Positions 1-40,539 of a DNA stretch of 40,539 nt are shown here, in pieces; positions within the stretch are counted from its first letter, which is position 1; the number at the start of each line of letters is the position of its first letter. Position numbers and translations under genes: made by a program. A model generated the notes under the pieces. It did not search any database, was not told the origin of the DNA, and worked only from the letters and a program-made list of their open reading frames with translations. This DNA is from Lentisphaeria bacterium (GTDB taxonomy: Bacteria; Verrucomicrobiota; Lentisphaeria; Victivallales; UBA1829), in the NCBI GenBank assembly GCA_017503545.1, contig JAFVSW010000072.1, positions 1-40,539 of the forward strand, given 5' to 3'.

Positions 1-1
1 A

Positions 2-112
2 GGCAATACAAGAATGCAAGCAAGATGTGCTGTCATGAGAAAAATGCTGTTGATTCTCAGAGGAATGGTTATTGCTGACAAAAAATACGATAAAAATTTC
101 AAAAAAAATTAA
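2..112 (+). pseudogene. C-terminal end of an IS110-family transposase (cut by window edge)
   Basis: The reading frame is open from the left edge to TAA at 110-112 and encodes 36 residues. They include AVMRKMLLILRGMV followed by KKYD. IS110/IS116/IS902-type transposases commonly end in a similar 'VAVMRKLL-I-ML' helix and then a short polar tail. The rest of the gene lies outside the window, so whether the element is intact cannot be judged. No inverted repeats are expected for this family and none were seen downstream. The call rests on a short motif only. Alternatively this could be the end of another helical protein. Confidence 0.45.
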
Positions 113-203
113 AAAAACATTTGACTTTTAGCAAACCATCTTGTATTTCAGGTGATTTTACAGAAAATCTGCGTAAAAAAGTCAAAAAAAAACAACATAT
201 TTC

Positions 204-232
204 TTGCAAAATAGGCATTTGTGGGATATAGT
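204..232 (+). promoter_or_regulatory. sigma70-type promoter for the pgl-like operon
   Basis: A -35 box TTGCAA (204-209) and a -10 box TATAGT (227-232) are separated by exactly 17 nt. Transcription would begin near 239-240, downstream of the ATG at 238, which supports the later start at 280. A second, weaker candidate (TTGACT 121-126, 17 nt, TATTTC 144-149) lies upstream. Confidence 0.6.
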
Positions 233-279
233 GTAGAATGTATGAAATTTTTATCATTTCAGGAAAGGATATCGGAATT

Positions 280-1314
280 ATGAGCAGAACTTTTTATCTT
301 TGTGCATGTTCGTCCAATGAAAAAGGCGGAATTTACCGTTATTCCATCAGCGAAAACGGGGCAATCGCGGAACAGGGATTCACTCCCCTTACAGAATGTA
401 ACTTTATTTGTTTCTCTCCGGATCGCAAATATATGTATGCTACAACCAATCCGGCGGAAACCGGCGGCGGTGTTGCCGCATATAAAATCCTGCCCGACGG
501 CTCTCTGGAATTCCTGAACACCCTCTCCTCCAAAGGGAGAGCAGCATGTTATCTGACTTGCTCCCCGGATGGTAAATTCCTTTATTGCGCCAATTACAGC
601 ACCGGTAACGTTGCCGAATTTTCCATCACCGCCAATGGCTCTCTGGGCGAATTGACACAACTGATTCAGCACACCGGCAGCGGTCCCCGGAAAGACCGTC
701 AGGAATGTGCCCATACCCATTGCACCGTAGTGACTCCGGATGGCAAATATTTGTGCGTGAATGACCTGGGAATCGATAAGGTAGTGGTTTATCCTCTGGG
801 CGAAAACGGACTTGATGTTGCGGCAGCCACTTCCTGGACTGCGGACCCGGCTGACGGTCCGCGCCATATTCTGTTTGACCGGAGCGGCAAAATTGCGTAT
901 GTGATGAATGAATTGGGTAACAGTGTGACAGCATTGCGTTACAACGACGGCAAATTTGAACGGATTGGAAAATATACCTCCCTTCCCTCCGGCTGTCAGG
1001 AAGTGACCAAAGCCTCTGCGATCCGTCTTTCTCCCGATGAAAAATTCCTGTATGCTTCCAACCGCGGCTTTGACAGCATTGCCTGTTACCGGGTAAAAGA
1101 ACCGGGTGTATTGGAATTGTTTGATATCGTATCCTCATTCGGGAGCAGTCCCCGCGACATCAATTATTTGCCCGGGGAAACGATTTTTGCGGCTGCAAAT
1201 GAATTTTCCGATTTGATCTGTTTTTACCGTGTAGATGCGGAAACCGGAAAATTGCGTTATATGGAAGGATGCGACATTACCCATCTGCCCCGTCCACTTT
1301 ACATTCTTTACTGA
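280..1314 (+). CDS. pgl: lactonase-family seven-bladed beta-propeller (6-phosphogluconolactonase-like)
   Basis: This is a 344-residue protein of the lactonase (YbhE/Pgl) family. In that family the protein hydrolyses 6-phosphogluconolactone in the pentose phosphate pathway, although some members act on other lactones. Repeating blade motifs are visible, each with an SPDG/SPDR/TPDGK turn followed by a YVMN-, LYAS- or YCAN-like strand, as in NYSTGNVAEF and ASNRGFDSIACY. The conserved HTHCTVVTPDGK segment is typical of the family. No signal peptide is seen, so it is cytoplasmic. ATG 280 is preferred over 238 because AGGAAAGG lies 11 nt upstream and the best promoter would start transcripts at about 240. 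It is first in a run of six same-strand genes with short gaps. Confidence 0.8.
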   Translation: MSRTFYLCACSSNEKGGIYRYSISENGAIAEQGFTPLTECNFICFSPDRKYMYATTNPAETGGGVAAYKILPDGSLEFLNTLSSKGRAACYLTCSPDGKFLYCANYSTGNVAEFSITANGSLGELTQLIQHTGSGPRKDRQECAHTHCTVVTPDGKYLCVNDLGIDKVVVYPLGENGLDVAAATSWTADPADGPRHILFDRSGKIAYVMNELGNSVTALRYNDGKFERIGKYTSLPSGCQEVTKASAIRLSPDEKFLYASNRGFDSIACYRVKEPGVLELFDIVSSFGSSPRDINYLPGETIFAAANEFSDLICFYRVDAETGKLRYMEGCDITHLPRPLYILY

Positions 1315-1334
1315 TCCGGAAAGGATAGATGCAA

Positions 1335-3758
1335 ATGATGGTTCTGAAGAAACAAATCTTTGCCATACTATTTCTGCTGGTCGGGATGGTATCCCTTTTT
1401 GCTGAGATCCGGGTGGAACGGGTCAACATCAACCGGAATTTTCCCCGTTTGATCCGGAACAGCACAACGGATTTCCAATGTATCGTCACCAATACAGACA
1501 ACCGTCAACATCTGGTGGAAGTCCGTTTTATCCCCCTTGCCGGCGATACCATGAATACGTACAATTCCGGCAAGATTCTGTTGCCGCCGAAAACAACAGG
1601 AACTCTTTCATTCCCGATACAAACATCCCTAGCAGAAGGGTATACCATAGAGGTCCGTTCCGATGGCGTCCGGATACCCCGCAATGGCGTTGTCAATGAT
1701 ATCAAGCTGATGCTGAACAGTTATTCCCAGCGGACAGCTGTTATTCTGAATGATGGGGAGGAATCTCCCGGACTTCCGGCACGGGGAACAGCGTTCAAAG
1801 ATAAATTGTTCTTCAATACAGTTCCGGCAGCCCGGGCACCGGTCAACGCCAATGATTACAGCGAATGTCCTGCTGTAATGCTGTATAAACCCGCATTGAA
1901 ACAGTATTCGGCAGAACAGTTCCGCGCGCTGCTTTCTTATGTGGCGGGCGGTGGAACATTGATCGTACTTCATCCGGATACCGTACAGAAAATGGCATCG
2001 ACTCCGCTGGCGGAATTATTGCCGGTCATTCCCATTAAAAAACATACCGTTGCAGCATTGCCGCCGGTCACGGATAAGATTACCGGTTTTGACCGTTCAA
2101 AGCGGTGGGAAATCGAAATTCTGGAAACGGCGGAACGGGGGCGCGGCGTCAACCTGATGTTCTGGAACACCCTGCCATTGCTCCGGGTCAGTCAATATGG
2201 GCTGGGTTATGTAAAAGTTGCCATGTTCCCGGTAAATGAACAGACATTCTGCGGCAGCAACAATGCCGGATTTGAAAAATTCCTGTTTGAACTGCTTACC
2301 ATACAGCAATTGTACCCGAACCGGAAATCCTTTGAAACGGTATTGGATAAACTGACCGGGTTCGCGATTCCGGATACCTCTGAAATCGTTGTCCGTGTTA
2401 CCATATATCTGGTTGTATTTTTCCTGATTCTGCTTGCCGGATTGTTTTTCAAACGGAGCGGTTTGGCATGGACAGCAGCGGTTCTTGCCGCTTTGGGTGC
2501 AACCGGGTTGACATTGATGCACAGTGCCTCTAAATTTGCCGCCCAGGAATCAGTTTTATCCGAAATCCGTCTGGAACAGGCTTCTCCGGTAAATTTGGGG
2601 GAAGTATACTGCTCCTGTTTTGCAAAAGAAGAAAGTGTCATACATGCGGGAATGCCTTCCGAAATCTGTGCGAGTTTTTCCGCATTGCCGGAATCCCCGT
2701 ATATCAGCAATTACTTTGTAAATCTGGCAAGTGATGTTTTTGATGATACAACAGCTCCGCAGAAACCGAAACCCCGTCAGGTACGTTACTCTTTCCCTGT
2801 GGAAGTACATCGCGACATCCGTGGCAAAAAACGGGTGGAGGCAATGCATATTGCACCGCGTACAAGCCGTCAATTTATGGCATTTTATACTGCCGCAAAC
2901 CGGGATGACCGGGCATTGAACGTGCCGGAAGCGGAATTATATTTGACGGAACAGGGCTTATCCATGGCAGCATATCCCATTCCGGATCAATACCGTAAAA
3001 TGGATTTGCAGGGAGCATATCTTGTCATGCCCGGCGGCGTCCGGAAATTGTCTGTTGACAATGGTGCATGTTCATTGGAAAGCGACAGCAGTTTCTTTCT
3101 GAACGAAATGGATCAGGCATTGATGGATTCCGTCTGTAACGGATTGCGCAAACCGTTCCCGTATGTGGCATTGGTATACCCTGTGAAAAAGAATATGGTT
3201 GAATTGAACATGAAAATACAGCCGCAGGGACGTGAAATCATCATGATTCCTGCCCGTGTGACCATTAACAGCCGCAAGGTTACGATTCCGAAAGAAATGC
3301 TGGTATTATCCTCAAACAACGCCATGTCCCGAACCTTTTTGCACGGGAATGAAATTATCGGAAAATCCTCTCTGATGGTGGGACAGCCTCTTACCTTTGG
3401 GGTTTCTCTGCCAGCGTTCCTCAACGGCATTTTCCCGCCGGAAAAAGTGAAATTGGTAATGGATTATTCGATTGCAGACAATGTGTCGATGAACGTAAGT
3501 TTGAGCAGTACAGACAAAAAAGAAATACCCGGCAGAAGTACCGGCACTATGGAATACGAATTCACAGGAGCGGATATGGCAAAAACGCTCAATAAGGAAA
3601 ATTGTCTGGAACTGAATATTAAGCCGAGGATGGAGATCAACGAAGCGTCCATGTCGATCGAACAATCTCTGCGCGCAAAATTCTGGAATTTGCGTGCTGC
3701 TGATCTTGAAATAACGGGCAGCATCCGTTCCGATCTGCCGCTGCCGTTACGCTTTTAA
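1335..3758 (+). CDS. large exported/membrane protein partnered with ABC transporter
   Basis: This is an unrecognised protein of about 807 residues. An N-terminal signal peptide (KKQIFAILFLLVGMVSLFAE) is followed by a beta-rich region. Around residues 160-240 there is a glutamine-amidotransferase-like segment (SAEQFRALLSYVAGGGTLIV), a pattern found in proteins encoded beside Gld-type ABC-2 transporters. Two adjacent hydrophobic helices at about residues 355-400 (YLVVFFLILLAGLFF and the following segment) would anchor it. The long C-terminal half is predicted extracytoplasmic. Three in-frame ATGs (1329, 1335, 1338) compete. GGAAAGGA at 1318-1325 is best spaced for 1335. It is followed after 30 nt by the ABC ATPase gene, so it probably works with that exporter. 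Its role is inferred from context only. Confidence 0.7.
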   Translation: MMVLKKQIFAILFLLVGMVSLFAEIRVERVNINRNFPRLIRNSTTDFQCIVTNTDNRQHLVEVRFIPLAGDTMNTYNSGKILLPPKTTGTLSFPIQTSLAEGYTIEVRSDGVRIPRNGVVNDIKLMLNSYSQRTAVILNDGEESPGLPARGTAFKDKLFFNTVPAARAPVNANDYSECPAVMLYKPALKQYSAEQFRALLSYVAGGGTLIVLHPDTVQKMASTPLAELLPVIPIKKHTVAALPPVTDKITGFDRSKRWEIEILETAERGRGVNLMFWNTLPLLRVSQYGLGYVKVAMFPVNEQTFCGSNNAGFEKFLFELLTIQQLYPNRKSFETVLDKLTGFAIPDTSEIVVRVTIYLVVFFLILLAGLFFKRSGLAWTAAVLAALGATGLTLMHSASKFAAQESVLSEIRLEQASPVNLGEVYCSCFAKEESVIHAGMPSEICASFSALPESPYISNYFVNLASDVFDDTTAPQKPKPRQVRYSFPVEVHRDIRGKKRVEAMHIAPRTSRQFMAFYTAANRDDRALNVPEAELYLTEQGLSMAAYPIPDQYRKMDLQGAYLVMPGGVRKLSVDNGACSLESDSSFFLNEMDQALMDSVCNGLRKPFPYVALVYPVKKNMVELNMKIQPQGREIIMIPARVTINSRKVTIPKEMLVLSSNNAMSRTFLHGNEIIGKSSLMVGQPLTFGVSLPAFLNGIFPPEKVKLVMDYSIADNVSMNVSLSSTDKKEIPGRSTGTMEYEFTGADMAKTLNKENCLELNIKPRMEINEASMSIEQSLRAKFWNLRAADLEITGSIRSDLPLPLRF

Positions 3759-3788
3759 CAGTAAAAAACAATTCATGGAGAAACAGAT

Positions 3789-4727
3789 ATGATAACAACT
3801 CAGAATCTTACCCGTAAGTTCGGTACCAACCGTGGCGTATTTGATCTTAATCTGCATGTACCGAAAGGGGCAATTTACGGTTTTATCGGTCATAATGGCG
3901 CAGGGAAGACGACTGCGATCAAAATGATGTGCGGCCTCCTCAAACCCACTTCCGGTACGATCAAGATCGGTGATTATGAGGTCGTACCGAAAAATCTGCC
4001 GAAAATCAAACAATTAATCGGATATATGCCGGACATCACCGGTGTTTATGAGCAGATGAGTGTCTGGGAATTCCTGGACTTTTACGGCGCCGCTTTCAAA
4101 ATCCCGCCGAAACAGCGCAAAGAACGGATCGAAGCCGTCCTCGCTGTCACCAATGCCGAAGCCATGATCGATTATCAGGTCGCCAGCCTTTCCCGCGGTA
4201 TGAGACAGAAAGTCGGGCTTGCCAAAACTTTGATTCATGATCCGGAAGTGTTGATCCTGGACGAACCTGCCGGCGGATTGGATCCCCATGCCCGTGTGGA
4301 AATGCGCCGGACCATCAAAGAATTGAAAAATCTTGGCAAAACCATTTTGCTTTCCAGTCATATCCTCCCGGAATTGGCATCGATTTGCGATGTGGTCGGG
4401 ATCCTGAACAAAGGAAAACTTCTGGCACAGGGAACGGTCAAAGAAATCAACGATATGCTCCACGAAACGCTTTCCATTTCCGTAACGGTCGATTCTGATC
4501 TGGAAAAAGCAATGGCATTGACCAAACCGCTGGATGGTGTGGTTTCCGTACAGATGAGTGATATCAATGAATTTTTCATCAATTACCGCGGGCCCCGCGA
4601 ATCTGCAGGGGATATCCTGCTGTATCTGATGGAAAACGGTGTCCGTGTCAGATGGTTTGCGGAAAATGAAGCGGATCTGGAAAATGTATATTTGAACATC
4701 ACTCAGGATAACGGCGGGGAGGAATGA
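3789..4727 (+). CDS. ABC transporter ATP-binding protein (ABC-2 exporter type)
   Basis: This 312-residue ABC ATPase couples ATP hydrolysis to transport through the permease encoded just downstream. Walker A is GHNGAGKTT (residues 34-42). The signature is LSRGMRQK (around 133-140). Walker B is VLILDEPAGGLD (around 154-165), and the switch histidine lies in LLSSHILPE. The roughly 90-residue C-terminal extension is usual in the CcmA/GldA-like group that drives ABC-2 permeases. A GGAG stands about 10 nt before the ATG. The permease gene begins 4 nt after the stop, implying translational coupling. The substrate cannot be told from sequence. Confidence 0.93.
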   Translation: MITTQNLTRKFGTNRGVFDLNLHVPKGAIYGFIGHNGAGKTTAIKMMCGLLKPTSGTIKIGDYEVVPKNLPKIKQLIGYMPDITGVYEQMSVWEFLDFYGAAFKIPPKQRKERIEAVLAVTNAEAMIDYQVASLSRGMRQKVGLAKTLIHDPEVLILDEPAGGLDPHARVEMRRTIKELKNLGKTILLSSHILPELASICDVVGILNKGKLLAQGTVKEINDMLHETLSISVTVDSDLEKAMALTKPLDGVVSVQMSDINEFFINYRGPRESAGDILLYLMENGVRVRWFAENEADLENVYLNITQDNGGEE

Positions 4728-4731
4728 TCCG

Positions 4732-6525
4732 ATGTTATTGACAGGCAATCCTATATTCCGCCGGGAATTTCTTTCGGCATGCAGGGCGTGGAAAAGCCGT
4801 ATTCTGATCAGCGGATATCTGCTGGCGTTGGCGGCACTTCTTCTGCTGCTGTGGCCCGCCGGTGGAATTCATTCCGTTGTAACAGAAAATACCCGCGAAA
4901 TCTTTTCCATGTTCTTCGGAATCAATCTGCTGTTGCTGATGCTGATCGTCCCCGCCTTTGCATCCGGCGCAATTACACAGGAACGGGAAAACGAAACCTA
5001 TCAGGCATTGTTCATCACGCCGCTCACCCCCTTCCAAATCATGATTGGAAAACTCTGTTCTTCCGTTCTGATGCTGTTGATCCTGACCATACTGGCACTG
5101 CCCATGGCTTCCATGTGTGCTTTGACCGGCGGGTTGGATTTGCCCAGAATGTTACGGATCAGTTCCATTCTGTTTACAGCAGCGATTGCATACGGCTTGA
5201 TCGGACTGGCATGCAGTTCCGTCTGCAAACGCACAAGTTCTGCAATTTTCCTGACTTATGTTTACCTGATTCTGTTTGCCGGGGCAACCTGGCTGCCCAA
5301 TGCATTGCTGGCAAATCTGCTGCCGTCATTCAGTTTCCTCTGGCAGGGAATCCGTTCCATCAGTCCGTTCGATGCACTGGCATATCTGCTATATCCGGAA
5401 CAATACCGCAGCAGTATGTCGATTGTACTGACAGAAGGCTCCACAGCGGCAATCGTATTGAATCCGTATTACTTATACCTGTTCTTTTCCGGCGTGACCG
5501 CGGTGATTGCATTTATCATTTTCTACCGGAATGTGAAACGCCCGCCCCAATCCGGCAAGGTGCAGAAAGGCAATGTATACACCGAAAAGAAAATTTTTAT
5601 CAAGCGGAAATTGACCTTCCCGTTTTATCTGCTTGACCCGTTACGCCGGAAAAAGCCCATCGGAAAATTCCGCAATCCGGTATTTGTCGCGGAAATGCGC
5701 AGTAAATTGTTCTCCAATCCCCAATTTGTACTCCGGTCTGTCTCGGCGATCCTGATCATCAGTATTCTGCTTATGACCTTGATTGCTGCACAATTTTCCG
5801 AGCAGCTGGATGCCAATGCGGTCCGTGTCGCCGCGATTCTGTTCCAACTGGGCGTGGTAACACTTCTGGCACCCGGTGTCAGCAGCAGTTTGATTACGGA
5901 AGAAATTTCCTGCGGAACATTTCAGGCATTGCGTATGACAACGTTATCGCCTTTGACCTTGATCATCGGGAAACTGAAAGCCACATTTTTCTATGCTATG
6001 ATCTTTATTTTCAGCGGAATCCTTGTTTTCATCACCATGACATATCTGCAAGTGCAGGATGTTGCGGATGAACTGTCTGTCTTTACCGGAAAATTCTGGA
6101 ATGAACTTTCCACCAATATGAGCAATCCCGAATGGTGCGAACAATTCTGCAACATTTACCTGAGTCTGTTTGTCTGGATCGGGATTCTCCTGTTGACCAC
6201 GCTGGTCTGTCTCTGCGCCGGATTGTTTGCCAGTTCCATTGCACGCAATACCTCGCAGGCGACTGCATTCAGTTACGGTTTCACGGGTATTCTGTGCGTT
6301 GTCACTCTGCTGCCTTTGCCGCTGGCGGGAAAATTGACCAGTCGTGCGGCAGGTACGATCCTGGCATGGAATCCCTTTGTGACAGCGATTCAAACTTCCA
6401 GCAATATGTTCCGGGAATATCCGTTGTTCTGGCGGACCCATTTGTGCTGCATGCTGCTGCTGATCGGACTTCTGCTTGCTGCGTCATTTTTCCGGGTTTT
6501 ATACCTGTTCCGTAAACAAAGTTAA
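4732..6525 (+). CDS. ABC-2 type permease with two tandem halves
   Basis: This 597-residue integral membrane protein is the transport channel for the preceding ATPase. Two homologous halves are visible. Each begins with a 'NP.F..E.RS' cytoplasmic segment (GNPIFRREFLSA near the start, RNPVFVAEMRSK near residue 317). Each then has a membrane helix, an 'IT.E...TYQALF/GTFQALR' coupling-helix motif, and a 'P....I.GKL' segment leading into several helices. About twelve membrane spans are expected. Fusion of two six-helix units into one chain is known among ABC-2 permeases paired with a single ATPase. The ATG at 4732 has GGGGAGGA upstream, inside the end of the ATPase gene. Confidence 0.88.
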   Translation: MLLTGNPIFRREFLSACRAWKSRILISGYLLALAALLLLLWPAGGIHSVVTENTREIFSMFFGINLLLLMLIVPAFASGAITQERENETYQALFITPLTPFQIMIGKLCSSVLMLLILTILALPMASMCALTGGLDLPRMLRISSILFTAAIAYGLIGLACSSVCKRTSSAIFLTYVYLILFAGATWLPNALLANLLPSFSFLWQGIRSISPFDALAYLLYPEQYRSSMSIVLTEGSTAAIVLNPYYLYLFFSGVTAVIAFIIFYRNVKRPPQSGKVQKGNVYTEKKIFIKRKLTFPFYLLDPLRRKKPIGKFRNPVFVAEMRSKLFSNPQFVLRSVSAILIISILLMTLIAAQFSEQLDANAVRVAAILFQLGVVTLLAPGVSSSLITEEISCGTFQALRMTTLSPLTLIIGKLKATFFYAMIFIFSGILVFITMTYLQVQDVADELSVFTGKFWNELSTNMSNPEWCEQFCNIYLSLFVWIGILLLTTLVCLCAGLFASSIARNTSQATAFSYGFTGILCVVTLLPLPLAGKLTSRAAGTILAWNPFVTAIQTSSNMFREYPLFWRTHLCCMLLLIGLLLAASFFRVLYLFRKQS

Positions 6526-6553
6526 CCATTTCTTATAGAAGGAGTATCATCAA

Positions 6554-7900
6554 ATGGACAACAAATCCAAACTGGCTGTTGACAGCCTGAACTATCATCG
6601 TTCCCCGATTCCGGGCAAACTCAATGTCATTCCCTCCAAACCCTGTGATACACAGGATGACCTTTCTTTGGCATATACTCCCGGTGTCGGTATCCCCTGT
6701 ATGGAAATCCACGATCATCCGGAAACCGTCTGGGAATATACCGGACGCGGCAACTCCGTTGCTGTCGTTTCTGACGGTACCGCCGTCCTCGGCCTCGGTA
6801 ACATCGGTCCGGAAGCCGGTATGCCCGTGATGGAAGGAAAAGCCGTTCTGTTCAAAAAATTTGCAGGTATCAATGCCGTTCCCCTCTGCCTCGGTCATGT
6901 CTTCAAAGAAGACGGTAAAACCGATCCGGAAAAGGTCATTACCGCTGTCCGTACACTCGAACCCACATTCGGCGGTATCAATCTGGAAGATATCGGCGCA
7001 CCTGCCTGTTTTGCCATTGAACCGGCACTGAAAAAATCCATGTCCATTCCGGTGTTCCATGACGACCAGCACGGTACTGCAATCATTTCTCTCTCCGGTA
7101 TCCTCAACGCACTGAAAGTCGTCGGCAAAAAGATCGAAGACTGCAAATTCGTGATGAACGGTGCCGGTGCCGCCGGGATCGCCTGTGCCGAATATTATGT
7201 TTCCGCCGGTGCAAACAGAGATAATTTCACCATTTGCGACTCCAAAGGTGTGATCCATGCCGGAAGAACCGATCTCAATGAACAGAAAAAGAGATTCGCT
7301 CATGTCACAGAAGACCGCACTCTTGCCGATGCCATCCGCGGTGCTGACGTCTTTATCGGCGTTTCCGTTGCCGGTGCATTGACCGGTGATATGGTCAAAA
7401 CCATGGCGAAAGATGCCATCGTCCTCGCTATGGCAAACCCGACACCTGAAATTTACCCCGATGAAGCACTTGCTGCCGGTGCCGCCGTTGCATGTACCGG
7501 ACGCTCCGACTTCTGCAACCAGGTCAACAACGTTCTCGGCTTCCCCGGCATCTTCCGCGGTGCCCTTGACTGCCGTGCAAAAGATATCAATGAAGCAATG
7601 AAACTGGCTGCTTCCAAAGCCCTCTCCGGAATCGTTTGCGAACCCATGCCCGCTGATATCAAAGCTAAATTGGCAGCTGCCTACCCCGCAGAAGCCGCAA
7701 AAGGTGTCTTTGATGGCGAAATTCCGTTGAAAGCATCCTTTGTGATCCCGAAACCCTTTGACCCCCGGGTTGTACCCCGCGTCGCTCGTTATGTGGTGGA
7801 AGCCGCTATGAAGACCGGTGTGGCTCAGATTATGATCGATGACCTGGATGCCTACGAAAAATCCGTGGCAGAACGGATCGCAGTTGCTCTGAAAGCCTGA
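6554..7900 (+). CDS. malic enzyme (malate oxidoreductase, decarboxylating)
   Basis: This 448-residue enzyme oxidatively decarboxylates malate to pyruvate and CO2 with NAD(P)+. It has the short bacterial form, without the phosphotransacetylase domain of long MaeB proteins. Visible motifs are YTPGVG (41-46, carrying the catalytic tyrosine), [14 protein letters not shown], the metal/substrate motif [10 protein letters not shown] (about residues 167-176) and the nucleotide-binding loop NGAGAAG (202-208). C-terminal motifs include MANPTPEI and the [12 protein letters not shown] segment. Cofactor preference cannot be assigned safely. AAGGAG lies 10 nt before the ATG. The gene is followed after 19 nt by panC and was probably transcribed with it. 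Confidence 0.93.
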
Positions 7901-7919
7901 TACGGAGGACTATAACAAA

Positions 7920-8771
7920 ATGACTCAAATCATTCATTCTGTTTCTGATTTGCAGAAATGGTCCATGGAGCAGAAACGCCAGGGAAAGACCGTCGGTTTG
8001 GTTCCCACGATGGGATTCCTCCACGAAGGACATCTTTCCCTGATTGATACCGCCCATGCACAGGGCGCAGATGCCGTTGCCGTTTCCATCTTCGTCAACC
8101 CGACTCAATTCGGGCCGAATGAAGATTTTGACCGCTATCCCAGAGATTTTGAACACGACCGCATCCTTTGCGAACAGCATGGTGCCGATGTGATTTTTGC
8201 TCCCGAAGTGAACGACATGTATCCTGCCGCCGTTACTTGCTGGGTGCAGGAAGAAGAAATTTCCAAAGGTCTCTGCGGAAAAACACGTCCCATCCATTTC
8301 CGGGGCGTTACAACCGTCGTAACCAAATTGTTTAATGCCGCATTGCCGGATCTGGCTGTGTTCGGTCAGAAAGATGCCCAACAGGCAGCGATTATCAAAC
8401 GGATGGTGCGGGATCTGAATTTCCCCATCCGCATCATTGTCTCTCCCATCGTCCGCGAAGCCGATGGCCTTGCCATGAGTTCCAGAAACAAATATCTTTC
8501 CGCCGATGAACGGCAGCGTGCGTTGACACTTTCCCGTTCTCTCCGGGAAGCCAAAGAAGCATTGGAAAACGGAACTCGTACCGATGCGCTGGCAGAATGT
8601 GATGTGATCCGTCAGAAATTGACGGCATCCGGCGGTGTCGTGGATTATGTGGAAGCACTTGATCCCGAAACCATGCTCCCCGTCACATCCGGCAGTCAGC
8701 GTCCCGTTCTGTTCGCTCTGGCATGTGCATATGGAACAACAAGATTGATCGATAACATGAAAGTGGATTGA
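7920..8771 (+). CDS. panC: pantothenate synthetase
   Basis: This 283-residue pantoate-beta-alanine ligase catalyses the ATP-dependent joining of pantoate and beta-alanine, the last step of pantothenate synthesis on the way to coenzyme A. It belongs to the HIGH/KMSKS nucleotidyltransferase fold. VPTMGFLHEGHLSL carries the HxGH-type motif (HEGH at 35-38), SIFVNPTQFGPNED is the family strand-loop, VFGQKDAQQ contacts pantoate, and SSRNKYLS is the KMSKS equivalent. Its length matches the family. No panB or panD is in the window. The gene ends 36 nt before the terminator shared with purD. Confidence 0.96.
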   Translation: MTQIIHSVSDLQKWSMEQKRQGKTVGLVPTMGFLHEGHLSLIDTAHAQGADAVAVSIFVNPTQFGPNEDFDRYPRDFEHDRILCEQHGADVIFAPEVNDMYPAAVTCWVQEEEISKGLCGKTRPIHFRGVTTVVTKLFNAALPDLAVFGQKDAQQAAIIKRMVRDLNFPIRIIVSPIVREADGLAMSSRNKYLSADERQRALTLSRSLREAKEALENGTRTDALAECDVIRQKLTASGGVVDYVEALDPETMLPVTSGSQRPVLFALACAYGTTRLIDNMKVD

Positions 8772-8807
8772 CCGTCAGTTATATCCGTCATTTATCCGTC
8801 ATAAAAT

Positions 8808-8847
8808 AAAAACACCGCATAACTCATTGGCTATGCGGTGTTTTTTT
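8808..8847. terminator. bidirectional intrinsic terminator between panC and purD
   Basis: The stem CACCGCATA (8813-8821) pairs with TATGCGGTG (8832-8840). An A-run precedes the left arm and seven Ts follow the right arm, so it can terminate both the plus-strand operon ending in panC and the minus-strand purD transcript. Two copies of ATCCGTCAT stand just upstream with no assigned role. Confidence 0.9.
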
Positions 8848-8869
8848 ATTTCGTCAGAAACTACTTTGA

Positions 8870-10156
8870 TCAGCGTTTGATCAAGGCGCGTTTCGCAATG
8901 TCAGTACGATGCTGTTCGCCTTCCCATTTGATTTTGGAAACGCCTTCATAAGCACCTTTGATGGCATCTGCCATGTTGGGAGCAACTTTCGTCACAACCA
9001 GAACACGTCCGCCGGAGTTGGCAACGTTACCGTCAGCCTGTGCCGTGGTACCCGCATGGAAAACGATCGCACCGGTCTTTTCCGCTTCTTCAATACCATA
9101 GATGGTATGACCTTTATCCAGAGGACCGGCAGGGTAGCCGCCGGATGCCATCACGATACAAACGGAGGGTTCTTCGCTCCATACCAGATCGGCTTCTGCC
9201 AAACGACATTCTGCGGTTTTGAGCATGACATCATACAGGCTGCTTTTCAGTCTGGGAATCACACATTCGGTTTCCGGGTCGCCGAAACGGACATTGAATT
9301 CCAGAACTTTCGGACCGTCTTTTGTCACCATGATACCGGCATAGATGATGCCGCGGTAATCCATATTATCTTTCTGCACACCGGCAAGGAACCGTTTCAG
9401 AACGGTTTCCGTCACTTCGTCCATAACTTCTTTTGTCACCACCGGAGCGGGAGAGTATGCACCCATGCCGCCGGTATTGGGGCCCATGTCCTCATTCAAC
9501 AGACGTTTGTGGTCCTGAGAACTGACCAGCGGAACAATCGTCTTACCGTCGGTGAGAGCGAGGATGGATGCTTCTTCGCCGATGAGCAATTCTTCAATCA
9601 CAACAACCGCACCGGCATTGCCGAACTGACCGCCGAAGCAATCACGGACCGCCTGAATGGCTTCCGCTTCATTGGCGGCAACGATCACACCTTTACCGGC
9701 TGCCAAACCGTCGGCTTTCACCACGGTTTCTCTGCCGGCGGCATATTCGCTGCGGATATAGGCTTCTGCTTCCGGAGCAGAAGTAAAAGTCTGATAACGG
9801 GCTGTGGGAATGCCATGGCGGACCATGAACTGTTTGGAGAAATCTTTACTGCCTTCCAAACGGGCAGATGCTTTTACCGGACCGAAAACGGGGATCCCGA
9901 CAGCACGGATGGCATCAGCGGCACCGTCACACAAGGGAGCTTCCGGGCCAATCACAGCCAGATCCACCTTTTTTTCTTTTGCGAAAGCAGCCAGTGTTTC
10001 CGGATTCATATTTTCCAGTTTGACACATTCTGCAATCTGTGCAATACCCGGGTTACCCGGTACGCAATAGATCTGATTGACTTCCGGACTTTTCTTCAAG
10101 CCGTAGCAAAGCGCATGTTCGCGTCCGCCATTACCGATGACCAATACATCTGCCAT
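8870..10156 (-). CDS. purD: phosphoribosylamine-glycine ligase (GARS)
   Basis: This 428-residue enzyme ligates phosphoribosylamine and glycine with ATP in the second step of purine synthesis. GNGGREHAL (residues 8-16) is the N-terminal signature. The ATP-grasp region contains VVKADGLAAGKGV, DHKRLLNEDMGPNTGGMGA and the metal-binding EFNVRFGDPETE. The length is normal. ATG 10156 is chosen because GGAG lies 8 nt upstream and the protein then starts at the family's usual MADVLVIG. A longer frame to 10213 adds an unlikely 19-residue tail. Before the island inserted, this gene would have lain about 85 nt downstream of the gspK-like gene, on the same strand. Confidence 0.95.
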   Translation of the reverse strand: MADVLVIGNGGREHALCYGLKKSPEVNQIYCVPGNPGIAQIAECVKLENMNPETLAAFAKEKKVDLAVIGPEAPLCDGAADAIRAVGIPVFGPVKASARLEGSKDFSKQFMVRHGIPTARYQTFTSAPEAEAYIRSEYAAGRETVVKADGLAAGKGVIVAANEAEAIQAVRDCFGGQFGNAGAVVVIEELLIGEEASILALTDGKTIVPLVSSQDHKRLLNEDMGPNTGGMGAYSPAPVVTKEVMDEVTETVLKRFLAGVQKDNMDYRGIIYAGIMVTKDGPKVLEFNVRFGDPETECVIPRLKSSLYDVMLKTAECRLAEADLVWSEEPSVCIVMASGGYPAGPLDKGHTIYGIEEAEKTGAIVFHAGTTAQADGNVANSGGRVLVVTKVAPNMADAIKGAYEGVSKIKWEGEQHRTDIAKRALIKR

Positions 10157-10240
10157 AATAGTTTTCTCCATAGTATATTTTTGATTTAAACGATCATAAC
10201 GGTAATGTATCACCCTTTTTCATGAATTTCAAGTAAAAAA

Positions 10241-10269
10241 TCAGTAAAACATCCATTCCAGATAACGGA
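10241..10269 (-). pseudogene. left boundary repeat: displaced 3' end of the gspK-like gene
   Basis: Bases 10245-10269 are identical to 13668-13692, the last coding bases of the gspK-like gene. Read on the minus strand, this copy still encodes RYLEWMFY and then TGA (10241-10243). The intact gene has the same residues but ends TAT TAA. This copy therefore appears to be the original gene end, cut off by the segment now lying between the two repeats. Confidence 0.8.
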
Positions 10270-10337
10270 ATAAGCTTTCCTAATGACTTTTAATTTTGAA
10301 TCATATCTTCTGCTGAAAACTGTATATGTATAAAGCC

Positions 10338-10358
10338 GAAGCAAGAAAAAATTGCTTC
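10338..10358. other. hairpin in island leader
   Basis: GAAGCAA (10338-10344) pairs with TTGCTTC (10352-10358) around an A-rich 7-nt loop. No T-run follows on either strand, so it is not called a terminator. The rest of 10270-10448 is AT-rich and shows no gene. Confidence 0.4.
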
Positions 10359-10448
10359 AGACACGCGCAACAGTCGTCTAAAACCAGCTCTATTCCCTAA
10401 AACATACAAAAAACTGCTGAAATTTTTCAGATTTTTTTTATTTATGAC

Positions 10449-10477
10449 TTGCAATGTTTATTTACAGGATATACATT
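10449..10477 (+). promoter_or_regulatory. promoter of the island operon
   Basis: TTGCAA (10449-10454), a 17-nt spacer and TACATT (10472-10477) form a plausible sigma70 promoter. It would give a leader of about 55 nt before the first island gene. The placement inside the island, with genes reading away from it, suggests the module carries its own promoter. Confidence 0.45.
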
Positions 10478-10539
10478 AGGAAAGAACTAATTTTGCAAGA
10501 AACATATAAATCTAAATATTTTAATAAGGAGGATCAAAC

Positions 10540-10920
10540 ATAAAGATTTTTGTCAGACTGGTTATTACTTTTGCTTGCGTAAATGCAATTTCAGCTGCGG
10601 TATCAAACTCGAGTGCAGTTGTAACAGCGATTAGCACTGCAAGCGCAAAATGTGGAGCTGTGGCCTCTACACGAGTTCATGGAAATTATACTAATGGTGC
10701 ATTGCAGGCTATGGGGATAAGTTCCATTTCAATGTCAGGACCAATTGTTTCTAATACAGATTTAAGCGCAAATCCGCCTCACAATGGTAAAGGTGATGGA
10801 GAAGCGACCATAACACAAACTGGGGTTTGTAAAGTAGTAAGCGATTCACAAGGAAATGTAAGTACAACTCCGTCATATACAAGTACATCATCCACAAAAG
10901 CTTGTTCAAATGGAGAATAA
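10540..10920 (+). CDS. small secreted Ser/Thr-rich protein with an apparent ATA start
   Basis: The frame reads 126 codons from ATA at 10540. AGGAGG (10527-10532) lies 7 nt upstream, an ideal Shine-Dalgarno position. From there the protein has a clear Sec signal (KIFVRLVITFACVNAISA) and then a Ser/Thr/Ala/Asn-rich mature part with three cysteines, ending STSSTKACSNGE. No ATG, GTG or TTG gives a sensible start: the first GTG (10660) would delete the whole signal sequence. Either this is a rare AUA start or an ATG was lost by one G-to-A change. No family is recognised. The lipoprotein gene follows 33 nt later. Confidence 0.6.
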   Translation: MKIFVRLVITFACVNAISAAVSNSSAVVTAISTASAKCGAVASTRVHGNYTNGALQAMGISSISMSGPIVSNTDLSANPPHNGKGDGEATITQTGVCKVVSDSQGNVSTTPSYTSTSSTKACSNGE

Positions 10921-10953
10921 TACTTCAGACCACAAGACTGGAGTGTAATAAAA

Positions 10954-11391
10954 ATGAGAAAATCAGGTATAATTTATATTCTGCCATTTTTTGCTTTGAG
11001 CCTTTTGTTCTTGCTTGGTTGTTCTGATGATAATCTTCAGAATTCATCATATGCTAAGGTTTATGTTTTTTGGCATCGTCCTGCATTCAATTTATCTGGA
11101 TATGAATTGTTTGTACTGGCTAATTATTCCAGTTCCCATTTTGACAGTAGGCTTAATTACAAGATTGTTCAAAAAACAGTGGACAATACGTCGAAAGTTA
11201 TAGCACCTTCGCCAATAAAAATTGACAACAAAACAACTTATTTTAATCAGTGTGGAACTTATGACATTGAAATCAACGTCCGAGGTGAAGTTAAAAAAAT
11301 ATCGGATTTTTCGTATCAAGGAGAAAATACAGTCATGGTTGCACGAGGATACGGTTGGGCAATGTTCATTTCCCGTGAAAATTGGAAATAA
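10954..11391 (+). CDS. predicted lipoprotein of unknown function
   Basis: This 145-residue protein has a lipoprotein signal: a positively charged start, a hydrophobic core, and the lipobox LLGC with Cys23 as the lipidated residue, followed by SDDN. The mature part is about 120 residues with alternating beta-like segments (KVYVFWHRPAF, TYDIEINVRGEVKKI) and no recognised domain. It could be a small beta-sandwich. The stop overlaps the next start by one base (TAATG), so the two are translationally coupled. Codon use is AT-rich, like the other island genes and unlike the T2SS genes. Confidence 0.7.
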   Translation: MRKSGIIYILPFFALSLLFLLGCSDDNLQNSSYAKVYVFWHRPAFNLSGYELFVLANYSSSHFDSRLNYKIVQKTVDNTSKVIAPSPIKIDNKTTYFNQCGTYDIEINVRGEVKKISDFSYQGENTVMVARGYGWAMFISRENWK

Positions 11392-12239
11392 TGACAATGA
11401 AAAGAATTTACGTTATACTTCTGTTCTCTGCTGTTATAGTTAACCTATATGCGACTTCAGTATCCGGGCATACAATCTTACAAAGAGCTTTTGAACAATC
11501 TGCAAAAAGTAATTTAAAAGTTCAAATGCGTAATCCCTTACCGCCGCGCCCCAAGGAATTAATGATATTACCTTATGCAAACAAGTTAATATTTTATCGA
11601 AAAATAATTGAAAAAGATGTTTGTTTACGAGTTGAGACAGTTAGAACTACTCGTTACAGTAATGAGGTATTGGAAGTCTTCATAAAAAATTCAGAAGGAA
11701 TTTGGGGAATGGCTTCTGATGGTTTTTCTGCGGAAGTCATTGAGGTCCCGTTAGTATGGTTAATAGAGTTAATGTTCACCCCCTTAACGGAAACTGAATT
11801 AGCTTATGCTTCTTATGCGATACCAGTTATAAAAAAATACAATGGACGAAATTGCTATAAGATAGTTGTTAAGTTACCCTATACCGAAGAGTTTTTGCAT
11901 AAGATTACAAAGGAACCCATAGCTGATATTTCAAAAAAGAAATCTTTGTATTTGTCTGAACGACCATTTTTTTATGAATTTTTGATTGATTGCCAACAGT
12001 ATATTATTGTTGACAGAAAACATTATAATGCAAATGGTAAAACTATTTTTTCTGTGAATTTCGATCATTGGGAATCCTTATCCAATAGTGAGAAATTGTT
12101 TTTAACACCATCTCGCATTGAAGGTAAATTTTTAGTCCATGACTTCTTCTCTAGCCGAATCTTAGAAAAAATGCTTAAGGATCGCAAGACAAGGCAATGG
12201 GATGACCTGTATGCCAAAATTGAAATTTTCATAGATTAG
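11391..12239 (+). CDS. exported LolA-like protein ending at an in-frame amber codon
   Basis: This 282-residue protein has a Sec signal (KRIYVILLFSAVIVNLYA). The layout of a long first strand (KLIFYRKIIEKDVCLRVETV), a central YNGRNCYKIVVKLP strand and a closing ECF-like pair of strands (YIIVDRKHYNANGKTIFSVN) resembles the LolA/LolB outer-membrane lipoprotein-sorting fold. That match is by pattern only. ATG 11391 is chosen because it overlaps the preceding stop as TAATG. The frame stops at TAG 12237-12239. Without that stop it would continue directly through a hydrophobic helix and basic tail to 12323, so the gene may be truncated by a nonsense change. Confidence 0.6.
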   Translation: MTMKRIYVILLFSAVIVNLYATSVSGHTILQRAFEQSAKSNLKVQMRNPLPPRPKELMILPYANKLIFYRKIIEKDVCLRVETVRTTRYSNEVLEVFIKNSEGIWGMASDGFSAEVIEVPLVWLIELMFTPLTETELAYASYAIPVIKKYNGRNCYKIVVKLPYTEEFLHKITKEPIADISKKKSLYLSERPFFYEFLIDCQQYIIVDRKHYNANGKTIFSVNFDHWESLSNSEKLFLTPSRIEGKFLVHDFFSSRILEKMLKDRKTRQWDDLYAKIEIFID

Positions 12240-12242
12240 TTT

Positions 12243-12323
12243 TTGGAGAACGGCTCTGTATTCTTTTTGATAATTGCTTTTATTGCGATAACTACCGTAA
12301 TTATTATAAAACGTAGAAAATAA
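12243..12323 (+). CDS. 26-codon single-helix tail, in frame after the amber stop
   Basis: Immediately after TAG 12237-12239, in the same frame, lie TTT and then TTG. The 26 codons from TTG encode MENGSVFFLIIAFIAITTVI, then IIKRRK and TAA. This is one membrane helix with a basic cytoplasmic end, the form of a C-terminal membrane anchor. It could be the severed C-terminus of the LolA-like protein, a readthrough extension, or a tiny independent TTG-start gene. TTTTTGGAG precedes the codons but gives no well-spaced ribosome site, which makes independent translation less likely. The rest of 12324-12421 shows no gene. Confidence 0.45.
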   Translation: MENGSVFFLIIAFIAITTVIIIKRRK

Positions 12324-12421
12324 AAGTGTCTATCAACAAAATATTACATGTCATTAATATTGAGAGTAATGTATTTTTAAATAATTAATAATTCTTGACA
12401 CTAAAAACTGGGAAATAGTCT

Positions 12422-12652
12422 ATGTATCACTATCTTATGCACGAACGCTGGCAATGGTTTTTTGCAACGCCTAATATGTGCGCGGCATTCTTGACTGTTT
12501 GTCTTGGTATGTTATTGACTGTACTGATGACAACTAAGCTGATTAATGCAGTCAAAAACAAAAATCGGAAATACTGTCGATTTTACTATTTAAAATACGA
12601 AAATCAAATTACTGACATTATTTTTAACTTGATAAACAGAGGCAATGATTAA
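12422..12652 (+). CDS. small membrane protein of unknown function
   Basis: This 76-residue protein has one hydrophobic helix at about residues 18-44 (CAAFLTVCLGMLLTVLMTTK) followed by a basic stretch (VKNKNRKYCRFYY), predicting a cytoplasmic C-terminus. The upstream GGGAAA is a weak ribosome site. The next gene begins 4 nt after its stop, suggesting co-translation with the hydrolase-like protein. No family is recognised. Codon use matches the island. Confidence 0.5.
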   Translation: MYHYLMHERWQWFFATPNMCAAFLTVCLGMLLTVLMTTKLINAVKNKNRKYCRFYYLKYENQITDIIFNLINRGND

Positions 12653-12655
12653 GCA

Positions 12656-13612
12656 ATGAACTACTTGCAAATTATTATTAAAAACAAAAGAATAATACTG
12701 ATATTACTTTTGATTTCCATAATTTCATTGTTATTGCATGTGCTCTCTCAAGAAAGATTTGTACCTTATAATATACAGGAAACAATAATCCATAAAAATA
12801 TTGAAGGAAAAAATAAATATTTTATATATGGAACATTTACAATAAAAAGTCAATGTTTTCTTAACCCGACGACAAAAGGTATGTATATTGTTCCAGTAAA
12901 TTCAAAAGGAAAAGTATTAGAAGAAACAAAAAATATATTATTTTATGCACCTTTTAATGGTGAAGATGGTGCTACCGCATATGAGCGCTACGCTTGGCTT
13001 AAAGTTTTTGCAGAACAACATAATTTTGCAATTTTCTCACTTCGAATAAAAGCAGACACTTATAGCACAAATGAAAAATCTAAATACTATATTTACAAAG
13101 AGGCTGGATGGTTTTCCGGTATTTTTAAGATACAATACTTTTTACAAAAAAGATTCAACCTTACAAAAAACAAATTATGTGCAATAGGTCAATCTTCAGG
13201 GTGCTCTATGATACAACGAATGGTAGTTGAAATGCCTGATAAGTTTGCTGTAGCTGCCGGACACGGTGGCAGTAGATTTTCGCCCTATATACCAAATCAA
13301 AAATTTCCACCTTTCATATTATCTTCAACTGTTGGCGACAACACCAATATGCAAAATCGAGAAAATTATGTAGCTGCGACAAAAGCAAATATAAAACTTT
13401 GGTATATGGAAACTCATCCTATCAACAATAAGGATTTGCACAGTGCAAGTAACGACGTTTTCAGGGTTTTAACCGCATTTATTCTTTCTGCTGTTGACAC
13501 AAACAGCGAAGAAAAAGATATTTTCATTCGTAAATTTGAAAATATGCCTCTATTTCAATATCCATTGAAAAAAAATAAAAAGCTTGCTCCGCAAATAGAT
13601 CAGTCTCTGTGA
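12656..13612 (+). CDS. membrane-anchored alpha/beta-hydrolase-like protein
   Basis: This 318-residue protein has an N-terminal membrane helix (ILILLLISIISLLLHVL, about residues 14-31) and an extracytoplasmic domain. LFYAPFNGEDGA is the first core strand with an oxyanion-type loop. GQSSGC (178-183) is the nucleophile elbow, with Ser180 as the expected nucleophile, followed by a helix and AAGHGG. The histidine in METHP or DLHSAS is the candidate third catalytic residue. This resembles bacterial esterase/depolymerase-type hydrolases acting outside the cytoplasm. The substrate is unknown. It is the last gene of the island; 55 nt later comes the gspK-like gene end on the other strand. Confidence 0.65.
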   Translation: MNYLQIIIKNKRIILILLLISIISLLLHVLSQERFVPYNIQETIIHKNIEGKNKYFIYGTFTIKSQCFLNPTTKGMYIVPVNSKGKVLEETKNILFYAPFNGEDGATAYERYAWLKVFAEQHNFAIFSLRIKADTYSTNEKSKYYIYKEAGWFSGIFKIQYFLQKRFNLTKNKLCAIGQSSGCSMIQRMVVEMPDKFAVAAGHGGSRFSPYIPNQKFPPFILSSTVGDNTNMQNRENYVAATKANIKLWYMETHPINNKDLHSASNDVFRVLTAFILSAVDTNSEEKDIFIRKFENMPLFQYPLKKNKKLAPQIDQSL

Positions 13613-13663
13613 CTTGCATTTTTGACACAGTGATTGGTGATTTCCTAGAACGTTATTTCCTCT

Positions 13664-14758
13664 TTAATAAAACATCCATTCCAGATAACGGATGATGTTA
13701 TTTGACGGTTTCAACTGATTGACACCGGTCCAGGTGAATACCAGCCGCTTGGACGGCATTTTTTCTTCCCCGGCATAGGGTTCCACTTCCACTGTGTAGG
13801 CATTGCCGGGAGTCCACATCAAATACGAACTGTTGCGGATTTTCTGGAATAACGTGGAGTCGATAGCGTCAGAAAGTTTGACTTTTTCTTTCTGATACAG
13901 GCGGATCCCTTCCCGGATTTCTGCAAGTTCACTGTCTTCCAGATTAAAGACCCGTTTCAGGTACAGATCCGGCGCACCGAACAGATTGGGCGAATTGGCA
14001 AAAAGATTGGTCCGGCGTGTCGTCGTGCCGCCGCGATTGTTGCGGACTGTTGTCTGTATGGTCATCATGGAATCCGGAGGGATCACCCGGATCGCAGAAA
14101 GTCTCCCGTTTTTATCGGGGGGGAACAATTCCATAAATTCAGGCAGATAAAACAATTCCTCCCGATACTGGAAGTTGGCATTGCGGGGCAGCGGCGTTTG
14201 ATTATGCTCCTCATATTCGCCTTTTTCCCATGCTTCGCCGGAAACCACATCGTTACTGTCCGTATAATCATTGATCTGATCCCGGAGTTTTTCTATCACA
14301 TCCTGATATTCCGTATCGGTGGCACTGTTCATCCGCAAACGGTTGAGCGTGGTATTGCGCTGTTGACGGGAAAAATCCAATCCGGCGGCGGCGTCGGTAA
14401 TACGGAATTTCACCTGGATACCGTGATAATCCATGGTATGCTCCACACCATCGGGCAGAAAACGCTCATATTCCGTATCACCATAGTCAAAATTCTGATA
14501 AGAAACATTGGGGTGTTTCGTCCGTTCTGCGGCGACCAGCCATTGAATCCGGTTTGCTGCGCCTTCGCAAATGTATTGACTCCGCTGTTGTTTCGTATGC
14601 GCCGCCATGGTGTAGGTGTTCAGCTGGGAAATGCCGATCACTGCAGTCACAATCATGGAACATGCCATGATCAATGCCAATACCGGGATCAATGCCGATC
14701 CCGATTCGCCGCGACGACGCTTAACGGTGACCTGCGCCAGATGCTGTGTTCGATGCAT
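13664..14758 (-). CDS. gspK: T2SS minor pseudopilin GspK-like protein
   Basis: This 364-residue protein is predicted to sit at the pseudopilus tip as the large minor pseudopilin. After a basic start it has SGSALIPVLALIMACSMIVTAVI, the N-terminal helix of GspK-type proteins, which lack the Glu5 of other pseudopilins. The long soluble part contains helix-rich segments with a SAM-like pattern (NLEDSELAEIREGIRLYQ). AGGAGGTGATG lies just before the ATG. The gene overlaps the preceding gspJ-like gene by 38 nt. Its 3' end has been rebuilt by the boundary repeat of the island, leaving the last eight residues unchanged. Confidence 0.75.
   Translation of the reverse strand: MHRTQHLAQVTVKRRRGESGSALIPVLALIMACSMIVTAVIGISQLNTYTMAAHTKQQRSQYICEGAANRIQWLVAAERTKHPNVSYQNFDYGDTEYERFLPDGVEHTMDYHGIQVKFRITDAAAGLDFSRQQRNTTLNRLRMNSATDTEYQDVIEKLRDQINDYTDSNDVVSGEAWEKGEYEEHNQTPLPRNANFQYREELFYLPEFMELFPPDKNGRLSAIRVIPPDSMMTIQTTVRNNRGGTTTRRTNLFANSPNLFGAPDLYLKRVFNLEDSELAEIREGIRLYQKEKVKLSDAIDSTLFQKIRNSSYLMWTPGNAYTVEVEPYAGEEKMPSKRLVFTWTGVNQLKPSNNIIRYLEWMFY
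13668..13692. repeat. right boundary repeat of the island, within the gspK-like 3' end
   Basis: This 25-nt sequence is identical to 10245-10269 and supplies the last codons (RYLEWMF, and most of Tyr) of the gspK-like gene. Sequence identity stops abruptly on both sides, as expected for a recombination core. Confidence 0.8.
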
Positions 14759-15428
14759 TGTTCATCACCTCCTCCCGGTCTCTGAAAACGCTGTGGGAAC
14801 CGCTCCCCGCTGTCCGACGCAGCCAGGATTCTTCCGTCCCATCCTGCCAAACAACGGTCATACGGATCGCCAGAGGCAGATAGGGCCGCACTTCCCGATC
14901 CCAATCTTCATCCAGCCATTCCACAGTAAGGTCTGATTTTTTATCGGCATAAAGAAAAGAGATCCGTTCCACTTTTTCCGCCAACACTTCCGTGGTAAAC
15001 GGCATATCCGGGTCATCCTCCTCCAGCCAGGGGAAACGGGGATATTTGGAATATTCCGCAACCAAACGGTGTTCGTCATCCACCCGGACGCGGACAAAGA
15101 GAAGTGCGCCCCCCTCTTTGGAATAATTCCGGCGCAACGTGGTAAAAAACAATTCGTCCGTCAAGCCGTCAAAGACAAGATCGCTTGCCGTCTCATTGGT
15201 CTCCTCATCCTTCCAGTTAAAAGGGATCATGTTGCGCACACAGGTATCCATGACGACATCAATATTGCGGAATTGACGCAACTTATCCGTTTGATTAACA
15301 GATGTTTGCCACGATCTGTAAAAAGTGACGGATGCAGAACCGATAATGACGGCAATAAATGACGTCACCGTCAAAGCAGCGATCAACTCCATTAAAGTAA
15401 AGTAATAACGTCTTTTCTCAGTTGCCAT
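14721..15428 (-). CDS. gspJ: T2SS pseudopilin GspJ-like protein
   Basis: This 235-residue protein has a prepilin-type N-terminus: RRYYFTLMELIAALTVTSFI, with Glu at +5 and a hydrophobic helix. The residue before the FTL cleavage point is Tyr instead of Gly. The size and the position between the I- and K-like genes fit GspJ, a minor pseudopilin of the tip complex. The C-terminal half has alternating strands (RISFLYADKKSDLTVEWLDE) like GspJ. It overlaps the preceding gene by 11 nt and the following one by 38 nt, so translation is likely coupled. Confidence 0.75.
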   Translation of the reverse strand: MATEKRRYYFTLMELIAALTVTSFIAVIIGSASVTFYRSWQTSVNQTDKLRQFRNIDVVMDTCVRNMIPFNWKDEETNETASDLVFDGLTDELFFTTLRRNYSKEGGALLFVRVRVDDEHRLVAEYSKYPRFPWLEEDDPDMPFTTEVLAEKVERISFLYADKKSDLTVEWLDEDWDREVRPYLPLAIRMTVVWQDGTEESWLRRTAGSGSHSVFRDREEVMNNASNTASGAGHR

Positions 15429-15837
15429 CTTCCGTTAATCCTTCGTCAAACATAATCCGGTCGATATTCAAAGTTTCCAACGTTTCGCCATCGGATACCC
15501 TCACCAGAGAAATGCGGCAGGTCTTCAGTTCCGGCTGTCCGTCAAGTGATCCGTCATATTCTTCATGGATATCGTTAATATCCTCCCATTCAATATAGAT
15601 ACGGCAGTCGTCATACGGAAAGAATATTTCCGGCACCTGCTCCACCTGGTCATTATGAAGCAGAACATATTCCGCCGCTTCCATGATACGGTGTGTGTTG
15701 TTCCAGTCATCCACTGTCTGACTGATCCGTTTCCGTGCGGATGCGAGAAGTTGGAACAGCACCGCCAGAGACATGCCGAGAATGGCAATGGCAATGACCG
15801 CTTCCAACAGGGTGAATTTCCGTTTGAGATTTGCCAT
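15418..15837 (-). CDS. gspI: T2SS pseudopilin GspI-like protein
   Basis: This 139-residue protein begins MANLKRKFTLLEAVIAIAIL, a class III signal with Glu at +5. Lys replaces the usual Gly at -1. The small size and gene order fit GspI, which starts assembly of the tip complex with J and K. The start overlaps the stop of the H-like gene by one base. The soluble part shows a short helix and strands (CRIYIEWEDIND, CRISLVRVSDGETLETL). No other reading is plausible on this strand. Confidence 0.75.
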   Translation of the reverse strand: MANLKRKFTLLEAVIAIAILGMSLAVLFQLLASARKRISQTVDDWNNTHRIMEAAEYVLLHNDQVEQVPEIFFPYDDCRIYIEWEDINDIHEEYDGSLDGQPELKTCRISLVRVSDGETLETLNIDRIMFDEGLTEDGN

Positions 15838-16397
15838 CAGAAATCCACCTCCTCCCCTTCCTCCGGTTCACGGGAACGGAGCGAACCGGTCAACAGGGAA
15901 ACCTCAAAGATGCGTACAAATTTATCATGGCGGAACTGCAGTTTGGATAAGGCACATGCGCCGCCATCGGGATAAAAGCGGAAAATATCAATATATTCCA
16001 TATTGGAAGTAAAAGAATCGCCCTGACTGGATTCATAACCTTCCGGCAATTTCCATTTAATATCAGCAGTTTCCGAAGTGACGGATAATTGACCGTCATT
16101 TATGACGGTATCGTTTTCTTCTTCCGCATCCCGCATAAAAAAAAGTTTTGAACCGGGGTCAAACGCAACAATCCGGTCTTTGCCGTTTTCCATTGCCTGA
16201 TACCGCACTCTGGCACAGAACAGTTCAAAATTCTGCGCGGTCTGCTCCAACCTTGTGGCGGGGGAGGGACTGCGGAGCAGGGGAAGTGCCAATGCCGAAA
16301 TAAGCCCGATAATACATACGACTGCCACCACTTCCGGTAACGTGAAATGGCGGCAGGATATTGTGTAGGGCTGATTCCGGTACGGGGTCATAAACAA
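15837..16397 (-). CDS. gspH: T2SS pseudopilin GspH-like protein
   Basis: This 186-residue protein has the prepilin segment CRHFTLPEVVAVVCIIGLIS after about 15 residues. His stands at -1 in place of Gly, and Pro precedes the Glu. GspH proteins join the pseudopilus below the tip. The soluble domain has a beta pattern (RIVAFDPGSKLFFMRD; MEYIDIFRFYPDGGAC) matching GspH/FimT-type domains. There is a 9-nt gap after the G-like gene, and the stop overlaps the I-like start. Confidence 0.72.
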   Translation of the reverse strand: MFMTPYRNQPYTISCRHFTLPEVVAVVCIIGLISALALPLLRSPSPATRLEQTAQNFELFCARVRYQAMENGKDRIVAFDPGSKLFFMRDAEEENDTVINDGQLSVTSETADIKWKLPEGYESSQGDSFTSNMEYIDIFRFYPDGGACALSKLQFRHDKFVRIFEVSLLTGSLRSREPEEGEEVDF

Positions 16398-16406
16398 ATC
16401 GGTTCT

Positions 16407-16841
16407 TTAATCTTCCGTTGTCCAGTTGGTGATGTCGGCATCTTCGCCGTCACCGCCGGTCTGCCCGTCTGCACCAAGAGAGGAGAGGTCAAAGGACTTG
16501 GTATTATTTTCTCCGGGGACCGTGTACTGATATTCATTTCCCCAGGGATCGAGGGGAATTTTTTTCATGTAAGGACCGTCCCATTTTTCGTGACTGTCAA
16601 TATTTTCCACCAGGCCACGCAATTCGCTGGGATATTTTCCGACTTGGATTTTATAGTTATCCAGTTCCTGTTCAATGAGTTTGATTTGCATTTGAGCGGT
16701 ACTGATCTTACCCTGTTTCACATAATTCATGTAAATCGGGGTGGCAATTCCGGCGAGACTGACCAGAATCACAATGACGACGACTACTTCCACAAGAGTG
16801 AAGCAGGATTTTCTTTTCTTTGACAACTTGTTCTTTCTCAT
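16407..16841 (-). CDS. gspG: T2SS major pseudopilin GspG
   Basis: This 144-residue protein forms the pseudopilus shaft. The signal is KKRKSCFTLVEVVVVIVILV; Cys occupies -1 in place of Gly, and Glu is at +5. Downstream motifs are those of GspG: an alpha-spine with QMQIKLIEQELDNYKIQVGKYP and then DGPYMKKIPLDPWGNEYQY, including the PxDPWG loop that binds calcium in the family. The C-terminus is acidic and longer than in enterobacterial GspG. It overlaps the end of gspF by 4 nt. AGGAGGACC lies just upstream of its ATG. Confidence 0.92.
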   Translation of the reverse strand: MRKNKLSKKRKSCFTLVEVVVVIVILVSLAGIATPIYMNYVKQGKISTAQMQIKLIEQELDNYKIQVGKYPSELRGLVENIDSHEKWDGPYMKKIPLDPWGNEYQYTVPGENNTKSFDLSSLGADGQTGGDGEDADITNWTTED

Positions 16842-18064
16842 AATTTAGGTCCTCCTTGAGAGTTAATTGCATTCAAGTCCATCATAGCCATGAATATGGA
16901 AGCGACGACGATCAAAACCACCGCCGCAAGAAATACGATCACCGCCGGTTCAAACAAACTCAACAGCCGTTTGATTTTCAACCGGGTATCCCCTTCCAGA
17001 TTATCCGCAATATTTTTCAACATTTCGCCGACGGACCCGGATTCTTCCCCTACCCGGAGCATAGGTACCATTTCCCCCGGCACATACGGATTATCTTTTA
17101 ATGCGGCAGAAAGTTTTGCACCGCCTTTGATTTTATCGGGAAGTCCGTGGAACGTATTGCCGATCACCGGATTATGAATAATCTTTTCCGCAATTTTAAC
17201 GGTACGGATGATTTCCACATGATTGGCAATCATAATTGCCAGTGTCCGGATATAACGGCACATTTCCAGGTCTGCAATGATTTTCCCGAACAGAGGCAGG
17301 GAAAGCATCAGACGGCTTTTTCCCATCTGCCAGCGTTCCTCCCCGATATATTTGCGGAAACCGTACACCCCTGCCCCAAGAAGCAATACCGCCGGGATCA
17401 GCATTTTGAATAAACTGCTCATTGTCAACAGAAATTGCATGGAGGGCGGCATCGTTCTGCCCATATCTTCAAAAATCCGTGCAAACTGGGGGACAAACAC
17501 CGTAAACATCAGGATTGTAACCAGAATGGTCACGACAAGAATCGCACAGGGATAAATGCTGCTGGATACAATAAAACTGCGTAAATCTTTGCTTTCTTCC
17601 ATGAATTTATACAGGTGTGTCAACACTTCCGGCAGACATCCGGTTTCTTCGCCGCTCTCGATCAGATTGGCATAATATCCGGGAAACATGGAACCGTGTG
17701 AACGAACCAATTCAGAAAATTTCTTCCCTTCATGCAAACCTTGACGCAGAGAATTGACAAAATTTTTCTGATCTTCCTGTGCAGAACCTTCGGCAATGAT
17801 CGCCATCGCCCGTTCCAACGGCACATGAGAATTCAAAAGCGGACACAATTGCCGCGTAAAAGCAAAGGTATCAACTTTTGCACGGGGCGCAAAGAAAGAA
17901 AGTAAATTGGCTTTATCGACAGCCCCGGCCTCGCCGAGATAACGGACCGGGATCATGCCGCGCCCGCGAATCTTGTTCAAGGCTTCGGTTCGATTCCCGG
18001 CTTCGATGAGAATCTCTCTTGCCGGTTCGCCTTTTTCTGCTGCGGAATATCGATACAATGCCAT
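16838..18064 (-). CDS. gspF: T2SS inner-membrane platform protein GspF
   Basis: This 408-residue polytopic protein links the assembly ATPase to pseudopilus growth. Two T2SSF domains are visible (FARQLCPLL-type start at about residue 65, and a second from about 270 with RYIRTLAIMIANHVE). Three membrane segments lie near 168-192 (YPCAILVVTILVTILMFTVF), 218-236 and the C-terminal VIVFLAAVVLIVVASIFM. The GEESG motif occurs in both halves (ESGEETGCLPEVL, VGEESGSVGEML). Its length is standard. It follows gspE by 18 nt. Confidence 0.93.
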   Translation of the reverse strand: MALYRYSAAEKGEPAREILIEAGNRTEALNKIRGRGMIPVRYLGEAGAVDKANLLSFFAPRAKVDTFAFTRQLCPLLNSHVPLERAMAIIAEGSAQEDQKNFVNSLRQGLHEGKKFSELVRSHGSMFPGYYANLIESGEETGCLPEVLTHLYKFMEESKDLRSFIVSSSIYPCAILVVTILVTILMFTVFVPQFARIFEDMGRTMPPSMQFLLTMSSLFKMLIPAVLLLGAGVYGFRKYIGEERWQMGKSRLMLSLPLFGKIIADLEMCRYIRTLAIMIANHVEIIRTVKIAEKIIHNPVIGNTFHGLPDKIKGGAKLSAALKDNPYVPGEMVPMLRVGEESGSVGEMLKNIADNLEGDTRLKIKRLLSLFEPAVIVFLAAVVLIVVASIFMAMMDLNAINSQGGPKL

Positions 18065-18082
18065 AATATTACTCTTTCATTC

Positions 18083-19675
18083 TCAAGACTCAACCGTACT
18101 GCGGCGGACTTCTTCCCGTGTGGTGATGCCAAGGCGGATCTTTTCTTCCGCATCTTGAAGAAGGGTCGTCATGCCGTGTTTCACGGCTATCGCTTCCAGT
18201 TCCGCACTGTCGGAGTTCCGGTTGATGGCATTGCGGAATTCATCATTCACATTCAGCAATTCAAAAATGCCGGATCTGCCTTTGAATCCGGTTTTTCCAC
18301 AGCGGCGGCAGGTTTCCACTTTCCCCGGCATTCCATTACAGTCCGGGCAGATTTTGCGCACAAGACGCTGACTCAATACGCCGAACAGGGCGGAGGAGAC
18401 CAGGAACGGCTCCACACCCATATCCAACAGACGTGTTACTGCGCCCACGGCATCGTTGGTATGCAGCGTACTCAAAACCAGGTGTCCGGTCAATGCCGCA
18501 TTGATCGCGATATCCGCCGTTTCCCGGTCACGAATTTCACCGACAAGGATAATATCCGGGTCCTGACGGACAATATGGCGGAGTCCGGCGGCAAAGGTCA
18601 CGCCGATTTTGGGATTGACCTGCATCTGACACAAACCGGGCATTTTATATTCCACCGGATCTTCGATGGTGATAATCTTTTTCTTCTGATCGTTCAATTT
18701 ATGGATCACGCTGTAAAGGGTCGTTGTTTTTCCGCTGCCGGTGGGGCCGACAACAAGGATGATTCCATGGGGGACCTGGACCAGATTTTCAAATTGTTCC
18801 AGCAATCGATCGGACATACCAAGTGTATGAAGATCAAAACTCAACGCATCCTGATTAAGCAAACGCAATACAATACTTTCCCCGGTCAGAATCGGAATGG
18901 TACTGATACGCATATCCAGTTCATCCTGACCGAGCCGGATCGTCGTTCGCCCGTCCTGGGGCAAACGGCTTTCCGCAATATTCAGCCCGCCCAGCAATTT
19001 AATACGGGATGCAATCGCAGGGAATTGAGAAAGAGGACATGTCATAATCTCCCGCAGCACACCATCGATCCGGCATCGGACAGAAACTTGTTCCATGCCC
19101 GGTTCCACATGAATATCGGAAGCCCCGGTTTCCAATGCGCGGGAAAAAATATCGTTGACCAGGCGGACGATCCGTGCTTCTCCCGCCATGGAACGGAGCA
19201 TATTTTCGTCACCGGTATCAATGGCAGTTTCCTGTTCTTCCACTTCCTCATTTTTCAAACGTGCAAGAAGCCGTTCTGCCACGGTCCGACGGACAAACTG
19301 GAAAGAAATACTCCGTTTCCATTCCCGGTCAGCAAGATAGCGGAGCCGGTCAAGGGAATAGGGATCGGAAACCAGCATGACCATGGAATCGTCATCCCAT
19401 TCCATCGGGATACAATAATTGGCATTGAAAAATTCAAACGATGCACCGGGAAAAAGTCCGGCGACCTTGAGTTCATTTTCATCAGGCACAGGCATACCGC
19501 AGATCCGGGCATACGTTCCTGCAAGTTCCTGTTCCGTGCAAATGCCATCCTGAACAAGAGCAAAATCCGCATTCCGCAATTCAGCGGCAGTGGCAATGCC
19601 ATTTTTCCTTTTCCATTCCGGATGAACGGAAAAGGCTTTTGCCGTTGCATCCAAAATTCCGTTTCCGTTGATCAT
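18083..19675 (-). CDS. gspE: T2SS assembly ATPase GspE
   Basis: This 530-residue hexameric ATPase powers pseudopilus assembly from the cytoplasmic face. The N-terminal MshEN-like domain occupies about 1-150. The core has Walker A GPTGSGKTTT (about 308-317), an Asp box (ITIEDPVEY), Walker B (DPDIILVGEIRD) and a His box (GHLVLSTLHTNDA). A four-cysteine zinc motif (CPDCNGMPGKVETCRRC) lies near 447-463, as in GspE/PilB proteins. The start overlaps the gspD stop by one base, so synthesis is coupled. Confidence 0.95.
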   Translation of the reverse strand: MINGNGILDATAKAFSVHPEWKRKNGIATAAELRNADFALVQDGICTEQELAGTYARICGMPVPDENELKVAGLFPGASFEFFNANYCIPMEWDDDSMVMLVSDPYSLDRLRYLADREWKRSISFQFVRRTVAERLLARLKNEEVEEQETAIDTGDENMLRSMAGEARIVRLVNDIFSRALETGASDIHVEPGMEQVSVRCRIDGVLREIMTCPLSQFPAIASRIKLLGGLNIAESRLPQDGRTTIRLGQDELDMRISTIPILTGESIVLRLLNQDALSFDLHTLGMSDRLLEQFENLVQVPHGIILVVGPTGSGKTTTLYSVIHKLNDQKKKIITIEDPVEYKMPGLCQMQVNPKIGVTFAAGLRHIVRQDPDIILVGEIRDRETADIAINAALTGHLVLSTLHTNDAVGAVTRLLDMGVEPFLVSSALFGVLSQRLVRKICPDCNGMPGKVETCRRCGKTGFKGRSGIFELLNVNDEFRNAINRNSDSAELEAIAVKHGMTTLLQDAEEKIRLGITTREEVRRSTVES

Positions 19676-22020
19676 CAGAAAAACTCCTCTTTTGTGAAGA
19701 TGCGGAACGGCTTTTTCGCATCCGGTCCATCACCGGTTTTCCGGTCAAAATCATTCAATGTTTTCAAAGCATCGTTGTATTTTTTGACCATTTCTTCCAC
19801 TTCACTCTTTTCATGCACAATCGTACCGGTGATCAGCAGCAGAATTTCAGAACGTTGTGCCGACGCATCAGTGGAACCGAACAAACGGCGGAGCAGGGGA
19901 ATGGAGTTGATAAACGGGAGCGACTCCAGAGAATCCTTTTTGGTTTCCTTGATCAAACCGCCGATCACCATCGTTTTTCCGTTCTGGATCGTCATATTGG
20001 TTTCTACTGTGCGATAAGAGAATACAGGCGCGGAGGTCTGATTATTGTAAGTCGTAGTATCATCAATATCAGAAACTTCCTGTTTCACATCCAGCGCAAT
20101 GTAATCCTTACTGGTCACTTCCGGCGTGATGGTCAAACGGATCCCGATTTCTTCAAAGTCAACAGACGCGTTATATACAGTGGAATTGGAACCGGTGGAT
20201 GCGGTATCCGTAATGGCGGAACTGATATACGGCACTTTTCTGCCGACCCAGATTTCCGCTTCTTTATAACTGGAAACCAAGACCTGCGGACTGGAAACGA
20301 CTTTCAGATTCCCTGTCTTTGCCAATGCTTTAATATAACCGAATTTCTGCATGTTATCCGGATCATAAATCTGAACTCCGCCGCCCAATTCCCGGTTCGG
20401 GATCGTCTGGGTCAAGCCGGTCGCCGCATTGACAGTCTGGGTAAAGGCATTCATTTTGGAATAGTTGGAGCCGAATGAAACCGTATTTCCGTTGATGGAT
20501 CCCATACCGGAAAGTTCCAGTCCGAATTCCGTGGATTTATCCAAAGTGACTTCCACCACCAGAACTTGCAGAAGCACCTGCGCCGGAACAATATCCAAAC
20601 GGTCAAGCAAGGCTTTGATACTGGCGTATGTACGCGGAGTGGTACGAATGACAAGCCGGTTCAGTTCGCCATCGGCAAAAATACGGACCGGCGTTTCAAA
20701 CAGATTGGATGCCTGATCGGTGGAAGTATTGGCGGCATTGTTTACCGTATTGTTCCGGGTACTGGCATTACTACTGGAGGTTGTGCTTGTTGTTGTACGG
20801 CGCGTACTGGCGGATGCCTGGGAATTGATGTTTTCCGTTTTGACATTCCCGGTATCGGAGTCGATAGTCAAAGACTGCCCCGTGGTGTTGTAAATGTTGG
20901 CAAGACCTTTGAGAAGACGGTCCGCTTTGCCGTGGAGAACTTTATACACAAACACCCGTTCCTGATCCAGTGACATGGCACTGTCCAGAATCTTGATCCA
21001 TTTCCGGATTTCTTCCACCGCTTGCGGTGTCGCCGCCGCACCAACGATCAATTGAAGGCGGTCAATCGCCGTCAACTGCACAGATCCGGGCTGTTCCGTC
21101 CGGTCAGTTGTCTGCTGCACATAGAAACCGAGGACCGGGAATACAACTTTCAATTCATCCACAATTTTGCTGGGGAGAATATTATCACACCGCATGACCA
21201 GACGGGGCCATGTATTTTTTCCGTTCCGGTCAACGAGTTCCAGAATCTGCTGCAATTTTTTCACATTTTCGGCAGAATCGCTGATCAACACGGCATTGGG
21301 ACGCGTGAGTTCGGAAATCGCAGCATTTTGGGTAAGAAATGGTTTCAACTGGTTGACCACATCTTTTGCCGTTGTGTTTTTCAACGGATAATAGCAAACT
21401 TCATTGCCGGCACCGGAATTCACCTTCAAATCAGGCTGTCGTGCCATTTTGGAAACGGGAATGATCCGCAGCAGGGAACCATCCACACGCACCGTTGCCC
21501 CCGCAAGAGCCAGCATACGGTCGAATGTCTGCCACAATTCCCGTTTGGTCATGTTGGAATTAATGTTCAATGTGACAGTATTTTTCAATTCGGCATCGCT
21601 GACAAAATTGAACCCGAGGACATCCGCAAATGCGGGGATCACATCCAATACCGGCGCACTGTTGAATACCAGAGAAACAGCAAGAGATTGATCTCCATCC
21701 ATCAGGATAAAATCTTCATAGTAAGGAACATTCTTTTTCCCGACTACGGCATTTTTTGACGGAATCACCGATTTCTTTTCCATTTCCTTCAACACCTTAT
21801 CCGGCAAAGAAGAAAATTGTTCGTTTTTGTATACGACTTCATCTTTTTCTTTTTTCTGTGCGCCATTTTTATCACCGGCAACCCCTTTCTGCAGGAATGT
21901 CAGTGTTTCTTTTTTCTTCTCCACTTTCTTTGTTTCCACTTTTTCCGGCTCGCTGAACATCTCACAGCCACACAATGTCAGCAGAACTGCCGCCGTAATA
22001 TACCAATTACTTTTTCCCAT
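19675..22020 (-). CDS. gspD: T2SS outer-membrane secretin GspD (lipoprotein form)
   Basis: This secretin of about 781 residues forms the outer-membrane channel. ATG 22020 is chosen: GAGG lies 8 nt upstream, and the protein then begins with a lipoprotein signal whose lipobox is LCGC (Cys19). A Lys/Glu-rich linker follows, then the N0 domain (about 100-180), N1-N3 repeats (VCYYPLKNTTAKDVVNQL; VFVYKVLHGKADRLLKGL; RLVIRTTPRTYASIKALL) and the secretin domain (about 480-740) with VQVLLQVLVVEV-like start and VIGGLIKE near the end. A Ser/Thr/Asn-rich loop (about 405-445) interrupts the N3 region, as in other secretins. Being lipidated, it may not need a separate pilotin. Confidence 0.93.
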   Translation of the reverse strand: MGKSNWYITAAVLLTLCGCEMFSEPEKVETKKVEKKKETLTFLQKGVAGDKNGAQKKEKDEVVYKNEQFSSLPDKVLKEMEKKSVIPSKNAVVGKKNVPYYEDFILMDGDQSLAVSLVFNSAPVLDVIPAFADVLGFNFVSDAELKNTVTLNINSNMTKRELWQTFDRMLALAGATVRVDGSLLRIIPVSKMARQPDLKVNSGAGNEVCYYPLKNTTAKDVVNQLKPFLTQNAAISELTRPNAVLISDSAENVKKLQQILELVDRNGKNTWPRLVMRCDNILPSKIVDELKVVFPVLGFYVQQTTDRTEQPGSVQLTAIDRLQLIVGAAATPQAVEEIRKWIKILDSAMSLDQERVFVYKVLHGKADRLLKGLANIYNTTGQSLTIDSDTGNVKTENINSQASASTRRTTTSTTSSSNASTRNNTVNNAANTSTDQASNLFETPVRIFADGELNRLVIRTTPRTYASIKALLDRLDIVPAQVLLQVLVVEVTLDKSTEFGLELSGMGSINGNTVSFGSNYSKMNAFTQTVNAATGLTQTIPNRELGGGVQIYDPDNMQKFGYIKALAKTGNLKVVSSPQVLVSSYKEAEIWVGRKVPYISSAITDTASTGSNSTVYNASVDFEEIGIRLTITPEVTSKDYIALDVKQEVSDIDDTTTYNNQTSAPVFSYRTVETNMTIQNGKTMVIGGLIKETKKDSLESLPFINSIPLLRRLFGSTDASAQRSEILLLITGTIVHEKSEVEEMVKKYNDALKTLNDFDRKTGDGPDAKKPFRIFTKEEFF

Positions 22021-22058
22021 GTTGACCTCGTTATGTTGAATTTTTCTTCTCATCATTA

Positions 22059-22877
22059 TCATCTGCGGTTCCGGTTCTGCTGATTCCAGTTGCCCCGGTT
22101 ACCCCAATTCATATTACGGTTGCCCCGATTATTCATCATCCACATCCATTGTCTCATCTGCTGCGGATTCATTTGGAACGGATTCCGGTTCTGATTGGTG
22201 GTATTGCTCTTGCCGCCCGCATTTTTGGAGGCTTCCACAATGGTCAATTCCATCCGTTCCGAACCTTTGGTCAATACCGCAGAATTACGGGTCACACTAT
22301 CCAGCTTATAACCATTCGCCATGGTTTCTCCAACACGGACATATTGTTTATAAACAACACTTTCCTGCTGCTGATTATTATTATTCTGACCGGGGAACAT
22401 GCCCGGCATAAAACGCTGTCTTGCCATGTTGCCTCCCCGATTCCAATTGTTATTCTGGTTCATATTGGCACGGCCTGCCATCCACGGCGGCATGTTGGGG
22501 CGGTTCTGCTGCTGTTTCTGCAGTATGATCGCGCCGGATACTTTATCAATCGTAAACGTTCCGACCAATGTCATACTCAACCGGGTATTATTGTTTCTGC
22601 GTCTGCCGAAAACACGGGCGTTGGGACAGCGTGCCGCATCAAAAACATTTTTCGATACAATAATCTGTTCTTTTTCTGCGGAAGAACGGTTTTGCGGAGC
22701 GGTCATTTTTGCCGGATTTTTCTTTGCCGCCGCCTTTTTGACTGCGCTCTTCTTCCCCGGTTTGCGCTTGATAAAATATTCATCTTCATCCATGGACGGT
22801 TTCCCCAAGGAAGAAAGAACACCCCAGGTGATCCCGCAGGCAAACAAACAATTCAATACGATCAATACAATTTTCAT
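22059..22877 (-). CDS. T2SS GspC-like clamp protein with N/Q/M/R-rich tail
   Basis: This 272-residue protein has one N-terminal membrane helix (MKIVLIVLNCLFACGITWGV), a basic Ala/Lys linker, then VSKNVFDAARCPNA and LSMTLVGTFTIDKVSGAIIL. That pattern matches the homology-region of GspC/PulC proteins, which connect the secretin to the inner-membrane platform. A Met/Asn/Gln/Arg-rich insert (about 150-195) splits this domain, and the last 50 residues are nearly all Asn, Arg, Gln, Met, Trp and Gly. ATG 22877 overlaps the preceding stop as ATGA and has AAAGGA upstream. The position before gspD fits GspC. Confidence 0.65.
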   Translation of the reverse strand: MKIVLIVLNCLFACGITWGVLSSLGKPSMDEDEYFIKRKPGKKSAVKKAAAKKNPAKMTAPQNRSSAEKEQIIVSKNVFDAARCPNARVFGRRRNNNTRLSMTLVGTFTIDKVSGAIILQKQQQNRPNMPPWMAGRANMNQNNNWNRGGNMARQRFMPGMFPGQNNNNQQQESVVYKQYVRVGETMANGYKLDSVTRNSAVLTKGSERMELTIVEASKNAGGKSNTTNQNRNPFQMNPQQMRQWMWMMNNRGNRNMNWGNRGNWNQQNRNRR

Positions 22878-23545
22878 TGTCCTTTGCCCTCCCCGTTTTT
22901 CTGCACACAAATCACGCGGACCGTCCCCCACAAACGCAATGCAGAGGCGGTATCCTGCTGAACTTCCGGCGCATTGGTCCGGCGTGCGGCATTGACCGTT
23001 TGTGTTGTTTGCGTCTGCTGTTGCCGCTGCCGCATGATCCCAGGCCGGATATCGACCCGTTTCCAATAAACTGCCGGTTTACATTCTTCCACCGCAGTCA
23101 GCAGGGCAGTGATCTGCTTCAAATCAGCAGTCATGGAAATATCCAATTCCGCAAAACAGAGACCGTTACTGATTTTGGAGGTCCGTGTTGAACCGAGACT
23201 GTCCAATTTCAAATCTTTATTTTTTGCGGCATTTTCGATTAATTGGCGCAATCCGAGGATCACATCGCCATCCACTTCTTCCCGCCAGCAATTTTCCAAT
23301 TTTGCCTGATATTGTTTTTTTACGGCATCCGCGGCGCGCTTTTTAGAATCCAGATTTTCAAATTCCTTCTTCTCTTTTGCAACTTCCGACCGTATTTTTT
23401 TTACCGCTTCTTCCGATGGCAGCAGATTCCCGAAATCACTGCTGAAATGCAACAGCAGATAAATCCAGCTGAGAACCATAAAACCTAATGCTAAAGTCAA
23501 TTTCCCATACGGTGTACGGAGAAAATGGGGTTTACCTGTACTCAT
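22874..23545 (-). CDS. T2SS GspM/PilO-like inner-membrane protein
   Basis: This 223-residue protein has a single N-terminal membrane helix (GKLTLALGFMVLSWIYLLLH), a coiled-coil segment (KKIRSEVAKEKKEFENLDSK) and a small ferredoxin-like domain (LCFAELDISMTADLKQITALL). This is the GspM/PilO layout of the inner-membrane ring. Identification relies on architecture and gene order after the L-like gene, as sequence conservation is low in this family. It overlaps the L-like gene by 4 nt and the C-like gene by 4 nt (ATGA). A Gln/Thr-rich stretch (RQRQQQTQTTQT) interrupts the last domain. Confidence 0.65.
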   Translation of the reverse strand: MSTGKPHFLRTPYGKLTLALGFMVLSWIYLLLHFSSDFGNLLPSEEAVKKIRSEVAKEKKEFENLDSKKRAADAVKKQYQAKLENCWREEVDGDVILGLRQLIENAAKNKDLKLDSLGSTRTSKISNGLCFAELDISMTADLKQITALLTAVEECKPAVYWKRVDIRPGIMRQRQQQTQTTQTVNAARRTNAPEVQQDTASALRLWGTVRVICVQKNGEGKGQ

Positions 23546-24756
23546 TTATCTCCCTCCACACGTTGTAATTTCAATGTGATCATATTGACCGAACCGTTCA
23601 GATTACGCTGATTCAATTGGGCTATCTTCCAATAAGAAAGACGTTTCAATACTTGCGGCAGATTCAGGTTTTCCGCTTCACTTTGCAAAAACAGATCCAC
23701 TGTCGTTTCCGAAAAACGCAAACTGGATACCATCACATTCGGCGGCATGATCTCACTCAAATCCGCAAAACATCCGGAAAGATCGGAAACCCCGGGCTTC
23801 AATGCCAGAATACGCTGCAATTCACGCATTTCCTTATCCCGTTTCTTCAGATTCGTTTTCAAATTTTTATTTTTGCGACGGTAATTATCGCGCTCATGCT
23901 GCAAACTCTTATACTCTTTCGCTATCCGGATCCGGCTGAACGCATGATCTTTCAAACTCACACCCAACAGAATCAGAAACAGAATCACACTCACTGTCGC
24001 ATGAAAACGCAACCGCTTCGGACGGAAACGGGACGGAAGAACGCGTACACTGCGCTCTGTTTTCCGGAAATCATGGGTCATGATCAAACGCATCACCAAC
24101 AGATTTTCCATATAATTCACCGTAACAAATCCTTCCGGCGGAAATACAAACAACCGATCCCATTCCTCACGCCAGAACGGGGAAAGTTCAAAATCACCTT
24201 CGCCGGCTTCGCGCCATTGTCCTTTGGAATATACATACTTGCTTTCTAACGCCGGACACGGTACATCGTCATCCGTATCACGCACACCCAGCAGCGGATA
24301 AATAAATTCATCGGCTTTGAGACGGCAGGATTGCAGAATCGCCGCCACAGAAAGAAATGCGGTCCGGGGAAAACAATACACATTCCATACCGCTTCCGGA
24401 TTTTGCAGCGAAGATGGAACATACTGAATCACCGGATCCTCCGGCACATGAAGCAATTCACGGGTCAATTCAAATTCCAATGCCTGACGCTGTTCCCGGA
24501 TTCCCGGAACATCCAGTGGCGGACACTGGAAGAAATTCCCTTCCGCAAGCGCACCGGTAAGGAGCAGACACCCGCGCACCCCGCCCGATTCTTTCAATAC
24601 TTCCCGCAAAGTCTTACCTTTATCGCCATCCATGATCTCACGAAAAGCATGTCCCGTTACACGGTATTTCGCCCCTGTCTTACGGAAATAACAAAGCGCA
24701 ATCCCATGATCAGAGATGGTTATAACGGTATATTCACTACGTCCGGATAAACGCAT
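23542..24756 (-). CDS. T2SS GspL-like / PilM-PilN-like fusion protein
   Basis: This 404-residue protein has an N-terminal cytoplasmic part (about 1-245) with actin-like PilM/GspL features (VITISDHGIALCYFRK; LLTGALAEGNFF). One membrane helix follows at about 252-270 (FHATVSVILFLILLGVSL), then a coiled coil rich in Lys/Arg (YKSLQHERDNYRRKNKNLK). The periplasmic PilN-like domain ends the protein (MPPNVMVSSLRFSETTVDLF). GspL has this architecture and recruits the GspE ATPase to the membrane. It is the first T2SS gene, 24 nt after a periplasmic-protein gene with no clear promoter between. Confidence 0.7.
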   Translation of the reverse strand: MRLSGRSEYTVITISDHGIALCYFRKTGAKYRVTGHAFREIMDGDKGKTLREVLKESGGVRGCLLLTGALAEGNFFQCPPLDVPGIREQRQALEFELTRELLHVPEDPVIQYVPSSLQNPEAVWNVYCFPRTAFLSVAAILQSCRLKADEFIYPLLGVRDTDDDVPCPALESKYVYSKGQWREAGEGDFELSPFWREEWDRLFVFPPEGFVTVNYMENLLVMRLIMTHDFRKTERSVRVLPSRFRPKRLRFHATVSVILFLILLGVSLKDHAFSRIRIAKEYKSLQHERDNYRRKNKNLKTNLKKRDKEMRELQRILALKPGVSDLSGCFADLSEIMPPNVMVSSLRFSETTVDLFLQSEAENLNLPQVLKRLSYWKIAQLNQRNLNGSVNMITLKLQRVEGDK

Positions 24757-24780
24757 GGTTCACATATCTCTTTTTTATGT

Positions 24781-25476
24781 TTATTTTGCTGCCGATTTAC
24801 GATTCATTTCCCGCAATTTCCCTGCCATTTCACGGAATTTTTCGCGGGCTTTGCCTGGATCATTTTTTTTCAGTTTTTCATATTCCGCATAATCTGCCGC
24901 AAGTTTTTCTTTCATCATTTTTTCCATCGCTGCACGGGGATTGCCGCGACGGGGTGCCGGCGTATCACCATTTGATGACTCGCCTCTCATTTCACCGGGT
25001 CTGCGATTTCCACGCATAAACGGCATTTCAATGCCTTCTTTTTTCATCAATTCCATGCGTTTCTGCATTGCACCACGGAAATCGGTCTTCTGCAGTTCAG
25101 CGATCTCTTTCAATTCTTTTTCGTATTTCTTCTCAAACGCTGCCATCTTTTCCCGACGGGTAAAGTCCGCCTGCGGCAGAGTAACGCCCGCTTTCTTTGC
25201 CAATTCCTGCATTTTTGCTTCGTTGGCGGCACGTTCTTTTGCCAATGCTTCGTATTCTTTCCCGAATTTTGCGGCGATTTGTTTTTCCGCTTCTCCACGC
25301 ATGTCACGGAATTGCATCCGCATACCGCCGCCACGCGGTCCACCGCCGCGCATCATACCCATGCCGCCACGGCGTCCACCACCGCCCCAACGTCCATTAT
25401 TACTGCCATCCTGTGCAAAAATACAAGTTACAGAAAAAACGATTGCAGCGGTTGACAACAAGATCTTTTTTTTCAT
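24781..25476 (-). CDS. secreted Met/Gly/Arg-rich helical protein
   Basis: This 231-residue protein has a Sec signal (KKKILLSTAAIVFSVTCIFA, cut before QDGS). A Gly/Arg/Met-rich segment follows (RWGGGGRRGGMGMMRGGGPR), and then long charged helices with the repeated pattern of periplasmic Spy/LTxxQ-like proteins (KKYEKELKEIAELQKTDFRG). ATG 25476 is chosen because GGAG stands 6 nt upstream. No close family is recognised. Its place between the sigma/anti-sigma pair and the T2SS genes suggests an envelope-stress or secretion-linked role, by inference. It is similar in style to the next upstream gene product. Confidence 0.65.
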   Translation of the reverse strand: MKKKILLSTAAIVFSVTCIFAQDGSNNGRWGGGGRRGGMGMMRGGGPRGGGMRMQFRDMRGEAEKQIAAKFGKEYEALAKERAANEAKMQELAKKAGVTLPQADFTRREKMAAFEKKYEKELKEIAELQKTDFRGAMQKRMELMKKEGIEMPFMRGNRRPGEMRGESSNGDTPAPRRGNPRAAMEKMMKEKLAADYAEYEKLKKNDPGKAREKFREMAGKLREMNRKSAAK

Positions 25477-25514
25477 TTCTGACTCCATTTCTTTTACAAT
25501 TTCTTTACTTCGGA

Positions 25515-26129
25515 TTATTTCTTTTCTTTGCGAACCGGACGGCGGAATGAGGGTTCCTTTTCCGGATTTGTAAAATCACGCAACATCTTTTCCACAAATT
25601 CGCCCTGCCGTTTTTTCATTTTTTCGTGCTGATCCCGAACATTGTTGACACGATTCCGGAATTGTTCCAACTGTTTCTCCATCATCCGGATCCGGCGTTC
25701 TGCACGGTCTGAATGTTGTTTCATATTGTCTTCAATCCGTTTCCGCAATGCCGCTTTGGCTTTTTCTTTTTCCGCTCCTTCCGGGGCGGCAAGATAGGCT
25801 TTCCGCAAAACCAGCAACTCTTCCAGCTGTTTTTTCCGTCTCTGTTCAATCAGTTTGAAAATCTCTTTCCGGAACTGAGCAGGATTTTCTCCCGCCAGTT
25901 TTTTCAAACGTTCTTCTTCCGCTTTGGGCAAATTGGAAAGCATTTCCTCCCACGGCTGATATCCTCCGCGACGGGACATGCCATACCGTTTTTTCGGATG
26001 ATGACGGAGGTCTTTCCCCTTTTTTTCCACATTCTGTTCCGGTGCGCGGTCCGCAGAAAACATCCCTGCAGGACAAAGGAGCAAGCCTGTCGCCAGGATC
26101 ATTAATACAATACGTAAATTCCTTTTCAT
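25515..26129 (-). CDS. secreted helical Lys/Arg/Glu-rich protein
   Basis: This 204-residue protein has a signal peptide (RNLRIVLMILATGLLLCPAG) and a mature part made almost wholly of charged helices (EEERLKKLAGENPAQFRKEI; RIRMMEKQLEQFRNRVNNVR), predicted coiled coil. It resembles the neighbouring 231-residue protein and the Spy/ZraP-like periplasmic class in composition, but no defining motif is visible. The gene lies 27 nt after the anti-sigma gene and 38 nt before the next, so all are likely co-transcribed. The function is unknown. Confidence 0.65.
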   Translation of the reverse strand: MKRNLRIVLMILATGLLLCPAGMFSADRAPEQNVEKKGKDLRHHPKKRYGMSRRGGYQPWEEMLSNLPKAEEERLKKLAGENPAQFRKEIFKLIEQRRKKQLEELLVLRKAYLAAPEGAEKEKAKAALRKRIEDNMKQHSDRAERRIRMMEKQLEQFRNRVNNVRDQHEKMKKRQGEFVEKMLRDFTNPEKEPSFRRPVRKEKK

Positions 26130-26156
26130 AAGTTCCTGTTTCCTTTCCGTGATTCA

Positions 26157-26657
26157 TCAATAATTATAAAAACGGCTTCCCGCACTGCTCACGGATGCAA
26201 ACATTTCATCCGCACGCTGGATTTCCATGGAAAGATTGAACAATTCTTTTTCCCCTTCTGTTGTATACAGAAAACGATCGAATTGCTGCATTTCCGCCTT
26301 CGCCGCATTGTGCATTGTTTTTTCTGCCAATACTGGCGTTGAACCGTTTTCCGGAACCAAAAATATCCCGGCAATACAGGCACATACCGCAAGAACTGCC
26401 GCCGCTCCGGTACGGAAAATCGCCCTGCGGAAAATCAATGGACGTTCCTTACGATGTTCCTGTTCCAATATCGCCATATTGTGAATCGCAGTATCCAACG
26501 CAGGGGACGGTACCCCCGCATCCGGAGAAAGACGGAACGCCGCCGCATCCTCCATCAGCTGTTTGCAATCCGGACAATTCACGATATGTTCTGTGACCTC
26601 CGGATCATTCACCATGCCGCTGAGAATCTTTTCCATTACATCATCACATGTTTTCAT
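26157..26657 (-). CDS. anti-sigma factor with zinc-finger motif
   Basis: This 166-residue membrane protein is predicted to hold the upstream ECF sigma factor inactive. The N-terminal HIVNCPDC (His24, Cys28, Cys31) is the HxxxCxxC zinc motif of the ZAS anti-sigma domain, and Cys4 may complete the site. One membrane helix lies at about 80-102 (AAAVLAVCACIAGIFLVP), leaving a periplasmic domain of about 60 residues. ATG 26657 is chosen over 26690 since the protein then begins MKTCDDVMEK and GAGGA lies 10 nt upstream. The gap after the sigma gene is 20 nt. Confidence 0.78.
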   Translation of the reverse strand: MKTCDDVMEKILSGMVNDPEVTEHIVNCPDCKQLMEDAAAFRLSPDAGVPSPALDTAIHNMAILEQEHRKERPLIFRRAIFRTGAAAVLAVCACIAGIFLVPENGSTPVLAEKTMHNAAKAEMQQFDRFLYTTEGEKELFNLSMEIQRADEMFASVSSAGSRFYNY

Positions 26658-26677
26658 TTTCAAAAATCCTCTGTCTG

Positions 26678-27253
26678 TTATCCTGCCCATTCACCAAGCT
26701 GCGCCCGCAATTTCTTCAATGCATACTGCATCCTTGCCAGACACGTATTGATGGAACATTTCTGTATCGTTGCTATTTCACGGAACGAAACATCTTCCTG
26801 CCGCAACAGAAATACCTGTTTCATTTCCGGCGGCAATGTCTGTACCGCATCTTCAATCGCACGATTCAATTCCGTCTGCTTCAATTCTTCTTCCGGGGAA
26901 GATGACGACTGTTTATACAGAATGGAATCCTGTTGTTCTTCCGCCCAGTTTTCATCAAACGCATCTTCCGCTTTCCGCGTCCTCTTCCGGAAAAAATCCA
27001 CACTCTGATTGTGAGCAATCCGCATCGCCCACGCAAGAAAACGTTCACTGTCTTTGTAATGCGGCAGATTCCGTATGATATTCAGCCAGGTCTGCTGAAA
27101 AATGTCATCCGCATTGGACCGTTCGCCGTTCAGCAAACGGTTCAGATAGGTATACAGCTGGTTTTTATACCGGCTGTATAACAAATCAAAGGCAGAGCCA
27201 TCTCCGGAAAGATACATTTGTATCAATTCCATATCACTGGTTTCCTGTTTCAT
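26678..27253 (-). CDS. ECF-family RNA polymerase sigma factor
   Basis: This protein of about 191 residues has region 2 (AFDLLYSRYKNQLYTYLNRL; DDIFQQTWLNIIRNLPHY; FLAWAMRIAHNQSVDFFRK) and region 4 (LPPEMKQVFLLRQEDVSFRE, then a helix-turn-helix with SINTCLARMQYALKKL). Group 4 sigma factors of this type answer envelope or extracellular signals and are held by the anti-sigma encoded next. ATG 27253 is preferred over the GTG at 27280, but the ribosome site is weak for both. It probably controls its own operon and perhaps the downstream secreted proteins and T2SS genes. Confidence 0.88.
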   Translation of the reverse strand: MKQETSDMELIQMYLSGDGSAFDLLYSRYKNQLYTYLNRLLNGERSNADDIFQQTWLNIIRNLPHYKDSERFLAWAMRIAHNQSVDFFRKRTRKAEDAFDENWAEEQQDSILYKQSSSSPEEELKQTELNRAIEDAVQTLPPEMKQVFLLRQEDVSFREIATIQKCSINTCLARMQYALKKLRAQLGEWAG

Positions 27254-27303
27254 CGTGTTTTTTTCCGTTCGATTCTGCACTTACAACGTAAGCAGATGAT
27301 GTT

Positions 27304-27729
27304 TTATTGTATCATTTTTGATTTTTTTGAAAGAAATGTGATCGTTTCTGCAAGTGGACGGTCCGCCGGAAGAAACGGTAAGGATGCCATTTCCTCCCCC
27401 GTAACAAAAAAGATATCCTGATTTTCTTTGCTCACAGGGTGAAAATCCGTAGCCGCCGGTTCCGCTTCATAAAACGTCACACGCACATATTTATCCCCGT
27501 AATCATGATCCAAACGCCAGAAACATTCCCCGGGGAGAATCTCCACTCCCAATTCTTCCCGGATTTCCCGCTTCAAAGCATCACGCTGACTTTCCCCCGG
27601 TTCCACCTTGCCACCCGGAAATTCCAGAAATTTTCCCAGTTCCGTATGCTTCGGACGACTGCATACCATGTATTTACCCTGATAACGGACAATCGCCGCC
27701 ACCACTTCTATGATTTTCTTGTTCGGCAT
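27304..27729 (-). CDS. Nudix hydrolase, MutT-like
   Basis: This 141-residue protein has a complete Nudix box, GGKVEPGESQRDALKREI followed by REELG (residues 39-61), including the metal-binding REIREE. The N-terminal EVVAAIVRYQGKYMVCSRP strand and the KFLEFPGG loop resemble MutT-type 8-oxo-dGTP diphosphatases, which cleanse the nucleotide pool. It is followed on the same strand by the sigma gene after 50 nt. The ATG has no clear Shine-Dalgarno: TATAGAAT stands immediately before it, so it may be leaderless or poorly translated. Confidence 0.9.
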   Translation of the reverse strand: MPNKKIIEVVAAIVRYQGKYMVCSRPKHTELGKFLEFPGGKVEPGESQRDALKREIREELGVEILPGECFWRLDHDYGDKYVRVTFYEAEPAATDFHPVSKENQDIFFVTGEEMASLPFLPADRPLAETITFLSKKSKMIQ

Positions 27730-27747
27730 ATTCTATAAAAATAATAA

Positions 27748-27783
27748 GGGAGGAAAAATTCAGAAAACCAAATTTTTCCTCCC
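27748..27783 (-). terminator. intrinsic terminator downstream of flotillin
   Basis: A perfect 13-bp stem (27748-27760 with 27771-27783) encloses a 10-nt loop. On the minus strand it is followed by TTATTATTTTTAT, a U-rich tract. It ends the flotillin transcript just before the Nudix gene. Confidence 0.88.
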
Positions 27784-27801
27784 GAAATTCAAGTTGCAGG
27801 A

Positions 27802-29283
27802 TTATTCAGCGTCTTTTGCTGCTTCCACCGGTTCCGCATCCGCTTCCCCCTGAACTTTACCCAGGTAGGACGGCAATTCCACGCCAGCCATATTCGCTAC
27901 ATCGTGGAGCGGAGGCAGACTTTTCATCAAACCGCTGAGAAAATTGGCGGTGGATGTCTTGCCATCCCCGGAAGCAGAGGCTCCATCCCAAACTGTAACT
28001 TTGTCGATCTTGATATTCTTGATCGCTTCGGTCTGGAGTTTGACCAATTCTTCCAGTTTTTCAACCAGCAGCATCTTGCTCGCCGCATCGGAATCCATAC
28101 CGCAGGCTTCGATGATCTGACGATACCCTTCGCCTTTCGCTTTGAGAATCTCAAAGTTACCTTTCGCTTCCGCTTCCAGTTTCTGATAAATGGCAGATGC
28201 CTGACCTCGGGCTTCCGCTGCCTGTTTTTCCGCTTCCGCTTCCGCCGCGATCACGATTTGTTCTTTTTCGATTCTGGCACGGACGATATGTTCCGCACGC
28301 TGTTTTTCTTCTTCCATTCTTGCACGGGCTTTCTGCGCTTCCATATCCGCTTCATAACCCGCTTTTTCAATCATGGCTTCCGCCACTCGTTTCGCAGATT
28401 CCGATACACGCAACGCTTCCGCTTCTTTTTCCAGACGGGCGGCGTTGGATTGCGCAATTTCAATCGCAGACAGGTTTTCCCCGTCAATTGCCGCCGCTTC
28501 TGCTTGAATCACCGCAATACGACGCTGTTTATCCGCATTGGCTTCCCCGGACAATGCCTGGGCTTCCGCTTCCGATACCGCAATACGCTGCACTTTACGG
28601 GCTTCCGCTTCCCCAATGCCCCCTTTCCGTTCTTCTTCCGCCACATCAACACGGGCTTTGTTGATCGCTTCTGCCGCCGCACGTTTCCCGATGGCATCAA
28701 TGTAACCGCTTTCGTCCGTGATGTCCGTAATGTTCACGTTCAAAAGCTGCAAACCGATCTTATTCAGTTCTTCCCCAACGTTTTCTTCAATGTTGTGGAG
28801 GAACGTTTCACGGTCCGCATTGATCTGTTCGATCGTCATGGAGGCAATCACAAGACGCAACTGACCGAGAATGATATCTTTCGCCAAATCCGCAATCGCA
28901 TCCTGCGGCAATCCCAACAAACGGTTCGCCGCATTACCCATCAGTGCCGGATCCGTACTGATACCAACCGTAAACACAGAGGGTACACTGATACGGATGT
29001 TCTGTTTACACAAGGCATTGGTCAGATTCACATCCAACTGTACCGGACGCAAAGAGAGAAATCCGTAATCCTGAATCACAGGCCAAATAATCTTGGAACC
29101 ACCATGCAAACAGTAACTTGCACGATGTCCACCTGTCATACCGTAAACAACCAATACTTGGTCTGACGGACATTTTTTGATGCGTGTGACAAAGATCAAT
29201 GTCATGATAACAAGGATAAATACTGCGACCAATGCCGCAGCGGTACCCGCACCGAGTGATGCCAATACAATGGGAAAATTCAT
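27802..29283 (-). CDS. floT: flotillin-like SPFH-domain protein
   Basis: This 493-residue scaffold protein of membrane microdomains has an N-terminal membrane helix (AALVAVFILVIMTLIFV), an SPFH domain (about 35-215, with QDYGFLSLRPVQLDVNLTNA), and a long Ala/Glu-rich coiled coil carrying repeated AEAEA motifs (EEERKGGIGEAEARKVQRI; IAAEAEAEKQAAEARGQA). The C-terminus has MKSLPPLHDVANMAGVELP, characteristic of YuaG/FloT-type flotillins. The gene upstream encodes an NfeD/YuaF-like membrane protein, the usual partner. It ends at a strong terminator. Confidence 0.93.
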   Translation of the reverse strand: MNFPIVLASLGAGTAAALVAVFILVIMTLIFVTRIKKCPSDQVLVVYGMTGGHRASYCLHGGSKIIWPVIQDYGFLSLRPVQLDVNLTNALCKQNIRISVPSVFTVGISTDPALMGNAANRLLGLPQDAIADLAKDIILGQLRLVIASMTIEQINADRETFLHNIEENVGEELNKIGLQLLNVNITDITDESGYIDAIGKRAAAEAINKARVDVAEEERKGGIGEAEARKVQRIAVSEAEAQALSGEANADKQRRIAVIQAEAAAIDGENLSAIEIAQSNAARLEKEAEALRVSESAKRVAEAMIEKAGYEADMEAQKARARMEEEKQRAEHIVRARIEKEQIVIAAEAEAEKQAAEARGQASAIYQKLEAEAKGNFEILKAKGEGYRQIIEACGMDSDAASKMLLVEKLEELVKLQTEAIKNIKIDKVTVWDGASASGDGKTSTANFLSGLMKSLPPLHDVANMAGVELPSYLGKVQGEADAEPVEAAKDAE

Positions 29284-29321
29284 ACTTTCAATTCCTTTCC
29301 TTATGGTTGGTTATTGATTAT

Positions 29322-29927
29322 TTATTGATTGATTTCTACTAAAAAACGTCTGCCGCCAAGATATTTGACCAAACGGACCGGGACACCATGCCCGATCGGG
29401 TTCTCCGACACCGCCAATACTTCCCGGGTACTGGTTCCAAGATTGACCATGACTTTCCCGGCTTTTTCCATGCCGCCGGGAATATTCACGTAAACGGATC
29501 CGGCTTTCCCCACCATATCTGCGGCTTCCACATTACCGCTCTGCTGCAGTTTCATCAGCAATGCGATCAAATATGCCGTAGCCGCCATCATTGCGAATCC
29601 GCAGAGAAATGCCCCGAGCAAACCATACCATCCGCCGTGTTTACCGAAAACCAATCCGCCCCAACCGAACATCGTCAGAAACGCAAGAATGGTACGGAAG
29701 GAAATAAAATGCAAGTCCGGCAAACCGGTATCCGGATGAGGAATATCCACATCCCCGTCGAAATCCACATCCACATCATCGGGCAAAGCGGCACCACCGA
29801 TCCCGAACAGAAGGAGCACAGCAGAAATACCGAACATAATGGTTCCAGCCAAAGCGATTGCCCAATAAACGGTACGGGCACCTTCCCCAGCCAAAAATTC
29901 CCCCGTCTGAGAAATAACAGCGATCAT
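29322..29927 (-). CDS. NfeD/YuaF-like membrane protein, flotillin partner
   Basis: This 201-residue protein has an N-terminal membrane helix (about 19-43), an acidic periplasmic stretch with an Asp-rich repeat (DDVDVDFDGDVDIPHPDTG), then two more helices (TILAFLTMFGWGGLVFG; LLGAFLCGFAMMAATAYLI). The C-terminal domain of about 70 residues (VGKAGSVYVNIPGGMEKAGK) is the OB-fold expected of NfeD/YuaF proteins, which sit with flotillin. AAAGGAGATG stands immediately before the ATG. It lies 38 nt upstream of the flotillin gene. No SDD catalytic protease region is present, so this is the short partner form. Confidence 0.82.
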   Translation of the reverse strand: MIAVISQTGEFLAGEGARTVYWAIALAGTIMFGISAVLLLFGIGGAALPDDVDVDFDGDVDIPHPDTGLPDLHFISFRTILAFLTMFGWGGLVFGKHGGWYGLLGAFLCGFAMMAATAYLIALLMKLQQSGNVEAADMVGKAGSVYVNIPGGMEKAGKVMVNLGTSTREVLAVSENPIGHGVPVRLVKYLGGRRFLVEINQ

Positions 29928-30135
29928 AACATCTCCTTTCCTTGGACTTTTTATCGTTCATCCGTACATTAGCATAGTAAATTGTAAAATGCAAGAAAAA
30001 AATCCAGAAAAAATCAAATAAATTTTCCCGTTTTCAAAAGTTTTCAGAACCAATTCCCTAATACCCCATATGATCGAAGTCAAACAGCATAATAGAAAAC
30101 TCTCCCGTCCGAAAACACAAAGATGAATCGATACC

Positions 30136-30282
30136 CAGTGCCAACGGCACGGCACAGTAAAGCCCAGGGTGAGCGCAGCGTAACCCAAGGGATAAGACAT
30201 AAGACCTCGCATAATGACAGCCTCCGCGTTGACGGCATTTCGTTAGAAACGGACGGCATCGTGGAGGCAATGACGTCTCCCC
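30136..30282. repeat. palindromic repeat, copy A
   Basis: This ~147-nt sequence recurs nearly unchanged at 33006-33153 in the same orientation. It contains GTGCCAACGGCAC (a short palindrome), CCAGGGT...AACCC, and a nested hairpin from GCCTCC (left) to GGAGGC (right) enclosing TTTCGTTAGAAA. Small open frames across it are coincidental. With copy B it brackets the secreted nuclease-like module. 29928-30135 is promoter-like AT-rich sequence with no gene. Confidence 0.8.
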
Positions 30283-30348
30283 CTTCCCACGAAATGTATG
30301 CAATATCAATAGTTTATAAAAAAATTATAAATTATCGCATATTTTAAC

Positions 30349-30377
30349 TTGAAATATGATTATTGCAATGATAAATT
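30349..30377 (+). promoter_or_regulatory. promoter of the secreted nuclease-like module
   Basis: TTGAAA (30349-30354), a 17-nt spacer and TAAATT (30372-30377) give a reasonable sigma70 promoter. Transcription would start near 30384, leaving a leader of about 265 nt that contains the nested hairpin at 30439-30567. Confidence 0.45.
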
Positions 30378-30438
30378 ACAACATTAGATTGATCTGGAGA
30401 AATGGATCAATTATTGAGATCGCTTGATCGGTAAGTGG

Positions 30439-30596
30439 GTAACAGAAAACTCGCAACTTTCATAACCACCACGGAAACCGGTTGTTCAAGCGTGCCATGT
30501 GCGTCTATTCGCATACTTGGCACGTTTCTGCTTCCGTGTGGTGGTGGGCTTGCGAGTGCCTTGTTACTTAGCGGATTTAGGAAACGTGCTTTTTTT
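30439..30596 (+). ncRNA. long nested hairpin leader with alternative U-tailed stem
   Basis: Coaxial stems nest over 129 nt: GTAACA/TGTTAC (30439-30444 with 30562-30567), CTCGCAA/TTGCGAG (30550-30556 right arm), ACCACCAC/GTGGTGGT, GGAA/TTCC, and AAGCGTGCCA/TGGCACGTTT (30488-30497 with 30518-30527). GCACGTTTC (30520-30528) can instead pair with GAAACGTGC (30581-30589), which is directly followed by seven Ts. This may be a structured leader or attenuator for the gene at 30652. An independent RNA or a palindromic DNA site is also possible. Confidence 0.5.
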
Positions 30597-30651
30597 ATTC
30601 CTTTATCTGCACACTGTCTCCGATTAAGAAACACAAACGTCGGAGGATAAA

Positions 30652-31482
30652 ATGAACTTTCGCTTGATATTATGTTTATGGATAATGCTATCCTGTACCT
30701 CTATTATTCATGCCGCACAACCGGTATGGATTCTGAACGCTATAAATAATATCCGTCGGGCAAGTATTGCTGCTAAAAATGCTAATAAAATAGGAAAGCT
30801 TGCCACTTTAGGTAAATGTGCCAATGCTCTGCCGGATGATGAAATCAACCGTCTTGCAAAAATTACAACTAAGTCGGATGGATTAAAAGAGTTAAATAAA
30901 ATACTCGGAAAAGCTAATTATATTGGTAAATACGGCGATGAAGCCGGACATGTTATTTTACAGGATACTTACTTGCGAATCGCAATAAAAAATGGGCATT
31001 TATCTTCTAAAACCGCTTCAGACGTTTTAACTCATTTAGGAGGAACTCCGGGGTTAACGTCTTTGCTAAGTAAGATAAATTCATCCAATTTATCCATGGC
31101 AAAGGGACATCTGCGCGAACTTGAGATAGCATTGAGCGCACGTAAAAGAGGATATACAATAATATCTCTGGGGCAAAAATTTGCAGATGGATTAAAAAAA
31201 GGCGATACTGATCTTGACGTTTTTATACGTGGGAAAAAAATTAATTTTGCTATTGAAAGTAAGGCTTATTCCGGACTCGTACCTGATGCCATGATAAAAG
31301 CTGATGCTGAAAGCCTTGCCGTATTCTGCAAAGAAGTAAAAAATACGATTCCCGTATTCTGTTTTGAAAAACCGCCTTCCAGGCTTTCTCAATACTTCTT
31401 GTCTCAAAAAGGTGTTAAATGTATTTTTGGAACACCTGATGAAATAATCGCAAAACTTGATGTTATCAACTCCATAAAATAA
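30652..31482 (+). CDS. secreted protein with PD-(D/E)XK nuclease-like C-terminus
   Basis: This 276-residue protein has a Sec signal (MNFRLILCLWIMLSCTSIIH, cut after Ala21/22), a helical middle region, and a C-terminal domain of about 100 residues. KGHLRELEIALSARKRGY supplies a conserved Glu (156/158). GDTDLDVFI and then AIESKAYSG place Asp189 thirteen residues before Glu202-x-Lys204, the D-x(n)-ExK arrangement of PD-(D/E)XK nucleases. Such domains occur in exported polymorphic toxins and in restriction enzymes. A signal peptide makes an extracellular or delivered nuclease more likely. CGGAGG lies 6 nt before the ATG. The partner gene follows 11 nt later. The function is inferred from motif only. 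Confidence 0.6.
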   Translation: MNFRLILCLWIMLSCTSIIHAAQPVWILNAINNIRRASIAAKNANKIGKLATLGKCANALPDDEINRLAKITTKSDGLKELNKILGKANYIGKYGDEAGHVILQDTYLRIAIKNGHLSSKTASDVLTHLGGTPGLTSLLSKINSSNLSMAKGHLRELEIALSARKRGYTIISLGQKFADGLKKGDTDLDVFIRGKKINFAIESKAYSGLVPDAMIKADAESLAVFCKEVKNTIPVFCFEKPPSRLSQYFLSQKGVKCIFGTPDEIIAKLDVINSIK

Positions 31483-31493
31483 AGGAAAAACGT

Positions 31494-32993
31494 ATGTTAT
31501 CTTACAAAAAAACAATTTCATTAATTATGTTGGGACTTTGTGCAACCCAGTTGAAAGCCGCTGAATACGGGACTTTTGAAAGTTTTTACAGTTCCGGAGG
31601 ACTTGCATGGTGGGAATGGGGCCTTATTATTGCCGGCACAATAGCTGTTGGAGTTCTAACCTTTATCACTTGGGGCGGTACAGCTCCTGCTTGGATGGTT
31701 ACGGTAGGAACGTGGATTGGATCAACCATAGGACTACATGGTATTGCAGCAGCAAACTTTGGCTTGGCTTTGCTTGGAGGTGGAGCTGTGGCAGCAGGAG
31801 GTTTGGGCGTTGCAGGTGGTGTTGCCGTGTTAACAGCAGCTATGACATTTGGCGTTGAAACTACACTTTCTTACGGAACTGATATTGCGCTCGAGAAATG
31901 GAATCAGGCAAAATTTGTTGAAGCCAACAAAGAAATGTTGACTCTCCCATTACCACGTAACAAAAAAGGCGGAATAGCATATCGAACTGCGATTAACTAT
32001 TTGAAAGAAAACTTGAAAGAAAACAAAGAAAAAGGTATAGATATATCAACACCGGAAAATCAGCATGTTTTAAAACGTGCCTCTGAAATTTTATACGAAA
32101 AAATGCAATCTGAAAAGGATAAAGATTACATTTTGAAAAATAAAACCTTGCTTGCATTGCTGTATTTTCAGACTAATAATTATTCCAAAGCGAGCAAAGA
32201 AGCCCAAGAGGCAATGATACTTGCAGATGAAATACGCGAAAAAAGAACAATGTCTTCTTATATTTGGGCTATATCAGAAATTGCAAATCCTGAAAAAAAT
32301 TGTACAAAAGAAACAATTCAAGCCTTGCGGATTGCTTATTATCACGAACCGGATTATGAACTGATTCCGATTATGACAGCATGCGCAATGGACCGATTCA
32401 TGTACAGATATCATTACGGAGAATTATCGATTGATCACATGAGATATTTCTTGGGCATCATAACTAATCAACAGATTGATAAAAAATTATCAGCCGTATC
32501 TTTGGAAATTTTTGTTACCCGTTGCCTAGTTGAATTGAAACGGACAAAACAGGATATTTACATCGTTACAAAAGATGAAAGCATGATGGGAGACAAGAAA
32601 ATTGTTGATGAACTCAGAAATCGTTTTGAACGCCATAAAGATCTTGTTTCCATGTTACAAAAAAATGCTTTGCCAATAGTTTACAAATTACAGGATAAAT
32701 TCCCCAAAGAAAGCAAAACAAAGCCTGAACTCCTGACTTCTCTACTGAACAATTATTTCCTCGATCTTGCAAAATTGGAGAAACAGATTCAATACAAACA
32801 ATACGATATTGGACCTGCTCCCAAAAAAGAAGAAGAGGATACTAAAAACAACATTTTGTACTGGATTCTGGGTGGAATCGCAATTCTGATGCTGACAGCC
32901 TTCGGAAGTCTGTTTTATATCAAGAAACGGCGAAAAACACAAACGGAAGCGAAAAACGCAAATGATGAAACTTCTCAACCAGAGGAACTTTAA
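31494..32993 (+). CDS. exported membrane protein with Gly-rich helices, partner of nuclease-like protein
   Basis: This 499-residue protein has a signal peptide (MLSYKKTISLIMLGLCATQL, cut near KAAE), then a hydrophobic helix (WWEWGLIIAGTIAVGVLTF) and long Gly/Ala-rich hydrophobic segments (LALLGGGAVAAGGLGVAGGV) resembling glycine-zipper pore helices. A helical middle of about 320 residues shows TPR-like pairing (TLLALLYFQTNNYSKASKEA). A C-terminal helix (ILYWILGGIAILMLTAFGSL) ends in KKRRK. No known family is recognised. Its place 11 nt after the nuclease-like gene suggests a partner in delivery, anchoring or immunity, but nothing in the sequence decides which. Confidence 0.6.
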   Translation: MLSYKKTISLIMLGLCATQLKAAEYGTFESFYSSGGLAWWEWGLIIAGTIAVGVLTFITWGGTAPAWMVTVGTWIGSTIGLHGIAAANFGLALLGGGAVAAGGLGVAGGVAVLTAAMTFGVETTLSYGTDIALEKWNQAKFVEANKEMLTLPLPRNKKGGIAYRTAINYLKENLKENKEKGIDISTPENQHVLKRASEILYEKMQSEKDKDYILKNKTLLALLYFQTNNYSKASKEAQEAMILADEIREKRTMSSYIWAISEIANPEKNCTKETIQALRIAYYHEPDYELIPIMTACAMDRFMYRYHYGELSIDHMRYFLGIITNQQIDKKLSAVSLEIFVTRCLVELKRTKQDIYIVTKDESMMGDKKIVDELRNRFERHKDLVSMLQKNALPIVYKLQDKFPKESKTKPELLTSLLNNYFLDLAKLEKQIQYKQYDIGPAPKKEEEDTKNNILYWILGGIAILMLTAFGSLFYIKKRRKTQTEAKNANDETSQPEEL

Positions 32994-33005
32994 TCAATTG
33001 AGAAT

Positions 33006-33153
33006 CAGTGCCAACGGCACGGCACAGTAAAGCCCAGGGTGACGCGCAGCGTAACCCTGGGTATAAGTCCCTTGAACTCGCATAATGACAGCCTCCGCGT
33101 TGACGGCGTTTCGTTAGAAACGGACGGCATCGTGGAGGCAATGACGTCTCCCC
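33006..33153. repeat. palindromic repeat, copy B
   Basis: This is the second copy of the ~147-nt repeat at 30136-30282, in the same orientation, with differences mainly in the centre. This copy has a better hairpin: CCAGGGT G ACGC, loop GCA, GCGT A ACCCTGG. The 3' hairpin is intact (GCCTCC to GGAGGC). It lies 13 nt after the stop of the 499-residue gene. No gene is seen in 33154-33235. Confidence 0.8.
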
Positions 33154-33235
33154 GCCCGTGAGAGTTATGGCTTAAAAACACCAAGTGTCCTGGCGGAAAA
33201 CCACATCTCTGTTTGTATGGAATACTTTTCTGTTT

Positions 33236-34396
33236 TTAATGGATTTTGTTTGCCGTTGATACAAAATTCAGCAGTTCAATATCTTCCACTTTCTGTTCCG
33301 TCTCTCCGGAATAGATCACGCATCCGTCAGCGGTTTTATCATTGAGTTTGCGGAATGTCTTGATATTTTTGGCGAACTCGCGGCTGTATGTCCTTGCCGC
33401 TTTGATTTCAAATGGATAAAGTCTGCGCCCGGATGAATGCAGCAGATCGATTTCCATACCATTGGAATCCCGGAAGAAATAAAGTCCGGCATCTTTACCT
33501 GCATTGTATCGGGCTTTCAATGCCTCAACAACAACCATGTTTTCAAATAAATTTCCCATCAATGGATCCCGGGCAACCATGCCGGGATTTTCCAACTCAA
33601 GCAGGTATGCCGCCAGCCCGACTTCTGTAAAATAGATTTTTACTGATTTCGTCTGCCGTTTGCCGAAGTTTTCAAAATATGGCGGCAAACGGAAAATAAT
33701 GTAACTTGCTTCCAGTATGGAAAGCCATTCGGAAATCGTTGTCGAAGATACCCCGACATCATTGGAAAGGCTTTGTATATTAACCAATTGTCCGACTCTG
33801 CCCGCCAGCAGTTTGATAAACGTTTCAAACGCCGTAAAATTCCGGATGTTCACCAGCTGCCGGGTATCCCGTTCCACATAAGTCATATAATAATTGCGGT
33901 AAAAGCGGGTAATATCGATATTTTCTTCGTAAAGCTGCGGCATGAACCCTTTGAAAATATATTCGTCCCGGTCAAGTGTTATTCCGGCATCCGACAATTC
34001 TTCAATGGAAAGCGGCAGCAGCTGCAGTACGGCTGTACGGCCGGCAAGTGATTGGGAAATCCCAGCTTTTAACGCCGGTTGATGACTGCCGGTCAAGATA
34101 TATTGTCCTTTTTGATTCGTTTTATCACATTCGACCTGGATATAACTCAACAGCATCGGCAACCTTTGGATTTCATCAATAATGATCGGTGCCGGATGAC
34201 GGTGCAGAAATTCTCTGGCATCCTTTTCTGCCAAATTGCGAACTTCCGGATCTTCCAGATTGACATAATCATAATCCGGGAACTGCATTTTTGCCAAAGT
34301 GGTTTTGCCCGACTGACGGGGTCCGGTTATGGTAACGACCTTATATTCCTGTGCCAATTGGGCAAGTTCTTCTTGAATTTTTCGCTGTATCATCAT
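33236..34396 (-). CDS. AAA ATPase with DUF4143 C-terminus
   Basis: This 386-residue protein belongs to the AAA_14/DUF4143 ATP-binding family. Walker A is GPRQSGKTT (25-33). Walker B is PIIIDEIQ (70-77), followed by the sensor segment YILTGSHQ. The C-terminal half has the family's 'F..LLAGRVGQLVN..SLSNDVGVS..T...WL..LE' helix-turn-helix-like stretch and an ExK-containing end (YPFEIKAARTYSREFAKNI) that resembles a PD-(D/E)XK core. The cellular role is unsettled. Members are often found singly in accessory regions. GAGGAGG abuts the first ATG, so 34393 may be the true start. Confidence 0.9.
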   Translation of the reverse strand: MMIQRKIQEELAQLAQEYKVVTITGPRQSGKTTLAKMQFPDYDYVNLEDPEVRNLAEKDAREFLHRHPAPIIIDEIQRLPMLLSYIQVECDKTNQKGQYILTGSHQPALKAGISQSLAGRTAVLQLLPLSIEELSDAGITLDRDEYIFKGFMPQLYEENIDITRFYRNYYMTYVERDTRQLVNIRNFTAFETFIKLLAGRVGQLVNIQSLSNDVGVSSTTISEWLSILEASYIIFRLPPYFENFGKRQTKSVKIYFTEVGLAAYLLELENPGMVARDPLMGNLFENMVVVEALKARYNAGKDAGLYFFRDSNGMEIDLLHSSGRRLYPFEIKAARTYSREFAKNIKTFRKLNDKTADGCVIYSGETEQKVEDIELLNFVSTANKIH

Positions 34397-34421
34397 GCCT
34401 CCTCACTGTAATTCCAAAAGT

Positions 34422-34473
34422 AATATAGCATATTTTATGAAAATCTCAAGTAGAAGTTTGGATTTTCATAAAA
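34422..34473 (-). promoter_or_regulatory. promoter and operator-like inverted repeat for the AAA ATPase
   Basis: On the minus strand TTGAGA (34449-34444), a 16-nt spacer and TATATT (34427-34422) form a good promoter. A 13-bp inverted repeat (34433-34445 with 34461-34473, reading GATTTTCATAAAA) straddles the -35 element. This placement suits a repressor or autoregulator site. Confidence 0.5.
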
Positions 34474-34561
34474 ATAAAAAAGCAAATCCTATAGAAATAT
34501 CAGTATAAATACCGTATTAGGAAAAAGAAAGAAGCTACAATACCTGACTTAAAAAATAATT

Positions 34562-34662
34562 GGAATTGGTTTTATTGTCATCAATAAAACCAATTCCGGG
34601 AAGAGTTTTTGTAAGATGGGGTACGGGGAAGAAGACTTTTTGCAAAAAGTTTTCTTCCCCGT
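34562..34662. repeat. two strong hairpins upstream of the zeta-toxin-like gene
   Basis: The first is a perfect 16-bp stem (34562-34577 with 34582-34597) with loop TCAT. The second is an almost perfect 40-nt palindrome (34623-34662) with one mismatch. The rest of 34397-34778 holds the two promoters and no gene. Only a T5 tract follows the first hairpin, after eight nucleotides, so termination is possible but weak. Confidence 0.6.
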
Positions 34663-34719
34663 AAATATTTATTCTGATCTCAGAAGCACCATGGCGCCGG
34701 GACGGTGTATTGTTCGAAC

Positions 34720-34747
34720 TTGAAAAAAGCTGTAATTATGCTATATT
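34720..34747 (+). promoter_or_regulatory. promoter of the zeta-toxin-like gene
   Basis: TTGAAA (34720-34725) and TATATT (34742-34747) are separated by 16 nt. Transcription would begin near 34755, which excludes the earlier in-frame start at 34710 and fixes the gene start at 34779. Confidence 0.6.
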
Positions 34748-34778
34748 AGAAAAGCGTGTGATGGAGGTATTACCAATT

Positions 34779-35369
34779 ATGAATGCAAAAAAACAACCGA
34801 TTTGTTATATCATTGCCGGTCCGAATGGTGCCGGTAAGACTACTTTTGCGCTTCAATATCTCCCCAAAATCGTAATGTGTAATAACTTTATCAATGCCGA
34901 TGAGATCGCAAAAGGTGTATCCCCACTGAATTTTGAAGCCGGCTTGCTTCAGGCAAGCAAGATTTTTTTGCAATCTTTGAGCAAAAAACTGGAACATAAA
35001 GAAACTTTTGCTTTTGAAACGACTCTTTCCGGGCGTTCCTACTTGACACAAATACCAAAATGGCAGCAAGACGGTTGGAACGTTATCCTGATTTATCTCT
35101 ACATCCCCAGTGTTGAATTTTCCGCATTACGGGTTCAACAGAGATTTGAACAAGGAGGACATAATGTGCCTTTGGATGCGATTGTCCGCCGTTATCCCCG
35201 AAGTATCAAAAATTTGTTTCTGTACTCCGAAGTATGCGACAAAACATTGTGCTTCAATAATAAACTCGGCAATGTAAGACCCGTTTTTGAAAGAACAAAA
35301 GGGCAATCAATTGAAATCATTGACAAAAATACTTATTCAAAAATTATGAAGGTGGTCAACAATGAGTGA
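34779..35369 (+). CDS. zeta-toxin-like P-loop kinase
   Basis: This 196-residue protein has Walker A GPNGAGKTTF (14-23). Next comes NADEIAKGVSP, where the zeta family carries its Asn-Ala-Asp substrate loop. ETTLSGRSYL follows, the E-T-T/TLS motif, and then FALRVQQR-like and IVRRYPRS segments. Plasmid zeta toxins phosphorylate UDP-N-acetylglucosamine, but many chromosomal relatives have unknown substrates and may not be toxins. ATG 34779 is supported by GGAGG 11 nt upstream and by the promoter position. The downstream small gene overlaps its end by 8 nt. No epsilon-type antitoxin precedes it. Confidence 0.85.
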   Translation: MNAKKQPICYIIAGPNGAGKTTFALQYLPKIVMCNNFINADEIAKGVSPLNFEAGLLQASKIFLQSLSKKLEHKETFAFETTLSGRSYLTQIPKWQQDGWNVILIYLYIPSVEFSALRVQQRFEQGGHNVPLDAIVRRYPRSIKNLFLYSEVCDKTLCFNNKLGNVRPVFERTKGQSIEIIDKNTYSKIMKVVNNE

Positions 35370-35550
35370 AGATATGCAAAAAATCATTGCCTGTATGCAG
35401 GAAGCCGTTGATGCCGAAATGGAACGTAAAGCAAAACTCGGCTATAAAGCTGTTATTGCTGACAAAAACGATAATCCTAAAATAGTATCTGCAAAATATC
35501 TTGTTCGCAAACGCCGTGCCCAGAAAAAGCAAGAAGCCGCAATTTCCTGA
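35362..35550 (+). CDS. small basic partner of the zeta-like kinase
   Basis: This 62-residue protein is highly charged (Lys/Arg-rich C-terminus KYLVRKRRAQKKQEA, helical N-terminus EDMQKIIACMQEAVDAEMER). It overlaps the kinase gene by 8 nt, and its start ATGAGTGA contains that gene's stop, so the two are translationally coupled. Small proteins of this sort are encoded next to many chromosomal zeta-like kinases. An antitoxin role is possible but is not shown by any motif. Confidence 0.65.
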   Translation: MSEDMQKIIACMQEAVDAEMERKAKLGYKAVIADKNDNPKIVSAKYLVRKRRAQKKQEAAIS

Positions 35551-35591
35551 ATAAACAGGGATTGTTTCTTCGTAAAAACGGTTTAAAATAT

Positions 35592-35645
35592 AAAAATCCT
35601 CCGGGCATGATCCGCAGACTTGAATCGTCAGATACGCCCGGAGGA
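35592..35645 (-). terminator. intrinsic terminator of the seven-gene unknown operon
   Basis: TCCTCCGGGC (35597-35606) pairs with GCCCGGAGGA (35636-35645) around a 29-nt loop. On the minus strand it is followed by TTTTTATATTTT (from 35596 downward). It lies 16 nt after the stop of the last operon gene. Confidence 0.75.
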
Positions 35646-35660
35646 CATTTGTACCGGTGA

Positions 35661-35927
35661 TCAGGTGGATTGTTTATTCATGATTTCGTGAATTTTATCC
35701 AACTGGTCTTTACGCAGTTTGGATAATGGAAACCGTTCCGGATGATCGGCGGTACTTCCGGTTATCTTCATGATAAAAACCGCATCGTCATGAATACTGA
35801 CACGGAGTTCATAACGTCCGTCAAGCATAAAATCAACTTCTTCCTGAACCGTTTTTGCCGGTGTCATGAGATCCATCAATTTAAGTTGCCATTTGGACAT
35901 GGTTGCCCAGCGGGGAATATAAGACAT
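35661..35927 (-). CDS. small protein of unknown function (operon gene 7)
   Basis: This 88-residue soluble protein begins MSYIPRWATMSKWQLKLMDL. It has a beta-strand pair (GRYELRVSIHDDAVFIMKIT) and a helical end (LRKDQLDKIHEIMNKQ). ATG 35927 is chosen because AGGAG stands 9 nt upstream; the longer frame to 36005 runs into the preceding gene. No family is recognised. It is the last gene before the terminator. Confidence 0.6.
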   Translation of the reverse strand: MSYIPRWATMSKWQLKLMDLMTPAKTVQEEVDFMLDGRYELRVSIHDDAVFIMKITGSTADHPERFPLSKLRKDQLDKIHEIMNKQST

Positions 35928-35947
35928 AATGTTTTCTCCTGTGTTAA

Positions 35948-36619
35948 TTATGACATAAAGTTGTTGATATTGAAGTAGTATTCTGCTCGATAAGTTATTT
36001 TGCAAGCATCTTTCCGCTCAAGGTTGCGTTTGCGGCCATCTGGATCATCTTTGTAGCCGTTGTGCGATTCCCAATCGGCTTTTAATTCAAGCCATTCCTT
36101 TTCCGGATAAGCGGTCACTTCAACCAAAATATAATCGTAAGGTACTCCATCTATGCGGTGCAAAGAGTGTCCAATCGTATTATAGTCCAACTCTTCAAAG
36201 CGTTCTCCTTCCGGACGGTTGAAGATCAACTCTTCCCGAATACGCTTGTCGATAAAGGCATATTCCAGAGAAACTCCGTCAAATTTTTCATCGGGGTTGA
36301 TCTCCGGATCGAACTCTTTGACAATGGTTGCGTGTTCAACATCATATCCCCAACCGCCGGAAAAGTTACATTGCTTAGCGGTTCTGGGGAAATGCTGTTG
36401 CAATATTGCCCTCGGGAGCGGATAATCTTCCGGCAGACGGAACGGATGTTCCGGAACAACATCGTCTTCTGACTCTTTCAAAAATTGCAGTTGAGCGCAC
36501 ATATCTTCCAGTTCTGCGCCCTCGTTATCCATCCAGTTTTGATACTCATCGAGAGTATTTTTCAGTTCTGCTAATTCATTCTGCAATTCCTGCCACTCTT
36601 TTTTTGTTTTTTCGTCCAT
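35948..36619 (-). CDS. unknown protein with N-terminal coiled coil (operon gene 6)
   Basis: This 223-residue cytoplasmic protein has an N-terminal coiled coil (KEWQELQNELAELKNTLDEY) followed by a globular acidic region. Motifs include FPRTAKQCNFSGGWGYDVEH and a strand-rich segment DYILVEVTAYPEKEWLELKA. There is no signal peptide or membrane segment. The domain is not recognised. It lies 1 nt after the small membrane-protein gene and 20 nt before the last gene, so it shares the operon transcript. Confidence 0.6.
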   Translation of the reverse strand: MDEKTKKEWQELQNELAELKNTLDEYQNWMDNEGAELEDMCAQLQFLKESEDDVVPEHPFRLPEDYPLPRAILQQHFPRTAKQCNFSGGWGYDVEHATIVKEFDPEINPDEKFDGVSLEYAFIDKRIREELIFNRPEGERFEELDYNTIGHSLHRIDGVPYDYILVEVTAYPEKEWLELKADWESHNGYKDDPDGRKRNLERKDACKITYRAEYYFNINNFMS

Positions 36620-36620
36620 A

Positions 36621-36797
36621 TCAATTTCCTTTCATACTTTTGATACCATTGAAAATCAGATACGGCACCAATAAAATGACTCCCACTGCCAATAAAAACG
36701 GGATAAAGTAAATCAAAGTACCGACTACAAAATATCCGACCGTAATGATAAGTGGTAAAGCAATCAGACAGCCAATAACATTTAACGCATCTCTCAT
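36621..36797 (-). CDS. small two-helix membrane protein (operon gene 5)
   Basis: This 58-residue protein is mostly two hydrophobic helices (VIGCLIALPLIITVGYFVVG and FIPFLLAVGVILLVPYLIF) with a basic end (GIKSMKGN). ATG 36797 follows a very strong AAGGAGGT, which is also one arm of a 10-bp hairpin (36804-36850). Its translation may therefore be regulated. No family is recognised. It could be a membrane anchor or holin-like peptide, but nothing supports lysis. Confidence 0.6.
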   Translation of the reverse strand: MRDALNVIGCLIALPLIITVGYFVVGTLIYFIPFLLAVGVILLVPYLIFNGIKSMKGN

Positions 36798-36803
36798 AAA
36801 AAG

Positions 36804-36850
36804 ACCTCCTTGCAAACTCAAGTTTTCTACTCTATTATTCGCAAGGAGGT
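36804..36850 (-). promoter_or_regulatory. hairpin sequestering the ribosome site of the 58-residue protein
   Basis: ACCTCCTTGC (36804-36813) and GCAAGGAGGT (36841-36850) are perfectly complementary with a 27-nt loop. On the minus strand the 3' arm is the Shine-Dalgarno GCAAGGAGGT, followed by CTTTTT and then ATG. The hairpin could hide the ribosome site or act as a weak terminator after the upstream gene. Confidence 0.6.
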
Positions 36851-36878
36851 TTTGTTTTTGTCGCCGGAAAGTAAAAAA

Positions 36879-37106
36879 TTACGGCAATTTGTGCCATCGT
36901 TTGTAAGCCGGACACGCCCGATTTGTTGGTCCTTGAGCAGTATTCATTCTTGCTCCGGCACATTTGGGCTGTGGATTATACTGAGCGCGGACATACATCA
37001 ACTTGGCATTTTGAAAATCCAAATCCCGTTCGCCGCCCCAATACTCGCAGGTACAGCAGATCGCTTGCTTCCATTGAAATTCCGGAACCGGTGTTTGCTG
37101 AATCAT
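36879..37106 (-). CDS. small Cys-rich protein (operon gene 4)
   Basis: This 75-residue protein has five cysteines: ICCTCEYWGGERDL near residues 16-29, KCAGAR near 47, and ACPAY near 63. The spacing CxxC...C...C suggests a metal site. Short proteins with a C..CxYWxGxR motif occur beside unknown operons in gut Firmicutes and similar bacteria, as I recall the pattern, but no function is known to me. ATG 37106 has AAGG 8 nt upstream. It lies 10 nt after the 57-residue gene. Confidence 0.6.
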   Translation of the reverse strand: MIQQTPVPEFQWKQAICCTCEYWGGERDLDFQNAKLMYVRAQYNPQPKCAGARMNTAQGPTNRACPAYKRWHKLP

Positions 37107-37116
37107 TGTCAAAACC

Positions 37117-37290
37117 TTATTTTTTTACGATTTCAATAATCCGGACATCCGACCAGTTGGGATTTCTGGAAAGCAGAAACGCTTTCACCGCACTGCGGGT
37201 AATTTGCGGCAAATTGACCACCGTATTTCCTGCTGACCAGGTTGTCTGATTGGTGTGTTTACACTGATATTTTACTGCTGCCTGTGCCAT
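37117..37290 (-). CDS. 57-residue protein of unknown function (operon gene 3)
   Basis: The frame begins ATG 37290, with AAGGAG 8 nt upstream, and ends TAA at 37117-37119. The protein starts MAQAAVKYQCKHTNQTTWSA and ends SDVRIIEIVKK, with a central VVNLPQITRSAVKAFLLSRN. The good ribosome site and exact fit between neighbouring genes support it. The product is basic and soluble. No family is recognised. Confidence 0.65.
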   Translation of the reverse strand: MAQAAVKYQCKHTNQTTWSAGNTVVNLPQITRSAVKAFLLSRNPNWSDVRIIEIVKK

Positions 37291-37316
37291 TTTTAATTCT
37301 CCTTTTTTTTGTAAAT

Positions 37317-39215
37317 TTACATTTTCGCTAATGTGTTCAATAATTCAATCAACTCTACTTCCGGCTTGGAACCGAAGCTGGACATAAACGGAAACTTGAA
37401 ATCGTATTCCCTTGACAAGCTTATCGTATTATTTGAACCACCTTGAGCAGCAGATACGTTTTCCCATGGGATGAAAATAATTTTAGTTTTTATTGAATCT
37501 TTGATCGCATTTGCTGCATCTGAAAGTCCGGGAACTGTTTCCAATTTTTCTTCGATACTCTTTTTGGCTGCTGATAATCCGGGAATTGCTTTAAATAGTG
37601 TTTTTCCGGTTGCTCCGACACCCTTTGCTACATTTCCGGCAATTCCCAAAGTTGCAATATTTACAAATTTGCCATATGTTGTAGCAGCTTTTTTCAAGAA
37701 GCAATCGTCTCCCTTAAAATAGATCCCATTCTTTGAAATGACAATTCCTGCGGAATAATTTTCAGTCATTGAGGTATCTATCATCCCCATAACAATATCA
37801 GAAATATCTCCCTCATGTGCTGCAAGAATGTCTTTTGATAATTTGCTTACAGGATCAACGCAGCGCACACCTTTTATACCGGAAGAACTAATCAATTCCA
37901 TTTTTGCCGCAATTGCAAAAGCCTCTTCCTGAGAGATATTCAATGTATTGACAAATTTCTCATTCTGAGCTGTCAACTCTCCGATTTTATTTTCTAATTC
38001 ACTGATCTTTTTTGAGCAAACATCTGTTCTGTACTGTGAATTACGTAATTCCTCAATCAGTGCATTAAATTCATGGATCGCATGCGGATTGTGTTTTTTG
38101 CAGATGTCTTCAACCTTCTGCAACTCCTCTCTGGCAGCAATGGCCTCTTCACGGGAAGCGTATTCTGCACCATTTACAGTTCTGAATTTCAAATCAAACT
38201 CTTCAAGGGCATTTTCAATTTTATTCAGATACGTTTCACTTTTTGTATTCAAAAACTGTTCAGCTTCCAAATATTTCACTTTTCCAGTCATTACGCTTTC
38301 TTCGGAAGAAAAATCTATAACTTCAAAAGCTTTATCCAGCAAAGCATTTTTTACCGAATCAATTTTTATATAAAAGGCATCCGCGATTTGCTGTAAACTG
38401 CCATCGGCATCGCCGAAATGTCCAACTGCCCACTCCAGGAAAGATGATTGATAAGGACATTTTGAAAAGATTTCCAAAGCGATTTCATCAACTCTGTTTT
38501 CCGGAATTTTGTTTTCTAAAATATTTTTAGTTAAAGCTGATATACGGCGATAATCTTCCAGAGAAACAGGATCACGGAGATCAATTTTTTCTTCTTCATA
38601 AAGTGCATCAGCAAAAGAATCTACCATGCTGTCGCACAAATACATAAATTCGTCTTTAATTTTTTCCTGAACTTTATCATCATAGATCATTGAAGCTTTT
38701 ACAAGGTTGGCTCCGCCGTCTATTGAACGCTTTATGCCATTCCAAAGCATTGCTTCCAGTTCATCATCTCCGGCGGCGACTTTTGCTCTGCGCTCGGCTA
38801 CACGTCTTTCGTTTTTTTCTTTCTGAGCCTGCCGCAAATCATTCAACGCGGACTCCATCTCATTATAAATAGCGGGGATATTGTCTAATTTTGTAACAAC
38901 ATATTTTTGATAGAAGTCCTCTTTTCCCAGTGTATAACAACCATTGAGAGCCAACTGTTCCATCGTGAATGACAGAAAATCAGACAGCTCTTCCTGAATC
39001 CAATTAACACCGAACTCAACAAATGAGTCAAGGGAACCTATTTTGTCTTCAAAATTTTGCAGCATCTGCGTTTTAGTCTGTTGCGCAACTGGTACAAAAG
39101 CAGCTTTTGCAGCAGCATATCTATAATAATTTTCAGTAAAAGTTATTTCTTTGCCTGCGAAGTATAATTTTTCCGGTACATCTTCAGCAAAAAATCCAAT
39201 ACTTGTGTTACTCAT
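37317..39215 (-). CDS. large helical protein with C-terminal bPH-like domain (operon gene 2)
   Basis: This 632-residue cytoplasmic protein is largely helical and acidic, with coiled-coil stretches (EEAIAAREELQKVEDICKKH; KISELENKIGELTAQNEKFV). A small hydrophobic/amphipathic segment lies near 525-560 (IATLGIAGNVAKGVGATGKT). The last 130 residues alternate strands with SAGIVISKNGIYFKGD and IIFIPWENVSAAQGG, a pattern seen in bacterial PH-like (bPH/YokE-type) domains that bind membranes or partners. AGGAG precedes the ATG by 7 nt. There is no catalytic motif. It may be an effector or scaffold of the operon; this is inference. Confidence 0.6.
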   Translation of the reverse strand: MSNTSIGFFAEDVPEKLYFAGKEITFTENYYRYAAAKAAFVPVAQQTKTQMLQNFEDKIGSLDSFVEFGVNWIQEELSDFLSFTMEQLALNGCYTLGKEDFYQKYVVTKLDNIPAIYNEMESALNDLRQAQKEKNERRVAERRAKVAAGDDELEAMLWNGIKRSIDGGANLVKASMIYDDKVQEKIKDEFMYLCDSMVDSFADALYEEEKIDLRDPVSLEDYRRISALTKNILENKIPENRVDEIALEIFSKCPYQSSFLEWAVGHFGDADGSLQQIADAFYIKIDSVKNALLDKAFEVIDFSSEESVMTGKVKYLEAEQFLNTKSETYLNKIENALEEFDLKFRTVNGAEYASREEAIAAREELQKVEDICKKHNPHAIHEFNALIEELRNSQYRTDVCSKKISELENKIGELTAQNEKFVNTLNISQEEAFAIAAKMELISSSGIKGVRCVDPVSKLSKDILAAHEGDISDIVMGMIDTSMTENYSAGIVISKNGIYFKGDDCFLKKAATTYGKFVNIATLGIAGNVAKGVGATGKTLFKAIPGLSAAKKSIEEKLETVPGLSDAANAIKDSIKTKIIFIPWENVSAAQGGSNNTISLSREYDFKFPFMSSFGSKPEVELIELLNTLAKM

Positions 39216-39251
39216 GTTTTACTCCTGTTGTTAGAATTTATATAGTTAATG

Positions 39252-39848
39252 TCACAAAGAGAATATTTTTCTCAATTCTTCCGGATGGTCAAAACTGAAA
39301 TCAGTAAGTTTTTCTCCAATCTTCTCCAAAACGTCCATATATTCACTTTCGCGTGCAAAATTCCATTGAAAGATCAACAATCGCTCCTGCATTTTTTCAA
39401 AATAAGGTTCGTGCATCATTGCTAAAGCGTAAATTGTCATTGCTCCTTTTATTAATCCATCAGTAAATGCGTCTGTCCCGAAACGATATCGTTTTCCGTT
39501 AGTCTGAAGCTCAAACAGTCTGTAAAAAAAATCACCGATAGCAACAATCGCCAGCATGTTGCCATTGGACGCCGCATTAGCAAACTGGTCAATCGCATCC
39601 ATATTCATGAGCTGCATCATCGCAAACCCTTGAACAAACTCTGGTTCTTGAAGCCATTCCGGATGTTCTACTTCAATATCACACATATCCCATTGAGACA
39701 ACAATTTCTCCAAAGTAAACTCATCTTCATCGAAAGTTTCTTCAAAGTCGCTGTTGTCACTTTCTTCCTGATCAACAGAGTGAGAGTGAAATTTATCCAA
39801 ATTACGATGATGAGTATTCTTTTTGTTCATTTGATTCCAAAAACTCAT
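39252..39848 (-). CDS. unknown acidic protein (operon gene 1)
   Basis: This 198-residue cytoplasmic protein has a low-complexity acidic N-terminal part (DQEESDNSDFEETFDEDEFT) and then a helical C-terminal domain (FVQGFAMMQLMNMDAIDQFA; IKGAMTIYALAMMHEPYFEK). ATG 39848 has AAGGTG 12 nt upstream. A longer frame reaching 40076 passes through the structured leader and is rejected. It is the first gene after the attenuator-like leader. No family is recognised. Confidence 0.6.
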   Translation of the reverse strand: MSFWNQMNKKNTHHRNLDKFHSHSVDQEESDNSDFEETFDEDEFTLEKLLSQWDMCDIEVEHPEWLQEPEFVQGFAMMQLMNMDAIDQFANAASNGNMLAIVAIGDFFYRLFELQTNGKRYRFGTDAFTDGLIKGAMTIYALAMMHEPYFEKMQERLLIFQWNFARESEYMDVLEKIGEKLTDFSFDHPEELRKIFSL

Positions 39849-39903
39849 TTCTACGATAACACCTTGTTTTTTTATTTGAAAATTACAGACATTCAGGAAG
39901 TAC

Positions 39904-39945
39904 AAAAAAAGACGTACTCCATTCTCATGACTCAGGAGGTACGCC
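39904..39945 (-). terminator. intrinsic terminator in the leader of the unknown operon
   Basis: On the minus strand GGCGTACCTCC (39945-39935) pairs with GGAGTACGTC (39920-39911), about 10 bp with one bulged C, around a 14-nt loop. Seven Us (39910-39904) follow at once. The 5' arm is also part of the outer stem of the nested leader structure. Confidence 0.65.
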
Positions 39946-40044
39946 AATACCCGAAAAAGACCATGCAAACAGAGTACGTCTGTATAGACAGACGCACTCC
40001 AAGCAAGTCGATCTTTTTCTCTGTACTTTGGCGTTTTCCTGAGT
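39930..40044 (-). ncRNA. structured leader, candidate antiterminator/riboswitch
   Basis: Three nested stems are visible on the minus strand. P1: 40044-40037 with 39937-39930 (ACTCAGGA/TCCTGAGT) continuing into 40034-40028 with 39947-39941 (ACGCCAA/TTGGCGT). P2: 40019-40012 with 39960-39953 (GAAAAAGA/TCTTTTTC). P3: 39999-39988 with 39983-39972, twelve pairs and a 4-nt loop. The single plus-strand A/C mismatch in P3 becomes a U-G wobble on the minus-strand RNA. P1 excludes the downstream terminator. No known riboswitch class was recognised. Confidence 0.6.
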
Positions 40045-40143
40045 TCGATCCGCTTGAATAATGCGAATAATTTCAATTTTTCAATTCAGTTGTGATTCTT
40101 TTATTACTGTCCGTTCTTTACCTTTCAGTTAAGTTACGAAAAC

Positions 40144-40172
40144 AATATAGCACAATCAAAATGAAAAGTCAA
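40144..40172 (-). promoter_or_regulatory. strong promoter for the unknown operon
   Basis: On the minus strand, TTGACT (40172-40167), a 17-nt spacer and TATATT (40149-40144) nearly match sigma70 consensus. Transcription would begin near 40137, giving a leader of about 290 nt. 40173-40253 is AT-rich with no gene. Confidence 0.75.
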
Positions 40173-40253
40173 GTCGCATCTCTGTTTGCATGGAAAAATT
40201 CTCATCTTTATGCCTTATTATTCGCAGATAATATTACGATTTGTCGCGAATTT

Positions 40254-40538
40254 TTATTTTTCTTGAATTTTTTTTGAAATAAACTGAATTCTTCCCCATT
40301 GAGGGTCCAATAGACTAAGACGTAAATGGAGCAAACGTTCCAGTTCCGCTTCTCCATTGTCACGGAACGCCCCGCGCTCCAATATTTTGTTTATACCGTG
40401 CCGGATGATCGAATCCAAGCCGACAGCCTGCATAATCGGGTCTGTGGTCAGCATTTCTTTCAGCATCTGTGCAGGATCTCCTTTGCGACTACTCCAATAA
40501 CGCTGCCGCTCCTGAACCTTCGCAACATCAAAGTCTGG
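40254..40538 (-). CDS. C-terminal part of an unknown protein (cut by window edge)
   Basis: The minus-strand frame is open from the right edge (codon 40538-40536) to the stop at 40254, giving 94 residues. The visible part is helical and charged (KVQERQRYWSSRKGDPAQML; ERLLHLRLSLLDPQWGRIQF). The ATG at 40466 is internal, because the frame continues upstream without a stop. No domain is recognised. The strong promoter of the unknown operon lies 80 nt further left, so the two are separate transcription units. Confidence 0.55.
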   Translation of the reverse strand, partial: PDFDVAKVQERQRYWSSRKGDPAQMLKEMLTTDPIMQAVGLDSIIRHGINKILERGAFRDNGEAELERLLHLRLSLLDPQWGRIQFISKKIQEK

Positions 40539-40539
40539 A

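Follow-up and report, generated by a model that had tools for sequence, protein, structure and literature searches.

The window, a 40,539-nt stretch of DNA from a Lentisphaeria bacterium (genome G000), carries foreign AT-rich DNA between two copies of a short direct repeat, one of which forms the present 3' end of a gspK-like pseudopilin gene. The best reading of this arrangement is an insertion that regenerated the end of the gene. As for the route, there is about an even chance that a horizontally acquired cassette of five genes (g1 to g5) entered by an integrase-free crossover at the gspK 3' end through a short shared sequence. Related insertions in G000, in G108 (a genome from another family of the same order) and in G066 (likewise of this order) point to integrase-free entry of cassettes at gene ends.

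The module may be considered in terms of a small secreted PPHNG protein, a lipoprotein, an RseB/LolA-like protein, an O-antigen-ligase-like protein and a hydrolase. Elements that integrate at the ends of protein-coding genes are already known (trmE, dusA); what gives the present case more than local interest is that related module genes recur at other duplicated gene ends. If the reading is true, small modules could spread in this poorly studied order without an integrase of their own and leave arbitrary target genes intact, and searches relying on integrases or tRNA genes would miss such cassettes. The insertions in G108 and G066 are related to the one in the window but different from it, which makes the mechanism testable.

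The gspK 3' end and its duplicated sequence

The initial annotation had placed a perfect 25-nt direct repeat on either side of the segment, and its coordinates proved exact (Table 1). The two copies of the repeat, TAAAACATCCATTCCAGATAACGGA, are identical and in direct orientation, and the chance expectation for such a pair in the window is about 1e-6. A scan of the entire 4.06-Mb G000 draft, allowing up to three mismatches, found these two copies only, which excludes the occurrence at many unrelated sites that would have spoken against insertion.

Table 1. Coordinates of the features of the gspK-purD region in the window
Feature	Coordinates	Strand	Remarks
purD, pre-insertion downstream neighbour of gspK	8870..10156	-	
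Left repeat copy, gspK 3'-end relic	10245..10269		beside purD; minus strand continues TAC TGA
Inserted AT-rich segment	10270..13667		32.8% GC
g1, small secreted protein, conserved PPHNGxGxG motif	10543..10920	+	62% identical to L096 7914-8303 (G108)
g2, 145-aa putative lipoprotein, LLGC lipobox	10954..11391	+	69% identical to G108 homologue
g3, RseB/LolA-like periplasmic protein, premature TAG	11394..12239	+	homologues, predicted fold
g4, 76-aa remnant of O-antigen-ligase-like (Wzy_C) protein	12422..12652	+	G108 homologue
g5, alpha/beta-hydrolase-like protein	12656..13612	+	54% identical to G108 homologue
Right repeat copy, present 3' end of gspK	13668..13692		ends TAT TAA
gspK-like pseudopilin gene, 3' end duplicated	13664..14758	-	

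On the minus strand, the right copy reads CGT TAT CTG GAA TGG ATG TTT TAT TAA and constitutes the end of gspK. The eight residues encoded by the left copy are the same, RYLEWMFY, but the reading ends TAC TGA in place of TAT TAA, precisely as had been read from the sequence at the outset. A GspK carboxy terminus of the form xYLEWMFY is conserved throughout the order, with YLEWMFF, YLQWIFY, FYEWMFF and similar endings in relatives. Since the relatives share this terminal motif, the repeated piece is a real, native gene end. When the two flanks are joined in silico, an intact gspK results that ends with the stop TAC TGA, 86 nt before purD, with both genes on the minus strand. The direct repeats lie at the 3' end of a regenerated gene, and the junction of gspK with purD would be the ancestral arrangement.

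The initial annotation had proposed a search of relatives for an empty site, with gspK directly followed by purD. No such allele was present in the genomes examined, and the two genes are apart in every relative examined, even where contigs are long, as in G036 and G045. In the nearest species, G001 of the same genus, GspK is only 53% identical and is encoded on a different contig from purD; the gene that follows gspK there is ferredoxin-like and in the opposite orientation. A search of a wider collection of genome contigs for close gspK relatives or copies of the gspK end gave no match, and neither a circular form nor a population variant of the cassette was seen. Since no empty allele was observed, we infer the insertion from the structure of the locus.

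The inserted genes and their relatives

The segment between the repeats is AT-rich, as first described, against 49.6% GC in the flanks. Its five open reading frames all lie on the plus strand, and three of them carry lesions. The position of the g1 start codon is occupied by ATA where the G108 homologue has ATG, which from this comparison is a probable lesion. In g3, the in-frame TAG precedes a carboxy terminal membrane anchor, the unused sequence of which extends to about 12323. The g4 frame corresponds over its first 40 residues to the start of an O-antigen-ligase-like protein; the G108 version has 482 aa and a Wzy_C domain. Thus, the cargo in G000 is decaying, and with g1, g3 and g4 damaged the cassette is probably immobile now. 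No curated family was matched by g1, g2 or g3. An AlphaFold model of g3 (mean pLDDT 84) resembles RseB/MucB and LolA, with RseB among the best PDB matches (E about 2e-7); the predicted structure of g5 was too poor in quality for use.

A Pfam scan of the five cargo genes and the list of open reading frames revealed neither a site-specific recombinase nor a transposase, and a repeat search found no pair of terminal inverted repeats at the ends of the segment. The segment therefore lacks both hallmarks of a transposon or insertion sequence. Carriage by a phage was considered and rejected, as neither a g5 relative nor the gspK end was present in viral contigs. Elsewhere in the window, a second pair of direct repeats of about 160 nt (30124-30283 and 32993-33153) surrounds an AT-rich 2.7-kb segment with open reading frames of 276 and 499 aa. 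It was not taken for a comparable insertion, as the repeat is dispersed and the genome contains about 50 copies of it; many of these lie at contig ends, and the repeat probably breaks assemblies.

Two of the module genes, g3 and g5, were searched for in the 35 other genomes of the same family, and none of these has a close homologue of either. In G108, g1 to g5 are present in the same order (locus L096), with identities as listed in Table 1 for g1, g2 and g5, 51% for g3, and 83% for g4, where the figure covers the first 23 residues only. The G108 module precedes a capA-like gene, and its far end abuts a second copy of the 5' part of capA. The two copies span 189 nt and are 89% identical. Their 20 mismatches are clustered, with a single one over the initial 104 nt and the other 19 over the remaining 85 (P about 3e-6 under a uniform distribution); third codon positions account for 15 of them. 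From the sequences, this pattern suggests a crossover within a shared identical stretch between diverged alleles and not a target-site duplication, since newly duplicated target DNA would begin without differences. Of the two copies, the stranded one is slightly more similar to the capA of two congeners; the margin is small, and this would fit the stranded copy being the native one. The gene upstream of capA is a different one in G111 and G126, so more than one kind of rearrangement has affected the G108 locus. An identical promoter-like stretch (ATATAAT...AAGTGGCAAGTTTGCAACA) was observed upstream of capA and of an SDF transporter gene in L096 (7720-7753 and 13603-13637), possibly as a shared operator.

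Relatives of g3 are also found within duplicated sequence in G066. A g3-like gene and a radical-SAM/SPASM gene are flanked by 105-nt duplicates (98%) of the 3' end of an unrelated gene, one with a 666-aa open reading frame, and the copies differ in their final codons (ELNL then stop versus ELNINCL then stop). G081, a congener of G066, has the same gene with no insert. In G066 another g3-like gene follows rplQ, and on either side of it stands a 47-nt copy of the rplQ terminator region. Overall, 6 of 29 loci of the g3 family are enclosed by direct repeats with a spacing of at most 6 kb, compared with 8% of random intervals drawn from 529 kb of other sequence from the same genomes. The excess is modest (P about 0.03, by our own estimate). 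Most loci of the family are without repeats and belong to ordinary chromosomal clusters, at 11 places in G045 for instance, and the repeat pairs at L164 and L162 are weak.

Several other loci were noted during this survey. At L104 (G066:C5, 4023-13597), g4-like, serine hydrolase, g5-like, prepilin-like, g3-like and radical-SAM/SPASM genes form a cluster with a gene-end fragment in its middle. At L115 (G045), g1 to g3 occur with two open reading frames that, read by eye, have cysteine motifs of the radical-SAM type. L127 (G111:C109) has 97-nt copies (95%) of a terminator-like sequence at 3952-4048 and 6520-6615 around two transporter genes, one of the SDF type and the other, by its look, of the BASS type. 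L169 (G045:C1, 3286001+) has 183-nt direct repeats (85%) at 1823-2005 and 4111-4291 around a segment of 30% GC with two membrane-protein open reading frames, adjoined by insertion-sequence genes. L160 (G105:C132) is a 5.5-kb contig with identical 141-nt ends and RHS repeats beside a broken g3-like gene. It was considered as a circular cassette and rejected, as the RHS repeats make an assembly-graph loop more likely.

How the segment may have entered

In the preferred reading, incoming circular or tandem DNA would have carried a short gspK-end sequence, and a single crossover between this sequence and the resident gspK end would have integrated it, probably by way of a circular intermediate. 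As a result, gspK would keep a complete end derived from the element (TAT TAA), while the original end (TAC TGA) would be stranded next to purD. For this step, host or illegitimate recombination acting on the shared sequence would suffice, and no dedicated integrase need have been present at the time of insertion. The patterns in G000, G108 and G066 are all ones that such recombination would yield. Several points count against it. No empty site or circular form was seen, an identity of 25 nt is short for RecA, the excess of repeats at g3 loci is modest, the G108 locus has a more complex history, and the octamer ATCTGGAA, common to the targets in G000, G108 and G066, could mean a specific site.

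The main rival to an integrase-free entry is a recombinase acting in trans. The segment would then be a site-specific island, placed by a tyrosine recombinase in trans or since lost, with a 25-nt attB at the end of gspK in the manner of SGI1 at trmE; this is possible though doubtful. Such an origin would suit a repeat that is short, perfect and exactly at the gene end, with that end regenerated. G000 encodes four PF00589 recombinases, and beyond the two strongest, presumably XerC/D, there are two more. The octamer, read in frame as xAT-CTG-GAA, occurs in the same frame in all three coding-gene repeats (gspK in G000, capA in G108 and the gene with the 666-aa frame in G066); among random window triples, 0.05% have any octamer in common on the same strand. 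However, the 3.4-kb segment is without a recombinase, related insertions occupy unrelated genes with repeats of 105 to 189 nt, G108 has only two PF00589 recombinases, probably XerC and XerD, and the octamer lies outside the longest identical tract of the G066 repeats. The octamer was also noticed after the fact, encodes a common Leu-Glu pair and is absent from the repeats at L154 and L164; for these reasons integration through a short shared gene-end sequence is preferred. A fixed att core was rejected, the octamer being the only shared sequence, and it is very unlikely that a trans-acting recombinase in this order uses ATCTGGAA as a short core to place cassettes at the ends of coding genes that are unrelated to one another. 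The targets (the gspK 3' end, the 5' part of capA, the 3' end of an unrelated gene and the rplQ terminator) and the repeat lengths differ, which argues against one attachment site. Thus, of the initial proposal of an integrating element with its core in the terminal codons of gspK, the foreign AT-rich DNA and the regenerated gene end stand, while a core specific to gspK is unsupported given the unrelated genes used in G108 and G066. Targeting of hairpins or terminators was likewise rejected: a stem-loop had been flagged over the gspK copy, but only in the rplQ case of G066, which is a real terminator, do the repeats contain dyads stronger than those of random windows.

A duplication of the target by a transposition-like or repair process, in which the incoming DNA carried no gene-end sequence, would account for repeats of variable length (25, 47, 105 and 189 nt) without a common sequence, a picture that resembles what is described of restriction-modification gene insertions (PMC3031569). 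It is nevertheless unlikely. While the G000 copies are perfect over 25 nt, the G108 copies show clustered, allele-like differences, mostly at third codon positions, where a fresh duplicate would start with none, and the terminal codons differ between copies in both G000 and G066. Least probable of all is an artefact of assembly or binning, in which the ends of unrelated contigs were joined through the 25-nt sequence. G000 is a draft of 353 contigs with 5.6% contamination, and its empty site was not observed. Against this, gene content and order are matched independently in G108, the reading is clean through both flanks, a third copy of the repeat is missing from the genome, and 25 nt is shorter than common assembly k-mers.

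Comparison with known systems

The integration of islands within the end of a coding gene, as in G000, has precedents in SGI1, at the 3' end of trmE (PMC8409611), and in the dusA-associated islands, for which restoration of gene function has been suggested (PMC4482086). Such islands carry a tyrosine recombinase gene and keep to a single target gene, whereas the G000 cassette has no recombinase and the targets differ between the related insertions. Neither an encoded recombinase nor an attachment site common to related elements, both hallmarks of an integrase island, was found.

Blocks of restriction-modification genes offer a second comparison. As far as the citing source describes them (Nobusato et al. 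2000 and Furuta et al. 2010, cited in PMC3031569), they insert with long target duplications of variable length and are likewise free of a transposase. Their cargo is different, and the repeat copies of G000, G066 and G108 resemble distinct alleles of a gene end more than pure target duplicates.

The nearest parallel, from what its published descriptions relate, is the microcin H47 island of E. coli (PMC3191183; PMC5426353), which is likewise small and free of a recombinase gene. It is bounded by direct repeats of 148 and 144 bp that are 76% identical, and crossovers occur in several stretches of identity within these imperfect repeats. Its excision is reported to require neither RecA nor any of the 16 known site-specific recombinases of E. 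coli that were tested. In these accounts, the microcin H47 repeats are not described as the end of a resident gene, unlike the gspK-end repeats of G000; the cargo is also unrelated, and movement has been demonstrated for the island, whereas the G000 cassette is known from sequence alone. The locus in the window resembles the island in having direct repeats that include identical stretches but no gene for a recombinase, and the same pattern occurs at L096 and L104. By analogy, the cassette in the window would appear to work like the microcin H47 and restriction-modification insertions and, by the tests made, is not a member of the integrase-island class.
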